Shown here piece after piece: positions 1-64,000 of a DNA stretch of 64,000 nt. How positions within the stretch are numbered: the first letter of the stretch is position 1; the number at the start of each line of letters is the position of its first letter. This stretch comes from Arcobacter sp. CECT 8985 (GTDB lineage: Bacteria; Campylobacterota; Campylobacteria; Campylobacterales; Arcobacteraceae). The position numbers were made by a program, and so were the translations under genes. Below the pieces are notes generated by a model that searched no databases, was not told where the DNA came from, and saw only the letters and a program-made list of their open reading frames with translations. The DNA is taken from positions 1 to 64,000 of the forward strand of contig NZ_PDKC01000008.1 of assembly GCF_004116495.1 (NCBI RefSeq), in the 5' to 3' direction.

Positions 1-55
1 CTGATAATACTGCACCTTTCAGGTGTGGAAACGTAGGTCTCTGCCAGCTCTTGAG
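1..55 (+). rRNA. rrf: 5S ribosomal RNA, 3' end (partial)
   Basis: The first ~55 bases match the 3' half of a bacterial 5S rRNA: the loop E/helix IV segment (GATAATACTGC, then a short CACCT/AGGTG hairpin), then GTGGAAACGTAGGTC and the closing CTGCCAGC strand. The 5' half lies outside the window. The exact 3' end is estimated from where helix I should close. This marks the end of an rRNA operon read on the + strand. Confidence 0.85.
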
Positions 56-75
56 TTTTGTTTTTACTTTTTACT

Positions 76-128
76 AAGCCTTTATCTATAACAACTTTTC
101 TCTTGTTATTGATATGGGCTTTTTTTTA
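76..128 (+). terminator. Rho-independent terminator of the rRNA operon
   Basis: AAGCC (76-80) pairs with GGCTT around 117-121, and an inner ATAACAA pairs with TTGTTAT. A run of eight T follows directly. It sits about 20 bases after the 5S end, as expected for an rrn terminator. Confidence 0.8.
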
Positions 129-221
129 TACCCCTTACTTATCCCCTTTTCTTTTTCCCTACTGTTTATTTTTTACTATACTTTTTAATTTGCATATTTA
201 TAATTAAATGGCGCTACTGTT

Positions 222-1535
222 ATGGGGTATGAAATTATATTGATGAGTACTAACTGTAGTTGGTTATTTACCTTTATTCATATTATAGTATTTATTTTTG
301 AAGAAATAGTTCTTGTTTATATTGTTTATTCAGTAATAAAACAGTTTATTGAAGTTAAAAAACTTCAATTAGAATCAACAGCTTCTTTTGAAAAGTTACA
401 AAAAGAAACTTTACTAAATAAAAGTATTATAGATGTAACTATTGAAGTAGCAAATAGTGTTAATGATGGGAAACTAACAAAAAGAGTTCATTCAAATACT
501 ACAGATGAGAATATTAATTCATTAAAAGAGATTATAAATAATATGATGGATAATTTAGAAAATAAAATTGCAGATGATATTAATAAAATTTCAAGCGTAT
601 TGGAAAACTTTACAAATTATAATTTTACTACAAAAGTTGATTCTAAAGGTGAAACTGCTGAGAACTTAAATAAGTTAGCAGATGGTATTACTAAAATTCT
701 AATAGAAGATAAACAAAATGGACTTTTTATTCAAAATAGTGCTATGGTATTATCTTCAACTGTAAACACGTTAAATGATTCCTCAAATCAAGCTGCAGCA
801 ATTGAAGAAATAACATCTATTATAAAATCAAGTAATGAAAATATAAATAAAATGTTTACTCTTGCAAATAATTTAAATACTTCTACACAAGAAGGAGAGA
901 ATTTAGCAACAAAAACAACTACAGCTATGGAAGATATAAATACACAAGTTCAAGCTATTAATGAATCAATCACAGTGATTGATCAAATTGCTTTCCAAAC
1001 AAATATTCTTTAACTAAATGCTGCTGTTGAAGCTGCTACTGCAGGTGAAGCTGGTAAAGGTTTTGCAGTTGTTGCACAAGAGGTAAGAAACCTTGAATCA
1101 TGTTCAGCAGAAGCAGCCAAAGAGATAAAAGATTTAGTGGAAAATGCTACAATTAAAGCAAATGAAGGTAAAATAATTGCATCTGATATGATAGGTTGAT
1201 ATAGTGATTTAACTAGTAAAATTACTCAAACAATTGAATTAATCACAAATGTTACAAATGTAAGTAAAGAGCAAGAAACTGGAATTGTTCAAATTAATGA
1301 TGCAATTAATTTTTTAGATAAACAAACTTAGCAAAATGCTTCATTAGCAAATCAAACTCAACAAATTGCAGAGGGAATTTTAAAAAGTGCTGATGAGAAA
1401 GAGTTTATTGGTAAACAGAGTGTTCAAGTACCAAAACTTGAAAAAGTAAATAGTGTTGAACCTCAAAAGAAAAAAGAGTAAGTTAAAACAAAAACTACAG
1501 TAAATTCGAATAATGATGAATGGGAAAACTTTTAA
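222..1535 (+). pseudogene. Methyl-accepting chemotaxis protein, degraded (four in-frame stops)
   Basis: One continuous frame from 222 to the stop at 1533-1535 encodes a chemoreceptor-like protein: one hydrophobic segment near residues 15-40, a HAMP-like/coiled-coil region, then the receptor signalling tip with FQTNIL and [20 protein letters not shown]. The frame is broken by TAA at 1011, TGA at 1197, TAG at 1329 and TAA at 1479, with no frameshift. Conserved tip residues are also replaced, for example Glu and Cys where Ala and Arg are usual after VRNL. The segment before the tip is shortened relative to typical Arcobacter receptors. No periplasmic sensor domain is present, so the 5' part was probably lost as well. 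The first 263 codons are open but lack the complete signalling domain, so function is unlikely. Confidence 0.85.
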
Positions 1536-1546
1536 TAAAAGTTTTC
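1524..1546. terminator. Perfect 10-bp hairpin after the receptor pseudogene
   Basis: GAAAACTTTT (1524-1533) and AAAAGTTTTC (1537-1546) are perfect inverted arms with a 3-base loop, spanning the pseudogene's final stop. There is no T-run directly after it, so termination is only probable. The rest of the gap up to 1725 is AT-rich with no ORF or structure that I recognise. Confidence 0.45.
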
Positions 1547-1725
1547 TCATAAAAAAGTATTATTTAATATAATATCTTTATTTTTTTAAATGACAATTTC
1601 TGTTTTTGATTGCTCTTTTTGTAGGCTTTTTAACCTTTTATTTTACTACTTTTTTTTATCTATTTTTATTCATACTTTATTAATCTTTTACTGTTATAAT
1701 TCATTACAATAAAAAAAGGAAATAT

Positions 1726-2265
1726 ATGAAAGATAGGCTACATGAAATTATTGCAGAAATTTCAATATTACATAATGAATTTATTAAAAATGATAAAATA
1801 TTAGATGCAAATATTATTGTTGATGAAATATCTACTCAAAGTGAAGATTTGCAAGAACATTATTTAAAATTACTTTTGCAATATTATTTTCAACAAAATG
1901 ATTTAGAAAATGTAAAAAAACTATTATTATTAGGTTATAAGTTTGATATTAGGTTTGATGATATAAAACAAGCATTTACTAAGATTGTTTCTAATAAAGA
2001 GAATGTAATAGAGTTTTTTGATGATGCAGTTGTTTTTGTAAATGATAACAATATAAAAGAGCCTTTGAATATAATGTATGATTATTATAATGCTAATGAA
2101 TCTAATAAAGTTAATTTAGAGCAAGCTGTAGATATTATAAGAAAAAATAGATATATTTGTGCATTTTGTTATAAGCATATTGGTGAGTTGCCTTTTTGCG
2201 AGTTTTTTATAAATGAAGATTTATTAGAGAGTCTAAAAAGAGATTTGCCATATCTTTTAAAATAA
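1726..2265 (+). CDS. Hypothetical protein, 179 aa
   Basis: I do not recognise this protein. It is acidic, mostly helical in appearance and has no signal peptide or membrane segment, so it is probably cytoplasmic. A cysteine pair (CAFCYKHIG, near residues 145-150) is the only notable motif. The ATG is preceded by AAAAAAAGGA at a good distance, and codon use matches the neighbours. It lies 40 bases before the SbcD-like gene in the same direction and may be co-transcribed with it. It could be a nuclease accessory protein, but only position suggests this. Confidence 0.7.
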   Translation: MKDRLHEIIAEISILHNEFIKNDKILDANIIVDEISTQSEDLQEHYLKLLLQYYFQQNDLENVKKLLLLGYKFDIRFDDIKQAFTKIVSNKENVIEFFDDAVVFVNDNNIKEPLNIMYDYYNANESNKVNLEQAVDIIRKNRYICAFCYKHIGELPFCEFFINEDLLESLKRDLPYLLK

Positions 2266-2305
2266 AATTTTGTGAATAAATAAAATTAATTAAATTGGAA
2301 ATGAT

Positions 2306-3424
2306 TTGAAAATAGTACATTTTAGTGATACACACTTGGGGTTTAGTGATCTAGATATTATAAATGATGAGGGTATTAATCAAAGAGAAGCAGATTTTTA
2401 TAAAGCATTTGATGATATTATCGATGAAATAATTAATTTAAATCCTGATTATATTATACATACGGGTGATTTATTTCATAGGAGTAGTCCTTCTAATAGA
2501 GCAATATCATATGCATTGAAAAAATTTACAATATTAAATGATCTTAATATTCCAATTATTTTAATTGCGGGAAACCATTCAACACCTAGAACTAATTACT
2601 CTTTGCCTATTTTATCTATATTTGATAATTTTAAAAATGTATATTGTGCTTATAGTAGTAAATATGAAATGTTTGAATTTGATAATATTATTTTTCATGC
2701 ATTGCCACATTTAAATGATGAAAATAAAATATATGAAGAATTAGAAAAAATTGAAAAGAATATAAATAAAAATAAAAAAAACATTATGATGCTTCATTGT
2801 AGTGTAGGAGCTTCTTATTTGATGAGCGAGTTTGGAGAGTTTGTTTACCCTCATGACAAAGAATATTTATTTGATAAAATGGATTATGTGGCATTAGGTC
2901 ATTGGCATGGTTTTTCTAGTGTTAAAAGTTATGAAAATGTATTTTATAGTGGAAGTAGTGAACGTACATCTTTAAATGATAAAAGAAGTAATAAAGGGTT
3001 TATATATTTTGATTTATCAAAGGATGATTTGATAGTTGATTTTAAACAAATTAAAATAAGAGACTTTGTAAGTTATGAAATTGATGCAAACGAATTATTT
3101 ATTAAATTAGAAGAGTTAAGTTATTTAAACTTAAAAGATTCAATTGTACAAATTACTATTAAAAATTTAAATGCACTTGATTCTATAAATATTTCAAATA
3201 AACAAATTAAAAGTTATTTTTCATCTTCTTTATATGTTGTTGTTAAAAGAGAGTTTATTTCTACAAATTCTACAACAATAGAAGATATTCAAGCTGTTTC
3301 TTTAAAAGAATATTTTACAGACTTTTTGAAGGACAATTCATTGGAAGATGAATTTTCAAGATTAAAATTGAAAAGTGATGAGTTATTTGATAAATATGAG
3401 GATAATATTGATGATACTATCTAA
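2306..3424 (+). CDS. sbcD: SbcD/Mre11-like metallophosphoesterase (DNA double-strand break nuclease subunit)
   Basis: A 372-aa calcineurin-like phosphoesterase with the metal-binding motifs in order: SDTHLGF (residues 7-13), HTGDLFH, GNHS and GHWHG. The family forms the Mn-dependent nuclease of the SbcCD/Mre11-Rad50 complex, which processes hairpins and DNA ends. It starts at TTG (2306), preceded by GGAAATGAT. The reading frame has no earlier ATG that would retain homology. The 3' end overlaps the SbcC-like gene by 14 bases, which supports translational coupling and a stoichiometric complex. Residues after about 270 are poorly conserved and probably contact the partner ATPase. Confidence 0.85.
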   Translation: MKIVHFSDTHLGFSDLDIINDEGINQREADFYKAFDDIIDEIINLNPDYIIHTGDLFHRSSPSNRAISYALKKFTILNDLNIPIILIAGNHSTPRTNYSLPILSIFDNFKNVYCAYSSKYEMFEFDNIIFHALPHLNDENKIYEELEKIEKNINKNKKNIMMLHCSVGASYLMSEFGEFVYPHDKEYLFDKMDYVALGHWHGFSSVKSYENVFYSGSSERTSLNDKRSNKGFIYFDLSKDDLIVDFKQIKIRDFVSYEIDANELFIKLEELSYLNLKDSIVQITIKNLNALDSINISNKQIKSYFSSSLYVVVKREFISTNSTTIEDIQAVSLKEYFTDFLKDNSLEDEFSRLKLKSDELFDKYEDNIDDTI

Positions 3425-5780
3425 ATTATATTTAAAAAATTTTAAAAAATATGAAGAGTTTGCAATTGAATTTTTTGATGGCTTAACAGGAATTATTGGT
3501 AAAAATGGAAGTGGGAAATCTACTATTTTTGAAGCTATTTTATTTGCTTTATATGGAGAATTAAGAATTAAAGGTTCAAAAGAGTTAATTAAAAATATAA
3601 ATGCAGATGAAAAAGATGAACTAAGAGTTGAGCTTACTTTTGAATTTGATTCTTTTGAATATAAAGTTGTAAGAGAATTTAGAGGAAAAAATTTAACTGC
3701 AAGTGCAAAAATTTTTAAAAATGAACAATTACTTTGTAATGGTTCAAAAGAAGTGACAAAAGAGATAATAAAACTTACTAAAATGAATAAAGAAGCATTC
3801 TTAAGTACACTTTTTGCATCTCAAAAGCAGTTAACTAAATTGAGTAGTTTAGACAAAGAAGAACGAAAAAAAATGATAAGAAGGCTACTTGGTTTAGAAA
3901 AAATTGATTTTATTGAAAATTATTTAATATTACAAATAAGAGAATTAAATAGAGATATAAAAAACTTTTCTTCTTATTTATTGAATATTGAAGATATTGA
4001 TGAGTTTTCAAAAAAGTTAAAAAATCATAATGATAATTTAAAACTAATAAACATTCAAATTGTAAATGAACAAAATAATAAAGAGAAATTATTAAGTGAA
4101 GAGAGTGGTAAAAAAACTCAACTTGAAACTTTTAATAAAGTTAAAGAACAAAAACAAAATTTAGAACATAATATAAAACTTGAAGAGTCAAATTTTAAGT
4201 TAGTATCTGAAAATATAAATAAATTAAATGAAGAATTAAAACAGTTAGAATTAAAAAAAATAGAGTTTGATAATATAAAAGATATAAAAGATAAATATGA
4301 AGGACTTTTATCGTCAATAAAAGAACAAGATTTTTTAAAAGAGAAGTATTTAAAAAAACAAGCTTTGATTAAAGAAAGAGATGAATTAAGATTATCATAT
4401 AAAAAACAAAAAGAGGATATTTCTAATATTCAAGAGCAATTAAAAGATGAAAAGAGTGTAGAAAAACAGCATTTACAATTAAAACATGATATTTCTGATT
4501 TACAAAAACAACTTCAAGATAAAAAGATTACAGATAGAGAATTAAGAGATAAAATTGCTGGACAAGAAAATCTAATTATAGATACAAAAAATAAAATTGA
4601 TACTATTCAAAGTTTAGGACGAAATTCAAAATGTCCAACTTGTACTAGAGATTTGCTTGATGATTATGACATGGTTTTAGAAAATTTATATAATTTAGTT
4701 GAATCAAATTATCAAAAAAATATTGATAATTATAAAATAGAGTTAGAAGAGCTAACTAAAAAAATAGAAATAAAACAAGAAAATCTTGAAAAAGTAATAA
4801 AAGAAGAAAAACAATTACATACTCAAATTTATCTGTTTGAGGAAAAGAAAAAGGATTTAGCAAATAGCTTAAATTATTTACAAGACATAGAGTTAAGAGG
4901 AAAAAGTAATAATGAGCAAATTGAGAAACTAAATTCTTATGTTTATAATGAAAAGAAACATTTACAAATAAAAGAAGAGTTAGAATTAATAAGAAAAGAT
5001 TATGATAAATTTTTGTCTTTACAAACTCAGTTAAAAAGAGAAAATATAATTTTACAAAATATTAAAGAGTTAAATAAAAATAAAGAAATTTATGAAATAA
5101 ATATTAAATTAAGAAAAGATCAATTATTAACAATAAATTATGATGAAAATAAACATATCTCTTTGGAAAAACAAATTGATGATATACAAAAAAGAAAAGA
5201 TGAATTATCAGAAATAATTCATAATAAAAGATTGGAAGAGTCAAGAATAAAAGGTGAAATAAAAAATATTAATAGACAGCTTGAAGAGAATGAACAGAAA
5301 AATAAAAAATTACAGACTAAAATTGATGATTTAAATGATTATACAAAAATTAAAATCGCACTACAAGAATTTAAAACAACAATAAATTCTAAAATTGCTC
5401 CAAGGATTTCACAAATTGCTTCAAATATGTATGCAAAAATTACAAAAGGAAAGTATCAATTAATTGAAGTTTCAAATGATTTTGATTTTTTTATTTTTGA
5501 TGAAAATAAAAAATACCCAATTGAAAGATTTAGTGGAGGAGAGATTGATTTGGCAAATTTAGTATTAAGAATTGCAATCTCAAAAACACTTCAAGAATTA
5601 AGTGGAAATGCTCAGATATCTTTTCTTGCTTTTGATGAAATATTTGGAAGCCAAGATGAAAATAGAAGATTAGAAATACTTGAAGCTTTTAGTACAATAA
5701 AAGAGCAATATAGACAAATATTTTTAATTAGTCATGAATCTGAAATTAAAGAGATGTTTGAACGTGTTATTGAGCTTTAA
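3411..5780 (+). CDS. sbcC: SbcC/Rad50-like ATPase
   Basis: An SMC-family ATPase of 789 aa. Walker A GKNGSGKST lies near residues 30-38, long coiled coils flank a central zinc hook CPTC (Cys408 and Cys411), and the ABC signature FSGGE and Walker B FLAFDE lie in the last 90 residues. With SbcD it forms an ATP-gated DNA-end nuclease. The ATG at 3411 is chosen over upstream ATGs because GAGG stands 9 bases before it and the conserved N-terminus (ILSKLYLKNFKKYE) begins there. It is shorter than E. coli SbcC (over 1000 aa), mainly through shorter coiled coils, as in many Campylobacterota homologues. Confidence 0.85.
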   Translation: MILSKLYLKNFKKYEEFAIEFFDGLTGIIGKNGSGKSTIFEAILFALYGELRIKGSKELIKNINADEKDELRVELTFEFDSFEYKVVREFRGKNLTASAKIFKNEQLLCNGSKEVTKEIIKLTKMNKEAFLSTLFASQKQLTKLSSLDKEERKKMIRRLLGLEKIDFIENYLILQIRELNRDIKNFSSYLLNIEDIDEFSKKLKNHNDNLKLINIQIVNEQNNKEKLLSEESGKKTQLETFNKVKEQKQNLEHNIKLEESNFKLVSENINKLNEELKQLELKKIEFDNIKDIKDKYEGLLSSIKEQDFLKEKYLKKQALIKERDELRLSYKKQKEDISNIQEQLKDEKSVEKQHLQLKHDISDLQKQLQDKKITDRELRDKIAGQENLIIDTKNKIDTIQSLGRNSKCPTCTRDLLDDYDMVLENLYNLVESNYQKNIDNYKIELEELTKKIEIKQENLEKVIKEEKQLHTQIYLFEEKKKDLANSLNYLQDIELRGKSNNEQIEKLNSYVYNEKKHLQIKEELELIRKDYDKFLSLQTQLKRENIILQNIKELNKNKEIYEINIKLRKDQLLTINYDENKHISLEKQIDDIQKRKDELSEIIHNKRLEESRIKGEIKNINRQLEENEQKNKKLQTKIDDLNDYTKIKIALQEFKTTINSKIAPRISQIASNMYAKITKGKYQLIEVSNDFDFFIFDENKKYPIERFSGGEIDLANLVLRIAISKTLQELSGNAQISFLAFDEIFGSQDENRRLEILEAFSTIKEQYRQIFLISHESEIKEMFERVIEL

Positions 5781-5781
5781 A

Positions 5782-5798
5782 GTAGTCTAGAAGACTAC
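5782..5798. terminator. Bidirectional terminator between sbcC and the N-acyl synthase gene
   Basis: GTAGTCT (5782-5788), a 3-base loop, then AGACTAC (5792-5798). The hairpin sits just after the sbcC stop and over the stop of the convergent minus-strand gene. Confidence 0.5.
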
Positions 5799-6553
5799 CT
5801 TAAAAAAGCTTTTTGGAAAAATTTTGAGATTTTTGAAATATCCCATGATGTAATTATAAATATTTTATTTAATTCTCCATATGAAGTTAATTCTTTTTCA
5901 ATATTAAAACCACCAAATTTTGAATATAATTTGTAATGCTCTTTACTTATTACTGAAATTGTCCCATTTATATTATTTTGTTTTATTATTAAATAAATTC
6001 CTTGTGTTAGATTTTTGAAATCAAGGTTAAGACTATTTTTATTATGTTTTATTGTAAGTCTTGAAACTTCAGCAATATTTTTGTATTGTTTTCTAATATA
6101 ATCTAAATCTATCTTTTCTTCTATTGGGAGTTTTCTTTCAGAATCAAAGATTAGTCTACAAGTACTTGTTATTGTATTTTCTGTTTTAGTATATATTATT
6201 GCAGAATTTTTATCATAATTATCAAAGTTAAGCCCTTCAATTATTTCTGGAAATTCTTTATTATAATTTAATTTAGTATATATCTCACTTCTTAGTTTGT
6301 ATACATTAATTAAATCTTCAACACTTTTTATAATAAACAAGTTTTTGTTGTTATTCTCAAAATTTAGATCTTTATTAAACTTAACTGTCTTCTCTACAAC
6401 TTCTTCAAGGAAAAGCCTATTATTAAATAGTTCAAGTGCTTTTAATTGCTGTTCATTAAAGCTTTTTGGCATGTACTCTAAAGAGTTATTTATTTTACTT
6501 TGGATAAGCAACTGCAATTGTTCAATTGATTCGTTTTTGTTTATGTTAAACAT
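5795..6553 (-). CDS. Putative LuxI/FeeM-superfamily N-acyltransferase (N-acyl amino acid or homoserine lactone synthase-like)
   Basis: A 252-aa soluble protein. Residues ~75-230 carry the conserved pattern of acyl-homoserine-lactone synthases and FeeM-type N-acyl amino acid synthases: Arg88 in LRSEIY, an acidic pair Asp111-x2-Asp114, Arg133 in STCRL, and Glu162-Val-Ser-Arg165 (EVSR), with spacings close to LuxI (D45, D48, R69, E101, R104). Such enzymes join an acyl chain from acyl-ACP to an amino compound. The first ~70 residues are an extra helical extension. ATG 6553 follows AAAAAAAAGGG. The gene lies downstream of a histidine kinase and response regulator on the same strand and has its own promoter-like region. 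Product and substrate cannot be told from sequence, and a generic GNAT acyltransferase remains possible. Confidence 0.65.
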   Translation of the reverse strand: MFNINKNESIEQLQLLIQSKINNSLEYMPKSFNEQQLKALELFNNRLFLEEVVEKTVKFNKDLNFENNNKNLFIIKSVEDLINVYKLRSEIYTKLNYNKEFPEIIEGLNFDNYDKNSAIIYTKTENTITSTCRLIFDSERKLPIEEKIDLDYIRKQYKNIAEVSRLTIKHNKNSLNLDFKNLTQGIYLIIKQNNINGTISVISKEHYKLYSKFGGFNIEKELTSYGELNKIFIITSWDISKISKFFQKAFLR

Positions 6554-6575
6554 ATTCTACCCTTTTTTTTAAGAT

Positions 6576-6614
6576 AAAATATAATAAACAAATGTTGTCA
6601 AATAAATCGTCACA
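6576..6614 (-). promoter_or_regulatory. Putative promoter with direct-repeat operator for the N-acyl synthase
   Basis: Reading the minus strand, TGTGAC (6614-6609) and TTTGAC (6602-6597) form a direct repeat with 12-bp phase. The second repeat overlaps a consensus TTGACA (6601-6596). An AT-rich -10-like TATTTT lies at 6581-6576, giving a short leader to the ATG at 6553. The same repeat occurs at 9313-9330, so the neighbouring OmpR-type regulator is a good candidate binder. Confidence 0.4.
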
Positions 6615-6718
6615 TTTAATATTTATAAAAAATTAGAATGATTTTAAAAGTATAAAAAGAGAATAAAATTAGATGTTTTTATATATGTAAAATTTTAAGT
6701 GCAAAAGTTGTAGGTAAA

Positions 6719-7405
6719 TTATTTTATATTTAGTCTACAACCAAAAGATTGTATAGTTTCAATTAACTCAGGGTCAATTTTATTTCTTAGTCTGTAAAGT
6801 AAAGTTCGAAGAGAACTATCTGAAACAGTGCTATTTGGCCATATTTCATACTCGATATCCGCAAATTCAATAATATTTCCTTTTGCTGCAATTAGTAATG
6901 AAAATAGTTTTGTTTCTTGTTTGCTGAGTTTTATAAACTTTTCGTTGTAATAGAGGGTATTATTTTTTGTATCGTATTTATAACCATTTTTTAATAACAC
7001 TATATTATTATCTAATTCATTTAAATTATTTAATCTGTTTTTTGCCACTAATAATGCAGGTGCAATGGATTCTCTATTATATGGTTTTGTCAGATAAGTT
7101 GCAACAAAATTTCCATCTATTGCTTTTTGCATTGTTTGTTCATCAGAAAAAGCTGTTAGAAATATTACAGGAGTATATTTTATCTTTTGAATATCTTTTG
7201 CTGCTTCAATTCCATCCTTACTATATTTTCCTAAATCAATGTCCATGATTGCAATATCAGCAGGGTTGTCCTTTTGTGATTTTATAGTTTCTTCATAATT
7301 TGTAACACATTTAGTAACTTCATATCCAAGTGCTTGAACACTTCTTTTTATATCAAACCCAACTATTGTATTATCTTCAAGTATTAATACTTTTGTATTC
7401 TTCAT
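6719..7405 (-). CDS. OmpR-family response regulator
   Basis: A 228-aa regulator. The receiver domain (residues ~4-118) has the acidic pair in LILEDN, phospho-acceptor Asp55 in IMDID, and the conserved Lys in YLTKP. A winged-helix DNA-binding domain (~130-228) follows, with YDTKNNTL and LRTLLYRLRNKI features. GGAGGG precedes the ATG. Its start overlaps the 3' end of the histidine kinase gene by 29 bases, so the two form a cognate pair. OmpR-type regulators bind tandem direct repeats, which fits the TGTGAC repeats upstream of the kinase and of the acyl synthase. Confidence 0.85.
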   Translation of the reverse strand: MKNTKVLILEDNTIVGFDIKRSVQALGYEVTKCVTNYEETIKSQKDNPADIAIMDIDLGKYSKDGIEAAKDIQKIKYTPVIFLTAFSDEQTMQKAIDGNFVATYLTKPYNRESIAPALLVAKNRLNNLNELDNNIVLLKNGYKYDTKNNTLYYNEKFIKLSKQETKLFSLLIAAKGNIIEFADIEYEIWPNSTVSDSSLRTLLYRLRNKIDPELIETIQSFGCRLNIK

Positions 7406-9239
7406 TGTCCCTCCAAATTATTTTAACAGAAACACTATTCTCACTTTCAATAGTTATATTTCCTTTTAATTGATCACAAGCTAAAGTATTTATTAACATT
7501 AATCCAAGTGAGTTAGTTGGTTTTGTTGAATCATATCCTTTTCCATTATCTTCTACAATCAATATATATTTATTATTAACTTTTTTTAATTTTATATCTA
7601 TTTGTCCATTCATTTTATCATCAAATGCATATTTAAATGAATTGGATATAAGTTCATTTATAATTAATCCACAATATATTGCTTCTTCTATTTTTAAGTT
7701 TGTTTCGATTTGGAAATTGATTTTAACATTTTCACAATTATAGCTTTGCATTACTTCATTTACTAAGATTTTAAAATATTTAACAGTATTTACATTTGTT
7801 AAATTATCTTGCTTATATAATAGTTCATGAAGATGTCCCATTGCATTAATTCTATTTTGTATAGTTGTTAATACATCTTTTAATTTTTCATCTATAATAT
7901 CATCACTTTGAAGTCTAATTAATGAAACTATAGTTTGCATATTATTTTTTACTCTATGATTTAATTCTTTTAATAATAGTCCTTTTTCATCTAATGCATT
8001 TTTTAGATCTTTTGTTTTTTCCTCCACTTTCAATTTCAAACGAGCTTTCTCATCTTTTTGTTGTAAAATAAGTTTTTCTTGTGCTTCTTGTTTATCTTTT
8101 TCAAGTATCTTAATTCTATCTGCAAGGGCGATTGAAAAAACTATTGCTTCTATCAATAATGAAATTTCTATATAATAAGGAAAATTTATGAAGACATTAT
8201 ACATACCAATACTAGATAAATACATAAACATTCCAGCAGTTAAAAATATTGACCATCCAAATAAAACAAAATAAGCTTGTCTATTTCTTTTTATACTTGT
8301 ATATATAGTTATTATAACTAGATATATTAATAAAATAACAGAAAAAATATTTCTATATTTGTTAAAACTATCAGTAATAAAAAATATACTTAATAAAAAA
8401 GGAAATAAAATAAGATAAATAGTTAATGTTTTATTTATTATTTTATATTTTTTTATATTTAAGAAACTTTTTGTAAATAATGCTAGTGCAAGAGCAGGGA
8501 ATCCCACAATATATGTCGCATAATGAATAAAAGGCATTACCCAGTTATGTGGTAAAAAATAGATATTAGTAACACCTGAATACATAAGATGATGAATTAA
8601 AATACCAAATATATATAATACATAATATAAATAACTTCTATCTTTTGTAAAGAAAAAGATAAATAAATTATAAAAACCAAGAATAGACATACCACCAAAA
8701 AATAAAGCTAAAATAACTTGATGTTGCATCTCTTTTATGTAGAAGTTTTCACTATTAAATAAGTTTAATTTTATTATTAACGTAGTTATATAAGATGAGG
8801 CTTTAATATAATAAGTTTTTTTTTCTTTTGGTTTTAATAAAATATTAAATATAGGATTAATTGTTTTTCTATTTTCACTTAAATGTGCAAGTCCTTCTTT
8901 TTTTAATAGTTTATTATTACTATATAGATATACATTTGTTGTTAGTGCATTATCATATTCCAAAATTTTATTTATTGTGTTTTTTGTATTATTTTTTAGT
9001 GTAAATTTAATCCATACATTAAAATTAGGAGAATAACCAAAACCAATAGATTTACTATTTATTTTTTTAAATTTAACTTTTTTAACATTTTTAATTGTTA
9101 ATTTTTTTGTTTTATCAATAAATATTTCACTTTGAGGAAAAATATTATAAAAATTAGTTTTTTTATTAATTGAGATTATATTCGCAAGTAAATTTAAATT
9201 AAGTATTACAAGTAATAAAATAAGTTTTCGTATAAACAT
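7377..9239 (-). CDS. 7TM-DISM sensor histidine kinase (HisKA_2 type)
   Basis: A 620-aa sensor kinase. A signal peptide is followed by a periplasmic 7TMR-DISMED2-like domain (~25-165), seven membrane helices (~175-380), a short coiled coil, then a HisKA_2 dimerisation domain with the phospho-accepting His428 in ELNHRVKNNMQ. The HATPase domain has NELISNSFKYAF, DNGKGYD and SLGLMLI. DISM receptors are thought to sense small ligands, often carbohydrates or other metabolites. It is paired with the overlapping OmpR-family regulator. Its upstream region faces a divergent orphan gene and contains direct repeats. Confidence 0.85.
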   Translation of the reverse strand: MFIRKLILLLVILNLNLLANIISINKKTNFYNIFPQSEIFIDKTKKLTIKNVKKVKFKKINSKSIGFGYSPNFNVWIKFTLKNNTKNTINKILEYDNALTTNVYLYSNNKLLKKEGLAHLSENRKTINPIFNILLKPKEKKTYYIKASSYITTLIIKLNLFNSENFYIKEMQHQVILALFFGGMSILGFYNLFIFFFTKDRSYLYYVLYIFGILIHHLMYSGVTNIYFLPHNWVMPFIHYATYIVGFPALALALFTKSFLNIKKYKIINKTLTIYLILFPFLLSIFFITDSFNKYRNIFSVILLIYLVIITIYTSIKRNRQAYFVLFGWSIFLTAGMFMYLSSIGMYNVFINFPYYIEISLLIEAIVFSIALADRIKILEKDKQEAQEKLILQQKDEKARLKLKVEEKTKDLKNALDEKGLLLKELNHRVKNNMQTIVSLIRLQSDDIIDEKLKDVLTTIQNRINAMGHLHELLYKQDNLTNVNTVKYFKILVNEVMQSYNCENVKINFQIETNLKIEEAIYCGLIINELISNSFKYAFDDKMNGQIDIKLKKVNNKYILIVEDNGKGYDSTKPTNSLGLMLINTLACDQLKGNITIESENSVSVKIIWRDNEEYKSINT

Positions 9240-9312
9240 TTAATAATTAACCTAGAAGAATTTAATTCTATTGTACAAAAAAAATACTAATTTTTTAGTA
9301 AATCATTAAAAG

Positions 9313-9351
9313 TGTGACGCAAAGTGTGACACCGAAGTGTTATTATATAAT
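9313..9351 (+). promoter_or_regulatory. Direct-repeat operator and promoter between the kinase and the divergent 258-aa gene
   Basis: TGTGAC at 9313-9318 and again at 9325-9330 (12-bp phase), followed by a degenerate third copy TGTTAT at 9338-9343. A perfect TATAAT lies at 9346-9351, 15 bases after the second repeat. The repeats cover the -35 area of a + strand promoter, the layout expected for activation by an OmpR-type regulator. A perfect inverted repeat GATAGAC-TTG-GTCTATC (9384-9400) lies in the leader. Confidence 0.5.
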
Positions 9352-9429
9352 AATTAAATGTCAATTAGTATACTGGATGTATAGATAGACTTGGTCTATC
9401 CTTTATTGTCTTTGATATTAAGGAATATT

Positions 9430-10206
9430 ATGAGTTTAAATGAAATAATAGAAAATTGTATTAAAATTTTTAATTTTAATGTTAAAAGTGAATTTCAAAA
9501 ATTATTAGAAGTTCAAGTTGTGTCAGTTAAAAAAGATAATTTCTTTAATAAAAACAATAATTTAATAGTAAAGCATTCTTCAGAAGGGTCTATATATATT
9601 AGTGAATGTAAAATTGAATTGACAAAAATAGATGATTTTGAAAAATCTTCTATAATAAATATTTTAGATATATCAAAAGTTATTAAATTGAAAAATGACT
9701 TTTTACAACTAAAAAAAATGGTTCCAGTTTTAATTCCAATAAATTTATGTGTTGCAAGAGTTTATGAATCTAATCCTCATAATTCTTCTTTGGCAGATAT
9801 TTTAATTGTTGATACAATCTCTTTATTATCATATCTTGAAAAAAATATTATTGATGAAGATTTAATTATTACGACTGATTTTTTGGATAAAAATAATATT
9901 TCTTATAAATATTTTAAAACAGGAAATCAAAAAGAAAAAATGCTTTTAGAAAATACTTTTATTTTATATGAAAGTCAAAATAAAAATGAAAGTGAAATTT
10001 CTCAAATGCAAAATTTTATAATTGATGCAGAACTTTCAAATTTAGGTAATTTTGTTGAAATGTTATATTATAATTCTGAAAATAATTATTGTATATTGGA
10101 AATTTGTGACAATTATGATAAACAAATATTGAATCAAATAAAACAAATTGCAAAAAAGAATATCAATAGATATTTTATTTTAAATAATGGATCAGAAGTA
10201 GCATAA
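9430..10206 (+). CDS. Hypothetical protein, 258 aa
   Basis: I do not recognise this cytoplasmic protein: no signal peptide, no membrane helices, no clear motif, Asn/Ile/Lys-rich. ATG 9430 is preferred because AAGGA (9420-9424) is ideally placed; an in-frame TTG at 9391 lies inside an inverted repeat and lacks a ribosome-binding site. It is divergent from the histidine kinase. Its promoter has the same TGTGAC direct repeats as the acyl-synthase promoter, so it may be a target of that two-component system. That link is an inference. Confidence 0.7.
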   Translation: MSLNEIIENCIKIFNFNVKSEFQKLLEVQVVSVKKDNFFNKNNNLIVKHSSEGSIYISECKIELTKIDDFEKSSIINILDISKVIKLKNDFLQLKKMVPVLIPINLCVARVYESNPHNSSLADILIVDTISLLSYLEKNIIDEDLIITTDFLDKNNISYKYFKTGNQKEKMLLENTFILYESQNKNESEISQMQNFIIDAELSNLGNFVEMLYYNSENNYCILEICDNYDKQILNQIKQIAKKNINRYFILNNGSEVA

Positions 10207-10277
10207 TATTAGTTCATTTTTTATTTTAATTGTGTAAAATTATGAAAACATTATATTAAAATAAAATAGTGAGAAAA

Positions 10278-10793
10278 ATGATAATACTTGATTTTGAAAC
10301 AAATAGTAAAAGTGTAGGCGATGTAATAGAGGTTGCAGCAGTAAAAATTGACAACCAATTTAATATTTTAGATAAATTTCATAGATACTATTTATCTAGA
10401 TATCCTTTAAATCCTTACTCTTTTGCAGTTCATAGATTAACCCCAGAGATGATTATGGAATATAGAAAAGACAAATCCTACTCTTCTTATTTTACAGAAG
10501 ATGAAGATTTTTTTGACTTTTGTAAAAGTAGTGATACTTTAGTTGCTCATAATATATCTTTTGAGTTAAGACATTTAAATAAAAAAGTCTATTTTAAAAA
10601 TCATATATGTACTATGAAAGAGAATAAACATTATGTTTGTGCAAAAAATAAAAATGGAAATATTAAAAATCCTAAATTAGATGAGACCTGTGCTTTTTAT
10701 GGTATAGAGTTTGATGAAAACAGACATCATACAGCTACTTATGATGTTACAAAAACTTATGAAATATTAAAGTGTATGCCTAATATTTTTTAA
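10278..10793 (+). CDS. DnaQ-like 3'-5' exonuclease (DEDDh family)
   Basis: A 171-aa single-domain exonuclease. Exo I is at the very N-terminus (IILDFET, Asp and Glu metal ligands), Exo II is AHNISFEL and Exo III is HTATYD (H-x4-D). The usual Asp of Exo II (HNxxFD) is Glu here, a conservative but uncommon change. It resembles small stand-alone proofreading or RNase T-like nucleases. ATG 10278 is chosen because homology starts there. A GTG at 10269 would add three residues and lacks an upstream ribosome-binding site. Confidence 0.75.
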   Translation: MIILDFETNSKSVGDVIEVAAVKIDNQFNILDKFHRYYLSRYPLNPYSFAVHRLTPEMIMEYRKDKSYSSYFTEDEDFFDFCKSSDTLVAHNISFELRHLNKKVYFKNHICTMKENKHYVCAKNKNGNIKNPKLDETCAFYGIEFDENRHHTATYDVTKTYEILKCMPNIF

Positions 10794-10797
10794 TTTA

Positions 10798-10834
10798 AAG
10801 TAAAGATGATTATTTATTAACCTCATCTTCACTT
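10798..10834. terminator. Hairpin between convergent genes
   Basis: AAGT-A-AAGATGA (10798-10809) pairs with TCATCTT-C-ACTT (10823-10834) with one internal mismatch and a 13-base loop. It sits just after the exonuclease gene and within the end of the DUF2721 gene. Confidence 0.4.
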
Positions 10835-11310
10835 AAAATTTCTTCTTGTTCTTCTTCATTGTTATGTTGTTGTTCATTTAAATTTTCATGCTCTTTTTTA
10901 TATGATTTACTATATTTTTTTATACCTTCAAGTTCATAATTAATTGCATCTACAGAAATAAATATTTCATAAAGTGCTATTATTAAAGATAGAGTCATTG
11001 CAAGAAGACTTAATCCAAATAATATTTCTCCTGATAAGTTTTTTTCTAAAAATATTAAAAACATAGAAATTGTACATAAAATTAGTGATGATACACCATA
11101 CAATTGCATAGCTTTTATTAATGAAACTCTTTTTTTCAAGTTTTTTATTTGCTTAGATGCTTTAGGAACTTTTCCATCCCTTGCATTTGCACTAAGACCT
11201 CTTATTAACTGACCTGTTGTTAAAAACCTATTAGTATATGCTAATAAAAGTAGTGAAATAGCAGGAAATAGCAGTGCAGGTGTTGTTATTGCAATACTTA
11301 TTGATTCCAT
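10810..11310 (-). CDS. DUF2721-family membrane protein
   Basis: A 166-aa inner-membrane protein with about three hydrophobic helices (residues ~5-25, 75-95 and 100-125). It has the DUF2721 hallmark LLLLAYTNRF followed by a basic cytoplasmic loop, and an acidic Glu/Asn-rich tail. The molecular role of the family is unknown. Its ATG directly abuts the TAA of the helicase gene (TAAATG), so it is translationally coupled to it. Confidence 0.75.
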   Translation of the reverse strand: MESISIAITTPALLFPAISLLLLAYTNRFLTTGQLIRGLSANARDGKVPKASKQIKNLKKRVSLIKAMQLYGVSSLILCTISMFLIFLEKNLSGEILFGLSLLAMTLSLIIALYEIFISVDAINYELEGIKKYSKSYKKEHENLNEQQHNNEEEQEEILSEDEVNK

Positions 11311-12597
11311 TTATTTTCTCCTAAAATTTCTATTCTCATCTCTTTTTGTTGTTTTTTTAGATTTAATTTTTTTTTCTGGCTTATCACTTCTTTTTTTATC
11401 AACTTTTTTCTTTTCTAATAATTTTTTCTTTTTATGTTTATAAAGTCTAGGTTGCTTTTCAGTAAGTTCATATCCTTGCAAAACTAATCTTTTTATAGTA
11501 ATCATTAAATCTTTTTCAATTTCTTCAAGAGCTTTGTACTCTTTTGCAGATATTAAAGTAATTGCATTACCTTTTTTATTAGCTCTTCCTGTTCTTCCTA
11601 CTCTATGTGTAAAATCATCAGTTGATTGTGGTAATTCAAAGTTAACAACATATTCTAAATCTTCAATATCTATACCTCTTGCAGCAATATCTGTTGCAAC
11701 AAGTACTCTTATTTGTCCAGCTTTAAAATCTTTTATGGCTTTATTTCTTGCAGACTGTTTAATATCACCATGCATACAAAGTGTTTTTAATCCATCTAAA
11801 TTAAAGTGTTCAGTTATTTCATCAGCAGTTTTTTTTGTATTTACAAAAACTAATACTCTTTCAAAGTTTTTTGAACCAATTAGATATGATAACATTTCTA
11901 TTTTTTTGAAGCTATCAACTTTATAAGCAGTATGCTCAATAATATTAACTCTTTGTCTTACATCTGTTAATTCAAATACTGTTGGATTATTTAAATACTC
12001 TTTTGCAAGTTTTTTTACATTTTGAGATATAGTTGCAGAAAACATCATGATTTGTCTATATGAACTAGTTTGAGAAAGTATTGTTTCAATCTCTTTTACA
12101 AATCCCATATCAAGCATTGTATCTGCTTCATCTAATACAATTTGATTTACACTTGAAACATTTACTGCATTATTTTGAATATGGTCAATTAATCTTCCTG
12201 GCGTTGCAACGATAATATCTGTTCCATTTTTTATTTTTTCAGCTTGAACTTTATTATTTACTCCACCAAATGCAACGCTATGTTTTATATCTAAATATTT
12301 AGAATAATCTTTAATATTTGAAGATATTTGTTTTACTAACTCTCTTGTTGGAACAATTATAAGAACTCTAGGTACTCTTTTTTTACTAAGATCAATCTCA
12401 TCTTTTAATTTTTCAAGTATTGGTAGTAAAAATGCAGCAGTTTTCCCTGTTCCACTCTTTGCTGATGCAATAATATCTTTTTGATTTAAAATTGCAGGAA
12501 TAGCATTTTTTTGTACATCAGTTGGGCTTTCATACCCTTTTTCTTCTAGTGCTTTTATAATCTCTTTTGATAGTTTAATTGAACCAAAATTTTCGAT
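11311..12597 (-). CDS. DEAD-box RNA helicase with no canonical start codon (apparent ATC start)
   Basis: A complete RhlE-like helicase of 428 aa. It has the Q motif (GYESPTDVQ), motif I AKSGTGKT, PTREL, TPGRLID, DEAD in VLDEADTMLD, SAT, ARGIDI and HRVGRTGR, then a Lys-rich tail. DEAD-box proteins unwind RNA in ribosome assembly or mRNA decay. Upstream of the Q motif the open frame contains no ATG, GTG or TTG back to the in-frame LysR stop at 12634-12636. The first ATG is at 12117, inside the protein, and would remove motifs I and II. The best placed start is ATC at 12597, 6 bases after AAAAAAGGA, where homologues begin. Either a rare start codon, a mutated start or a base error is possible. 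Confidence 0.75.
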   Translation of the reverse strand: MENFGSIKLSKEIIKALEEKGYESPTDVQKNAIPAILNQKDIIASAKSGTGKTAAFLLPILEKLKDEIDLSKKRVPRVLIIVPTRELVKQISSNIKDYSKYLDIKHSVAFGGVNNKVQAEKIKNGTDIIVATPGRLIDHIQNNAVNVSSVNQIVLDEADTMLDMGFVKEIETILSQTSSYRQIMMFSATISQNVKKLAKEYLNNPTVFELTDVRQRVNIIEHTAYKVDSFKKIEMLSYLIGSKNFERVLVFVNTKKTADEITEHFNLDGLKTLCMHGDIKQSARNKAIKDFKAGQIRVLVATDIAARGIDIEDLEYVVNFELPQSTDDFTHRVGRTGRANKKGNAITLISAKEYKALEEIEKDLMITIKRLVLQGYELTEKQPRLYKHKKKKLLEKKKVDKKRSDKPEKKIKSKKTTKRDENRNFRRK

Positions 12598-12633
12598 AAG
12601 AAGTCCTTTTTTATTATTTGGCGAATTATAACA

Positions 12634-13458
12634 TTATAAATCTTGTTTTTTTAAATAATTAGATATTAAAGGATCATCATTTATTCTACAAATCATATAT
12701 GTATGAATATTTTTTAGATAATCTGGTAATTTTTCTATAAATAAATCTTCCTCAAGATTTAATTTTTGCACAACACTTAATGGTAAAATTGTAATCCCCA
12801 TTCCTAATTTTACACATCCTAATATTGTTTCTAAGCTTCCAAATTCAATATTTTTATACTTAATTTTTTGCTGTTTTAAATAATCTTCCATATATTGTCT
12901 ATATGTACAACCTTTTTTAAAAGATAAAATATTATTTGAGTGTTTATTTTTTTTTGATTTTAATAAAACTAATTCTTCTTTATACTCTTTTAATATCTTA
13001 AACTCTTTTTCTTTTGGTTTTCCACTTATAAATGCAATATCTATTTTATATTCTAGTAATAACTCTTTTAAATCTTTAGTTGGCGAAGTTGTTAATTCTA
13101 AGTCCATTTTTGGATATTTTTTATGAATTTTATTTAATAATGTAACTACTTTTGTTACTGCACTTGATTCAGTTGTTCCAATTTTTAGTGTTTCTTCATG
13201 TTCTATATGTTTCAAAAAATCTTCTGCTTTATTTATACTATTTACGACTTCATTTGCATAAGGTAGTAGTTTTTTTGCAATATCTGTTAATATAATTCCT
13301 TTTGTATTTCTATAAAAAAGTATTTTATCAATACTCTTTTCTAACTGTTTTATTCTTGCAGTAACATTTGATTGTGCACAATTTAATTCAACTGATGCTT
13401 TAGAAAAGCTACGGTTGTTTGCTACACTTAAAAAAACTTTTAAAAGGTTTGAATCCAT
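12634..13458 (-). CDS. LysR-family transcriptional regulator
   Basis: A 274-aa regulator with an N-terminal winged helix (LLKVFLSVANNRSFSKASVEL then QSNVTARIKQLE) and a periplasmic-binding-like effector domain. ATG 13458 is preferred over the adjacent upstream GTG because AAGGA lies 6 bases before it. It is divergent from the MFS transporter-tautomerase pair and very likely controls it: a 17-bp palindrome with a T-N11-A core and a second half-site lie between them. The effector is unknown. The helicase and DUF2721 genes follow in the same direction. Confidence 0.85.
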   Translation of the reverse strand: MDSNLLKVFLSVANNRSFSKASVELNCAQSNVTARIKQLEKSIDKILFYRNTKGIILTDIAKKLLPYANEVVNSINKAEDFLKHIEHEETLKIGTTESSAVTKVVTLLNKIHKKYPKMDLELTTSPTKDLKELLLEYKIDIAFISGKPKEKEFKILKEYKEELVLLKSKKNKHSNNILSFKKGCTYRQYMEDYLKQQKIKYKNIEFGSLETILGCVKLGMGITILPLSVVQKLNLEEDLFIEKLPDYLKNIHTYMICRINDDPLISNYLKKQDL

Positions 13459-13470
13459 CACTAATCCTTA

Positions 13471-13523
13471 TATCACTTATAGTGATAAGTTATTTGACAA
13501 AATATAATTTTTAGTGATATTAT
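13471..13523 (+). promoter_or_regulatory. LysR operator and promoter of the MFS-tautomerase operon
   Basis: A perfect palindrome TATCACT-TAT-AGTGATA (13471-13487) fits a LysR recognition site. A half-site AGTGATA recurs at 13513-13519, 32 bases away (about three helical turns), as an activation site would. The + strand promoter has TTGACA (13494-13499), an 18-base spacer and TATTAT (13518-13523), so the second half-site touches the -10. Confidence 0.65.
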
Positions 13524-13550
13524 ACCAAAATTTAAAAAATGAGAAATAAA

Positions 13551-14726
13551 ATGAGAGAGATATTTAATAAAAAAAGTAATACAAATATAATAATAGCTGG
13601 AATATTTGCATTAATAGTAGGAATGGGTGTTGCAAGATTTGCATTTACTTCTTTACTTCCTTCAATGCTAGAAAACAGGATTGATATTAGTTTTGCAGGG
13701 GTATTAGCCTCAATTAACTACTTTGGATATTTGCTTGGTGCAATTTTTGCAATATTTTTAAAAACAGTAAAACAAAAAGTTTTATTTTTTAGAATTGGTC
13801 TTTTTTTAAGTATATCTACTACTATTATTTTAGGTCTTAATACAAATGATTTTTTATGGATTAGTTCAAGGTTTATTGCGGGATTTGGTTCTGCAATGCT
13901 TATGGTAATTGGTTCATCATTGGTTATGAGTAGATTAGATTTTAAAGATAAAACAAAAGCTATGGGAATTCATTTCTCTGGAATTGGTTTTTCTATGGTT
14001 GTAACTGATATTGTTAGTAGAAGTGTTTTAAACTATTTTGATTGGCAAAGTTCATGGATAATACTTACTGTTTTAGCAGTATTTTTATCATCATACTCAT
14101 TTTATATTTTAGATGAAGAGAAAAGTATTAATTTTGTAAAGATAAAAACAAAAGCTTTTAAATTTGATTCTTTTGTTTTTGTTTTAATTTTTTCATATTT
14201 TACTGTTGGTGTAGGTTTTGTTGTACAAGCAACTTTTTTACCTGATATTATAAATAGTATTAAAGGTTTGGAAGGGTTTGGTTCAAATTCATGGCTATTA
14301 GCTGGAATTGCTGGAATACCTTCTTGTATTATTTGGATGAGGTTAGCTTATAAATTTGGAAGTTCAAATATAATTTTGGTTTGTATGTTTTTATTGATAA
14401 TAAGTATTTTAATACCTACTTTTACAAATAGTTTATATTTAAATCTATTAAGTGCTTTTTTATATGGAGCTACTTTTATTGCATTAGTTGCACTTTTTTT
14501 AAATTTGGGTGGAAAAATTGCAAGTTCAAACCCTGTATTTTTAATGGGAGCATTAACTAGTTCGTATGGGATTGGACAAATTAGTGCACCTTTATATTCA
14601 GTTGCATTAATAGATAAATATAAAAATTATGATATGAGTTTATATATAACAGCATTTATACTTTTTTTAGGAGCAGTAGTATTGTATTTTAATAAAAATA
14701 AGGAGAAAAAATATGCCAGTAATTAA
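13551..14726 (+). CDS. YbfB/YjiJ-family MFS transporter
   Basis: A 391-aa inner-membrane protein with 12 predicted helices. It has the YbfB/YjiJ family N-terminus (GMGVARFAFTSLLP and NYFGYLLGA) and the MFS arrangement around SRFIAGFGSA. These carriers are generally uncharacterised, probably exporters of small organic compounds. An upstream ATG at 13539 is in frame, but it would leave almost no leader after the predicted promoter; GAGA precedes 13551. The gene overlaps the tautomerase gene by 14 bases and is divergent from a LysR regulator, so induction by a specific compound is likely. Confidence 0.8.
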   Translation: MREIFNKKSNTNIIIAGIFALIVGMGVARFAFTSLLPSMLENRIDISFAGVLASINYFGYLLGAIFAIFLKTVKQKVLFFRIGLFLSISTTIILGLNTNDFLWISSRFIAGFGSAMLMVIGSSLVMSRLDFKDKTKAMGIHFSGIGFSMVVTDIVSRSVLNYFDWQSSWIILTVLAVFLSSYSFYILDEEKSINFVKIKTKAFKFDSFVFVLIFSYFTVGVGFVVQATFLPDIINSIKGLEGFGSNSWLLAGIAGIPSCIIWMRLAYKFGSSNIILVCMFLLIISILIPTFTNSLYLNLLSAFLYGATFIALVALFLNLGGKIASSNPVFLMGALTSSYGIGQISAPLYSVALIDKYKNYDMSLYITAFILFLGAVVLYFNKNKEKKYASN

Positions 14727-14922
14727 TGTAAAAATGACCCACGAGGATGGTGGAGCAACAAAAGAACAAAAAGAAGAATTTGCAAAAAAAGTAGCTGATG
14801 ATTTTGAAAAAGTTTTCAAAAGAAGTTCAAAAAGTGCAGTTGTAATAATAGAAGAAATTAATACAGATAATTATTCTATTGGCGGTGAAACTATTACTAA
14901 TATTAGAAAAAATAAAGCTTAG
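14713..14922 (+). CDS. 4-oxalocrotonate tautomerase-family protein
   Basis: A 69-aa protein beginning Met-Pro-Val. After removal of the Met, Pro1 is the catalytic base of the tautomerase superfamily. The length and the TKEQKEEFAKKVADD and SAVVIIEEI pattern fit the 4-OT/DmpI type. It shares an operon with the MFS transporter (14-base overlap; AAGGAG precedes the ATG). Together they suggest handling of an unsaturated keto acid or aromatic breakdown product, although no ring-cleavage gene is nearby. Confidence 0.8.
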   Translation: MPVINVKMTHEDGGATKEQKEEFAKKVADDFEKVFKRSSKSAVVIIEEINTDNYSIGGETITNIRKNKA

Positions 14923-14936
14923 AATTTCTAAGCTTT
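14914..14936. terminator. Bidirectional terminator hairpin
   Basis: Perfect 10-bp arms AAAGCTTAGA (14914-14923) and TCTAAGCTTT (14927-14936) with a 3-base loop. It covers the stop codons of the tautomerase gene (+) and the 107-aa gene (-). Confidence 0.7.
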
Positions 14937-15258
14937 AGATGATTTGACCTAAACCATCATCAATATATTCATTGATCTTTTTTAAAAACGTTTCATTTGA
15001 AACTTTACCTACTTTATTAAAAATAACTATTTGTTCACCAAATTCATCATGTATAAAATGCTCTTTTTTTATAACGTCTTTATATAGTTTTTTTGATTCT
15101 TCATCACTATCTATTTCATTAAATAAAAACCAGTTTGCAGTTGAGTCTTCAATTCTAATCAATCCATATGTATTTTTATCATCTATATAATCTTGAATTG
15201 TGCCATTATCAAATTTTGCACCAACTACCATATCATAATCGTTTAAAAGCATTTCCAT
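14935..15258 (-). CDS. Hypothetical protein, 107 aa
   Basis: I do not recognise this small acidic cytoplasmic protein. It has alternating strand-like and helical segments (MVVGAKFDNGTIQDYI, GLIRIEDSTANWFLF, EQIVIFNKVG) and no signal peptide or metal motif. AAGGA stands before the ATG. It is a single-gene unit convergent with the tautomerase gene and divergent from the dGTPase gene. Confidence 0.7.
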   Translation of the reverse strand: MEMLLNDYDMVVGAKFDNGTIQDYIDDKNTYGLIRIEDSTANWFLFNEIDSDEESKKLYKDVIKKEHFIHDEFGEQIVIFNKVGKVSNETFLKKINEYIDDGLGQII

Positions 15259-15337
15259 TAATTATTCCTTTTTTTTAAAAATGCAATTATAACTGCAAAT
15301 AAGTTATAATTAGTTTTAAAAATAAAAAAAGAGCTTT

Positions 15338-16810
15338 ATGATGATAGATTATAAGAAAAAATTAAATACAAGTAGAGAAGTTTATCCTATTAATGATATA
15401 GATAATTCAGTTGAAAGTGATAGAGGTAGAATAATTTCAACTCCAGCATTTAGAAGATTACAAAAAAGAACACAAGTATTTCCTTTGGAGTTAAATGCAG
15501 CAGTAAGAAGTAGATTAACACATTCAATTGAAGTTCAACAAAATTCAAGATATATCGCAAAAACTATTTTAGATGAAATTAAAAAGCAAGGTAATTTAGA
15601 AAAATATAATTTAGACTCTTTAGAAAATGCTTTTGTATCAATATCTGAAATGTCAAGTTTATTACATGATATAGGCAATCCTCCATTTGGACATTTTGCA
15701 GAATTATCTATTAATAATTGGATGAAAAATGATGGAATCGCTTGTTTAGAAAAGTTATATCCAAATATAAATGAAGATAATATTGAAATAAAAAAAGAAT
15801 TAGTAAGAGATATAACAAATTTTGATGGAAATGCACAAGCTATTAGAATTATAAAATATTTACAAAGATTAAACTTATCTTACTCTCAAATCGCTTCAGT
15901 TTTAAAATATACAAGAGGAGCTTTTGAAGAAAAACCAGAAAGTTCTGATAACTTAAACTATTTAAAAAAGAAACCAGGATTTTATTATTCTGAAAAAGAT
16001 TTTGTTAAAAAAGTATGTGAATCCCTTGAAATAGAAAAAGGGTGTAGATTCCCTCTTACATATATTATGGAAGCTGCAGATGATATTTCATATTTAACAG
16101 CAGATATAGAAGATGCAGTTGATAAAGGTGTATTTACTTTAGATGATTTATATATATATGTTTTAAAAGAGTGTAAACAAGTAAATGAAAAATATGAAAA
16201 AGACGAAACATTTTTATTAGATCTTATTAAAAGATATTATAATAAAGCAAAAGAGCAAGAAGATGAACCTTATCAATTTAATCTTTTCTTGACTTTAACA
16301 AGAGCAAGTTTAATAAATAATTTAGTTAAATATGTTGCAAAAGTATATTTAACTAATCATCAAGAGATATTTGATGGGACATTTAATAAAGCATTATTAG
16401 ATTTTGATAAAACAAATAAATATTCTTTAGCAATTGAAGTTTTACAAAATATTTCTATTAAATATATTTATAATAACAAAGAAAAGCAAGCATTAGAGTT
16501 AAAAGGTCATGCAATATTACATGGACTTTTAAATTGCTATAAACCTATATTAGAGCTTTCAAGTGAAGATTTTTTAAAACTTGTATGCAAAAAAAGAATT
16601 GATTGCTTTGTATCTGCAAGATTAATAGGACGATTATCTTCAAAACATATAGTTGCATATAGTAAGGCAATTGAAGAGTTGAATAAAGATGATGAACAAA
16701 GATTTAATTTACTTGAATGGTATTATAGAGCAAGATTAATTGTTGATTATATATCTGGAATGACAGATGATTTTGCTTTAGATGAATATCGCACTTTATC
16801 AGCAATTTAA
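15338..16810 (+). CDS. dgt: Deoxyguanosinetriphosphate triphosphohydrolase (dGTPase)
   Basis: A 490-aa HD-domain dNTPase. The N-terminal SDRGRIISTPAFRRLQKRTQVFPL block is typical of dGTPases. The HD metal motif is spread over RLTHSIEV, LLHDIGNPPFGHFAE and EAADDISYLTADIEDAV. It hydrolyses dGTP (or other dNTPs) to the nucleoside and triphosphate, tuning dNTP pools. AAAGAG precedes tandem ATGs at 15338 and 15341. It is monocistronic, ending in a strong hairpin. Confidence 0.9.
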   Translation: MMIDYKKKLNTSREVYPINDIDNSVESDRGRIISTPAFRRLQKRTQVFPLELNAAVRSRLTHSIEVQQNSRYIAKTILDEIKKQGNLEKYNLDSLENAFVSISEMSSLLHDIGNPPFGHFAELSINNWMKNDGIACLEKLYPNINEDNIEIKKELVRDITNFDGNAQAIRIIKYLQRLNLSYSQIASVLKYTRGAFEEKPESSDNLNYLKKKPGFYYSEKDFVKKVCESLEIEKGCRFPLTYIMEAADDISYLTADIEDAVDKGVFTLDDLYIYVLKECKQVNEKYEKDETFLLDLIKRYYNKAKEQEDEPYQFNLFLTLTRASLINNLVKYVAKVYLTNHQEIFDGTFNKALLDFDKTNKYSLAIEVLQNISIKYIYNNKEKQALELKGHAILHGLLNCYKPILELSSEDFLKLVCKKRIDCFVSARLIGRLSSKHIVAYSKAIEELNKDDEQRFNLLEWYYRARLIVDYISGMTDDFALDEYRTLSAI

Positions 16811-16838
16811 GAGGAATACTCCTCTTAATTATTTTTTA
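16807..16838. terminator. Bidirectional terminator between dgt and add
   Basis: TTAAGAGGA (16807-16815), loop ATAC, TCCTCTTAA (16820-16828): nine base pairs starting at the dgt stop, with a T-rich stretch after it. The convergent deaminase gene stops within it at 16825. Confidence 0.75.
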
Positions 16839-17829
16839 TAAATTCATCTACAATATTAATAAATTTTGCTTTTTGTTCATTTGATATAAAAGATGAATTA
16901 AAAGAGTTTTTTACAAGTTTTATAATATTTTCTTTTGATAAATTTAAATTATTAGAAATTGCATGAAAATTATCATTTAAATATCCACCAAAATATGATG
17001 GGTCATCTGAGTTTACAGTTACATTTAATCCATATTCTAACATCTGTTTTATATTGTGTTCTTTCATATCTTCAAAGACTTTTAATTTTGTATTTGACAA
17101 AGGGCATACTGTTAATGCAATTTGATTATCTTTTAATCTTTGCATTAGTTTATTGTTGTTTATTGCTTGAACTCCATGGTCAATTCTGTCTACATTTAAT
17201 AAATCAAGAGCATCATTTATATATTCAAAGCCTGCTTCTTCACCTGCATGTGCAACTAATTTAAATCCAAGGTTTTTTGCTTTTGAAAATACATTTTTAA
17301 ACTTACTTGGAGGATTTCCTATTTCTGATGAATCAAGCCCAATTCCTATGATTTTGTCTTTAAATTTTATTGCTTCTTTTAAAGTATCAAATGCTTCTTC
17401 TTCACTTAAGTGTCTTAAGAAGCACATGATTAATTTAGAACTTATTGAAAACTCATTTTTTGCATCTTCTAAAGCTTTTGAAATTCCATTTATAACTGTT
17501 TCAAATTTAATACCTCTTGCTGTATGTGTTTGAGGGTCAAAGAAAATTTCAGTGTGAATAATATTATTTTGTTTACATTTTTTTAAATAATCAAATGTTA
17601 AATCATAAAAATCTTCTTCATTTATTAATACTTTTGCACCACTATAATAAATATCTAAAAATGACTGTAAATTGGTAAAGTTATATGCTTTTTTAATATC
17701 TTCAATTGTTTTATAATTAAGTTTAATATTATTTTTTGTCGCAAGTTTAAACATTAGTTCTGGTTCTAATGTTCCTTCAATATGTAAATGTAATTCTGCT
17801 TTTGGAATATCATTTATAAAGTTTTTCAT
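16825..17829 (-). CDS. add: Adenosine/adenine deaminase
   Basis: A 334-aa amidohydrolase with zinc ligands in AELHLHIEGTLEPE (HxH), HAGEEAG, a conserved HGV and SDDPSYFGGY. The wording of these motifs (EIFFDPQTHTARG, GLDSSEIGNPPSKF, SDDPSYFGGY) is that of the adenine-deaminase-like branch, so the substrate may be adenine rather than adenosine. The cytoplasmic enzyme releases ammonia in purine salvage. AAGGA precedes the ATG. It is monocistronic and convergent with dgt. Confidence 0.85.
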   Translation of the reverse strand: MKNFINDIPKAELHLHIEGTLEPELMFKLATKNNIKLNYKTIEDIKKAYNFTNLQSFLDIYYSGAKVLINEEDFYDLTFDYLKKCKQNNIIHTEIFFDPQTHTARGIKFETVINGISKALEDAKNEFSISSKLIMCFLRHLSEEEAFDTLKEAIKFKDKIIGIGLDSSEIGNPPSKFKNVFSKAKNLGFKLVAHAGEEAGFEYINDALDLLNVDRIDHGVQAINNNKLMQRLKDNQIALTVCPLSNTKLKVFEDMKEHNIKQMLEYGLNVTVNSDDPSYFGGYLNDNFHAISNNLNLSKENIIKLVKNSFNSSFISNEQKAKFINIVDEFIKNN

Positions 17830-17937
17830 TTAAATCCTTTTATTAAATGAATTTATATCTAAAAAAAACTAAAAAATATTTGAACTTTAATTTTAGTAAT
17901 TAATTGAAAATGTACTATTTTTTTTAATCTTTTAAGG

Positions 17938-17972
17938 TATAAAATTTTCTCAATATAAATTTACAAGGAGGT
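17938..17972 (+). promoter_or_regulatory. Promoter-like element and very strong ribosome-binding site of a structured transcript
   Basis: TATAAA(AT) at 17938-17945 could be a -10. About 20 bases after it, AAGGAGGT (17965-17972) is a full complement of the 16S rRNA tail, the strongest Shine-Dalgarno sequence seen in this window. It precedes a TTG-started 17-codon frame with 6 bases between. The stretch 17830-17937 is AT-rich and holds only the deaminase promoter region. Confidence 0.4.
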
Positions 17973-17978
17973 GTAATA

Positions 17979-18032
17979 TTGAAATATAATAATTACGAAG
18001 CTGTTTGTAAAACTAAGTCAAAAGGTATTTGA
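17979..18032 (+). CDS. Candidate leader peptide / micro-ORF, 17 aa
   Basis: TTG at 17979 opens a 17-codon frame (MKYNNYEAVCKTKSKGI) ending in TGA at 18030-18032, directly behind a perfect AAGGAGGT. It is polar and lysine-rich with one Cys, not hydrophobic like type I toxins, and has no run of one amino-acid codon as in classical attenuation leaders. I recognise no family. The strong ribosome-binding site and the structured RNA after it are the reasons to list it. Confidence 0.35.
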   Translation: MKYNNYEAVCKTKSKGI

Positions 18033-18039
18033 AATAGTA

Positions 18040-18174
18040 GTTGATGTTGTATAGTATACAACCAACACCGCCATTATTATGGCTTATATATGTAATCTTT
18101 TGAATATAGTTTACATAAGCTATTGGTGCTATATAGCAAATTTACGGTTAAACACTATATATACTTATTTTCTT
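18040..18174 (+). ncRNA. Structured RNA region of unknown type
   Basis: Successive hairpins: GTTG-AT-GTTGTATA / TATACAAC-CAAC (18040-18066, 12 bp with a 2-base bulge), GCCAT/ATGGC (18070-18083), and GCTTA...TGTAA / TTACA...TAAGC (about 18082-18120). It is followed directly by a strong terminator. No tmRNA, SRP RNA, RNase P or known riboswitch core is recognisable. It could be an attenuator for the downstream radical SAM gene or the body of a small RNA. Confidence 0.4.
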
Positions 18175-18213
18175 AAACCCTTCACATATTTATGTGGAGG
18201 GTTTTCTTTAGTC
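18175..18213 (+). terminator. Strong terminator upstream of the radical SAM gene
   Basis: AAACCCTTCACAT (18175-18187) pairs with ATGTGGAGGGTTT (18192-18204) over 13 bp including one G-T pair, with loop ATTT, followed by TCTTTAGTCTTT. It ends about 40 bases before the apparent start of the radical SAM gene. Confidence 0.75.
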
Positions 18214-18252
18214 TTTATTTGATACAATCATAAAAAAACAAAAGGTATATTT

Positions 18253-19134
18253 ATAAAAAAGTTTAGAAAAGTTCATATTGAAATAACTAATATTTGCAAT
18301 TTAAAATGCACATTTTGTCCTCCCAAAATTATGCCAAATGCAACTATGAGTTTAGAAAAATTTGATGAATTAAATTTACAATTAAAAGAGCATACTAAAG
18401 AGTTGGCTTATCATATAGTTGGAGATCCTTTAGTTCTTTCAAATTTAAATGACTATTTAAATATTAGTAAAAAACATAATTTAAAAGTAAATATTACAAC
18501 AACTGCAAATAATATTAATCAAAAACATTATAAAGCATTAATAAATGAAACAATTAAACAGATTAATTTTTCTATTAATTCATATAATGCAAATTCTCAT
18601 AAAAAAAGTCTTGATGAATATTTGGATCCTATTTTGGCTTTTATAAAGTATGCACAGGAAAACAATCATGAATATTTTATTAATTTAAGAATTTGGAATT
18701 TAGATGATAATAAGAGTGCAAAAGTATTTAATGAAAAAGTATTTAATAAGATTAATAAGACTTTTAATACACAAATTAATATTGATGAGGTTTATAAAAA
18801 TAGACCAAAAAATATAAGAATAGATAGAAAAATATTTTTTAATTTTGATGAATATTTTAATTGGCCAAATTTAAAAAATGACTTTGTATCAAAAAATGGA
18901 TTTTGTTATGGATTAGATTCTCATTTTGGTATATTAAGTGATGGAAGTGTAGTTCCTTGTTGTTTAGATCAAAATGCATGTATTAATCTTGGAAATATAA
19001 ATAAACAATCTATAAAAGATATTTTGAGATCAAAAAGAGTAAAAAATATTCAAGATGGTTTTAGAAAAAATATACTAGTTGAAGAACTATGTCAAAAATG
19101 TGAATATAGAACTAGATTTGATAAAAAGGATTAG
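18253..19134 (+). CDS. Radical SAM/SPASM-type protein with apparent ATA start
   Basis: A 293-aa radical SAM enzyme. The N-terminus (KKFRKVHIEITNICNLKCTFCPP) carries the CxxxCxxC cluster motif. The C-terminal part has SPASM-like cysteines (FCYG, VPCCLDQNAC, LCQKCEY) for a second Fe-S cluster. The substrate is unknown. The open frame reaches back to a TGA near 18217 but holds no ATG, GTG or TTG before the cluster motif. The first ATG (18331) lies after CTFCPPKI and would delete it. ATA at 18253, 7 bases after AAAAGG, coincides with the usual start of related proteins. A rare start codon, a start mutation or a base error are the options. The EI24 gene follows 2 bases after the stop. Confidence 0.7.
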   Translation: MKKFRKVHIEITNICNLKCTFCPPKIMPNATMSLEKFDELNLQLKEHTKELAYHIVGDPLVLSNLNDYLNISKKHNLKVNITTTANNINQKHYKALINETIKQINFSINSYNANSHKKSLDEYLDPILAFIKYAQENNHEYFINLRIWNLDDNKSAKVFNEKVFNKINKTFNTQINIDEVYKNRPKNIRIDRKIFFNFDEYFNWPNLKNDFVSKNGFCYGLDSHFGILSDGSVVPCCLDQNACINLGNINKQSIKDILRSKRVKNIQDGFRKNILVEELCQKCEYRTRFDKKD

Positions 19135-19136
19135 AA

Positions 19137-19934
19137 TTGAATGAAATTGATTTAGTAAGAGTTAGTTTAAGGGATTTTTTAACTAAACAAATGTTGAAAT
19201 ACTCGATTGTTCCTTTACTTGTAACATTAATTATTATGTTTGCTATATTTTTTAGTACAGCAAGTTATGGTATGGATTCTTTATCAATAATGATCACTCA
19301 AGTACAAAATGGACAGGATGTTGTAGTTTCTCCTGATGCACCCTTTTATTATTCATGGATGAATTTTTTACTACAATACTCAGTTACAGCTTGGATAGTT
19401 AGTTTTTTAGTTTATACTATAGGTATAGTTTTTATTATGATGTTTTCTGTATTTATTACACTTGCAATTATTGGTTTTTTAACTCCATTTATATTAAATA
19501 CTTTACATAAAAGACATTATAGTGATTTACCAATGCAAGGATATGGAAGTTTAATGTCTCCACTATTTGTACTTATAAAAAGTACATTATTTATGATATT
19601 GCTTTTTTTTATTTTAATTCCCTTATATTTTATTCCCATATTAAATATAATTGCATTTAACTTGCCATTGTATTATTTTTTTCATAAGTTGTTAAATCAT
19701 GATGTATCATCAACAATATTAAATGAACAAGATTATAAAATAATTCATAAAAGTGAAAAAAATAGTTTTAGAATAAGAACATTTTTACTTTATATGTTAT
19801 CGATGGTTCCTTTTATTACTCTATTTTCAGCAGTATTTTTTATAATATATTTAGGTCATGGATATTTTATTGAGTTAAGAAAATTAAAACAAGGAGAAGC
19901 TTGCGCTATAGATAAGTTCTTAGAACTTAAATAA
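19137..19934 (+). CDS. EI24/CysZ-like membrane protein
   Basis: A 265-aa inner-membrane protein with about five hydrophobic segments (residues ~20-45, 75-105, 110-125, 145-175 and 220-245). The pattern LPLYYFFHKLLNHDVSS and the general layout match EI24-domain proteins of Campylobacterota; function is unknown. It starts at TTG 19137 behind AAGGA with a 6-base spacer. It is co-directional with the radical SAM gene and ends by overlapping the convergent response regulator gene by 8 bases. Confidence 0.75.
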   Translation: MNEIDLVRVSLRDFLTKQMLKYSIVPLLVTLIIMFAIFFSTASYGMDSLSIMITQVQNGQDVVVSPDAPFYYSWMNFLLQYSVTAWIVSFLVYTIGIVFIMMFSVFITLAIIGFLTPFILNTLHKRHYSDLPMQGYGSLMSPLFVLIKSTLFMILLFFILIPLYFIPILNIIAFNLPLYYFFHKLLNHDVSSTILNEQDYKIIHKSEKNSFRIRTFLLYMLSMVPFITLFSAVFFIIYLGHGYFIELRKLKQGEACAIDKFLELK

Positions 19935-19946
19935 CTAATCTATAGC
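19905..19946. terminator. Nested inverted repeat over the convergent gene ends
   Basis: Outer arms GCTATAGAT (19905-19913) and ATCTATAGC (19938-19946) enclose an inner hairpin AAGTTC-TTA-GAACTT (19914-19928). It spans both stop codons and probably terminates transcription in both directions. Confidence 0.5.
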
Positions 19947-20610
19947 CTGTACCTTGGATATTTTTTAATATACCATTTGGAAGTTTTTTTCTAAAATTTT
20001 TAATAAATAGTCTCATTGCATTTGGAGTCATGATATTAGTATCATCCCAAATCTGAGTCTCTAATTCTTGATATGTAATAATTCTATTTTTATTTATAAG
20101 AAGTTTTAAAAATGCATTTTCTTTTTTAGTTAAAATATATTCAACATCAGGACCGATTACGCAAGATTTACTTTCATCATAAATCCATTTAGGAATAAGG
20201 TTGTAAACTGGTGCAGTTGCATAACTTTTAATAAAAGCCTCAAGTGCTTCTGTTAATTTCGCTTCAGTTATTGGTTTTATAATATATTTTACTAAATGTA
20301 ATTCAGTTGCTTCTAACATATACTCTAAATCAGTATGTGCTGAAGTAATAATAACTCTAACTTTTGAGTCAGTTTTTCTAACTCTTTTTATTAAATCAAT
20401 ACCTGTTTCTTTTGGCATTCTTATATCTGTGATTATTAAATCTGGTTTTTTTTCTTGATAAATTTTAAATGCATCTTTTGCATTTTTTGCTAAATATAAA
20501 TTTTTGAACATATGTTTTAGAATTTCATAGATATTATTCCTAATCCCATCTTCATCTTCAACATATAATAAATTGAAACTACTTAATTGTTTAATTAAGT
20601 CTTGATTCAT
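19927..20610 (-). CDS. OmpR-family response regulator
   Basis: A 227-aa regulator with a receiver domain (LYVEDED acidic cluster, phospho-Asp in IITDIRMP, Lys in YIIKP) and a C-terminal winged helix ending NIQGTGYRLVI. ATG 20610 is preferred over upstream in-frame ATGs because AAGGA stands 7 bases before it. It is divergent from the Cache histidine kinase at 20640 with only 29 bases between the starts, so the two share a regulatory region and are likely a cognate pair. It resembles the regulator at 22985 in the receiver (SAHTD-EY motif), pointing to a duplicated system. Confidence 0.85.
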   Translation of the reverse strand: MNQDLIKQLSSFNLLYVEDEDGIRNNIYEILKHMFKNLYLAKNAKDAFKIYQEKKPDLIITDIRMPKETGIDLIKRVRKTDSKVRVIITSAHTDLEYMLEATELHLVKYIIKPITEAKLTEALEAFIKSYATAPVYNLIPKWIYDESKSCVIGPDVEYILTKKENAFLKLLINKNRIITYQELETQIWDDTNIMTPNAMRLFIKNFRKKLPNGILKNIQGTGYRLVI

Positions 20611-20639
20611 AGTAAAATCCTTATTAGAAAAGATATGGT

Positions 20640-22250
20640 ATGATACCAAAAAATAACCTAAGCAAAGATAAACAATTTAAAGGCTGGATAAGTAAATTGC
20701 AATTAATAACAGAAAAAAACATTTCAAAAATGATTATTTATATTTTTATTATTATTATGTCTTCAATGATTTTTATGATTTCATATTTTTATGTTCAAAA
20801 CACAAATAATAATTTTGAAAAAGAGATGCAAAAATATATTCATGAATATTACAATAATCAAAGAGCTATATTAAAAAAAGAGGTTGATACTGTTATTGAT
20901 ATTTTAAATTATAATCTTACAAAAGATAATATGACTCAGCATGAGCTAAAAGAAGATGCAATTAGATTATTAAATAACATCTCATTTCAAGCAAAAAAAA
21001 GTGATTATTTTTTTGTTTATGAGATTAAAAAAATGCAGGGTGGAAAAGATTTTGCAAGACTAGTAGTAAATCCAAACCGTCCAGATTTATTAGGTAAATT
21101 AATCTCAACAGATTATAAAGATCAAAATGGAAAAAAATTTCGTGAAGAGTTTATGAAAGATATAAGAAAAAAAGGTGAATCTTTTAAATTGTATGCATAT
21201 AAAAAACCAAATTCAGATGATGTAAAAGAAAAATTATCTTTTTTTAAATATTATAAACATTGGAATTGGGTTATTTCAATTGGTGTTTATACAGATGATA
21301 TAGAAAAACAAATTGCTTTAAAACAAAATACTTTGAAACAAAGAGTAAAAAAACAAGTTATTCAAAATATTTTACTTTTTTTACTTTTTTTAACAATAGC
21401 AATTGTTATTTCTATTTTAATATCTGAGAAAATAGATAATGTATTACAAACATATCAAGCAAAAGTAAAAGCAAAATCTGATGAACTTATGCTGTTAAAT
21501 GAGAATCTAGAAAAGAGAGTCTCTTTAGAAATTGATAAAAATAGAGAACAAGAACAGTTACTTGTTCAAAAATCTAGGTTTATAGCCTTAGGGGAAATGA
21601 TATCAAATATAGCACATCAATGGAGACAACCTCTTTCTGAACTTTCATCTATTTTTATGTTTATCAAATTTAAATATAATTTAAATGCCTTAGATAAAGA
21701 AACAATGGATCAAAAATCATTAGAAGCTGAGAAAGTATTGGAGTATATGTCACATACTATTGATGATTTTAGAAATTTCTTTATGCCTAAAAAGGATAAA
21801 GAGAAATTTAAGTTAAATCAAGCAATTGAATCAGTAATGACTATATTATCAAGTGCATTAAAAAATAATTATATAAAAATAGATATAAATATTGATGAAA
21901 ATATTGAAGTTGATACTTATTTAAATGAGTTTGAACAAGTTGTCTTAAATATCATTTCAAATGCAAAAGATGTATTAATTTATAATCAAATAAAAAAACC
22001 ATTTATAAAAATTTATGCAAAAAATAATAAAAATAGTGTAAATTTATATATTGAAGATAATGGAAGTGGAATAGAAGCTAAACCTATTGAGAAAATATTT
22101 GAGCCATACTTTACAACAAAAAATGATAGTGATGGTACAGGTATTGGACTTTATATGTCAAAGATTATTGTAGAAAAGAATATGAAGGGTAAATTGAAAG
22201 TTGAAAATACGATTAATGGGGCAAGATTTGAGATAGTTATTCCAATATAA
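20640..22250 (+). CDS. Cache-domain sensor histidine kinase
   Basis: A 536-aa membrane kinase. Helix ~31-53, a periplasmic single Cache domain (~55-230, with SDYFFVYEI, VVNPNRPDLLGK and WNWVISIGVYTDDIEKQI), helix ~240-260, coiled coil, then a dimerisation domain with His326 in NIAHQWRQPLSEL. The HATPase motifs are NAKDV, EDNGSGI and GTGIGLYMSKII. The AHQWRQPL style is characteristic of Campylobacterota kinases. Such Cache domains bind small organic acids or amino acids. It is divergent from the OmpR-type regulator; the ribosome-binding site at 20640 is weak. Confidence 0.85.
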   Translation: MIPKNNLSKDKQFKGWISKLQLITEKNISKMIIYIFIIIMSSMIFMISYFYVQNTNNNFEKEMQKYIHEYYNNQRAILKKEVDTVIDILNYNLTKDNMTQHELKEDAIRLLNNISFQAKKSDYFFVYEIKKMQGGKDFARLVVNPNRPDLLGKLISTDYKDQNGKKFREEFMKDIRKKGESFKLYAYKKPNSDDVKEKLSFFKYYKHWNWVISIGVYTDDIEKQIALKQNTLKQRVKKQVIQNILLFLLFLTIAIVISILISEKIDNVLQTYQAKVKAKSDELMLLNENLEKRVSLEIDKNREQEQLLVQKSRFIALGEMISNIAHQWRQPLSELSSIFMFIKFKYNLNALDKETMDQKSLEAEKVLEYMSHTIDDFRNFFMPKKDKEKFKLNQAIESVMTILSSALKNNYIKIDINIDENIEVDTYLNEFEQVVLNIISNAKDVLIYNQIKKPFIKIYAKNNKNSVNLYIEDNGSGIEAKPIEKIFEPYFTTKNDSDGTGIGLYMSKIIVEKNMKGKLKVENTINGARFEIVIPI

Positions 22251-22266
22251 CTATCTTAATCTTTTT
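22231..22266 (+). terminator. Terminator of the Cache kinase gene
   Basis: AGATAGTTAT (22231-22240) and ATAACTATCT (22247-22256) form a perfect 10-bp stem with a 6-base loop, followed by TAATCTTTTTT. It starts inside the kinase coding end. Confidence 0.7.
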
Positions 22267-22372
22267 TGTTTCTAAATTGATCTTCTTTCTTTTTAGTTAA
22301 AAAAGCAAGAAGCAGAACTACAACTATTATTATTGAGAAACTAATAATCTCATTGGTAAAATTTTCACTCAT
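22256..22372 (-). CDS. Small membrane protein, 38 aa
   Basis: A short frame with one membrane helix (about residues 9-25, ISFSIIIVVVLLLAFL) followed by a basic tail rich in Lys and Arg. ATG 22372 is preceded by AATAGGAAATAAA, a good ribosome-binding site. The helix followed by positive charges (N-out/C-in) is typical of genuine small membrane proteins. It lies 43 bases downstream of another membrane-protein gene on the same strand. No function can be assigned. Confidence 0.5.
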   Translation of the reverse strand: MSENFTNEIISFSIIIVVVLLLAFLTKKKEDQFRNKKD

Positions 22373-22415
22373 TTTATTTCCTATTAAAAGGAAATTGTAT
22401 TAAAATTGCTTTAAA

Positions 22416-22778
22416 TTAATATAAAATTTCGTTTAGATTATCATCATATTTTTTTAATAAAATAATATGAAAAAATCTACCTATCCAATACAAACTAATT
22501 GCAAATGCAAAAAATAGTATATAATAATTTATTGTATTTGAATATATAGACAAAATACAAAGTAGAATTACTGTTGATATTTTTGTTAAAAATATCCTTT
22601 GTCTAGACTCTTTTGCAAAATTGACATAAAAAAGTAAAAATATAATTAAAAATGATAAAATTCTAAAGTTATCATCCAAAATATGATTAGAGGTTGATAC
22701 ACCAAAAGCATATAAACCAATCAACACTACGCTTACTAGACTTAATAGCAAACTATTATCTTTCAATATTATTCTCAT
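22416..22778 (-). CDS. Hypothetical membrane protein, 120 aa
   Basis: A small inner-membrane protein with about four hydrophobic segments covering residues 10-105 and a short polar tail. ATG 22778 is chosen because AAGGAG stands 6 bases upstream; a longer in-frame start (22844) lacks a ribosome-binding site. It is divergent from the response regulator at 22985. Three TGACA copies (22813, 22822 and 22833) lie in the shared intergenic region. I recognise no family. Confidence 0.6.
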   Translation of the reverse strand: MRIILKDNSLLLSLVSVVLIGLYAFGVSTSNHILDDNFRILSFLIIFLLFYVNFAKESRQRIFLTKISTVILLCILSIYSNTINYYILFFAFAISLYWIGRFFHIILLKKYDDNLNEILY

Positions 22779-22984
22779 AATAACTCCTTTCTTTAATATT
22801 CGAACATAAGCCTGACATAATTGACATATAAATGACAATTCCAATTTAATTATAATATTTTTAATATTAAAAAAAACAATTAATTTGTATATTTTTTATA
22901 AAATTAAGAATATTATAAAGAATTTAAATATATTTTATTAAACAAGTTATATGATATATAAAATAAAAATAAAGAAGTACAATA

Positions 22985-23674
22985 ATGAGTAATTATTCTA
23001 ACTTAGATATTTTGTCTGATAAAAAAGCACTTTGTGTTGATGATGATGAAGGTATTTTAAAAGAGATAAAAGAGACATTAGAGATATTCTTTTTCGAAGT
23101 GGTTGGATTGAGTGATGGTCAAAAAGCACTTAATGAAATAAATGAAAATCATTATGATGCTTTATTTTTTGATATTTCTATGCCTAATATGGATGGATTA
23201 GAAGCTATCAAAAATATTAGAAAAACAAATAAAAAAATTCCAATAATAATAATTTCTGCTCATACAGATCAAGAATATTTATGGAGAGCAGTTGATTTGA
23301 AAATTACAAAATATCTTACAAAACCTTTAATAAAAAATAATCTTTTAACTGCTTTAGAAGTAGTTTCTTTGGAGTTAGTAGATTATAATCCAATTTTTAA
23401 ATTAAATGATAAAATAGTATATAATTTTTATACAAAACAATTACAGACTAATAATAAAATGATCCAACTTTCAAAAAGTGAAAGTAAATTATTAGAATAT
23501 TTTCTTAAAAACATAAACCAAGTTGTTACATATGATTTAATAATGGATTATTTATGGGATTTTGATAAATCAAGTAAAGAAGCTGTAAAAGCAATTGTAA
23601 AAGAACTAAGAAAAAAAATAGGCTCAGACTTAATAAAAAATATCTATGGATTAGGGTATAAGTGTGAAGTTTAA
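22985..23674 (+). CDS. Response regulator of the sulfite-reductase locus (MccR-like)
   Basis: A 229-aa OmpR-type regulator: receiver (CVDDDEG, phospho-Asp in LFFDISMP, SAHTDQEY, KYLTKP) then a winged helix (LSKSESKLLEYF, VKAIVKELRKKIG, GLGYKCEV). It overlaps the heme-binding kinase gene by 11 bases and the pair precedes mccA in the same direction. In Wolinella succinogenes a two-component system, MccR/MccS, governs the mcc operon, so the same role is inferred from position and type. Direct sequence identity with MccR was not tested. Confidence 0.8.
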   Translation: MSNYSNLDILSDKKALCVDDDEGILKEIKETLEIFFFEVVGLSDGQKALNEINENHYDALFFDISMPNMDGLEAIKNIRKTNKKIPIIIISAHTDQEYLWRAVDLKITKYLTKPLIKNNLLTALEVVSLELVDYNPIFKLNDKIVYNFYTKQLQTNNKMIQLSKSESKLLEYFLKNINQVVTYDLIMDYLWDFDKSSKEAVKAIVKELRKKIGSDLIKNIYGLGYKCEV

Positions 23675-25091
23675 TTTTAGATTTATAATAAGTATTTTTA
23701 TATTACTCTATGCAGTAATAACACTTCTTTTTTTTAATTTTTATAAAGAATTAGCAATAAAAGATACAAAAAAAGAAGCAAACTCAATTTTAAATAATAT
23801 GAATGCAATAAGAACTTATATTGAAGAAGTTCAAAGACCTATGATTTATAAACTTATGGGAAATCGAGAAACTTTTGATAAAAATTTTGATGCAAGAATT
23901 TTATCTTCAACTTACATCTCACAATACATATATGAAAAGCAATTAGAAAAGAAACAATTAAATTATAGGTATAAACTGGTTGCTACAAATCCTTTAAATC
24001 CTATTCATAAAGCAAATGAGTTTGAAACTACAATTTTAAATAGGTTTAGGAAAAATAATATTAAACACTATTTTTCAATATTAGAAGAAAATGGAAAGTC
24101 ATATTTTTTTATAGCAAAACCAATTAGTAGAAATACAACAAAATGTCTTATGTGTCATGGAGATCCTAAATATGCACCAAAAAAATTAGTCATGGATTAT
24201 GGAAATGATAGTGGTTTTTTTGAAAAAGTTGGTGATTTAAGAGCTATGATATATTTAAAAATTGCAATTACTGATATTATTTCTTATCATAAAAGTTCGT
24301 TTATAACTGGTGGAATAGCTATGTTTTTTGTATTTATTATTTTTATAATTCTTATATATATAATTTATAAAAAAGATAAAAAACTTGAAGATAGAAAAGA
24401 GTTATTATTTGAGCACCAAAATAGGTTAGCTGTTATGGGAAGTATGATAGGAAATATTTCCCATCAATGGAAACAACCATTATCTCATCTTAGTTCAATT
24501 TTAATTAATATGGAACTTTTAAGTGAAAGGGGTAAATTATCTGTAGATAAAGTAACATCAAAAATTAATGATGCAAATGAACAAATTTATTTCATGTCTA
24601 ATACAATAGATGATTTTAAAAACTTTTTTTCTCCAAAAGATAATAATGATAAATTTTATATAGAAGAGATTATAAATCAATCAATTAGATTACTTCAAGC
24701 ATCATTAGATAGATATAATATTAAAGTTAGTATAAATATAAATGAAAATTTTATATTTTTTGGTTCAAGAAATGAACTTGTTCAAGTTTTTGTAAATATT
24801 ATTAATAATGCAAAAGATGCTTTTATTGCAAATGAAATTGAAAAAAGAATAATTGTTATTAGAACATATAAAAATTTAGATAAAACTATTATTTCTATTC
24901 AAAATAATGCGGGTCAGATTTCAAATCAGGTTTTAGGAAAAATATTTAAGCCATATTTTTCTACAAAAGATTTAAGTGTTGCAACTGGAATTGGTCTTTA
25001 TATATGCAAAGTAATTGTAGAAAGATATAATGGTTCTATTTGTGCAAAGAACTTAGATGATGGAATGAAATTTCAAATAATTTTTAATTAA
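23664..25091 (+). CDS. Heme-binding sensor histidine kinase (DUF3365/Tll0287-like; MccS-like)
   Basis: A 475-aa kinase with an N-terminal helix (~8-25), a periplasmic Tll0287-like (DUF3365) domain, a second helix (~212-236) and a kinase core. The sensor domain contains a c-type heme motif, CLMCH (Cys161, Cys164, His165), so it should carry a covalent heme on the periplasmic side. The phospho-accepting His267 lies in NISHQWKQPL. The HATPase has NAKDAF and GIGLYICKVI, but its N/G1 region reads QNNAGQIS instead of the usual DNGxGI. It is placed to sense sulfite, redox or gas at heme and to activate the mcc operon through the overlapping regulator. Confidence 0.8.
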   Translation: MKFNFRFIISIFILLYAVITLLFFNFYKELAIKDTKKEANSILNNMNAIRTYIEEVQRPMIYKLMGNRETFDKNFDARILSSTYISQYIYEKQLEKKQLNYRYKLVATNPLNPIHKANEFETTILNRFRKNNIKHYFSILEENGKSYFFIAKPISRNTTKCLMCHGDPKYAPKKLVMDYGNDSGFFEKVGDLRAMIYLKIAITDIISYHKSSFITGGIAMFFVFIIFIILIYIIYKKDKKLEDRKELLFEHQNRLAVMGSMIGNISHQWKQPLSHLSSILINMELLSERGKLSVDKVTSKINDANEQIYFMSNTIDDFKNFFSPKDNNDKFYIEEIINQSIRLLQASLDRYNIKVSININENFIFFGSRNELVQVFVNIINNAKDAFIANEIEKRIIVIRTYKNLDKTIISIQNNAGQISNQVLGKIFKPYFSTKDLSVATGIGLYICKVIVERYNGSICAKNLDDGMKFQIIFN

Positions 25092-25277
25092 AATAATTAA
25101 AAATTTAAAAAATATAAACTTCTAAATTTACTAAAAATATCAAAAATAATCATATTTATTTATTTTCTCCCTTTTCTCACCTTTTTTATTGTTACCATTT
25201 TAATCGGTGTACAAAGAATAACTTTTAATATAACTTAAAATTTATTATTAGTATATCAACACAAGAAAGGAGAAGTA

Positions 25278-27389
25278 ATGAGAAGTATAAATAAAAGACT
25301 ATTCGTTTGTTTGTTTATATGTATTGGCATTATGATTAATTATGCATTTGCAAATGATTATAATAATGGCTCACCACAGATGAGCAAGGAAGCTAGAAAA
25401 ATCATTGCTGAAAATGAAGGCACAAAAGATACTAGAGGTGTTGTTACACTAAAAGATTATGTGATTCAAGAAAAAGCAAGATATGACTGGATTTTTAAAA
25501 ATCACCCAATTTTTAAAACATACTTACCAAAAGGTAATGTTGTTGGTAAATTAAAAGTTGTGGATAGAGGTGAAGAATTTGTAGAGGGTGGTCATGGAAA
25601 TGATTTTCAAAAATACAGTAAAAGAAAAGGTATTACATCTACAATGTATAGATTACCTGCTACTGAGCCTTTAGTATTCCCTAATAAATTTGTAGGGCCA
25701 AAAAAATGTGGTGAGTGTCATGCTGCACAATATGAAAAATGGAGTCGGTCAAGACATTCAACTACAGTAAGATTCCCAGGAGAACACCCAGAGGTTAATA
25801 ATGAGCTAACTAAATCAGTTTTCGGGCCTGATACAGCTTCAATTTTGCCTAAAGGAATTACTCCTGATGTAATCTATTGTACTATAGGTCACCTTAGAAC
25901 TAAAATGGGATATTTTGATGCTTGGCTATTAAGAGGTACATACCACGTTGTAGGTGGACTTTTAAAAGATGGAACTGGAAAAATTGTTGCTGGTTCAAAC
26001 CAATTTCAAAGAACATGGGCAAATGATTTAACACCAGAAGTTGCTAAAAAAATTAGAAAATATATTCCTGATTTCCCTGTAACATTAGAAGAACATGGAG
26101 AAAATTCAGGTTATGTAAGAGGTTTAGCTTCTTATGCAGCAAGATATAAAAAAGTAATGGCAGTTCAAGCTGCATCCTCATATTGTGCTGTTTGCCATCC
26201 TTGGAAATTTGATTATAAAACAACAAAAGAGTTTTATTCTGATTTAGGAAATGCTAAAGAGTTACAAAAACATACAATATCTAAAGGTGTTTCATGTGAA
26301 GAGTGTCACGGTGCGGGTGGACACTTAGAAGGTGGAAAAGGTCTTAGAACTTCAAACTGCGAAAGATGTCACCAAAGATTTAGTTTTAGACCATTCTTAG
26401 CTGAAAAATTTAGAGATTCTAAAAATCCAAAATTAAAAAATAGAGCTGCAGAACTTGGTTTAACTTCTAAATTCAAATCTGCTGGTCCTGGATGTGGTAC
26501 TGAAGGTTCACAATCATATTTTACAGCACACTATGAAGCAGGTATGAGATGTACTACTTGTCATGATCCTCATGATGTTACTGGTTATGTTGTTACTAAA
26601 AGTGCTAAAAAAGGTGGCGTATATGAAGATACAGGTGATTATTTAAGTTCATTTTATACTAAACCAGCAATTAGAAAATCATGTGCAAGTTGTCACAAAG
26701 AAGCTGCTTATATTGCAAGAAATACAAAAGATACTCATAGTAATGTTAAATGTCAATCATGCCATATGCCATTTTTAATGAGTTGTGAAAACTTCTATGC
26801 TATTCAATATCAAGATCATGCAGGTTTTGATACTCAAAGAAGATCACATATTTGGAAAATCAATGTAAGTCCGGACAAAAAAACTCTTAATCCCCCTCCA
26901 GGTCAACCAAGAGTTCAAACAGTACCTAAAAAATACAAAGATTGGTACATTGCTAAAAATAAAGATGGGCATACATTTGTTGATTTGATGTGGGCTTGTG
27001 GTAAAACTTCATGGGCAGATAAAGATATGGTTGATAATAAAGGTTGTCACAGTATCGTTCAGTCTAAATTGAAAAAAACATTACACTTCAAAAATCAAAG
27101 AAGAGTTTATGATGAAGTTGTAGGTTGGCAAAAACCAATCAAAAAAATCTATGCTGAAGTTACAGTTGCTATAAAAGGTATTTATGAAATGCTAGATGTG
27201 ACTAAGTTAAGTGTAGAAGATAGATCAAGAGTTAATGAATTAATTGAAAAGGCTCAAGATACTATGGATTTAATCAAAAAAGATGCTTCATGGGGAGTTC
27301 ATGGATTTAAATATACAAAAAGAAGAGCAAAAGCTGCACAAGCATATGTTCAAGAAGCACAAAATATTTTATCAAAAGCTTCAAAATAA
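25278..27389 (+). CDS. mccA: MccA, octaheme cytochrome c sulfite reductase
   Basis: A 703-aa periplasmic cytochrome with a signal peptide cut after about residue 25. It has seven CXXCH sites (Cys144, 303, 340, 361, 425, 469 and 492) and one CX15CH site (Cys574...Cys590-His591), the diagnostic eighth heme of Wolinella MccA. Cys406 (GPGCG) and Cys503 (MSCEN) are not in heme motifs. Their 97-residue spacing matches the two cysteines that bind the active-site copper in W. succinogenes MccA. The enzyme reduces sulfite to sulfide with six electrons. AAGGAG precedes the ATG. The upstream gap (25092-25277) holds a possible imperfect dyad (GTTACC...GGTGTAC, 25191-25211), which I could not assign. Confidence 0.93.
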   Translation: MRSINKRLFVCLFICIGIMINYAFANDYNNGSPQMSKEARKIIAENEGTKDTRGVVTLKDYVIQEKARYDWIFKNHPIFKTYLPKGNVVGKLKVVDRGEEFVEGGHGNDFQKYSKRKGITSTMYRLPATEPLVFPNKFVGPKKCGECHAAQYEKWSRSRHSTTVRFPGEHPEVNNELTKSVFGPDTASILPKGITPDVIYCTIGHLRTKMGYFDAWLLRGTYHVVGGLLKDGTGKIVAGSNQFQRTWANDLTPEVAKKIRKYIPDFPVTLEEHGENSGYVRGLASYAARYKKVMAVQAASSYCAVCHPWKFDYKTTKEFYSDLGNAKELQKHTISKGVSCEECHGAGGHLEGGKGLRTSNCERCHQRFSFRPFLAEKFRDSKNPKLKNRAAELGLTSKFKSAGPGCGTEGSQSYFTAHYEAGMRCTTCHDPHDVTGYVVTKSAKKGGVYEDTGDYLSSFYTKPAIRKSCASCHKEAAYIARNTKDTHSNVKCQSCHMPFLMSCENFYAIQYQDHAGFDTQRRSHIWKINVSPDKKTLNPPPGQPRVQTVPKKYKDWYIAKNKDGHTFVDLMWACGKTSWADKDMVDNKGCHSIVQSKLKKTLHFKNQRRVYDEVVGWQKPIKKIYAEVTVAIKGIYEMLDVTKLSVEDRSRVNELIEKAQDTMDLIKKDASWGVHGFKYTKRRAKAAQAYVQEAQNILSKASK

Positions 27390-27404
27390 AATTTAAATTC
27401 AAAT

Positions 27405-27438
27405 AAAAGGGGATTACACTTTTGTGTAGTTCCTTTTT
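27405..27438 (+). terminator. Intra-operon hairpin/attenuator between mccA and mccB
   Basis: AAAAGGGGATTACAC (27405-27419), loop TTTT, then GTGTAGTTCCTTTTT (27424-27438): 15 pairs including three G-T, ending in a T-run. It would end most transcripts after mccA or protect its 3' end, while some read through to mccB. Confidence 0.6.
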
Positions 27439-27464
27439 GAAAAAAAGTTACCAAGGATTAATTA

Positions 27465-28262
27465 ATGAACTTAACAAAAATAAAATTAAGTTATATAGCA
27501 CCAATTGTTTTAAGTATTGTAGTACAAAGTTTTGCAACTACAAGTTTAAAAACTGATGTTCAAAAACAATCTTATAGCTTAGGTGCTTCAACAGGTGGTT
27601 ATATAAGTAATCAAATTTATGCTCAGATTCAATTAGGAGCAAAAGTAGATGTTGATTTAGTTGTTAAAGGCTTTGAAGATGCCCTAAAACAAAAGTTAAA
27701 AATTAGTGAAGCAGAAGTTATTGAAAATCTAAATAAAAGAGCTGATCTATTAAATAAAGTACAAAAACAGAAAATTAAAAAACTTCAAATAGAAAATGCA
27801 AAAAAACAAAAAGCTTTTCTTGTAAAGAATGCAAAAAGACCAGGAGTTAAAGTTACAAAATCAGGATTACAATATGAAGTAATAAAAGATTCTTCAAAAG
27901 GTGAAAAACCAAAAGCAGAAAGCATCGTAATTATGAATTATAAAGCTTCATTAATAAATGGACACGAATTTGATAATACATATAAAAGAAAAGCACCTGC
28001 ACACTTGTCTATGATTAATATAATAGATGGATTAAAAGAAGGACTGATGTTAATGCATATAGGATCAAAATATAAATTTTATATTCCAAGTAAATTAGCA
28101 TATAAAAATGTACAAATGAGAGATATACCACCTAATTCAATTTTAATATTTGAAGTAGAGTTATCAAAGGTTTTAAAACCTGGTGCAATGAAATTAAAAA
28201 GTAATTTTAGTATGACTGGTCATGGTACTACAAAACAAGGAAATCCAAAAGTTTCTAAATAA
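27465..28262 (+). CDS. mccB: MccB, periplasmic FKBP-type peptidyl-prolyl isomerase
   Basis: A 265-aa exported protein: signal peptide (~1-24), FKBP N-terminal dimerisation domain (KQSYSLGASTGGYI, ~35-110), then an FKBP catalytic domain (~140-240; VIMNYKASLINGHEFDNTY, YKFYIPSKLAY and PPNSILIFEVEL). A peptidyl-prolyl isomerase occupies this position in the Wolinella mcc operon. It probably helps fold apo-MccA during heme attachment. AAGGA precedes the ATG. Confidence 0.85.
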   Translation: MNLTKIKLSYIAPIVLSIVVQSFATTSLKTDVQKQSYSLGASTGGYISNQIYAQIQLGAKVDVDLVVKGFEDALKQKLKISEAEVIENLNKRADLLNKVQKQKIKKLQIENAKKQKAFLVKNAKRPGVKVTKSGLQYEVIKDSSKGEKPKAESIVIMNYKASLINGHEFDNTYKRKAPAHLSMINIIDGLKEGLMLMHIGSKYKFYIPSKLAYKNVQMRDIPPNSILIFEVELSKVLKPGAMKLKSNFSMTGHGTTKQGNPKVSK

Positions 28263-28276
28263 GTAAAGAGGATACG

Positions 28277-28963
28277 ATGATGAGTAGTAAAGAAAATAAT
28301 AGAAGAAATTTTATTAAGAGTATAGGCTTAGGGTCGATTTTTTTTGGAAGTGTTCAATATGGATTTAGTTCTATTGAAAAAAAAGAAAAGAAAAAAACTC
28401 ACTATGCAATGATATATGACCAAAATAAATGTGTTGGATGTGGAGATTGTGAAACAGCTTGTAAAAAAGTAAATCATGTTCCAAAAAATCAACATAGATT
28501 ATATGTTGAAGATCAGACAAAACCTGATGATTATTCACATAAAAAATATATGAGAGTTTCTTGTCAACAATGTGTTGATTCTCCATGTACTCAAGTTTGT
28601 CCCACTGGTGCATGCCATAAAGATTCAATTACAAATATTGTGACTATGAATGTAGATAAATGTATTGGATGTAAATATTGTATCGTTGCTTGTCCTTACG
28701 ATGTAAGATTTATAAATGAACAAACAAATGCAGCAGAAAATTGTAATTTTTGTTCAAATACTAATTTTGCAAAAGGTAAAGATCCTGCATGTGTTGAGTC
28801 TTGCAAATATGATGCATTGGTTTTTGGTGATTTAAATGATGAAACTGCATATATAAACAAAATATTAGATGTAAAAGATGCAGTAAGGTTAAAACCAGGA
28901 TTTGGGACAAAACCAAGTCTTAGATATATACCTAAACTGAAAACAGGAGTTTATGATGACTGA
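28277..28963 (+). CDS. mccC: MccC, NrfC-like four-cluster Fe-S protein
   Basis: A 228-aa ferredoxin-like subunit with a Tat-type N-terminus (NRRNFIKS, then a hydrophobic stretch). It has sixteen cluster cysteines in four groups: CVGCGDCETAC, CQQCVDSPCTQVC, CIGCKYCIVAC and CNFC...CVESC. It passes electrons from the quinol dehydrogenase MccD toward MccA at the periplasmic face. GAGG precedes tandem ATGs. It overlaps mccD by 11 bases. Confidence 0.9.
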   Translation: MMSSKENNRRNFIKSIGLGSIFFGSVQYGFSSIEKKEKKKTHYAMIYDQNKCVGCGDCETACKKVNHVPKNQHRLYVEDQTKPDDYSHKKYMRVSCQQCVDSPCTQVCPTGACHKDSITNIVTMNVDKCIGCKYCIVACPYDVRFINEQTNAAENCNFCSNTNFAKGKDPACVESCKYDALVFGDLNDETAYINKILDVKDAVRLKPGFGTKPSLRYIPKLKTGVYDD

Positions 28964-29894
28964 ATTAATCACTTATAGCTCAGGTTTTACTGAAGAAATA
29001 GGTTGGGAATGGCCAATATCTGTATATTTACTTTTAGCAGGTATTTCAGGTGGTGCAATTATTGTAGCATTATTGATTAGATTTTACAAAAATCAAACAC
29101 AGACTACACCAATATATAAATCAGCATCACTTGTGGCATTTATAACTATTTTAATGGGAATGGTTTGTTTAGTTGGTGATTTAACAAGACCTTTATTGTT
29201 TTGGCAAATTTTAATAAATTATAATTTTAATTCTGTAATGTCAATCGGTGTTGCAGCACTTATGATTTATATACCTTTAACTTTTGTAGCAGTTGTTTTT
29301 TCTTTTGAAGAATTTATTAAAGAAAAATTTGCATTTTTAACAAAAATTATTGATTTATTAAAAAAATTTAGAGTTGCAATAGAAGGAATACTTTTCTTAT
29401 TTGGTGTTGTAATTTGTGCATATACAGGGTTTTTAATATCAGTGTTAGTACGGTTTCCCTTATTAAATACTTCAATTTTACCAGCACTTTTTGTTATTTC
29501 AGGTTTATCAGCAGGAACAGCAGCACTTTGTATTATGGCAAAAAGAGTTTTTAATGAAAATACTCATTCAAGTGATATGAAAATATTACATAAAATTGAG
29601 TGGCCAATAATGGCAATTGAGATTTTATTTTTGGCAATGTTATATATTTCATTAGCAACAGGAAATGAAGCAGGGAAAATAGCAGTTGCTGGATTTCATG
29701 AAGGAATGTGGTCAAATATTTTTTGGATAGGAGTAGTTTTTATAGGTTTTGTATTACCTATTATTTTAAATTTTATTCCAACTAAAGAACATACTACAAA
29801 TAAAATATTTTATATTTCTGCAATGTGTAGTATCGTGGGTGTTTTATGCTTACGGCTATTTATAATTTATGCAGGTCAAACTTTTAATGTATAG
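28953..29894 (+). CDS. mccD: MccD, NrfD-like quinol dehydrogenase membrane subunit
   Basis: A 313-aa NrfD/PsrC-family protein with eight or more membrane helices. The N-terminal WEWPISVYLLLAGISGG and internal LVGDLTRP are family hallmarks. It oxidises menaquinol and hands electrons to MccC. It starts at the first of two ATGs behind GGAG and overlaps mccC, which fits tight co-expression. Confidence 0.9.
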   Translation: MMTELITYSSGFTEEIGWEWPISVYLLLAGISGGAIIVALLIRFYKNQTQTTPIYKSASLVAFITILMGMVCLVGDLTRPLLFWQILINYNFNSVMSIGVAALMIYIPLTFVAVVFSFEEFIKEKFAFLTKIIDLLKKFRVAIEGILFLFGVVICAYTGFLISVLVRFPLLNTSILPALFVISGLSAGTAALCIMAKRVFNENTHSSDMKILHKIEWPIMAIEILFLAMLYISLATGNEAGKIAVAGFHEGMWSNIFWIGVVFIGFVLPIILNFIPTKEHTTNKIFYISAMCSIVGVLCLRLFIIYAGQTFNV

Positions 29895-29923
29895 GTAAAT
29901 ACAAGTTTTGTTTAGGGGTTATT

Positions 29924-32599
29924 ATGTATTTTTTTAAAAAAGTGTTACTTTCATATAAATTTATTATATTATTACTATTTTTATTAGCCTTAGGTGCAGC
30001 AATAGCTACATTTATTGAAAATGATTATGATGCACAAACAGCAAAAGTTTTAGTTTATAATGCAGTATGGTATGAATCTATAATGGTATTACTTGCTATA
30101 TCTTTAATAGGAATAATTATTAAACAAAAAATGTATAAAAAAATGGGTGCGTTTTTGTTTCATTTAGGTTTTGTTTTTGTTTTAATTGGTGCAGGAGTTA
30201 CAAGATATTTTGGATATGAAGGTGTAATTCATATCAGAGAACATACAGCTGAAAATAGAGTAATTTCTGAAAAATCATATTTTCAAATTAAAGTGAATAA
30301 TAAGACATTTTCGCATCCATTATCCCTTGGAAAAATAGGTGATAATAGTTTTGAATATTTGTATAAAATCAATAACAAAAATTTAAAAATAAAATTTAAA
30401 GATTATAAAACACACAAAAATACAAATGTAGAAAATCTTTTTGTTATTGCTAGTTATGATAATAAAAAAGAAGAGTTAAAAATAAATGGAGGACATGGTA
30501 ATTTAGAACCACCCACTATTTTTAGTGTTGATGGAATGAATATTGAATTATCTTGGGGTTCTAAGATAATTAGATTACCTTTTAAAATAGAATTAAGGGA
30601 TTTTCAAATTGAAAGATATCCTGGATCTCAAAGTCCATCATCTTATGCCAGTGAAGTTTCATTGATAGATAAAAATTCTAGTTTTAATTATAGAATATTT
30701 ATGAATAATCCTCTTAGTTATAAAGGCTTTAAGTTTTTTCAATCTTCTTATGACAAAGATGAAATGGGAACTGTTTTATCTGTAAATAAAGACCCTGGAA
30801 AATGGCCAACATATTTTGCTTATTTTCTTTTATCATTAGGGTTTATTTTGAATTTTTTTACCAAAAAGAGTAGATTCGAAAGACTTAGAATTTTTTTAAT
30901 AAAAAATAATTTATGTTTAATTTTACCAATAATTTTTATATTCTCTTCAATTGTAAAAGCTGATAATGTCCAGTACTTAAATGACTTTAGACAAAATACA
31001 AATGAACATGCAAAATCTTTTGCACAAATATATGTTCAAGATTTTAACGGGCGTATAAAACCAATGGGAACTCAATCACTTGAGGTGTTGCATAAAATGT
31101 CATTAAAAGATTCTATGTTTGGTTTAAGTGCAACGCAAGTAATGCTTGGAATCTTTTCTGAACCTACACGTTGGGAAAGAATGAATCTAATAAGAATTAA
31201 AAATAGTAAAATTAAAAAGATTTTAAAAATAAAAAAAGATATAAAGTATATCTCTTTTTCTTCAGTATTTACACCTGATGGAGAGTATAAACTTGATAAA
31301 TATATTAATGATGCAAATGAAAAAATGCCTTCAAAAAGAGGTACTTTTGATAAAGATTTAATAAAATTAGATGAAAGATTAAATATCTATTATTTGTCTA
31401 CAATTGGAATATTCTCTAAATTTATTCCCAATGCTTCTGATAATTCACACAAATGGTATAGTCCACAAGAAGCAATTACCAAATATTGGTTGGATGATAA
31501 AATTAGAAGTACTTTATATAAATATAAAAATGCTTTAATAAAAGGTATTTTTAAAAATGATTGGAAACAAGCAGATGAGTCTTTAAGTATATTAAAAAAA
31601 TATCAAAGAGAACAAGATTCAGAGATATTACCTTCTTTTTATCAAACAAAAGTTGAATTATTATCAAATAAGTTAGAGATATTTCCAAATTTAATAAAAG
31701 TATATTTTTTAATAGGATTTATTGCTTTAGTTTTTTCAATAATCTCAATTTTTTTAAAAAAAGATTTTCCTAGATTTAAAAAGATTTTTTTTACCTTATT
31801 ATTTGTAGGTTTTGTTTTTCATACTTTAGGATTAGCAATGAGATGGTATATATCAGGTCATGCACCTTGGAGTAATACATATGAATCACTAATTTATATT
31901 GGTTGGTCATCTATTTTAGCTGGCTTAGTTGTATTTAGAAAATCGTTATTATCATTAGCATGTTCATCTATTTTTGGTGCAATAACTATGTTAGTTGCAC
32001 ATTTAAATTTTATTAGCCCTCAAATTACTCCTCTTGTTCCTGTACTTAAATCTTATTGGTTAAGTATTCATGTATCAATTATTACAGCAAGTTATGGTTT
32101 CTTAGGTTTTGGAGCAATTTTGTCTTTTCTTGCATTGTTACTTATGATATTTAAATCAACAAAAAATAAAAAAGATATTGATTTGCAAATAAGACAACTA
32201 GCAGCGATTACTGAAATTAGCTTAATTGTTGGAATATCTCTTTTAACAGTTGGTAATTTTGTTGGAGGAATTTGGGCAAATGAGAGTTGGGGACGATATT
32301 GGGGTTGGGATCCTAAAGAGACATGGTCTTTTATCTCTATTGTTATTTACACAATAGTTTTACATTTAAGATTTATTCCAAAAATGAATAAAGTATATGT
32401 ATTTTTAATAGCCTCAGTATTATCTTTCTTTTCAATAATAATGACATATTTTGGGGTTAATTTTTATTTATCTGGAATGCATTCATATGCTTCAGGAGAT
32501 AAAGTACCTATTCCAAGTTTTGTTTATTATATAGTAGCTATTGTTTTTGTAGTTATATTATTGGCATTTCCTAAAAGAGATGTAAAAGTTATTAAATAA
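29924..32599 (+). CDS. ccsA1: CcsA1-type cytochrome c synthase (CcsBA fusion)
   Basis: An 891-aa fused system II heme lyase. The N-terminal half is ResB/CcsB-like (helices near 10-35, 50-70 and 78-95, then a periplasmic domain ~100-300 and a helix near 295-315). The C-terminal half is CcsA-like with the tryptophan-rich heme-handling motif around WGRYWGWDPKETW. Such enzymes attach heme to CXXCH sites. In W. succinogenes the homologue encoded beside mccA is dedicated to the CX15CH site, and the same gene order here supports that role. It follows mccD by 29 bases. Confidence 0.88.
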   Translation: MYFFKKVLLSYKFIILLLFLLALGAAIATFIENDYDAQTAKVLVYNAVWYESIMVLLAISLIGIIIKQKMYKKMGAFLFHLGFVFVLIGAGVTRYFGYEGVIHIREHTAENRVISEKSYFQIKVNNKTFSHPLSLGKIGDNSFEYLYKINNKNLKIKFKDYKTHKNTNVENLFVIASYDNKKEELKINGGHGNLEPPTIFSVDGMNIELSWGSKIIRLPFKIELRDFQIERYPGSQSPSSYASEVSLIDKNSSFNYRIFMNNPLSYKGFKFFQSSYDKDEMGTVLSVNKDPGKWPTYFAYFLLSLGFILNFFTKKSRFERLRIFLIKNNLCLILPIIFIFSSIVKADNVQYLNDFRQNTNEHAKSFAQIYVQDFNGRIKPMGTQSLEVLHKMSLKDSMFGLSATQVMLGIFSEPTRWERMNLIRIKNSKIKKILKIKKDIKYISFSSVFTPDGEYKLDKYINDANEKMPSKRGTFDKDLIKLDERLNIYYLSTIGIFSKFIPNASDNSHKWYSPQEAITKYWLDDKIRSTLYKYKNALIKGIFKNDWKQADESLSILKKYQREQDSEILPSFYQTKVELLSNKLEIFPNLIKVYFLIGFIALVFSIISIFLKKDFPRFKKIFFTLLFVGFVFHTLGLAMRWYISGHAPWSNTYESLIYIGWSSILAGLVVFRKSLLSLACSSIFGAITMLVAHLNFISPQITPLVPVLKSYWLSIHVSIITASYGFLGFGAILSFLALLLMIFKSTKNKKDIDLQIRQLAAITEISLIVGISLLTVGNFVGGIWANESWGRYWGWDPKETWSFISIVIYTIVLHLRFIPKMNKVYVFLIASVLSFFSIIMTYFGVNFYLSGMHSYASGDKVPIPSFVYYIVAIVFVVILLAFPKRDVKVIK

Positions 32600-32611
32600 A
32601 GAGAAAATATT

Positions 32612-33880
32612 ATGAATAAATCTATACAATTATTAAGTTTTTTTGCAAGCTCAAAATTAATACAAACATCTATGAATGAATGTATGAAAATAAAATATAT
32701 AAATAAAGAAATATCATATGAATTTGATAAAAATAAAAAATATTTTTTATATATTCATATACCATTTTGTGAAGAATTTTGCAGCTTTTGTTCTTTTCAT
32801 AAATTTAAATATAATAAAAATGACTGTAAAAGATATTTTAAAAATTTGAGATTAGAATTATTAAAAATGAAAGAAAAAAGTCTTGATTTTGATACTTTAT
32901 ATATTGGAGGAGGGACACCTTTAATTGATGAGGTTGAATTATTAAATACAATAGAGTATGCAAAAACCCTTTTTAATATAAATGAAATTTCTTGTGAAAC
33001 AACTCCTAATCATATAAATGCAGATATTTTGAATAATTTTAAAGGGCTAATAAATAGATTATCAATTGGAGTACAAACTTTTGATAATAAAATTTTGAAA
33101 TCAACTGCTAGATATGAAAAATATGGTTCTTCAGAACAATTACAAGAAAAAATATCTAAAGTTGTAGGAGTTTTACCTATAACAAGTTTAGATTTAATTT
33201 TCAATTTTCCTTCTCAAACTAAACAGATGTTAATTACTGATTTAAATATTGCAAAAAATTTAAATGTAGAACAAATAATCACATATCCTTTGATGTCTTC
33301 AAAGTTAAAAAATTATCCAACATTAAAGAAATTAAAATTATTAAAAAATAGCAAAGAATTTAATCTTTACTCAATAATAAAAGAAGAATTGTCAAATTAT
33401 ATACAAAATAATGCATGGGCTTTTTCTAAAAATAATATTACTTTAAAAGATGAATATATTGCTGAAAATAATGAGTATATAGGTATAGGAAGTGGAGCTT
33501 TTTCTCATATAAATAAAAAACTATTTGTTAATGCTTATGATTTAAATTTATACGAAAAATTAATAAAAAAACAATCAAATACAATTATTGCATATACTGA
33601 AGAGTTTAAAATGAAAAAATATTTACAATACCAATTTTTAGTGCATCTTTTTAATGGATATATACATATTGATAGATTTAATAAATTATTTAATACTTCA
33701 GTTGAAAAAACATTAAATTTTGAGTTATCAATGTTGAAATTAATAGATGCAATTTATATTAAAAATAGAAAAATTATTCCTACAAGCTTTGGTCAATATC
33801 TAAGTGTAATAATGATGAAAGAGTTTTATATGGGAATGGATGATATTAGAACACAATTAAGAAAAACAATAAAATCTTAG
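32612..33880 (+). CDS. HemN/HemW-like radical SAM protein
   Basis: A 422-aa radical SAM protein. It has the coproporphyrinogen-oxidase-family motif HIPFCEEFCSFC (CxxxCxxC), YIGGGTPL, SIGVQTFD, and a C-terminal region similar in layout to the HemN C-terminal domain. Relatives include HemN (heme synthesis), HemW (heme chaperone) and ChuW/HutW (heme breakdown). Sitting 12 bases after the heme lyase gene in an octaheme-cytochrome operon, a role in heme supply or delivery for MccA is plausible. Sequence alone does not separate these options. Confidence 0.75.
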   Translation: MNKSIQLLSFFASSKLIQTSMNECMKIKYINKEISYEFDKNKKYFLYIHIPFCEEFCSFCSFHKFKYNKNDCKRYFKNLRLELLKMKEKSLDFDTLYIGGGTPLIDEVELLNTIEYAKTLFNINEISCETTPNHINADILNNFKGLINRLSIGVQTFDNKILKSTARYEKYGSSEQLQEKISKVVGVLPITSLDLIFNFPSQTKQMLITDLNIAKNLNVEQIITYPLMSSKLKNYPTLKKLKLLKNSKEFNLYSIIKEELSNYIQNNAWAFSKNNITLKDEYIAENNEYIGIGSGAFSHINKKLFVNAYDLNLYEKLIKKQSNTIIAYTEEFKMKKYLQYQFLVHLFNGYIHIDRFNKLFNTSVEKTLNFELSMLKLIDAIYIKNRKIIPTSFGQYLSVIMMKEFYMGMDDIRTQLRKTIKS

Positions 33881-33890
33881 GAGAAAAGTC

Positions 33891-34727
33891 ATGAAAAATT
33901 TTTTATTATTTATGTTATTGACAGTTACATATATTTACGCAAATAGCATTGATAAAGCTGATTCATTTTATGCAAATGCAGAATATAAAAAAGCATTTAA
34001 AGAGTATGAAATAACATGTAAAAAAGCAAATAGTGAAGGGTGTTATAAAGTTGGATTTATGTATGAAAATAAGCAAAGTGTAAAGCAAGACTTTAAAAAA
34101 GCATTTTTATTCTATGAAAAAGCTTGTAATTTAGGAAATAAAAGAGCATGTTATAAGGTTGGCGTTTGTTATGACAAAGGTGGAATTTTGAAACTTAAAA
34201 CAGATTATAAAAAAGCACAAGAGTATTATACTAAATCGTGTAAAAAGGGTTTTGGTCTTTCATGTTATAACTTAGGTTCTATTTATCAATACTACTTAAA
34301 TCCAAAAAAGAATAAACAAAAAAGCATAGATATGTTCAAAAAAGCATGTAATAATGGTTTTTTATTAGGTTGTTATAAAGTAGGAAATATCTTAAATAAA
34401 AATAAAGATATTAAAAATGCAGTCAAATGGTATAAAAAAGGTTGTGATAATAATGATTCAGAATCTTGTTTTAGATTAGTAGATATTTATATTAAAGATA
34501 TAGCACAAATGAATCCAAATAATTTTAAACAACTATTTAATAAGTACAAATCTGGATGTGAAAGGGAAGATACCATTATGTGTTATAAGTTAGCAATCTT
34601 TTATGCTACAGGCCGAGGTACAAGACAAAATTATATAAAAGCAAAACAAGTTTATGAAAGAGGATGTAATCTTGGAGACAATGCAAGTTGTATAGAGTAT
34701 TTAATGCTAAATGATATGGGATTTTAA
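33891..34727 (+). CDS. Sel1-like repeat protein, cysteine-paired (Hcp-like), exported
   Basis: A 278-aa secreted protein with signal peptide (~1-17) and six or seven ~36-residue Sel1/TPR-like repeats. Most repeats carry a Cys pair (pattern C-x-x-G-x-x-Y...A-C), as in Helicobacter cysteine-rich proteins, where each pair forms a disulfide. It is probably a periplasmic scaffold or chaperone. It lies in the mcc accessory set next to a paralogue; GGAG precedes the ATG. Confidence 0.8.
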   Translation: MKNFLLFMLLTVTYIYANSIDKADSFYANAEYKKAFKEYEITCKKANSEGCYKVGFMYENKQSVKQDFKKAFLFYEKACNLGNKRACYKVGVCYDKGGILKLKTDYKKAQEYYTKSCKKGFGLSCYNLGSIYQYYLNPKKNKQKSIDMFKKACNNGFLLGCYKVGNILNKNKDIKNAVKWYKKGCDNNDSESCFRLVDIYIKDIAQMNPNNFKQLFNKYKSGCEREDTIMCYKLAIFYATGRGTRQNYIKAKQVYERGCNLGDNASCIEYLMLNDMGF

Positions 34728-34738
34728 AGGATTTAATT

Positions 34739-35587
34739 ATGAAAAAGTATATATTTTTATTAATAGTTATATTTTCAGCTTTACAAGCTGGATATATAAA
34801 AGAGAGTGTAAAAGCACATAAAGCTGGTGATCATAAAAAAGTTGCATCTATTTATGAGAAAGCTTGTTTGAAAGATAATAAAGCTTCTGCTTGTTATAAC
34901 TTAGGTGTTCTTTATATGGGCTCAGAGGGTATAAAAAAAGATGTTGATAAAGCAATAAAATATTATAAAAAAGCTTGCAATAAAAATTTTATTTCTGCAT
35001 GTTATAACTTGGCATTACTTTATTCAAATTCAAAAGAAGTAAAAAAAGATATTAATAAATCTATTAAATTATATACAAAAGCATGTAAGCAAAATCATGC
35101 TGCAAGTTGTAATAATTTAGCAAGAATATATGATTTAGGTAAAAGTACAAAACAGGATTTAAAAAAAGCATTTTCTTTTTATAAAAAATCTTGCAATAGT
35201 TATGATGAATTGGGTTGTAGTAACCTTGCATTTATGTATGAAAATGCAAGAGGTGTAAGTAGAAATTATAATGTTGCAATTGAATTATATAAAAAATCTT
35301 GTAAAGCAGGTGTTGCTATAGCTTGTGAAAACTTAGGGCATATGTATGAACATGCAAAAGGTGTAAAAAAAGATTATAAAAAAGCATTTTCTTTATATGA
35401 ACAAGCTTGTAAGAATAAAGATGGAGTAAAGGGATGTAATAATCTTGCTGTTTTATATATTAATGGTTTTGGTGTAAAACAAGATTTTCTAAAAGCAAAA
35501 GATTTATTTAAAAAATCTTGCGATAAAGGCTTGAAGTTAGCTTGTGATAATTATGCGTTATTAAAAGATTATAAGGAAGAAAAATGA
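34739..35587 (+). CDS. Sel1-like repeat protein, cysteine-paired (Hcp-like), second copy
   Basis: A 282-aa paralogue of the preceding gene. Signal peptide (~1-18), then seven Sel1-like repeats, nearly all with the C-YNLG...ACN/ACK pattern. The repeats are more regular than in the first copy. Its stop overlaps the start of the NosL-like gene by 4 bases (ATGA), so the Sel1 protein and the copper-chaperone-like protein are made together. Confidence 0.8.
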   Translation: MKKYIFLLIVIFSALQAGYIKESVKAHKAGDHKKVASIYEKACLKDNKASACYNLGVLYMGSEGIKKDVDKAIKYYKKACNKNFISACYNLALLYSNSKEVKKDINKSIKLYTKACKQNHAASCNNLARIYDLGKSTKQDLKKAFSFYKKSCNSYDELGCSNLAFMYENARGVSRNYNVAIELYKKSCKAGVAIACENLGHMYEHAKGVKKDYKKAFSLYEQACKNKDGVKGCNNLAVLYINGFGVKQDFLKAKDLFKKSCDKGLKLACDNYALLKDYKEEK

Positions 35588-36636
35588 AAAAGTTAATTTA
35601 TGTTTTATTTATTTTTGTATCTTGTTTAAATGCGCAGATTTTTCAATCAATAGCAAAAGATAAAGGTGTATTTGAAAATAAAAATGTTAATAGATTTTAT
35701 TGTGATAATTGTGCAATGAGCTTAGCAAAATATTATAAGACAAACTACCTTTATAAAGGACATCAATATGCATCACTTCATTGTTTATATGAAGTATCTA
35801 AGGGTAACATTGAAGGTGAGGTTAAAGTTGTAGATGCAAAAACGATGAAATTTATTGATGCAAAAAAAGCATATTTTGTTGTTGGAAGTTCAAAAAGAGG
35901 AACAATGAGTATGACAAGTAAATATGCTTTTAAAAATAAAAAAGATGCATTGGAGTTTAAAAGTAAATACTCTGGAAATATAATGAATTTTGAAGATGCA
36001 TATATAACAGCACGAAATGATTTTCAAAATGATTTATCAATGATAAATACAAAAAAAGAGAAGAAAATATATAAAATAGGTAAAAAGATGTATGAAAAAA
36101 AATGTGAGCAAGTTAATGTAAACAATTTCAAATCATTACCTGAATTAAAAACAAAACTAGAAAAAGTTTGTAAAGTACATATAGATAAAAAGTTACAAGC
36201 AATTGCTATTTATCTTTGGGACATAAAAAAGAAAAACAAACATATGCGAAAAATAGTATCTATTAAAGTTCCAAAAGATGCAAAATGTCCAATTTGTGGA
36301 ATGTTTGTATATAAATATCCAAAATGGGCTTGTATGGTTGTTTATAAAAATAAAAAATATTATTTTGATGGACCAAAAGATATGTTGAAATTTATATTTC
36401 AAAAAGGCAAAGATAATATTACTGAAATGTATGTGAGTGATTATTTTACAACTAAAAAAATTGATGCGAAAAAAGCCTATTTTGTAATTGGTTCTGATGT
36501 TTATGGACCTATGGGAAAAGAGCTTCCTGCTTTTGAATCAGATGAAGCTGCATATAACTTTAAAAATGATCATTTTGGTAAAAAAGTTCTTTTTTATAGT
36601 GAAATTACAGATGAGGTTTTAGAGTATTTAAAATGA
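35584..36636 (+). CDS. Tandem NosL-domain protein (MccL-like copper chaperone)
   Basis: A 350-aa exported protein with signal peptide (~1-18) and two NosL-like domains, residues ~35-140 (CDNCAMS, Cys40/Cys43) and ~225-345 (CPICGM, Cys235/Cys238, with a following Met-rich tract). NosL proteins bind Cu(I). In Wolinella the NosL-family protein MccL is required for MccA production. Between the domains lies a segment patterned like a cytochrome c domain (IGKKMYEKKC ... LQAIAIYLWD) but lacking CXXCH. It is coupled to the Sel1 gene upstream and to a small membrane protein gene downstream (ATGA overlaps). Confidence 0.78.
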   Translation: MKKLIYVLFIFVSCLNAQIFQSIAKDKGVFENKNVNRFYCDNCAMSLAKYYKTNYLYKGHQYASLHCLYEVSKGNIEGEVKVVDAKTMKFIDAKKAYFVVGSSKRGTMSMTSKYAFKNKKDALEFKSKYSGNIMNFEDAYITARNDFQNDLSMINTKKEKKIYKIGKKMYEKKCEQVNVNNFKSLPELKTKLEKVCKVHIDKKLQAIAIYLWDIKKKNKHMRKIVSIKVPKDAKCPICGMFVYKYPKWACMVVYKNKKYYFDGPKDMLKFIFQKGKDNITEMYVSDYFTTKKIDAKKAYFVIGSDVYGPMGKELPAFESDEAAYNFKNDHFGKKVLFYSEITDEVLEYLK

Positions 36637-36818
36637 GTTTTATATATAAAATCAGTTTATTTATTTTAAGTTTATTTATTATTATTTCTGTTCATTACAG
36701 AAGTTTTGATTTTAAAAACAGATTTGAAAATTTAAAAGATTTTTCTTCAAAAACTTATGTTAGAGCTTCTTTTATTTTTAAATCAAATGATTATAAAGAG
36801 TTTGTATATGTTAAATAG
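36633..36818 (+). CDS. Small membrane protein, 61 aa
   Basis: A short protein with one N-terminal membrane helix (~4-22) and a polar, basic periplasmic or cytoplasmic remainder. It overlaps the NosL-like gene by 4 bases (ATGA) and the ABC permease gene by 11, an arrangement that argues it is real and translated. No family is recognised. It may be an accessory of the copper-handling ABC transporter. Confidence 0.6.
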   Translation: MSFIYKISLFILSLFIIISVHYRSFDFKNRFENLKDFSSKTYVRASFIFKSNDYKEFVYVK

Positions 36819-37908
36819 AAATTTTGTTGATTACTCCATAAAACTACTATTAAAAGATAAAACTGAACACTTTTTTAGTTTTGTAATTTTTACATTTATA
36901 ATTTTTATTTTGAGTTCAGTTTTATTTGTTTCTGATTCTATAAAATATGATTTACTTTCAACACTTGGAGCAAAAGATCAAATAATAGTAACCAACACAA
37001 AATCTGGTAAATATTTTCCTTTAAATGAAAAACATTTAGACTTAATAATCCAGTTAAATGGAGTTGAGGATGTTGTAGGAAAAATTGATGGATATTATAA
37101 TTTTGCACAAAATGCAAGATATATTCATATTATTGGTGATGATTCTTTATCTGATGATGATATTGTAGTTTCAAAAGATGTAAAAGATTTATTTATGAAG
37201 TATGGCTATAAAAAAGAGTTTAATTTTTTAACTATTAATGGAACAATTACAAAGAATATTAAAAAAGTTATAGATTCAAATATTCTTTCAAACAATACAA
37301 TCTTTGCAAATAATTATATTGCAAGAAAAATCTTAGATATAAATGATGACCAATACTCTTATTTTAGTGTAAATGTTCCTAATAGTAGTGAAGTTGATTT
37401 TTTAGCTAGAAAAATAATGGATACTTTTCCAAATTGTAAAGCAGTTACAAATGATGAGATTCAATCAGACTACCGAGAAATATTTTATTATAAAGGTGGA
37501 ATCTTTATGATTTTATATATTGTAACAATGTTGGCTTTTTTTATTCTTCTTAAAAATCAAGTATCCTCTGTACTAGGAGATAAGAAAAAACAGATTGCTA
37601 TTTTGAGAAGTATTGGCTATTCAATTAAAGATATTATTTTATTAAAGTTTATTCAAAATATTGTTGTTTCTATAAGTTCATATTTTATTGGAGTATGTCT
37701 ATCTTATATATTTGTATTTATTTTTAATGCACCTTTGATAAAAAATATATTTTTAGGTCAAGGAATGGAAAACTTAATTTTTACTCCAGTTATAAATTTT
37801 AGAATGTTGTTCTTAATATTTATGTTTACGGTAGTTCCTTTTTTGGCTTTTATTATTATACCTTCTTGGAAAGTTGCCATTGATGATATTAGTGAGGTAA
37901 TGAAATGA
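36808..37908 (+). CDS. ABC transporter permease (FtsX/MacB-like)
   Basis: A 366-aa permease: helix ~22-45, a periplasmic domain (~45-225), then three helices near 230-250, 280-310 and 330-355, the FtsX/MacB fold. ATG 36808 is chosen because AAAGAG is correctly spaced and the family N-terminus (NFVDYSIKLLLKD) begins there; upstream in-frame ATGs lie within the previous gene. It pairs with the ATPase gene that overlaps it by 4 bases. Such transporters usually drive periplasmic protein or lipoprotein work rather than solute uptake. Confidence 0.8.
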   Translation: MLNRNFVDYSIKLLLKDKTEHFFSFVIFTFIIFILSSVLFVSDSIKYDLLSTLGAKDQIIVTNTKSGKYFPLNEKHLDLIIQLNGVEDVVGKIDGYYNFAQNARYIHIIGDDSLSDDDIVVSKDVKDLFMKYGYKKEFNFLTINGTITKNIKKVIDSNILSNNTIFANNYIARKILDINDDQYSYFSVNVPNSSEVDFLARKIMDTFPNCKAVTNDEIQSDYREIFYYKGGIFMILYIVTMLAFFILLKNQVSSVLGDKKKQIAILRSIGYSIKDIILLKFIQNIVVSISSYFIGVCLSYIFVFIFNAPLIKNIFLGQGMENLIFTPVINFRMLFLIFMFTVVPFLAFIIIPSWKVAIDDISEVMK

Positions 37909-38582
37909 TAGAAATAGAAGTTAAGAATTTATATAAAATATATAATGAAAATAGACAAAATGAATTTACTGCACTAAAAAATATTAATTTACAGATAAAA
38001 AGTGGTGAAATTGTAGTAATTAAAGGGAAAAGTGGAAGTGGCAAAAGTACATTGCTTTCTATTCTTGGAGGAATAAGTAAACCAACAAAAGGTGATGTAA
38101 TAATTGAAAATGAAAATATTGCAAAGCTTCCTGATATTTATATCTCAAATTTTAGAAATGAGAAAATAGGTTTTATTTTTCAGTCTTTTAATCTTATAAA
38201 TGGACTTACAACATATGATAATGTTAAAGCTCCTTTAGTTTTAAAAAAGCTAAAGAAACAAGAGTTTGAAACAAAAATAAAAAAAGCTTTACAAATTGCA
38301 AATATTCAACATAAATCAGATCAAAATGTTGAAAACTTAAGTGGTGGAGAAAAGCAAAGATGTGCAATTGCAAGAGCTTTAGTAATGAATCCTTCAATTA
38401 TTTTAGCAGATGAGCCAACTGCAAATTTAGATAAACATAACTCATTAATTTTTATTGATATGTTAAAAAAACTTAAAAAGTTAAATAAAACAGTAATAGT
38501 TGCAACTCATGACTCTTTATTTGAGCATTTAGAGTTTGTTAATAGATATATTAATATAAATGACGCAGAGATTATAACGTGA
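37905..38582 (+). CDS. ABC transporter ATP-binding protein (LolD/MacB-like)
   Basis: A 225-aa ATPase with Walker A GKSGSGKST, Q-loop in FIFQSFNLI, signature LSGGEKQR, Walker B ILADEPTANLD and switch His in VATHD. The length and motif wording are those of LolD/MacB-type cassettes that pair with FtsX-like permeases. It overlaps both neighbours by 4 bases. Confidence 0.88.
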   Translation: MIEIEVKNLYKIYNENRQNEFTALKNINLQIKSGEIVVIKGKSGSGKSTLLSILGGISKPTKGDVIIENENIAKLPDIYISNFRNEKIGFIFQSFNLINGLTTYDNVKAPLVLKKLKKQEFETKIKKALQIANIQHKSDQNVENLSGGEKQRCAIARALVMNPSIILADEPTANLDKHNSLIFIDMLKKLKKLNKTVIVATHDSLFEHLEFVNRYININDAEIIT

Positions 38583-39532
38583 ATATTTTTTTATTAAATG
38601 ATACAATAGCTTTTCTATTTTTAGAAATAATTTTAGTTATTCTAATGCTTATTAGTGAGTATTCAGTTATTAAAATTCTTAAAAATTGGAATTTTGATTT
38701 AACTACTTCAAAACAGTATTCTTTGGAAAAAAGAAATTACTTAGTAAATACAATTATAAGTTTTACAATAATGGGAAAAATTGTACTGTTTTTCTTTTTT
38801 ATAAAAACATTATCTGAATTATCACATGTTGTTCCAGGAGCTATGTGTATAGCTGGAGTAATTGGTGCAAATGATTATGGAGAAGGAGTTTTACTTCTAA
38901 AAATCTTTATAGTGTTTATGTTAGGAGTTTGGCTAATTGTCAATAAACTTGATATTAAATCAAAGAAATTTATATTTATAAAACCAAAATACTATTTTTT
39001 TAATTTCATACTATTTTTGATGATTTTTGAATTGATTTTTGAAATCTTTTATTTTATTAATGTTCCTTTATCTGTATCTGTTTTTTGTTGTTCAACTTTG
39101 TTTAAAGCAGATGCTTTGCCTTTTGGATTACAGCAAGCTTCATTAGTTGGTATTTACTTTATTATTTATATTTTTGCTGTGATTTTTTCTTTGCTAAAAA
39201 AAATAGTATTGAGTTTTGTTTTTAATGTATTTTTTTTATTTATTGGATACTTTGCAGTAACATACTTTTTTAGTATATATATTTATATATTGCCAAATCA
39301 TCAGTGTCCTTTTTGTATTTTGCAAAAAGAGTATTATTATATTGGTTACTTTATTTGGATATCTCTTTTTCTTGGAGTGTTTTTTGGGATTTCTCCTTAT
39401 GTTATAGAATCACTTATAAAAAAAAGAGATTACACTGTTTTAAAATATAGTACTATTTTTAATACAATATTTGTGTTGATTTGTTCATATTATGTAGTTA
39501 TTTATTATTTTAAAAATGGAGTTTTCTTGTGA
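38579..39532 (+). CDS. Polytopic membrane protein with paired cysteines (CPFC), mcc accessory
   Basis: A 317-aa protein with about eight membrane helices. Cysteines are clustered: Cys90 (GAMC), Cys170-Cys171 (FCCS) and Cys243/Cys246 (QCPFC). The CPFCILQ element recalls the active site of DsbB/VKOR thiol oxidoreductases, but the overall helix count and length do not match either family well. It lies between the ABC ATPase and a NosL-like protein (4-base overlaps), so disulfide exchange or copper handling for MccA maturation is a reasonable guess. I do not recognise a named family. Confidence 0.7.
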   Translation: MNIFLLNDTIAFLFLEIILVILMLISEYSVIKILKNWNFDLTTSKQYSLEKRNYLVNTIISFTIMGKIVLFFFFIKTLSELSHVVPGAMCIAGVIGANDYGEGVLLLKIFIVFMLGVWLIVNKLDIKSKKFIFIKPKYYFFNFILFLMIFELIFEIFYFINVPLSVSVFCCSTLFKADALPFGLQQASLVGIYFIIYIFAVIFSLLKKIVLSFVFNVFFLFIGYFAVTYFFSIYIYILPNHQCPFCILQKEYYYIGYFIWISLFLGVFFGISPYVIESLIKKRDYTVLKYSTIFNTIFVLICSYYVVIYYFKNGVFL

Positions 39533-40113
39533 GAAGAGTATTGCCATATTTTGTATTGATTATCCTTGCTTTTTTTTTATATGATTATTCAAATAAAACT
39601 AGAGAAGATATAACTGTTATACATAATTACAAAGGTGAAGGACCTTATAGAATTATTTTAGGTACATATAAAAATAGATATATTTGTAGTGATTGTGGAA
39701 TGATGATAAAAAGATATTTAAATTCAGCACAAGTTATCACACCAAATCATGATGTATATTTTTTTGATGATATTGGATGTATGTTAAATTGGCTTAATAG
39801 ACAAGATTTTAAAAATAAAGCCAAAATATATGTTTTTAGTACTGATACAAGAGCTTATATAGATGCAAAATTAGCTTGGTATATAAGAGATGCAAATACT
39901 CCATTAGGATATGGTTTTGGAGCATATGAAACATCAATTGGTGCAATTACAAGTGCTATTACAAGATCAAGAATTGATGAACAAGTTGGTGTATTTAATG
40001 TAAAAAGAGAATCAAAACAGATTTATGAGTTCGATGAAATAAAAAAATTTGCTTTAAGAGGTGAAACTTTACTTAATCCTATGATAAAAAAAGAGTTATT
40101 ACAAAGAAGATAG
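39529..40113 (+). CDS. NosL-family protein, membrane-anchored
   Basis: A 194-aa protein with an N-terminal helix (~5-20) and a periplasmic NosL-like domain: CSDCGMM (Cys53/Cys56), YFFDDIGCMLNWL and IDAKLAWYIRD. It starts at GTG overlapping the previous stop (GTGA). The Cys-x-x-Cys-Gly-Met motif is a likely Cu(I) site. It is the last gene of the mcc direction and is followed by a strong hairpin. It probably delivers copper to MccA together with the tandem NosL protein. Confidence 0.8.
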   Translation: MRRVLPYFVLIILAFFLYDYSNKTREDITVIHNYKGEGPYRIILGTYKNRYICSDCGMMIKRYLNSAQVITPNHDVYFFDDIGCMLNWLNRQDFKNKAKIYVFSTDTRAYIDAKLAWYIRDANTPLGYGFGAYETSIGAITSAITRSRIDEQVGVFNVKRESKQIYEFDEIKKFALRGETLLNPMIKKELLQRR

Positions 40114-40124
40114 ATTTATCAAAT

Positions 40125-40151
40125 AAGAGTGTAGGGCAAGGCCCCACTCTT
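40125..40151. terminator. Terminator at the end of the mcc cluster
   Basis: AAGAGTG-TA-GGGC (40125-40137) pairs with GCCC-CACTCTT (40141-40151) with a 2-base bulge and a 3-base loop. It is the G+C-richest hairpin of the region and lies between convergent transcription units. Confidence 0.75.
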
Positions 40152-40164
40152 GAATTTATTATTT

Positions 40165-41445
40165 TTATCCAAACATTAGATTTGGTAAGAATAGAGTAAT
40201 TTCTGGAATATAAGTAATAGCTATTAATCCAGCTAAAATTGTCATTGTCCACGGGAATGTGGCAACAATAACATCTTTTATACTCATACCTGTAAGTCCA
40301 GAAGTTACAAAGAGGTTAAGCCCAACTGGTGGGGACACCATCCCTAATTCCATATTTACCGTAATTACAATACCAAAATGAATTGGATCAATTCCTAGTG
40401 CAGTTGCAACAGGAAGTAATAATGGTACTAAAATCATAATAATTGCACTTGGTTCCATAAATGAACCAGCTAATATAAGTAATAAGTTCACCATTAATAG
40501 GAACATATATTTATTTACATTTGCTTCAACCAATGCATTTGTTATCATTTGAGGAATATTCTCAATTGTTAAGAAGTGTGCAAAAATCATTGCATTTGCA
40601 ATAATAAACATAATCATTGCAGTTGTTTTTGCAGACTCTAATGCAGTTGCATATAGTTCATTAAATTTAATATCTTTATAAATAAATACAGATACAAAAA
40701 ATGCCCAAGTACAAGCAACAGCTGCAGCTTCAGTTGGTGTAAATATACCACCATAAATACCACCAATAACAATTACAATTGTCATAAGACCCCATGCAGC
40801 GTCTTTCATTTTTCTAAGTCTTACTTTAAAAGGTTGTGGTTCAGTTCTTTCAAACCCTAATCTTTTTGCACCAATGTAAGTAACAACAATTAACATAAAA
40901 CCAAGTAAAATACCTGGTACAACACCAGCCATAAATAACTTACCAATTGAAACTTCTGCTGTTACACCATAAACAATAAGTACAATAGAAGGTGGGATTA
41001 AAATACCTAAAGAACCTGCTGTTGCAATTGTACCAACAGCATATTTTTTAGGATAACCAGCTTGCATAATTGCACCAAACATAATAGATCCAATAGCAAC
41101 AACAGTTGCAGGAGAACTTCCTGATACAGCAGCAAAGATAATTGAAGCAAAAATAGCTGAAATTGGAAGACCACCTGGTAAGTGACCAACTATAGATTTT
41201 GCAAATTCAATAATTCTTTGCGCAGCACTACCTTTACTAAGTAAGTTACCAGCAAAAATAAACATTGGAATAGCCATTAATGAATAATGGTGAACTTTTT
41301 CAAATATCATTGAAGATATTTCAATTGGTGAAATTGGAGTAAATAATAATAATGTAACAAATGTTGCTCCACCTAAACAAATAGCAATAGGTGTTCCAAT
41401 AATAACTAGGAAGAAAAATATACCAAATAATACAGCTATACTCAT
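40165..41445 (-). CDS. dctM: TRAP transporter large permease (DctM)
   Basis: A 426-aa protein with about 12 hydrophobic segments and DctM hallmarks (GSSPATVVAIGSIMFGAIMQAGYPKK in several blocks, LGILIPPSIVLIVYG, EMGMVSPPVGLNLFV-type C-terminus). It is the ion-coupled channel subunit. It starts 4 bases inside the end of dctQ and is the last gene of the dctPQM operon. Confidence 0.92.
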   Translation of the reverse strand: MSIAVLFGIFFFLVIIGTPIAICLGGATFVTLLLFTPISPIEISSMIFEKVHHYSLMAIPMFIFAGNLLSKGSAAQRIIEFAKSIVGHLPGGLPISAIFASIIFAAVSGSSPATVVAIGSIMFGAIMQAGYPKKYAVGTIATAGSLGILIPPSIVLIVYGVTAEVSIGKLFMAGVVPGILLGFMLIVVTYIGAKRLGFERTEPQPFKVRLRKMKDAAWGLMTIVIVIGGIYGGIFTPTEAAAVACTWAFFVSVFIYKDIKFNELYATALESAKTTAMIMFIIANAMIFAHFLTIENIPQMITNALVEANVNKYMFLLMVNLLLILAGSFMEPSAIIMILVPLLLPVATALGIDPIHFGIVITVNMELGMVSPPVGLNLFVTSGLTGMSIKDVIVATFPWTMTILAGLIAITYIPEITLFLPNLMFG

Positions 41446-42068
41446 AGCATTCCTCCTGTTTTCTTCTCTACATCTTTAACCATTTTACTTAAATTTTGCA
41501 AATTCTCATTATCCTTATACTCTCTTGAATTCATTCCCATTTCTGCCAAAACATGTTCTGCTTCTGATTCTTTGATAATTTTATCATGACTTGTACTTAA
41601 AATACCGTGAATTCTTTCTGCTACTCTATATGCACCAAATGCAAAAGATATAGGAACAACAGAATATACTATCCACATTGGCATACCCCACATGTCAATT
41701 GATCTTTCATCTAAATCAATAACTAATAGTAAATATTTATATCCAAAATATGAAACTGCTACTAAAAAGACTAAAGTAATCAAATGTGAAAGTACTAACA
41801 TTACTTTTGCAACTCTTGTTGGCATTGCATCTAAAACAATTGTAACTGCTATATGTGCATCTTTTTTAAAACAGTATGCTGCAGCAAAAAATACACTCCA
41901 TAAAAATAGAGTTACTGATAATTCACTTGCCCATGTAAATGATGCATCAAAAAGATATCTAGCTACAACATTTATAAAAGCAACAGCAACCCCAGCAGTG
42001 ATTCCCACTACTGCGATTTTCTGATTAATATGACCTATAGTCTTACTAATATTTCTTAAAATTGACAT
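41442..42068 (-). CDS. dctQ: TRAP transporter small permease (DctQ)
   Basis: A 208-aa protein with four membrane helices (~18-38, 50-70, 90-112 and 130-155) and the DctQ motif SVFFAAAYCFKKDAHIAV. Its C-terminal ~50 residues form an acidic/basic cytoplasmic tail that is longer than usual. It follows dctP by 4 bases. Confidence 0.9.
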   Translation of the reverse strand: MSILRNISKTIGHINQKIAVVGITAGVAVAFINVVARYLFDASFTWASELSVTLFLWSVFFAAAYCFKKDAHIAVTIVLDAMPTRVAKVMLVLSHLITLVFLVAVSYFGYKYLLLVIDLDERSIDMWGMPMWIVYSVVPISFAFGAYRVAERIHGILSTSHDKIIKESEAEHVLAEMGMNSREYKDNENLQNLSKMVKDVEKKTGGML

Positions 42069-42072
42069 TTAA

Positions 42073-43131
42073 TTATTCCGTTTTTAAAGTTTTCTCAATT
42101 AAATCTTTACCAATTACATCTTTATCATAAAAATCTGGATAAATTTTACTTGTAGCTTTTTTCCAAGCTGCTCTTTGCTCGTCATTTAAAGTAAAGATTT
42201 TTAATTTACCAGTCTCTTTTGCATATTGTTTGATTAAATCGAATTGTTTAGTATTTAATTCTTCTGCGTATTCTCTTTCTTTTTGAGTAGCTTCATTCAT
42301 AGCTTGTTGAACATCTTTTTGTAATTCAGGTGTTAATGAATTCCAGAATTTTTCACTCATAACAACTAAGTATCCTAAATAACCATGGTTAGAAATAGTT
42401 AAATATTTTTGAACTTCATGGAATTTTTTAGTATAAATATTTGAAATTGGATTTTCTGCTGCATCAATTACACCTTGTTGTAACGCTGAATAAACTTCAG
42501 AGAAAGGCATCATTTGTGGATTTGCTCCAACTGCTTTGAATTGTTCTTCAAGTACTTTTGAAGACATGATTCTAAATTTTTGTCCTGCCGCATCTTCTGG
42601 CATTAAAATAGGTTTTTTAGAAGATGAGAATTGTTTGAAGTTGTTGTCCCAAAAAGATAATGCTTTATAACCTTTCGCAGTTACCATACCTTTTAGTTCT
42701 TGACCTACTTCACCATCTTGAACTCTATGTAACTGATCTATATCTTTAAATAAAAATGGTAAATCAAATAGCGCTAATTGAGGAACGATTTTACCAAATT
42801 TTGAAAAACTTGGTGCTGCCATTTGCACAGAATCTAATTTTAAAGCTTTTAATACTGCACTGTCTTTATATAATTGAGAAGAAGGATAAACTTGAACATC
42901 AATTTGTCCATTTGATAATTCTTCTAATCTTTTTTCAAAATAGTCTGCAGCTTTCCCTTTAGGTGTATTTGCACTTACAACATGTGAGAACTTAAGTACA
43001 TAAGTTTTCTTTCCATTGTCAGCAGAAGCTTTTGCTTCATTCGAGTCACCTTTATTGTCACCACATCCAGTAAAAAATAATGCTGAAGCAACTACAGCAC
43101 TAGATACTATACCTTTCATGATTTTTGTCAT
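42073..43131 (-). CDS. dctP: TRAP substrate-binding protein (DctP), C4-dicarboxylate type
   Basis: A 352-aa exported protein. Its N-terminus (SALFFTGC) has a lipobox with a Cys, so it may be lipid-anchored. The solute domain has FSHVVSANTPKG, the carboxylate-binding Arg in AGQKFRIM, and AAENPISNIY...SNHGYLGYLV, matching C4-dicarboxylate binders. ATG 43131 is preferred (AAGGAG with 5-base spacer) over an upstream in-frame ATG without one. Confidence 0.88.
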   Translation of the reverse strand: MTKIMKGIVSSAVVASALFFTGCGDNKGDSNEAKASADNGKKTYVLKFSHVVSANTPKGKAADYFEKRLEELSNGQIDVQVYPSSQLYKDSAVLKALKLDSVQMAAPSFSKFGKIVPQLALFDLPFLFKDIDQLHRVQDGEVGQELKGMVTAKGYKALSFWDNNFKQFSSSKKPILMPEDAAGQKFRIMSSKVLEEQFKAVGANPQMMPFSEVYSALQQGVIDAAENPISNIYTKKFHEVQKYLTISNHGYLGYLVVMSEKFWNSLTPELQKDVQQAMNEATQKEREYAEELNTKQFDLIKQYAKETGKLKIFTLNDEQRAAWKKATSKIYPDFYDKDVIGKDLIEKTLKTE

Positions 43132-43155
43132 TTTCACTCCTTGTTTTTTGATCAC

Positions 43156-43560
43156 AAGAAAATTATAATCTAATATTATGTAATAATTATGTAAAAAAAT
43201 GCAAATTTAAAAATTTATTACTGTTGTGTTACAAAAGTACCTAAAAATCGATAATTGAGCATATGCTAATTATAGCAATTTGATCAAAAAGTAGCAATAG
43301 AATAGCATTTTTAGTAAAAAATATCACATTGATAAAATAATGCTTAAAAATACAAATTAATAACTAAAATATATGTACGTAATGATGCTATAAAAATAAC
43401 AAAATTCTATTTTTAAAAAAAATTATTCAGCTATAATTTTTTTTAAAAGTTAAAAGAAAAAATCGAGGTTACCGTCTTGTAACCACAACTTTATGAAACA
43501 AATTTTACCTTAGTAGTTGCTTATACAAGTCAAATTAAACATTTTTTAATGAAAATTTAG
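43156..43560. other. Long intergenic region between dctP and gltB
   Basis: No gene is seen over about 400 bases. It contains TGCTA-ATTA-TAGCA (43264-43277) followed by further TAGCAAT/TAGCAT copies (43292 and 43303), and a perfect dyad GGTTAC-N6-GTAACC (43467-43484). These may be operators for the divergent dct and glt genes; none is identified. Confidence 0.4.
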
Positions 43561-43587
43561 ATACACTGTAATACTTTTATTAAGGGA

Positions 43588-43593
43588 TATAAT
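43588..43593 (+). promoter_or_regulatory. -10 box of gltB
   Basis: TATAAT lies 30 bases before the gltB ATG (43624) with AAAAGGAAA between. No clear -35 is seen, as is usual in Campylobacterota sigma-70 promoters. Confidence 0.5.
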
Positions 43594-43623
43594 AATTATA
43601 CTATATTAACAAAAAGGAAAATA

Positions 43624-46600
43624 ATGGGTTCTAACTTAGACTTATTAACATCTTTTAAAGACAATTGTGGTTTTGGTTTATTGGCAAATTTAAAAAATAG
43701 ACCAAGTCATAAAAATTTAGAAGATGCTATTACATCGCTGGAAAGAATGATGCACAGAGGTGCAGTTGCAGCGGATGGAAAAACGGGAGACGGGTCTGGT
43801 TTATTGCTTTCAATGCCAGATTATTTTATGAGAAAAGTTACACGTGAGAATGGTATTGATTTACCTCAAACTTATGCTGTGGCAATGATTTTCACAAAAG
43901 ATACAAAAGATTTAGATATTTTCAAAGAATACTGTGAAAATAATGATTTAAAAGTATTAATGACTAGAGATGTTCCAGTAGATAAAGATGCATTGGGACA
44001 ACAAGCACTAGATACATTACCACATATTATTCAAGTTTTTGTAACACCTAGTACTTTAATGTCATCAAAAAGATTTGATGCAATGCTTTATTTAACAAGA
44101 AAAGAGTGTGAACATAAACTACAAGACAAAGAAGATTTTTATATTCCTACATTTTCATCAAAAGTAATTGCATATAAAGGGCTTGTTATGCCTACTCATA
44201 TTAAGCACTTTTTCTTAGATTTAAGAGATGAAGATTTTCAAATCTCATTTGCTTTATTTCATCAAAGATTTTCAACAAATACACTTCCTAAATGGAAATT
44301 AGCACAACCATTTAGAACAATTGCACATAATGGAGAAATTAATTCAGTTGAAGCAAATAGATTTAGTGTAGAAGTAAAATCTGAAAAAATTGAATCAGAT
44401 ATTTTTACTGATGAAGAATTAAAAAGAATATTACCTATTTTACAACAAGGTAGTTCAGATTCTGCATCACTAGATAATATGTTTGAGTTTATGTTAGTAA
44501 ATGGAGTTGATTTTTTTAAAGCTGCAAGAAGTTTAGTTCCTGCACCTTGGCAAAATGCTCCACATATGGATTCTGATTTAAGAGCATTTTATGAATATAC
44601 AGCAGCTAGTATGGAAGCTTGGGATGGTCCTGCAGCAGTTTCATTAACTGATGGTAGACACATTGGATGTTTAATAGATAGAAATGGTTTAAGACCATCA
44701 AAATATATTATTACAAAAGATAAAAATATTTATATTACATCAGAGTATGGTACATTGTTAATAGATGATGATAATATTTTAGAAAGAGGGAGACTTCAAT
44801 CAGGACAAATGATTGGACTTGATTTAAAATATGGAAAAATTTTGAAAGAAGATGATATTAATGATTATTTAAAATCTTCTCAAAATTACGCGAAATGGCT
44901 TAATAATGGCATGAAATATTTGCAAGAGTATATTGATGAGTCATTTTTAGAATTAGATGATTATAAATTAGATGAAATAGAAAAAAGACAAAAATATTTT
45001 AATATTACTTATGAAACAATTGATCAAGTAATTGACCCAATGGCTAAAGATGGTAAAGAACCAGTTGGTTCTATGGGAGATGATACACCATTAGCAGCAT
45101 TTTCAAAAGCAAATAGGAATTTTACAGATTTTTTTAGACAAAAGTTTGCGCAAGTTACAAATCCTCCAATCGATCCATATAGAGAAAAAGTTGTAATGTC
45201 TTTAGAAACAGGATTTGGGAGATTACAAAATATTTTATCTGAAAAAGAGATTTATTCAAAAAGACTAAAAGTTGCAAGTCCAATTTTAATGAAAGAGAAA
45301 TATGATGTTTTATTATCATTTGGTAATCAAACATCTCCAAGATATGATGAATATTATAAAAATCAAAGTTTTTCTACATCATTTGAAGATGATTTAGAAG
45401 CTAGTTTAAAACAACTTGGTAAAGATGTTATAGATTCTGTTAAAAAAGATAATCTTACAGTAGTTATTTTAGATGATAGAGAAGTTGGAAAATCTAAGAA
45501 AATTATACCAATGGCTATGGCAGTAGGTTATATTAATCAGTTATTATTAAAAGAAGGAATTAGACATTGTGTTTGTTTAGTTTGTGTAACTGGTGAAGTA
45601 TATGATCCACATATGGCTGCTGTTTTATTAGCATTTGGTGCTGCTGCAATTTATCCATATTTAATGTATGCAACTGTTGTTAAACTTTATGAGAGAAAAG
45701 AAGTTGCAAAATATGAGATGCAAAGACTTCTTAAAAATACACAAAAATCATTAAATGCTGGTTTATTAAAAATTATGTCAAAAATGGGAATTTCTACAGT
45801 TGCAAGTTATAGAAACTCAGGACTTTTTGATATTATTGGATTATCAGATAAGATAGTTTCTGACTGTTTTTGTAATGCACATAGTGAATTGTCTGGACTT
45901 GGATATTTAGAAATTGAAAAAAGAATTGAAAAATCTCATTTCAATGCATATTATGATAATAATCATATGTTCCCTCTTGATTTAGGTGGTTTTTATAAAT
46001 ATATTGATGGTGGTGAATATCACGATTACGGACCAAAAACAACAATTGCAATGCATAATAAAAGTGCAACAAAAAAAGAAGATATATCTGATTTTGAAGG
46101 TTTAAAACAGTTAGTAAGAAATAGAGATAAAAAATTTATTCGTGATTTCTTAGAGTTTAAATCAGATAAAGAACAGATTGATATTTCAGAAGTTGAATCA
46201 AAAGAGAGTATTTTTACTAGATTTTCTACTGCAGCAATGTCATGTGGTTCAATCTCACCAGAAGCTCATGAAGCTTTAGCAATGGCAATGAATACAATTG
46301 GTGGATCTTCAAACTCAGGTGAAGGTGGAGAAGATAAAGCAAGATTTAATACTCTTAAAAACTCTAAAATTAAACAAATTGCATCAGGTAGATTTGGTGT
46401 AACTCCAGGATATTTAAGAAGTGCACAAGAGTTACAAATTAAAGTTGCTCAAGGTGCAAAACCAGGTGAAGGTGGACAATTACCTGGACATAAAGTAACT
46501 CCATTAATTGCAACATTAAGACACACTGTTGCTGGTGTAACATTGATTTCTCCACCACCACACCATGATATTTATTCAATTGAAGATTTAGCTCAATTAA

Positions 46601-48060
46601 TTTTTGATTTAAAACAAGTTAATCCAGATGCTAAAATTACTGTAAAATTAGTTTCTTCAATTGGAGTTGGAACAATTGCAGCTGGTGTAGCAAAAGCATA
46701 TGCTGATAAAATTATTATCTCAGGTGGAGATGGTGGAACAGGTGCAGCTCCTTTAAGTTCAATTAAACACGCAGGTAATCCATGGGAAATTGGACTATCA
46801 GAAGCGCATAATGCACTTAAAGCAAACCATTTAAGAGAATCAGTACATGTACAAACAGATGGTGGACTTAAAACAGGTCTTGATATTGTAAAAGCAGCGA
46901 TGTTAGGTGCAGAGTCTTATGCATTTGGTACAGCAGCACTTACACTACTTGGTTGTAAAATTTTAAGAATTTGTCATACAAATAAATGTTCAGTTGGTGT
47001 TGCAACACAAGATGAAGATTTAAGAGATCAATTTAAAGGAACTGTTGAAAGATTAATTTCATACTTTACTTTCTTAGCTGAAGAAGTAAGAGAAATTCTT
47101 GCAAGCCTTGGATATAAAACTATAGAAGAGATTGTAGGTAGAAGTGATTTATTAAAAGTAATTGATGATGAATTTGCTAAAAAGTTTGATTTCCAAAATA
47201 TTCTAAGAAGAGTTGATGGTATTGATACTTGTCAAAAAGAATCAAATGAACCTTTTGATAAAAATAGATTTGAAAAAGACATCTTAAAAAAAGTATATAG
47301 AACAATTGAAAAACCAACTTTAAAAGTTAAAGTAAATGAAGAGATTTCTAACCTTAACAGAAGTTTTGGAGCATTAATTTCTGGTGAAATTGCTAAATTT
47401 TACGGAGATGAAGGTTTACCTGATAATACAATTAATATTAATTTAAAAGGTGTAGCTGGGCAATCTTTTGGAGCATTTTTAAGTAAAGGTATGACTTTAA
47501 ATTTAGAAGGTGTTGCAAATGATTATGTTGGTAAAGGTATGAATGGAGGTAAAATTGTAATTAATCCATTTAATCAAGGTAAAGAATTTGCTGGTATTGG
47601 TAATACTTGTTTATATGGTGCTACAGGTGGTATTTTATATGTAAAAGCAACTGCAGGTGAAAGATTTGCAGTAAGAAACTCTGGTTGTACAGCAGTTGTT
47701 GAAGGAACAGGAGATAATGCTTGTGAATATATGACTGGTGGTATTGTTGTTATTTTAGGACAAACTGGAATTAACTTTGGTGCTGGTATGACAGGTGGTT
47801 TAGCATTTATTTATGATGATGAAAAAGTATTTGTTGATAATATGAATCAAGAGTTAATTGAAGCAGTTAGAATTGATACTGATGATACAGAAAGAGAAAG
47901 ATTATATTTAAAAAGATTATTGATTAACTATTTAAATGAAACTGGTAGTGAAAAAGCAGAGTCTGTTTTAGATAACTTTAGAGCAGAAATTAGAAATTTC
48001 TGGATGGTAAAACCAAAAGATATGAAAGTATTACCACTAGACCCTGAGAATGGAGATTAG
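43624..48060 (+). CDS. gltB: Glutamate synthase large (alpha) subunit
   Basis: A 1478-aa enzyme. A short propeptide precedes Cys15 (DN-CGFGL), the nucleophile of the class II glutaminase domain (~15-400). A central domain, the FMN-binding synthase barrel (~780-1160) and the GXGXG beta-helix (~1230-1440) follow. The 3Fe-4S cysteines are in GCKILRICHTNKCSVG. It converts glutamine and 2-oxoglutarate to two glutamates. It overlaps gltD's upstream frame and lies immediately before it. Confidence 0.95.
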   Translation: MGSNLDLLTSFKDNCGFGLLANLKNRPSHKNLEDAITSLERMMHRGAVAADGKTGDGSGLLLSMPDYFMRKVTRENGIDLPQTYAVAMIFTKDTKDLDIFKEYCENNDLKVLMTRDVPVDKDALGQQALDTLPHIIQVFVTPSTLMSSKRFDAMLYLTRKECEHKLQDKEDFYIPTFSSKVIAYKGLVMPTHIKHFFLDLRDEDFQISFALFHQRFSTNTLPKWKLAQPFRTIAHNGEINSVEANRFSVEVKSEKIESDIFTDEELKRILPILQQGSSDSASLDNMFEFMLVNGVDFFKAARSLVPAPWQNAPHMDSDLRAFYEYTAASMEAWDGPAAVSLTDGRHIGCLIDRNGLRPSKYIITKDKNIYITSEYGTLLIDDDNILERGRLQSGQMIGLDLKYGKILKEDDINDYLKSSQNYAKWLNNGMKYLQEYIDESFLELDDYKLDEIEKRQKYFNITYETIDQVIDPMAKDGKEPVGSMGDDTPLAAFSKANRNFTDFFRQKFAQVTNPPIDPYREKVVMSLETGFGRLQNILSEKEIYSKRLKVASPILMKEKYDVLLSFGNQTSPRYDEYYKNQSFSTSFEDDLEASLKQLGKDVIDSVKKDNLTVVILDDREVGKSKKIIPMAMAVGYINQLLLKEGIRHCVCLVCVTGEVYDPHMAAVLLAFGAAAIYPYLMYATVVKLYERKEVAKYEMQRLLKNTQKSLNAGLLKIMSKMGISTVASYRNSGLFDIIGLSDKIVSDCFCNAHSELSGLGYLEIEKRIEKSHFNAYYDNNHMFPLDLGGFYKYIDGGEYHDYGPKTTIAMHNKSATKKEDISDFEGLKQLVRNRDKKFIRDFLEFKSDKEQIDISEVESKESIFTRFSTAAMSCGSISPEAHEALAMAMNTIGGSSNSGEGGEDKARFNTLKNSKIKQIASGRFGVTPGYLRSAQELQIKVAQGAKPGEGGQLPGHKVTPLIATLRHTVAGVTLISPPPHHDIYSIEDLAQLIFDLKQVNPDAKITVKLVSSIGVGTIAAGVAKAYADKIIISGGDGGTGAAPLSSIKHAGNPWEIGLSEAHNALKANHLRESVHVQTDGGLKTGLDIVKAAMLGAESYAFGTAALTLLGCKILRICHTNKCSVGVATQDEDLRDQFKGTVERLISYFTFLAEEVREILASLGYKTIEEIVGRSDLLKVIDDEFAKKFDFQNILRRVDGIDTCQKESNEPFDKNRFEKDILKKVYRTIEKPTLKVKVNEEISNLNRSFGALISGEIAKFYGDEGLPDNTININLKGVAGQSFGAFLSKGMTLNLEGVANDYVGKGMNGGKIVINPFNQGKEFAGIGNTCLYGATGGILYVKATAGERFAVRNSGCTAVVEGTGDNACEYMTGGIVVILGQTGINFGAGMTGGLAFIYDDEKVFVDNMNQELIEAVRIDTDDTERERLYLKRLLINYLNETGSEKAESVLDNFRAEIRNFWMVKPKDMKVLPLDPENGD

Positions 48061-48061
48061 A

Positions 48062-49438
48062 ATGTTAAATTTTACAAAGTTTGAAAGAATAAATCCAAAT
48101 AAAAGAGATGTATTACAAAGATTAAAAGATTTTAATGAAGTTTATGAAGTATTTGGACAAAATAAGGCAAAAGAGCAAGCAGATAGATGTATGCAGTGTG
48201 GTGATCCATACTGCCACTCTAAATGCCCATTGCATAACTTTATTCCAGCATGGCTTAAACAAACAGCTGAAAAAGATTTAGATTTAGCATTTGCATTATC
48301 TAATGAAACTTCACCATTTCCTGAAATTTTAGGAAAAATTTGTCCTCATGATGTTTTATGTGAAGGTGACTGTTCTTTAAATACAGGACATGGCGCTGTA
48401 TCAATTGGTGCTATTGAAACTCATATTAATGAGAAAGGTTTTGAAAAAGGTTTAAAACCTAAATTTTCACCTATTAGCTTAAATAAAAAAGTTGCAATTA
48501 TTGGTTCTGGTCCTGCAGGAATTTCTGCAGCTACTTTTCTACTTAGAAAAGGAATTGCTGTTGAAATGTTTGAAAGAGATGATAGAGCTGGTGGACTTTT
48601 AACTTATGGAATCCCAGGATTTAAGTTAGATAAAAATGTAGTTGAAAGAAGAATTAACTGGCTACTAGAAGCTGGTATGAGACTACATATAAATTGTGAG
48701 ATTGGAAAAGATAAATCAATTGATGATTTAGAAAAAGAGTTTGATGCAATATTTTTAGGAATTGGTGCTACTTTAGGTAGAACTGCTAGAGTTCCAGGTG
48801 AAGATGCTGCTAATGTACACTTAGCAATTGATTTTCTAAAAAGAATTCAAAAAAGAAATTTTGGTCAAAAAGTTGACGATTTTATAGATGTAAAAAATAA
48901 AAATGTAGTTGTTATTGGTGGTGGAGATACTGCTATGGATTGTGTTAGAACATCTGTAAGAGAAAAAGCAAAATCGGTTAAGTGCTTATATAGAAGAGAT
49001 GAAGCAAATATGCCAGGAAGTAAAAAAGAAGTAGTTAATGCAAAAGAAGAGGGTGTTGAATATATTTTCAATGTTTCTCCAAAATCTGTAAAAGTTGAAA
49101 ATGGAAAAGCAGTTGCAATTGAACTTCAAAAAACAACTTTAAGTGATCCAGATGAATCAGGAAGACAAAAAGTTCAAATTATTGAAGGAAGCGAATATTT
49201 TGAAGAAGCTGATGTTATTATTATGGCATTAGGTTTTTCTCCTGAAGCTCCTGCATTTTTAAATCACATGAATATAGAAACTAATTCATGGGGTGGAATC
49301 GTAATTGATGATAACTTTAAAACATCAAATGATAAATATTATGCAGGTGGAGATTGTAGAAGAGGTGCTCATCTTGCAGTAACAGCTGCAGCAGATGGTA
49401 GAGATGCCGCAAAAGAGATAATTAAAGCACTTTCTTAA
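48062..49438 (+). CDS. gltD: Glutamate synthase small (beta) subunit
   Basis: A 458-aa subunit. N-terminal Fe-S cysteines (CMQCGDPYCHSKCP and CPHDVLCEGDC), FAD-binding IIGSGPAGISAA, and NADPH-binding VIGGGDTAMDC. It feeds electrons to GltB. ATG 48062 is chosen (GGAGA 5 bases upstream), one base after the gltB stop. Its stop shares a base with the next start (TAATG). Confidence 0.95.
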   Translation: MLNFTKFERINPNKRDVLQRLKDFNEVYEVFGQNKAKEQADRCMQCGDPYCHSKCPLHNFIPAWLKQTAEKDLDLAFALSNETSPFPEILGKICPHDVLCEGDCSLNTGHGAVSIGAIETHINEKGFEKGLKPKFSPISLNKKVAIIGSGPAGISAATFLLRKGIAVEMFERDDRAGGLLTYGIPGFKLDKNVVERRINWLLEAGMRLHINCEIGKDKSIDDLEKEFDAIFLGIGATLGRTARVPGEDAANVHLAIDFLKRIQKRNFGQKVDDFIDVKNKNVVVIGGGDTAMDCVRTSVREKAKSVKCLYRRDEANMPGSKKEVVNAKEEGVEYIFNVSPKSVKVENGKAVAIELQKTTLSDPDESGRQKVQIIEGSEYFEEADVIIMALGFSPEAPAFLNHMNIETNSWGGIVIDDNFKTSNDKYYAGGDCRRGAHLAVTAAADGRDAAKEIIKALS

Positions 49439-50166
49439 TGACTGATTTCATTAAAGATTGTATTGATGCAAATAAAAGTATATATGAGTATGTAAATACT
49501 CATATATGCAGTGATGATCTTTTGTATAGTGGAGAAGTTGGTTTTGGTGGTGATTACACTTTAAAAATTGATTTAAAAGCAGAAGAGATATTTATTTTAT
49601 ATTTGAAAAAGTATGGTTCCATATTTTCTGAAGAGACTGGACATATTTCTTCAAATATAAATAAAAGAATAATAATTGATCCTATTGATGGAAGTGATAA
49701 TTTAGCTACTAATTTGCCTTACTATGGAACTTCTGTTGCACTAGAAGAAAATGGAAAAATTGTAGCTGGTGTTGTATGTAATCTTGCTACAGGCATATTA
49801 ACTTATAAAACACAAGAAGAAAAACTTACAAAAATTGATTTAAAAACTAACAAAAAAATAGAAGAACCAAAAATAGAAAAACCAAAAGTATCTATAGTTG
49901 AAAGAGCTTATCAAAATCCCAAAATCTGTAAAGAATTGTATAAAAATAAGATAAAATTCAGAAGTTTAGGTGCAATTGCATTAAGTTTATGTGATGCAAG
50001 AAATTACAATTTTGTTTTATTTTTAGGTAAAATTAGAGAATTTGATATTGCTGCTGGATTATATTTAAGTAGTGACTTGAATGTGTATAAAAATGATAAA
50101 TTCTTAATTGTTGCTAAAAATATCCATACTTTTAATCTAGTTAAAGATACTATTAATAAACTTTAG
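49438..50166 (+). CDS. Inositol-monophosphatase-family phosphatase
   Basis: A 242-aa protein with the metal-binding motifs of the IMPase/FBPase superfamily: SEETGH (near residue 66), IDPIDGSDNLA (~80-90) and FDIAAG (~205). It could act on inositol phosphate, 3'-phosphoadenosine 5'-phosphate (CysQ-like) or fructose-1,6-bisphosphate. Sequence alone does not decide. It starts in a TAATG overlap with gltD. Confidence 0.8.
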   Translation: MTDFIKDCIDANKSIYEYVNTHICSDDLLYSGEVGFGGDYTLKIDLKAEEIFILYLKKYGSIFSEETGHISSNINKRIIIDPIDGSDNLATNLPYYGTSVALEENGKIVAGVVCNLATGILTYKTQEEKLTKIDLKTNKKIEEPKIEKPKVSIVERAYQNPKICKELYKNKIKFRSLGAIALSLCDARNYNFVLFLGKIREFDIAAGLYLSSDLNVYKNDKFLIVAKNIHTFNLVKDTINKL

Positions 50167-50210
50167 GTTATAAATCCAAGATAATATTTCAACTTAGGGT
50201 TAGGTAGTAA

Positions 50211-50468
<258 letters not shown>

Positions 50469-50469
50469 A

Positions 50470-51939
50470 ATGGCAAAAACTACAACTATTATAGACATTG
50501 GGTCAAACTCAATGCGAATGGTTGTATTACAAAAAAGTAGTAGATTTGCATTTCATTTAGTAAATGAAACAAAAAGTAGAGTTAAAATTTCTGAAGGTTG
50601 CTATGAAAATGGTGGTAATCTTCAGGAAATTCCAATGAATAGAGCTTTTAATTCATTGAAATCTTTTTTAAATATTTCAAAATCACTAAAATCTAGAAAA
50701 GTGATTTGTGTTGCTACATCTGCACTTCGTGATGCACCAAATTCAAAAGTCTTTTTATCAAGAGTAAGTAAAGAACTAGGGCTAAATGTTAAAATTATTG
50801 ATGGTGAAAAAGAAGCATATTATGGTGGAGTGGCTGCATTAAATTTACTTCACAATAATGAATTTGTTACTATTGATATTGGTGGAGGTTCAACTGAATT
50901 TTGTTTTATCAAAAATGGAATTATTGAAAAAACTATCTCTTTAGATTTAGGTACTGTAAGATTAAATGAATTATTTTTTCATAAAGGCAATATTGAAGAA
51001 GCTAAAAAATATATAAAACAAAATATTAAAAAAATTTTTGAATTGGGTGTTGACATTCCAAAAGTTGCAGTGGGAATAGGTGGAAGTATCAGAGCAATAA
51101 CAAAAGTTATTATGAAAAATAATTCTTATTGTTTAGATGTTTTGCATGGTTATACGTATGATGTATCAGAACAAAAAATTTTAATTAACAAAATTATTGA
51201 TGCAAAATCTAGTGATAAATTAAAATCACTAGGAATAAAAAAAGATAGATTTGACACCATACAAGAGGGTACTTTTATATTTAATACAATTTTAGAAGAG
51301 TTAAATATAAATAGAGTTATAACTTCTGGAGTGGGTGTTCGAGAAGGAGTTTATCTTTGTGATTTATTAAGAAACTCTAATCATAAATTTCCATCAAATT
51401 TCAATGTAAGTGTAAGATCTCTTCTTGATAGATTTGAAGTTGATAATAAGCAAAGCTCATACTTAGGAAATAATGCTGCAAAAATATTTGAAGTTTTAAA
51501 ACCTATTCATAACTTAGAGGATAAGTTTAAAACTTTTTTAGTTGTCTCTTCAAAATTACAATCAATTGGTACAACATTGAATTTTTATAAAGTTAATGAT
51601 AATACTTTTAACTTTATATTAAATGGTTTAAATTACGATTTTCTACATACTTCAAGAGTCATAGTTGCACATACAATAAAGTTTTCTAAAAAATCATTGC
51701 CAACAAAAAAAGATTTAGTTGATTATAAAGAGTTATTGCCAAGTTTAGAAACAATGCAATGGATGTCTTTTATGATATCTTTAAATCTAATGATAAATCA
51801 AGATTTTTCAAGACCAAAAGTTGAGTATGAATTAAAAGATAATACTTTATATATAAAACTTCCAGAGTACTCTTTTTTAGTTGATTCTTCATTAGATAAA
51901 CTAGAAAAGCCAAATGATTTAAATATAGAAATTTTATAA
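50470..51939 (+). CDS. Ppx/GppA-family exopolyphosphatase / pppGpp phosphatase
   Basis: A 489-aa phosphatase of the ASKHA fold: IIDIGSNSMRMVV, the TSALRDAPN segment, TIDIGGGSTEF, LDLGTVRLNE and GIGGSIRA. A C-terminal HD-like domain (~300-480) follows. It degrades polyphosphate and/or pppGpp. It shares one base (TAATG) with the heptosyltransferase gene, linking it to the LPS operon. Confidence 0.88.
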   Translation: MAKTTTIIDIGSNSMRMVVLQKSSRFAFHLVNETKSRVKISEGCYENGGNLQEIPMNRAFNSLKSFLNISKSLKSRKVICVATSALRDAPNSKVFLSRVSKELGLNVKIIDGEKEAYYGGVAALNLLHNNEFVTIDIGGGSTEFCFIKNGIIEKTISLDLGTVRLNELFFHKGNIEEAKKYIKQNIKKIFELGVDIPKVAVGIGGSIRAITKVIMKNNSYCLDVLHGYTYDVSEQKILINKIIDAKSSDKLKSLGIKKDRFDTIQEGTFIFNTILEELNINRVITSGVGVREGVYLCDLLRNSNHKFPSNFNVSVRSLLDRFEVDNKQSSYLGNNAAKIFEVLKPIHNLEDKFKTFLVVSSKLQSIGTTLNFYKVNDNTFNFILNGLNYDFLHTSRVIVAHTIKFSKKSLPTKKDLVDYKELLPSLETMQWMSFMISLNLMINQDFSRPKVEYELKDNTLYIKLPEYSFLVDSSLDKLEKPNDLNIEIL

Positions 51940-52961
51940 TGAAAGAATTTAAAAGAATAGCTATTGTAAAGTTATCTGCAATGGGTGATATTATTCATGC
52001 AATGGTAGCTTTACAATTTATAAAAAAAAAGTATCCTTCTTTAAAAATAGATTGGTTTGTTGAAAAAGCATTTTCACAAATACTACAAAATAATCCTCAT
52101 ATTGATAATATATATGAATTAAATCTAAAAAAGATAAAAGATAATAAAAAAGAGATTTTCAATCAGATAAAATTAGCTAAAAACTATTCTAAAAATAATT
52201 ATGATTTAATTATTGATGCGCAAGGCTTGATGAAATCAGCAATAGTATCTAAATTAATAGGGAAAAATGTAGCTGGATATTCAAAAAACTCTACAAGAGA
52301 AAAAATAGCAGCTTTTTTTTATAATCAAAAAATTGAAATTGCATATGATAAAAATGCAATAGAAAGAAATACAAAAATATTATCATCACCTTTAAGGTTT
52401 GAAATTTCTAAAGAGAATATTTTAAATAAAGATCCTTTTTTATTTTATAAAGAAGAGAATAAAAAGATTTATGAATATTTAACTAATAGTAAAAAAAATA
52501 TTCTTTTTATTGTTGGTGCAAGTTGGCCAAGTAAGATGTACTCTAAAGAAAAATTTGCTAAAATAGTAAATTATATAGATGAAAATTTTTTAATAGCTTG
52601 GGGAAGTGAAACTGAAAAAGATATAGCAGATTTTGTAGAAAAAAATTCTAAAAATGCAAAAGCTTTACCTAAATTGGATTTAAATAGTTTAAAAGCACTT
52701 GTTTCAAAAGTTGATTTAGTTATTGGAAATGATACAGGACCAACTCATATGGCATGGGCTTTAAATATACCTTCTATAACACTATTTGGTAATACACCTG
52801 GATATAGAAATACGTATATAACAAAAATAAATAAGATAATTGAGTCAAATTCAAAGGTTAATCCATTTAAATTGGATAAAAATGATTTCTCAATTAAAAA
52901 TATAGATGAAAAAAATATTGTTAAAGTGGCGAAGGAAATTCTTTATGAAGAGAAAAATTAA
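51939..52961 (+). CDS. waaC: LPS heptosyltransferase I (WaaC)
   Basis: A 340-aa family-9 glycosyltransferase. The N-terminal KLSAMGDIIHAM and DWFVE and the C-terminal VGASWPSKMY and VIGNDTGPTHMAWAL are typical of WaaC. It adds the first L-glycero-D-manno-heptose to Kdo on the cytoplasmic side. It overlaps the lipid A acyltransferase gene by 17 bases. Confidence 0.88.
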   Translation: MKEFKRIAIVKLSAMGDIIHAMVALQFIKKKYPSLKIDWFVEKAFSQILQNNPHIDNIYELNLKKIKDNKKEIFNQIKLAKNYSKNNYDLIIDAQGLMKSAIVSKLIGKNVAGYSKNSTREKIAAFFYNQKIEIAYDKNAIERNTKILSSPLRFEISKENILNKDPFLFYKEENKKIYEYLTNSKKNILFIVGASWPSKMYSKEKFAKIVNYIDENFLIAWGSETEKDIADFVEKNSKNAKALPKLDLNSLKALVSKVDLVIGNDTGPTHMAWALNIPSITLFGNTPGYRNTYITKINKIIESNSKVNPFKLDKNDFSIKNIDEKNIVKVAKEILYEEKN

Positions 52962-53859
52962 GGATTATTATAGATATATATTATATAACATTTTTAAATT
53001 TATTATATTAATAACTCCTAAATTTATTACAAAACAGATATTAATATTTATTGCACATTTAGCTAATAAATTTAATAAAGAGCATTTACATATTGCAAAT
53101 GTAAATTTAGATTTAGTATATGGTGATTCAATAACTAAGAAAGAAAAACAACAGATTATTTTTACTTCATATAAATCTTTATTATTTAATTTATATGAGT
53201 TTGTTGAAAATCAACATATATCAAAAGAAAAACTAATTAGTAAAGCAAATATAGAAAATGAAGAAGTTATTTTAAATGCAATTAAGCAAAATAGAAAAAT
53301 AATTTATATAACTGCACATTATGGTGGTTGGGAAATTGCACTACCTTATGTTGCTTTAAAGTATGGGAAACTTGCAGTTGTAAATAGAAAAATGGATAAT
53401 CCATATATAAATGATATGTATGAAAAAGCAAGAGATAGAAATAATATTACAATGCTAGAAAAAAAATCTGCTGCAAAAGGAATGTTAAAGGCTTTTAAAG
53501 AAAAAAAAGCAGTTGCATTGGTAATTGATCAACATATGAAAAATGGTATTGAAATCGATTTTTTTAATAAGAAAGTAATGGCAACTGATGCTACAGCAAG
53601 ATTAGGTTTAAAACTTGATGCTGTGATTATTCCAATTTTTTGTGTGATGAATGATTTTAGAGATTATACCTTAAAAGTTGGAGATATGATTGATTGTAAA
53701 AATTTAGAGTTTAAAACCGATGATAAAATAAAAGAATTAACTCAAATGCAATCAAATATAATTGAAAAACAGATTTTAGAATACCCACATTTGTGGTTTT
53801 GGCAACATAAAAGATGGAAGAAATATTATAAAAATTTATACAATAGAAATAAAAGTTAA
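52945..53859 (+). CDS. lpxL: Lipid A biosynthesis acyltransferase (LpxL/HtrB family)
   Basis: A 304-aa inner-membrane acyltransferase with an N-terminal hydrophobic segment and the HxxxxD-type motif in TAHYGGWEIA. AVNRKMDN-like, VIDQHMKNGI and LWFWQHKRWK are LpxL/HtrB features. It adds a secondary acyl chain to Kdo-lipid A. ATG 52945 follows AAGGA. An upstream in-frame ATG lies deeper in waaC. Confidence 0.88.
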   Translation: MKRKIKDYYRYILYNIFKFIILITPKFITKQILIFIAHLANKFNKEHLHIANVNLDLVYGDSITKKEKQQIIFTSYKSLLFNLYEFVENQHISKEKLISKANIENEEVILNAIKQNRKIIYITAHYGGWEIALPYVALKYGKLAVVNRKMDNPYINDMYEKARDRNNITMLEKKSAAKGMLKAFKEKKAVALVIDQHMKNGIEIDFFNKKVMATDATARLGLKLDAVIIPIFCVMNDFRDYTLKVGDMIDCKNLEFKTDDKIKELTQMQSNIIEKQILEYPHLWFWQHKRWKKYYKNLYNRNKS

Positions 53860-53860
53860 T

Positions 53861-54217
53861 ATGAATAATAAACCAAAATATCATTTACTGAAAAATACTA
53901 AATATGCTTTAAGTGGATTAAAACATGTATTAAAAACAGAAAGTTCTTTTAAGTTAGAACTTATTTGTGCAATTTTTATAATTGCTGCAATTTTTTTTAT
54001 AGATACTACACTAACAAATAAGTTGATTTTATTAACAACAGGAATTTTAGTTTTAATAGTAGAATTACTTAACTCTGCAGTTGAGAATGTAGTTGATTTA
54101 GTAACTAAAGAGTTTGCTCCATTAGCTAAAACTGCAAAAGATATTGGATCAACTGCAGTTATGTTTTCAATCTGTTTACATATAATTTGTTGGATATTGG
54201 TGTTAGTATATGCATAA
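53861..54217 (+). CDS. dgkA: Diacylglycerol kinase
   Basis: A 118-aa protein with three membrane helices and the family signature (ELLNSAVENVVDLV plus AKDIGSTAV). It rephosphorylates diacylglycerol released when phosphoethanolamine-type transferases use phospholipids as donors. That fits the LTA-synthase-like gene two places downstream. Confidence 0.92.
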   Translation: MNNKPKYHLLKNTKYALSGLKHVLKTESSFKLELICAIFIIAAIFFIDTTLTNKLILLTTGILVLIVELLNSAVENVVDLVTKEFAPLAKTAKDIGSTAVMFSICLHIICWILVLVYA

Positions 54218-54995
54218 AAAGTTTCAAGATTATATTTTAAATGAGTATAAAAATAGTAACTGTGATATTCATTCTTTTTTTTATGAAGATAAAAAGTATT
54301 GGTTAAAAAAAGCAAGAGCAACAAAATCATCTTTTTCCCATAAGTTTTATTATAAGCTTTTTAATTTAGAACTTATAACACCAGTTGAAGAAAAAAGTGC
54401 TAAAGAAGCCTTAAATTTTGAATGCAATAAGTTGGAAAAATTTAAAAGTTTAAGTATAAATGTTCCTAATGTTATATTTAAAAATGAAGATTTTTTTGTA
54501 TTAGATGATAGTGGAAAAAGTATTAATTCTTTTATTAGAAAAAAAGATGCAAAGCAATCTATTATTGATTTTTATATAAATGAATCAATTGATGCAATAT
54601 CAGAAATACATAATAAAAAACAATATCATGGTGGAGCACAAGCTAGAAATTTAACTTTTAAAAATAATAAAGTTTATGTAATTGATCTAGAAGATAGTTT
54701 TGATGATTCTATTGATTTAAAAACTTTACAATTTAGAGATTTTTTACTTTTTTTATTGTCTTTAACAAAAATTAGAGCTAAAGTTGAAATAAATTATATA
54801 AAAATTATTGATAAATATATTGAAAATACAAAAAATTATGATTTTAAAAATAGACTTCAAAAACTTGCAAGTAAATTCTCTTTTTTAATTAAATTAAGTA
54901 AAAACAAATTTATAAAAAAAATTCTTGGTAATGATGTGATTTTATTTTTTAAACTTTTTGATATTTTGTATAATTTACAGGAAACAGATAAATGA
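54210..54995 (+). CDS. LPS core kinase-like protein (BUD32/WaaP-type fold)
   Basis: A 261-aa kinase-like protein. Readable features are WLKKAR (ATP-lysine-like), a catalytic-loop equivalent HGGAQARNL and a DFG equivalent IDLED. The usual HGD Asp of the loop is Gly here (HGG). Such proteins phosphorylate LPS core sugars. It overlaps dgkA by 8 bases and the next gene by 4. Confidence 0.65.
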   Translation: MHKKFQDYILNEYKNSNCDIHSFFYEDKKYWLKKARATKSSFSHKFYYKLFNLELITPVEEKSAKEALNFECNKLEKFKSLSINVPNVIFKNEDFFVLDDSGKSINSFIRKKDAKQSIIDFYINESIDAISEIHNKKQYHGGAQARNLTFKNNKVYVIDLEDSFDDSIDLKTLQFRDFLLFLLSLTKIRAKVEINYIKIIDKYIENTKNYDFKNRLQKLASKFSFLIKLSKNKFIKKILGNDVILFFKLFDILYNLQETDK

Positions 54996-57001
54996 ATCAA
55001 AATATAATGTCAAGTGTACTTAATATATTCAAAAAACTTTTATTTGTGCACGTTGTTTTTTTAGGTTTTATGTCTATATTTAGAATAGTATTTTTTAATT
55101 ATTATTCGCCATTGGATAGCTTAAGTGGCTATTATATTGATATCTTAAAAGCTTTTTTTCTTGGTTTTAGAATTGATTTAACTGTTATTGGTTATATTCA
55201 AGCAATCCCTACATTAATTTTAATAGTATTGTATTATCTTAAAAATAGTACTTTAATAAAATATTTTGAAAAATTTCTAATTTTATATGTATTTATATGC
55301 TATTTAATTGTAAGTTTATTATTATGTTCTGATTTTGGATTTTATTCATATTTTAAAGAGCATATTAATATTATATTTTTTGGTCTTATGGATGATGATA
55401 CAGGTGCTTTAATGCAAACTTTTTGGCAAAATTATAATGTAGTATTGATATTGTCAATATTTTTTGTCTATGTACTTTTTCTTTTCTTGATTATAAAAAA
55501 AATCTTTTTACTTAAAAATAAACAATATAAATCATTTTTTGGTATAAAGTATTCAGTAGGTATATTTTTAATTTTATTTGTATTAAATTTCTTTGTAATT
55601 AGAGGAACAATAGGTATGTATCCCCTTGGTAAAATGATACCTAATGTATCAAGAAATGATTTTGTAAATAAAGTATCTCAAAATGGTGTTAGGGCTTTTA
55701 CTAATGCTTTACATGCAAGAAAAAAATTTTTAAGTAGAGAATATGATTTAATAGAAGCAACTGGATATAAAGATAATATTGAAAAAGCATTTGAATTGTA
55801 TAAAGGTACTTCAAATATAAATAAAAAAGATCTTTTATCTAATATTACAAGAAAAACTGTAAAATTAGATAATAAAGATTATAATGTTATTGTTATTATG
55901 GTTGAGAGTTTTGGTAAGCCAATATTAAAGTATCAAAGTGATAAATTTAATATTTTAGGATCATTAAAAAAACATTTTGATGAAGATATCTTATTTGATA
56001 ATTTCATCTCTGCTGGTGATGGAACAATTTCAAGTTTAGAATCACTTCTTTTAAATATTCCTCATAGACCACTATCTTTTGCTTTTTCTCAATCAATTTA
56101 TAAAGAAACACCTTTTACTTATACCCCTGCATTTTTATATAAAAAAAATGGATATGAAACCAGCTTTATTTATGGAGGAGATTTGACATGGAGAGATATA
56201 GAAGATTTTTTAAAATATCAAAGTTATGATCATATTGATGGGAAAATTAATATATATAATAGTTTACATAATAAATCAAAAGCTAATGATTTGTATTTTC
56301 ATCCTTGGGGAATTTATGATCAGTATTTGATGTCATATATACTTAAAAAACTTGAAAATTCTAAGAAAAAACAATTTATTGTTGCATTAACAACAAATAA
56401 TCATCCACCTTATAATATTCCAGCTGATTATAAAAGAAATAGCTTAATATTTAGTGATAATTTAAAAAAACACATTACTGGTAATATGGATTTGGCAAAG
56501 AAAAGATTTGCATCTTATGCATATGCAATTGATCAAATTGGTATCTTTTTAGATAAATTTAAAAAGACAAAATTCAAAGATAATACTATTATTGCAATTA
56601 CTGCTGATAATAATACAATTGATGGAATAATGAAATATGATGATCATAAAGTTTTAAATTCAAAAAATATTCCTTTATATTTTTATATTCCAAAAGAGTT
56701 AAGAAAAAAATTAAAAATCGATACTACTATTGCAGGTTCCCATAAAGATATCTTCCCAACTTTATATAACCTTACTCTTAAAAACCAGAAATATATATCA
56801 ATAGGACATAATTTATTTAATGAAAATCTTAAACATTATGGATTAAATGGTTCATTAGTAGTAAATAAAAAAGATAAAGCTATAAAATTTAATGATTTAA
56901 AACAAAAAGGGGAACCAATGCTAGATTATTATAAAGCATGTTTAGCAATATCTCAATACTTAATTAATAATGAATATAATAAAACAAAAGGAAATAAATG
57001 A
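54992..57001 (+). CDS. LTA synthase-family phosphotransferase (sulfatase fold)
   Basis: A 669-aa inner-membrane protein with five N-terminal helices (up to ~residue 205), then a periplasmic alkaline-phosphatase/sulfatase-like domain. It has VIVIMVESFGKP (metal site), the catalytic Thr in GDGTISSLE, a CxxxC-free core and DNNTIDG/SHKDIFPT near the end. In Gram-negatives such enzymes transfer phosphoethanolamine or phosphoglycerol from phospholipids to LPS or glycans. It is coupled by ATGA overlaps on both sides. Confidence 0.82.
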   Translation: MNQNIMSSVLNIFKKLLFVHVVFLGFMSIFRIVFFNYYSPLDSLSGYYIDILKAFFLGFRIDLTVIGYIQAIPTLILIVLYYLKNSTLIKYFEKFLILYVFICYLIVSLLLCSDFGFYSYFKEHINIIFFGLMDDDTGALMQTFWQNYNVVLILSIFFVYVLFLFLIIKKIFLLKNKQYKSFFGIKYSVGIFLILFVLNFFVIRGTIGMYPLGKMIPNVSRNDFVNKVSQNGVRAFTNALHARKKFLSREYDLIEATGYKDNIEKAFELYKGTSNINKKDLLSNITRKTVKLDNKDYNVIVIMVESFGKPILKYQSDKFNILGSLKKHFDEDILFDNFISAGDGTISSLESLLLNIPHRPLSFAFSQSIYKETPFTYTPAFLYKKNGYETSFIYGGDLTWRDIEDFLKYQSYDHIDGKINIYNSLHNKSKANDLYFHPWGIYDQYLMSYILKKLENSKKKQFIVALTTNNHPPYNIPADYKRNSLIFSDNLKKHITGNMDLAKKRFASYAYAIDQIGIFLDKFKKTKFKDNTIIAITADNNTIDGIMKYDDHKVLNSKNIPLYFYIPKELRKKLKIDTTIAGSHKDIFPTLYNLTLKNQKYISIGHNLFNENLKHYGLNGSLVVNKKDKAIKFNDLKQKGEPMLDYYKACLAISQYLINNEYNKTKGNK

Positions 57002-58335
57002 TTAATATATTTAAATCACCCTCTCAAAATATAAAAGATAAAATTACTTTATGGCTTAACCATCTTTTAGTTTTATATGCGTTTTTAATTCCCATTAATA
57101 ATAATGCAAAAAGTTCTTTATTTTTTACCATGTTAGTTCTTTTTTTATATAGAAGAGATTATTGGTTTTATTTAAAAGATGCTTTTTCAAATAAAATAGT
57201 TCAAGCTTTTTTAATTTTTTATTTGCTTAATGCACTTGGAATGTTATATACTGATAATATTTCGTATGGTAAATCACATATGGATAAAATTAAATATTTA
57301 CTTTTACCTTTAATGTTTTTATCTTTTCTTGATATTAGATATGTTTGGAGAATTGTAGCAGCATTTGTTTTTGGTATGTTAACAGCAGAAATCTTTTCAT
57401 ATTTAATTCATTTTGGTGCATTGCCTTATGAATTTGATATTGGAAAATATGAAATCTGGAAAACTAAAATTTTTAGTCCTGCTCCTTTTATGCATCACAG
57501 TGCACATAATGTTGGATTAGCATTAGTTATTGCAATATTACTTTATAATTTACTAAATAAAAAAAATATTTCAACTTTAGTTAAAGTATTTAGTTTAATT
57601 TTTATGACAACTGCAACTATAAATATGTCTTTTATTGCAAGTAGAACGGGATATATTTTATATATATTTATAATTTTAGTTGTAATTATATTAACTTTTA
57701 GAAAAAAAATATTTAAAGTAATGGCTTCAACAATTATAATTTTAAGTATTATTTCTACTTTAGCCTATAATTATTCTAATACTGTAAATTATAGAGTTAA
57801 TCAAACAATTGATAGTATAGAAAAAATTGTAAATAATGATAATTATAAAACTTCAGTGGGATTAAGAATAGGCTTTGCAAAATATAGTTTAGATGTGATA
57901 GAAGAAAATCTATTATTTGGTGTTGGTACAGGTGATCATATGGATGAAGTACATGCAATAATACCTAAAAAACATGAATATATTAAAAATAATGATTTGA
58001 TATCAAAACCTCATAATGTATATATTCAGATTTTATTACAAATTGGTTTAGTTGGAATGATTGGATTTATTTATTTAATATATTCAATTTTATCTTATAA
58101 TAATACGACAAGAGATAAGAAAGACATTATGATTATATTTACTTTAGCAGTGTTAGTCTTTATGTTACCTGGCATGTTGTATGATATATTTTCCCTACCT
58201 TTATTTGTTGTTTTTATAAGTGCAATGATTGCTAATAAAGAGTACAATATTAAATATAATAAAATGAATAGAAATTTACTTTTTAAATATATTATATTTG
58301 TGATTTTATTTTTAATTATTGGAATTACAAGATAG
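56998..58335 (+). CDS. O-antigen ligase (WaaL-like)
   Basis: A 445-aa membrane protein with about 12 helices and the Wzy_C/O-antigen ligase pattern: a periplasmic loop with GLRIGFAKYSLDVI, LLFGVGTGDH and SKPHNVYIQILLQIGLVGM (conserved Arg and His). It joins glycan to lipid A-core in the periplasm. Confidence 0.82.
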   Translation: MINIFKSPSQNIKDKITLWLNHLLVLYAFLIPINNNAKSSLFFTMLVLFLYRRDYWFYLKDAFSNKIVQAFLIFYLLNALGMLYTDNISYGKSHMDKIKYLLLPLMFLSFLDIRYVWRIVAAFVFGMLTAEIFSYLIHFGALPYEFDIGKYEIWKTKIFSPAPFMHHSAHNVGLALVIAILLYNLLNKKNISTLVKVFSLIFMTTATINMSFIASRTGYILYIFIILVVIILTFRKKIFKVMASTIIILSIISTLAYNYSNTVNYRVNQTIDSIEKIVNNDNYKTSVGLRIGFAKYSLDVIEENLLFGVGTGDHMDEVHAIIPKKHEYIKNNDLISKPHNVYIQILLQIGLVGMIGFIYLIYSILSYNNTTRDKKDIMIIFTLAVLVFMLPGMLYDIFSLPLFVVFISAMIANKEYNIKYNKMNRNLLFKYIIFVILFLIIGITR

Positions 58336-58342
58336 GGAAAAG

Positions 58343-59482
58343 ATGAAAATAGCATATATATCAAGATCAATTATTCCATCAAGAACAGCAAATAGTATTC
58401 ATGTAATGAAAATGTGTAATGCTTTCGCATCTTTAGGTCATGAGGTTATACTTTTGGCCCCATGGACTAAAAAGCTAGAAGAAAAAAATGTAAATGATAT
58501 TTTTGAATATTATGGTGTTGAAAAGAATTTTGAATTAAAAAAAGTTTTTTCACCAAATATTAAATATTTAAAGAAAAGAATTTACTCTTACAGATGTTTA
58601 AATATTGTAAAAAAAATAAATGCAGATATTGTTTATGGAAGAGATGATATGTTTGCATTTTATTTAACACAAAAAAGCGGTTATTTTACATTATTTGAAA
58701 AACATGAACCTTATAACGAAAAAGGTGTAAATAATTTTTTCTTTGATAAATTTATGAAAAATAATAGCAATAATTTAAAACTTGTAGTAAATTCTAATGA
58801 ATTAAGAAAAATGTATAATAAAAGCTGTAATATATCTTTAAATTCAATTTTAGCAGCTAATAATGCAACAAATATAATACCAGATAAAAAAGTACCATCA
58901 AATATAAATATTGATAATTCAAAAATTCAAATTGGTTATGTTGGAAGTTTGTTTAAAGGTAGAGGTATTGATATAATAATTCAATTAGCACAAAAAATAC
59001 CAAATGCTATATTTCATATAATTGGTGGCAAGCAAAAAGATATTGATTATTGGAAAAATAAAAATAAATTATCTAATATTATATTTCATGGTTTTGTAGA
59101 ACCAAAAGAGACATATAAATATAGAAATATGTGCGATATATTATTAGCTCCATATCAAAGTGATGAAGAGGGAAATCGTTCTAGTAAATATATGTCTCCT
59201 ATTAAACTTTATGAATATATGTCTTCAAAAAAAGCAATTGTTTGTTCTAATTTTAAAGTTGTATATGAAGCTTTAAATGATGATTGTGCATTACTTGTAG
59301 ATTCATCTGATATAACTGCCTGGGAAAATGCAGTAAATGAATTAATCTCTAACAAAGAAAAAAGAGAAAAACTAGCTTTAAATGCCTATGAAAAGTTTAT
59401 TAAATATCATACATGGAAAGCAAGAGCTAAAAAGATTATAGATTCAATAGATCAAATAAATAAAATAATATTTGGAGCTTAA
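58343..59482 (+). CDS. Glycosyltransferase family 4
   Basis: A 379-aa GT-B enzyme. The N-terminus has IAYISRSIIPSRTANSIHVMK and GHEV. The C-terminal donor domain has IGYVGSLFKGRGIDI, FHGFVEP and SPIKLYEYMSSKKAIV with a conserved acidic stretch. It acts in the cytoplasm in LPS or capsule assembly. ATG 58343 follows TAGGGAAAAG. Its 3' end overlaps the convergent glycosyltransferase gene by 4 bases. Confidence 0.85.
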   Translation: MKIAYISRSIIPSRTANSIHVMKMCNAFASLGHEVILLAPWTKKLEEKNVNDIFEYYGVEKNFELKKVFSPNIKYLKKRIYSYRCLNIVKKINADIVYGRDDMFAFYLTQKSGYFTLFEKHEPYNEKGVNNFFFDKFMKNNSNNLKLVVNSNELRKMYNKSCNISLNSILAANNATNIIPDKKVPSNINIDNSKIQIGYVGSLFKGRGIDIIIQLAQKIPNAIFHIIGGKQKDIDYWKNKNKLSNIIFHGFVEPKETYKYRNMCDILLAPYQSDEEGNRSSKYMSPIKLYEYMSSKKAIVCSNFKVVYEALNDDCALLVDSSDITAWENAVNELISNKEKREKLALNAYEKFIKYHTWKARAKKIIDSIDQINKIIFGA

Positions 59483-59494
59483 ACTAAAAGCTCT
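59476..59494. terminator. Small hairpin between convergent glycosyltransferase genes
   Basis: GAGCTT (59476-59481) and AAGCTC (59488-59493 region) flank a short loop across both stops; modest strength. Confidence 0.35.
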
Positions 59495-60549
59495 AAATAC
59501 TCATTTTGTTCTCTTTTTAAAGCAAATATTTCTAAAGCTTTTTTATGATTTTCTTTTGCTTTAATTTTCTCTTCTTCAATATTATTTGATACATTTAAAA
59601 GAATTTCTTTTAAATTATTTACATTATTATCTTTTGTCAAATATATATGAAATCCTAAATCTTTAAATTCAGGAGAAGATGTGTCATCATAAATAATAGG
59701 AATTAATCCATAACCAAGAGCTTCTATTATTGCATTACTCATTCCTTCCCCTAAACTAGGAAAAAGAAAAATATCACTTTTTTGCAAATATTTTTTTACT
59801 TCATTTGTATATCCAACAAATTCAATACTTTTACTGTATTCACAAGTTTCTAAGTAGTTTTCTATTTTAGAGTAGTAATTTTTATCTTGAATATCTCCTA
59901 AAAACTTAATACTAAAATCAATATTGTTTTTATATAAAACTTCACATGTTTTAATTGCTTCAAATTGTCCTTTACCTGGATGTACTCTTCCTACATGAAT
60001 AATTTTTATTGTTTTATCAAAAACATTAAAATTAATGTTATCATCAAACTTTAATGATGAGTAAATTCTTGTTACTTTTGCATTTTTAGGTATTGGTAAA
60101 ATATCTATAATATTTCTTTTCATATATTCACAATTTCCAACAAAATAGTTAACATTTGAATAAAAAAGTTTATGAAATATATCTTTTTTGGATGTAGTTT
60201 TTTTTGAACCTTGTCTTATTAGAAAATTTATATTTAATCCAAGTGTTGCAAAGTATAAAGACTTCATCTCTGAAGCACCTAAGAAGATAATATTTTTTAT
60301 ACTATTTTTTATAAGTATTTCTCTTACAGCTTTAATTAAAGATAAGCTTAGATTACTTTTGAAACTAACTTCATGCACATTTATTTTATAATTTAAAAAA
60401 TGTTCTTTTTTGTTTATAATGTAGCTATTGTCTCTTGCTATAAAGTGAGTTTCAACTTCTTCACTTATTAATCTTGCAAGTTTTACAGAGGCTAGTTCCA
60501 TTCCTCCATTTACTCTTGATAGACATATAATTGCAGTTTTTTGTTTCAT
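59479..60549 (-). CDS. Glycosyltransferase family 4 (inverted gene)
   Basis: A 356-aa GT-B glycosyltransferase with LSRVNGGMELASVKLARLI at the N-terminus, then IIHVGRVHPGKGQFEAI, FVGYTNEV and FLFPSLGEGMSNAIIEAL, where the Glu is the usual donor-binding residue. It is the only minus-strand gene in the LPS cluster, facing its neighbour tail to tail, so it must have its own promoter in 60550-60637. Sugar specificity is unknown. Confidence 0.85.
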   Translation of the reverse strand: MKQKTAIICLSRVNGGMELASVKLARLISEEVETHFIARDNSYIINKKEHFLNYKINVHEVSFKSNLSLSLIKAVREILIKNSIKNIIFLGASEMKSLYFATLGLNINFLIRQGSKKTTSKKDIFHKLFYSNVNYFVGNCEYMKRNIIDILPIPKNAKVTRIYSSLKFDDNINFNVFDKTIKIIHVGRVHPGKGQFEAIKTCEVLYKNNIDFSIKFLGDIQDKNYYSKIENYLETCEYSKSIEFVGYTNEVKKYLQKSDIFLFPSLGEGMSNAIIEALGYGLIPIIYDDTSSPEFKDLGFHIYLTKDNNVNNLKEILLNVSNNIEEEKIKAKENHKKALEIFALKREQNEYLELLV

Positions 60550-60637
60550 TCAAAGCCTTTAAAAGTGCCATTATATCGAATTTAAATTAAACTTATTATA
60601 TAATATAAGCTTATTTAAAATTGAAGGCTTTTTTATT

Positions 60638-61381
60638 TTGAAAATTACAGCAAATATAATAACACTAAATGAAGAAAAAAATATAGAAGAAGTTATAAAA
60701 TCAGTACAAGAAGTATGTAATGAAGTATTGGTTATTGATTCATTAAGTAGTGATAAAACATGTGAAATTGCAGAAAAATTAGGTGCAAAAGTTATCAAGC
60801 AAGAGTATTTGGGTGATGGACCTCAAAAAGCATTTGGGGCACCATTTGCAAAAAATGATTGGATATTAAGCATTGATGCAGATGAAAGATTAGATTTAAA
60901 TGCAATTGAAGAGATTAAAAAACTTGATTTAGATAACACTCCTTATGATGCATTTTCATTTGCTAGAAAAACATATGTAGGTAAAAATTTTATAAAATTG
61001 TGGTATCCAGATAGAGTTGCAAGATTATATAATAGAAGAAAATGTAATTATTCAACTGCAAAAGGACATGCAAAAGTTCAAACTGAAAATATATGTGATT
61101 TAGAAGCAGATATGTTACATTATTCATATGAAGATTATACTCATATGATTAGAACTACTGAAAAGTTTATCAAAAGAGGTGCACTTTTAGCTTACGAGGA
61201 TGGAAAACGTGCAAATATTTTTGATCCATTTATTCATGGAATAGGAGCTTTATTTAAAACATTGATTTTAAAAAAAGGTATACTTCACGGTATTAATGGT
61301 TTGAATGTTGCTGTTATATCTGCATTTAGTTCGTATATGAAATATGCAGTAATGTTAGAGATGCAAAAGAATGAAAAATAA
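60638..61381 (+). CDS. Glycosyltransferase family 2 (WaaE/KdtX-like)
   Basis: A 247-aa GT-A enzyme: ITLNEEKNIEEVI, VIDSLSSDKT, LSIDADERLD (DxD) and the WaaE-like segment around KLWYPDRVARLYNRRK, with a C-terminal amphipathic/hydrophobic region (~205-240). WaaE-type enzymes add beta-glucose to heptose of the core. It starts at TTG 60638 because the conserved N-terminus begins there; the ribosome-binding site is weak (AAGG 10 bases away). Confidence 0.85.
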   Translation: MKITANIITLNEEKNIEEVIKSVQEVCNEVLVIDSLSSDKTCEIAEKLGAKVIKQEYLGDGPQKAFGAPFAKNDWILSIDADERLDLNAIEEIKKLDLDNTPYDAFSFARKTYVGKNFIKLWYPDRVARLYNRRKCNYSTAKGHAKVQTENICDLEADMLHYSYEDYTHMIRTTEKFIKRGALLAYEDGKRANIFDPFIHGIGALFKTLILKKGILHGINGLNVAVISAFSSYMKYAVMLEMQKNEK

Positions 61382-62474
61382 AAATATTTTAGAAGTTTGT
61401 TTATCTCCTGATTTAGGAGGTTTAGAACTTTATATGGCTAATTGTTCAAATCAATTTTCAAAAGAATTTAATGTAACTTGTATTGTTGCAAAGATTTCAA
61501 AATTAAAAGATTATATTACTGATATTGAAAAGTTTGAATTAAATAGAAAAAGTAGTTTTTCTATTTTGAATGCATTTAAATTAGCAAAAATAATTGACAA
61601 AAAAGATATTGATATTGTTCATCTACATTGGACAAAAGATATTCCAATAATTGTTTTAGCAAAACTTCTTTCAAAAAGAAAACCTAAAATTGTTCAAACT
61701 AGACATATGAATATGACTAGATTTAAAAGTGATTTTTATCACAAATTTTTATATAAAAATATCGATACAATTATTTGTGTTACAAAGTCTTTACAAGAGC
61801 AAATAACAAAATTTATTCCTAGTAATATTAGACCTAATTTAGAATTAGTTTATTTAGGTGCTAATGAAGCTGAAATTTTAACTGATGAAGAGATAAATAG
61901 TTTCAAAAATAGTTTAGAGGTTGGAAACTCTTTTATGGTTGGACTTATAGGTAGAATAAATGAGTTTAAAGGTCAACATCTTTTGATAGAGGCAATGAAA
62001 GAGCTAAAACAAAAAAATTTAAATATAAAAGCTTACATTATTGGTTCTGCTATGAGTGAAGAGTATTTAGAAAAGTTAAAACAAAAAGTTGATTTACATG
62101 ATTTAAACAATGTTTTGAAATTTGTTGGTTTTACAAAAGAGCCATATAAATTTATGCAAGCATGTGATGTAGTTCTAATGACTTCTAAAAATGAAACTTT
62201 TGGTTTGGTTACAATAGAAGCAATGAAAAATCAAACAGCTGTGATTGCTTCAAATAGCGGTGGTGTTCTAGAAATAATTGAAGATGAAAATACTGGTTTA
62301 CTTTTTGAAAATCAAAATGCAAATGATTTAGCAAAAAAAATTGAAAAACTGTATAACAATAAAAATTTAAAAGATAAATTAGCAAAAGCTGGAAAAAACA
62401 AAGCAGATAGAGATTTTGATAACAATATGCAATTTAAAAAGTTAATAAAAGTATTTAAAACAATAGGAGAATAA
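61371..62474 (+). CDS. Glycosyltransferase family 4
   Basis: A 367-aa GT-B glycosyltransferase with SPDLGGLELYM at the N-terminus, IDIVHLHWTKD, and MVGLIGRINEFKGQ. The donor-binding block is CDVVLMTSKNETFGLVTIEAM. It overlaps the preceding GT2 gene by 11 bases and is directly followed by the YrbL-like gene. Confidence 0.88.
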   Translation: MKNKNILEVCLSPDLGGLELYMANCSNQFSKEFNVTCIVAKISKLKDYITDIEKFELNRKSSFSILNAFKLAKIIDKKDIDIVHLHWTKDIPIIVLAKLLSKRKPKIVQTRHMNMTRFKSDFYHKFLYKNIDTIICVTKSLQEQITKFIPSNIRPNLELVYLGANEAEILTDEEINSFKNSLEVGNSFMVGLIGRINEFKGQHLLIEAMKELKQKNLNIKAYIIGSAMSEEYLEKLKQKVDLHDLNNVLKFVGFTKEPYKFMQACDVVLMTSKNETFGLVTIEAMKNQTAVIASNSGGVLEIIEDENTGLLFENQNANDLAKKIEKLYNNKNLKDKLAKAGKNKADRDFDNNMQFKKLIKVFKTIGE

Positions 62475-63038
62475 GTGCTTATTTTAAAAGAAGAAGATTT
62501 TATAGGAAAAGGAAGTGAACGAGCTTGCTATTTGCATCCAGAAGATAAAAATAAAGCAGTAAAAGTAACTTATAAAAATAATAAAAGAGAAAAAAATAAA
62601 CAATCACAAAAAGAGATCGATTACTATAAAGAGTTAATAAAAAGAGGAATGAATGATTGGCAACATCTTCCAAAGTTTTATGGTGAAGTACAAACAAATC
62701 ATGGTGAAGGTTTTATAATTGAAGTTGTAAGAGATTATGATGGAGAAGTATCTAAAACATTTGCTCATTATATAAAAGAAAATGGTGTAGATTTTTATAA
62801 AAAAGAGTTAGAAGAGTATAAAGATTATTTTTTAAGAAATAAAATAATCTTTAATTATGGAATGATGCCTAAAAATATTCTTCTTAGAAAAAGAAGTGAA
62901 AAAAAATATGAATTGGTATTAATTGATGGATTAGGTGATGTTTCTCACTTTACATTACCAAATAAAATCCCATATTTCGCCAGAAGAAGAATAAAAAGAA
63001 GATGGGATAAGTTTATAAATAAATATATTAAAAAGTAG
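62475..63038 (+). CDS. YrbL-family kinase-like protein
   Basis: A 187-aa YrbL-type protein (PhoP regulatory network protein family): FIGKGSERACYLHP (glycine-loop-like), AVKVTYK (ATP-lysine-like), YGMMPKNIL and LVLIDGLGD as catalytic-loop and DFG equivalents. YrbL proteins have a protein-kinase-like fold of unknown substrate; here it probably phosphorylates a glycan or core sugar. GTG start at 62475, one base after the previous stop, with AGGAGA in the preceding gene end. Confidence 0.75.
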   Translation: MLILKEEDFIGKGSERACYLHPEDKNKAVKVTYKNNKREKNKQSQKEIDYYKELIKRGMNDWQHLPKFYGEVQTNHGEGFIIEVVRDYDGEVSKTFAHYIKENGVDFYKKELEEYKDYFLRNKIIFNYGMMPKNILLRKRSEKKYELVLIDGLGDVSHFTLPNKIPYFARRRIKRRWDKFINKYIKK

Positions 63039-63053
63039 AAGTTTACTTTTTAA
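63028..63053. terminator. Bidirectional terminator
   Basis: TTAAAAAGTA (63028-63037), 6-base loop, TACTTTTTAA (63044-63053): a perfect 10-bp stem spanning both convergent stop codons, with U-runs on both strands. Confidence 0.7.
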
Positions 63054-64000
63054 TATTTAATATTTTAAATGCATTTTCTTGAATCTCATTTAAGTTAATA
63101 TTTTCTAAATTTGACTCAGTACCTTTTGGTGTTAAAGCAACTGAATTATCAGCTTTTGGACCACATAAAATATATTTTATAGGATCATTCCAAAATAAAG
63201 CAACTGTAGGAATGTTTAAACCTGAAGCAATATGTACAAAACTTGTATCTGGAGTAATTAATAAATCAAGTTCATTTAAAACTTCAGCTGCTTCATAGAT
63301 ACTTTTAGTTTTAAATGGTATTGCTACATTTGTTAATGAGTTTTCATTAATTAATTTTTCAAAATATTCAAATTTACTTGGAATACAAAAAGGTATAATT
63401 TTTATCTTTTCATTTTTTAGTAGATTACATAAATCAATAATTTGTTTAGTGTTTAATGTTCTATCTTTATGTGAAGCATCTGTATTTAATCCTAGTAACT
63501 TATAATCTTTATATTTTTTTATATAGTTTTGAATTTCTATATTTTTTTCTTTAGGTAGAGGAAAAATCATATTAGTATTATAATTATTAATACCAAGAAA
63601 TTTAAGCACTTTTAGTCTTGTATCTGCCATATGAATAAGTTTTTTATCTCTAGTTTTATATACTTTATAATATAAACTTAATTCACTTTTATCAAACCCA
63701 TATCTTTTTTTTGTTCCTGTATTTCCTAATATTAATTTTGGATTAATAATCATTGTATGTAAAGTTCTATGAAATCTTATTACTGTATCATCAATTGCTA
63801 AATCATAATGATTATTTCTCATTTTAAATATTTCTATCCATGATTTCAGCCAATTTCTTTTTTTATACTTTAAATATACATTATTTACTTCTGGAAGATA
63901 TTTATACATAAAGTGATTATTTAGACTTGCATATATGTCAATTCTAGCATTTGGATAAAATCTATTTAGTTCCCTTATTAAAGGATAACTTAAAATAGCA
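63043..64000 (-). CDS. Glycosyltransferase family 9 (heptosyltransferase-like), 5' end outside the window
   Basis: The frame stays open to the window edge: codons upstream of the ATG at 63909 read AILSYPLIRELNRFYPNA then IDIYASLNN, the N-terminal Rossmann segment of family-9 enzymes, so 63909 is not the start. C-terminally, LLGLNTDASHKDR, DLLITPDTSFVHIASGLNIPTVALF and NDPIKYILCGP fit WaaF/heptosyltransferase-like enzymes. About 318 codons are visible. The acceptor sugar is unknown. Confidence 0.85.
   Translation of the reverse strand, partial: AILSYPLIRELNRFYPNARIDIYASLNNHFMYKYLPEVNNVYLKYKKRNWLKSWIEIFKMRNNHYDLAIDDTVIRFHRTLHTMIINPKLILGNTGTKKRYGFDKSELSLYYKVYKTRDKKLIHMADTRLKVLKFLGINNYNTNMIFPLPKEKNIEIQNYIKKYKDYKLLGLNTDASHKDRTLNTKQIIDLCNLLKNEKIKIIPFCIPSKFEYFEKLINENSLTNVAIPFKTKSIYEAAEVLNELDLLITPDTSFVHIASGLNIPTVALFWNDPIKYILCGPKADNSVALTPKGTESNLENINLNEIQENAFKILNIKK

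Follow-up and report, generated by a model that had tools for sequence, protein, structure and literature searches.

To our knowledge, the Campylobacterota lack a well-established acyl-type signal pathway, and the question raised by this locus of Arcobacter sp. CECT 8985 is whether a candidate signal synthase encoded beside a sensor kinase and a response regulator could be the source of one. The window is a stretch of 64,000 nucleotides (contig NZ_PDKC01000008.1, positions 1 to 64,000, forward strand), and the initial annotation had described one of its genes as LuxI/FeeM-like and proposed that an N-acyl product is sensed by the neighbouring kinase. Our results suggest that the following three genes form a module of Arcobacter-like bacteria that resembles a chemical signalling circuit not described before.

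5795..6553, reverse strand: feeM-like N-acyltransferase ORF (252 aa, ATG start; GNAT/FeeM/LuxI fold at about residues 69-252)
6719..7405, reverse strand: OmpR/PhoB-type response regulator (228 aa; Response_reg and Trans_reg_C; recognition helix SLRTLLYRLRNK)
7377..9239, reverse strand: 7TMR-DISM histidine kinase (620 aa; 7TMR-DISM_7TM, DISMED2 and HisKA_2), overlapping the regulator gene

The synthase label had been based on a set of charged residues, Arg88, Asp111, Asp114, Arg133, Glu162 and Arg165. These lie at the positions given for them and, together with Ser164, are invariant in 22/22 intact homologues from several Campylobacterales families (40-76% identity to the window synthase), so the pattern is not due to chance. 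Profile-profile alignment of the synthase family with eight annotated LuxI/TraI proteins paired R88/R25, D111/D46, D114/D49, R133/R70, E162/E101 and R165/R104, all six positions being invariant in the eight-member set, and all six catalytic charges of LuxI (R24/R25, D45/D46, D48/D49, R68/R70, E97/E101, R100/R104) are present in the synthase. hhalign of the family against LuxI gave 87% probability. The LuxI-invariant tryptophan near the active site (W33/W35) is not kept, since Trp35 aligns with synthase Tyr97, and LuxI Phe29 aligns with Tyr92.

Family scores point to FeeM. The synthase scored 63.2 bits against Pfam FeeM (PF21926), above the curated cut-off of 27 (3.2e-17), and this profile matched 22/22 homologues, whereas Autoind_synth (LuxI, PF00765) gave 13.5 bits, under its cut-off of 24, and matched just 7/22 homologues at E <= 1. 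TIGR03694 and Acetyltransf_5 scores were likewise under their cut-offs. A domain related to the exosortase-linked acyltransferase family is present at 34.6 bits, but this is far under the cut-off of 111.95, and no exosortase was seen beside the synthase. A profile of the synthase family ranked FeeM 2G0B first among PDB sequences (E 3.2e-4), while phmmer with the single synthase sequence gave only chance-level PDB matches. Scanning genome contigs with the single protein returned nothing and an alignment-based scan found relatives; a scan of viral contigs found no relative. Among the named carriers are Malaciobacter halophilus, Aliarcobacter MAGs, Sulfurospirillum arcachonense and a Nitratifractor MAG.

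The predicted structure (AlphaFold2, mean pLDDT 87.8) gave the same order. Foldseek placed FeeM 2g0b first (6e-9), followed by LasI and BjaI, and by VIA Z score FeeM was again the best match (18.2, rmsd 2.8 over 170 residues), ahead of RpaI (17.6), LasI (16.9), BjaI (16.8) and TofI (15.8), with MesI also among these AHL-synthase matches (15.8-17.6). Generic GNATs reached at most 15.7, the value of SACOL1063, which aligned over 144 residues vs about 170 for the FeeM and LuxI structures. The comparison with LuxI, LasI and FeeM proposed in the initial annotation therefore returned FeeM best and AHL synthases next, and not a predicted fold lacking the acyl-ACP groove. Residues 1-68 form a helical extension outside the region covered by the structural matches. 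The LasI site is E101-L-S-R104 and that of FeeM is E94-V-V-Q97 (PMC9654057); the E-x-S-R site of the synthase resembles the former and not the latter. The synthase shares with FeeM the family score, the closest fold and the active-site Glu, but its Arg133, Ser164 and Arg165 align with Ser, Val and Gln of 2G0B, it has the additional N-terminal helical part, and it adjoins a kinase and a regulator whereas FeeM lies in a biosynthetic cluster. With LuxI, LasI and BjaI it shares the fold and all six charged catalytic residues, but it falls under their family cut-off, carries Tyr for the conserved Trp and sits in a module without a LuxR partner. Given the Pfam match and the LasI-like site, the precise statement is that the protein, as judged from its sequence and model, is a FeeM-family enzyme with LuxI-like catalytic charges: the FeeM part of the original label stands, and the LuxI part holds for the charges and not for formal family membership.

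The two neighbouring genes have the domains attributed to them by the initial annotation. The kinase consists of a RetS-like DISMED2 periplasmic domain, a 7TM region and a HisKA_2/HWE-type core, similar to that of LOV-type HisKA_2/HWE kinases, with an invariant N427-H428-R429. Its periplasmic domain superposes on that of RetS with Z 15.5 and rmsd 2.1 over 130 residues. This type of fold is associated with sugar sensing and not with acyl ligands, so the ligand of the kinase could be non-acyl. The phospho-acceptor of the regulator is probably Asp55. The window also encodes, at 19927-20649 (reverse strand), a paralogue of this regulator from the same family, whose recognition helix, MRLFIKNFRKK, is clearly different.

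The association of these genes is stronger than adjacency. Among 81 Arcobacteraceae genomes, a kinase orthologue (at least 390 bits) was found in 35 and the synthase in 32, with the kinase present in 32/32 synthase-positive genomes; 46 genomes had neither and three had the kinase only (Fisher p = 1.8e-19, kinship ignored). The synthase adjoins the same kinase-regulator pair in 22/23 of the first loci, where the other flanks mostly differ and orientation varies, and broader locus sampling was consistent with this arrangement. In the exception, S. arcachonense, kinase and synthase share a contig at a distance of 32 kb, and the box is still present in the promoter of the synthase. Synthase and kinase distances are correlated (r = 0.78), and the loci examined showed no ACP, exosortase or export gene recurring next to the synthase. 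Co-inheritance, retention in rearranged contexts and the probable regulator box at the synthase promoter indicate, on comparative genomic grounds, that the kinase and regulator are real partners of the synthase, which is thereby genetically coupled to a dedicated membrane kinase, as in a LuxM/LuxN-type system.

The module also occurs on plasmids and is sometimes incomplete. It is plasmid-borne in Aliarcobacter cryaerophilus (pACRY43158, pCNAC48, pM830MA), the synthase also occurs on an A. faecis plasmid, and on these plasmids the synthase is annotated as hypothetical. On pACRY43158, a Qat anti-phage gene, a dGTPase, a DUF2779 protein and an AAA protein are encoded close to the module (L171), and on pCNAC48 the macrolide-resistance genes mef(A) and msr(D) directly adjoin it together with transposases (L172, 7554-11927). 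Genome G373 has a broken synthase and pM830MA a split one, and the synthase is absent from G030, G322 and G008, which retain the kinase gene; in G008 the regulator is truncated too. The kinase may therefore have another role. Loss of the synthase with the kinase kept fits the loss of a costly or social signal, and other causes are possible.

Several variants of the locus were also seen. In several genera (L035, L038, L039, L041, L042, L056, L058 and L066), the gene directly after the synthase encodes a second regulator whose recognition helix is of the same type, and in G296 and G369 this second gene is preceded by a box. More distant FeeM-like proteins (E ~1e-8 to 1e-11) occur in other Campylobacterales families (L106-L113), where in several genomes their genes adjoin genes of about 650, 181 and 700 aa and are not accompanied by the kinase; they are possibly a separate FeeM subfamily.

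The link between regulator and synthase comes from the promoter, for which the following elements are proposed.

6597..6614, reverse strand: proposed regulator box of the feeM promoter, TGTGAC-GATTTA-TTTGAC, a direct repeat of 12-bp period with the same architecture at orthologous promoters across families
6581..6586, reverse strand: -10-like element TATTAT of the feeM promoter, exactly 10 nt downstream of the box

Most synthase promoters carry TGTGAC-N6-TGTGAC as a direct repeat, with a TAnnnT -10 element exactly 10 nt downstream of it, a combination found in 39/52 of them (25 exact and 14 near) vs 0/378 control promoters. By position-weight score the box of the window itself is weak (14.4 vs a training minimum of 26.6, with 1/20 shuffles scoring higher), and it is accepted for its orthologous position and spacing and not for its own score. 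The core pattern was present in 33/34 synthase-positive vs 15/40 synthase-negative genomes (p = 2.3e-8, kinship ignored), and of 85 further sites none lay inside a gene and 82 had TAnnnT at exactly +10. The recognition helix reads RTLxYRxR in 31/31 loci with the box and is substituted in 11/15 loci without it (covariation p = 1e-7, kinship ignored), so that across the loci compared, loss of the predicted box tracks substitutions in the recognition helix. For example, the A. cryaerophilus and A. faecis plasmids have the helix LMHRTTSK and promoters with an 11-bp-spaced variant. Promoter counts, site geometry and this covariation make it likely that the regulator acts on the synthase gene, which would provide the wiring of an autoinduction loop. 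PhoB boxes and sites of OmpR-family activators are direct repeats, and the box resembles them as a tandem repeat 10 nt upstream of the -10 element that overlaps the -35 region, but differs in its 12-bp period and its TGTGACGC repeat unit. In one genome, G548 (86% complete), there are 10 consensus boxes together with a canonical regulator gene (L259, 4039-4734; site at 5001), and neither synthase nor kinase was found in it, reflecting either a missing contig or a solo regulator.

Besides the feeM promoter, the genome of the window has only one other good box site.

9313..9330, forward strand: second box, near-consensus TGTGACGCAAAGTGTGAC, between the kinase gene and a divergent gene
9341..9346, forward strand: -10-like element TATTAT, 10 nt after the second box, towards the divergent gene
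9430..10206, forward strand: likely target gene of the second box, encoding a protein without a Pfam match; the ORF opens at 9391

Relatives of the encoded protein start at the equivalent of 9430 (MS-NE). The second box was considered as a driver of the kinase operon, and this was rejected because a box lying close to the kinase is usually directed away from it, and most frequently at a divergent gene. Box targets in relatives vary by genome and include HamA, OLD, SIR2, IetA, Lamassu-type LmuA, TIR, SbcD and DUF2779 proteins, as well as ShlB-type transporters, a diguanylate cyclase, a Tle1-type phospholipase, pseudopilins and many membrane proteins or lipoproteins. The known or candidate anti-phage genes downstream of a box, which comprise HamA, OLD, SIR2, SIR2-TPR, TIR, LmuA and IetA, are found at L185:1098-1976(-), L194:257-1951(-), L202:2406-3581(+), L223:307-1968(-), L226:2108-2911(+), L243:691-1704(-) and L260:786-1946(-). 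In addition, an SbcD/SbcC-like nuclease pair (window 2306-3424 and 3375-5780, forward strand) abuts the synthase in Malaciobacter and S. arcachonense (L036), an SbcD gene has a box in its promoter in G395, G534 and G526, and pM830MA carries SbcCD and the module on one plasmid. Clear PADLOC defence families accounted for 5/76 box targets, against 2/99 random genes, from generic families (E ~1e-20), and this enrichment is not significant; the first control had used neighbouring genes, themselves defence-rich. Over-representation of defence genes among the targets is suggestive.

The reading that we somewhat favour is a three-gene autoinducing N-acyl-signal circuit with positive feedback. The FeeM-family enzyme would transfer a fatty acyl group, with acyl-ACP as the probable donor, onto the amine of an amino-acid-like acceptor, and the product would be an amphiphilic N-acyl molecule. 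The co-inherited 7TM-DISM kinase would read this molecule, or a state caused by it, at the envelope and, as its domains suggest, phosphorylate the adjacent OmpR-type regulator. The latter is predicted to bind TGTGAC-N6-TGTGAC at about -40 to -23 in the fashion of a PhoB box, and may thereby activate the synthase gene and a small genome-specific accessory set; in the window, two promoters would be under its control, one belonging to the synthase gene and the other to the divergent gene at 9430-10206. A wider proposal, which we consider speculative and on balance unlikely, is that this is a mobile N-acyl autoinducing circuit of Campylobacterota, read by a 7TM-DISM kinase, and that different species have recruited its PhoB-like box to the promoters of different anti-phage and competition genes (HamA, IetA, Lamassu-type LmuA, OLD, SIR2, TIR and SbcCD), so that a diffusible lipid-like signal would set the defence state of the population.

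Other products of FeeM-type enzymes are surfactants, antibiotics and lipids, which counts against the circuit. Its strongest rival is that the two-component system controls a FeeM-type enzyme making an effector, such as a membrane aminolipid, a surfactant or an antibiotic-like N-acyl amino acid, while the kinase senses glycans, envelope stress or another unrelated cue and no signal loop exists. We hold this to be a real possibility of roughly one chance in three. In its favour are the RetS-like sensor domain, the boxes upstream of membrane protein and lipoprotein genes, and a planctomycete that has N-acyl amino acid synthases and makes N-acyl tyrosines altering biofilm communities (PMC7293339). 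However, the enzyme has a kinase-regulator pair of its own and no recurring ACP, exosortase or export partner, the synthase gene has its box in common with many unrelated genes, as a signal regulon would, and the kinase gene persists in three genomes that lack the enzyme.

Quite improbable, in our judgement, is a genuine AHL synthase that uses S-adenosylmethionine and is paired with a kinase in place of LuxR, in the style of LuxM-LuxN or AinS-AinR. The six LuxI-like charges, the LasI-type E-x-S-R site (E101-S103-R104 in LasI; PMC9654057) and the hhalign probability speak for it, but the Autoind_synth score below cut-off and the replacement of Trp35 and Phe29 by Tyr97 and Tyr92 do not. As for an ordinary acetyl-CoA-dependent GNAT acetyltransferase, the fold is common to many such enzymes and SACOL1063 comes close in Z score, but FeeM and LuxI structures top both rankings with longer alignments, the FeeM Pfam score is far over its cut-off and the synthase-type catalytic charges are fixed, and we regard this explanation as very improbable.

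The circuit that we favour has organizational parallels. In LuxM-LuxN, AinS-AinR, CqsA-CqsS and LqsA-LqsS, a signal synthase is encoded beside a membrane histidine kinase, and the arcobacter module shares this layout. However, those synthases are of types unrelated to the FeeM-family enzyme, and the module encodes a DNA-binding regulator and a 7TM-DISM sensor and has a probable box in the synthase promoter. Relative to LuxM/LuxN and AinS/AinR, the synthase class, the receptor class, the phylum and a defined DNA box are new. No prior description of the synthase-kinase-regulator module was found in the open-access literature searched; a passage of one report lists the kinase and regulator of pM830MA and leaves the synthase unnamed (PMC6690266).

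If the circuit is true, the Campylobacterota would have an acyl-type signal pathway with every component named, and cell-cell signalling a new synthase-receptor combination. The family of 7TM-DISM kinases would gain a candidate lipid-like ligand, and the DNA box would allow the regulon to be predicted and a reporter assay to be run in one step. Since the module occurs on plasmids, next to phage-defence genes or upstream of them, a connection of signalling with immunity in these bacteria would be directly testable.
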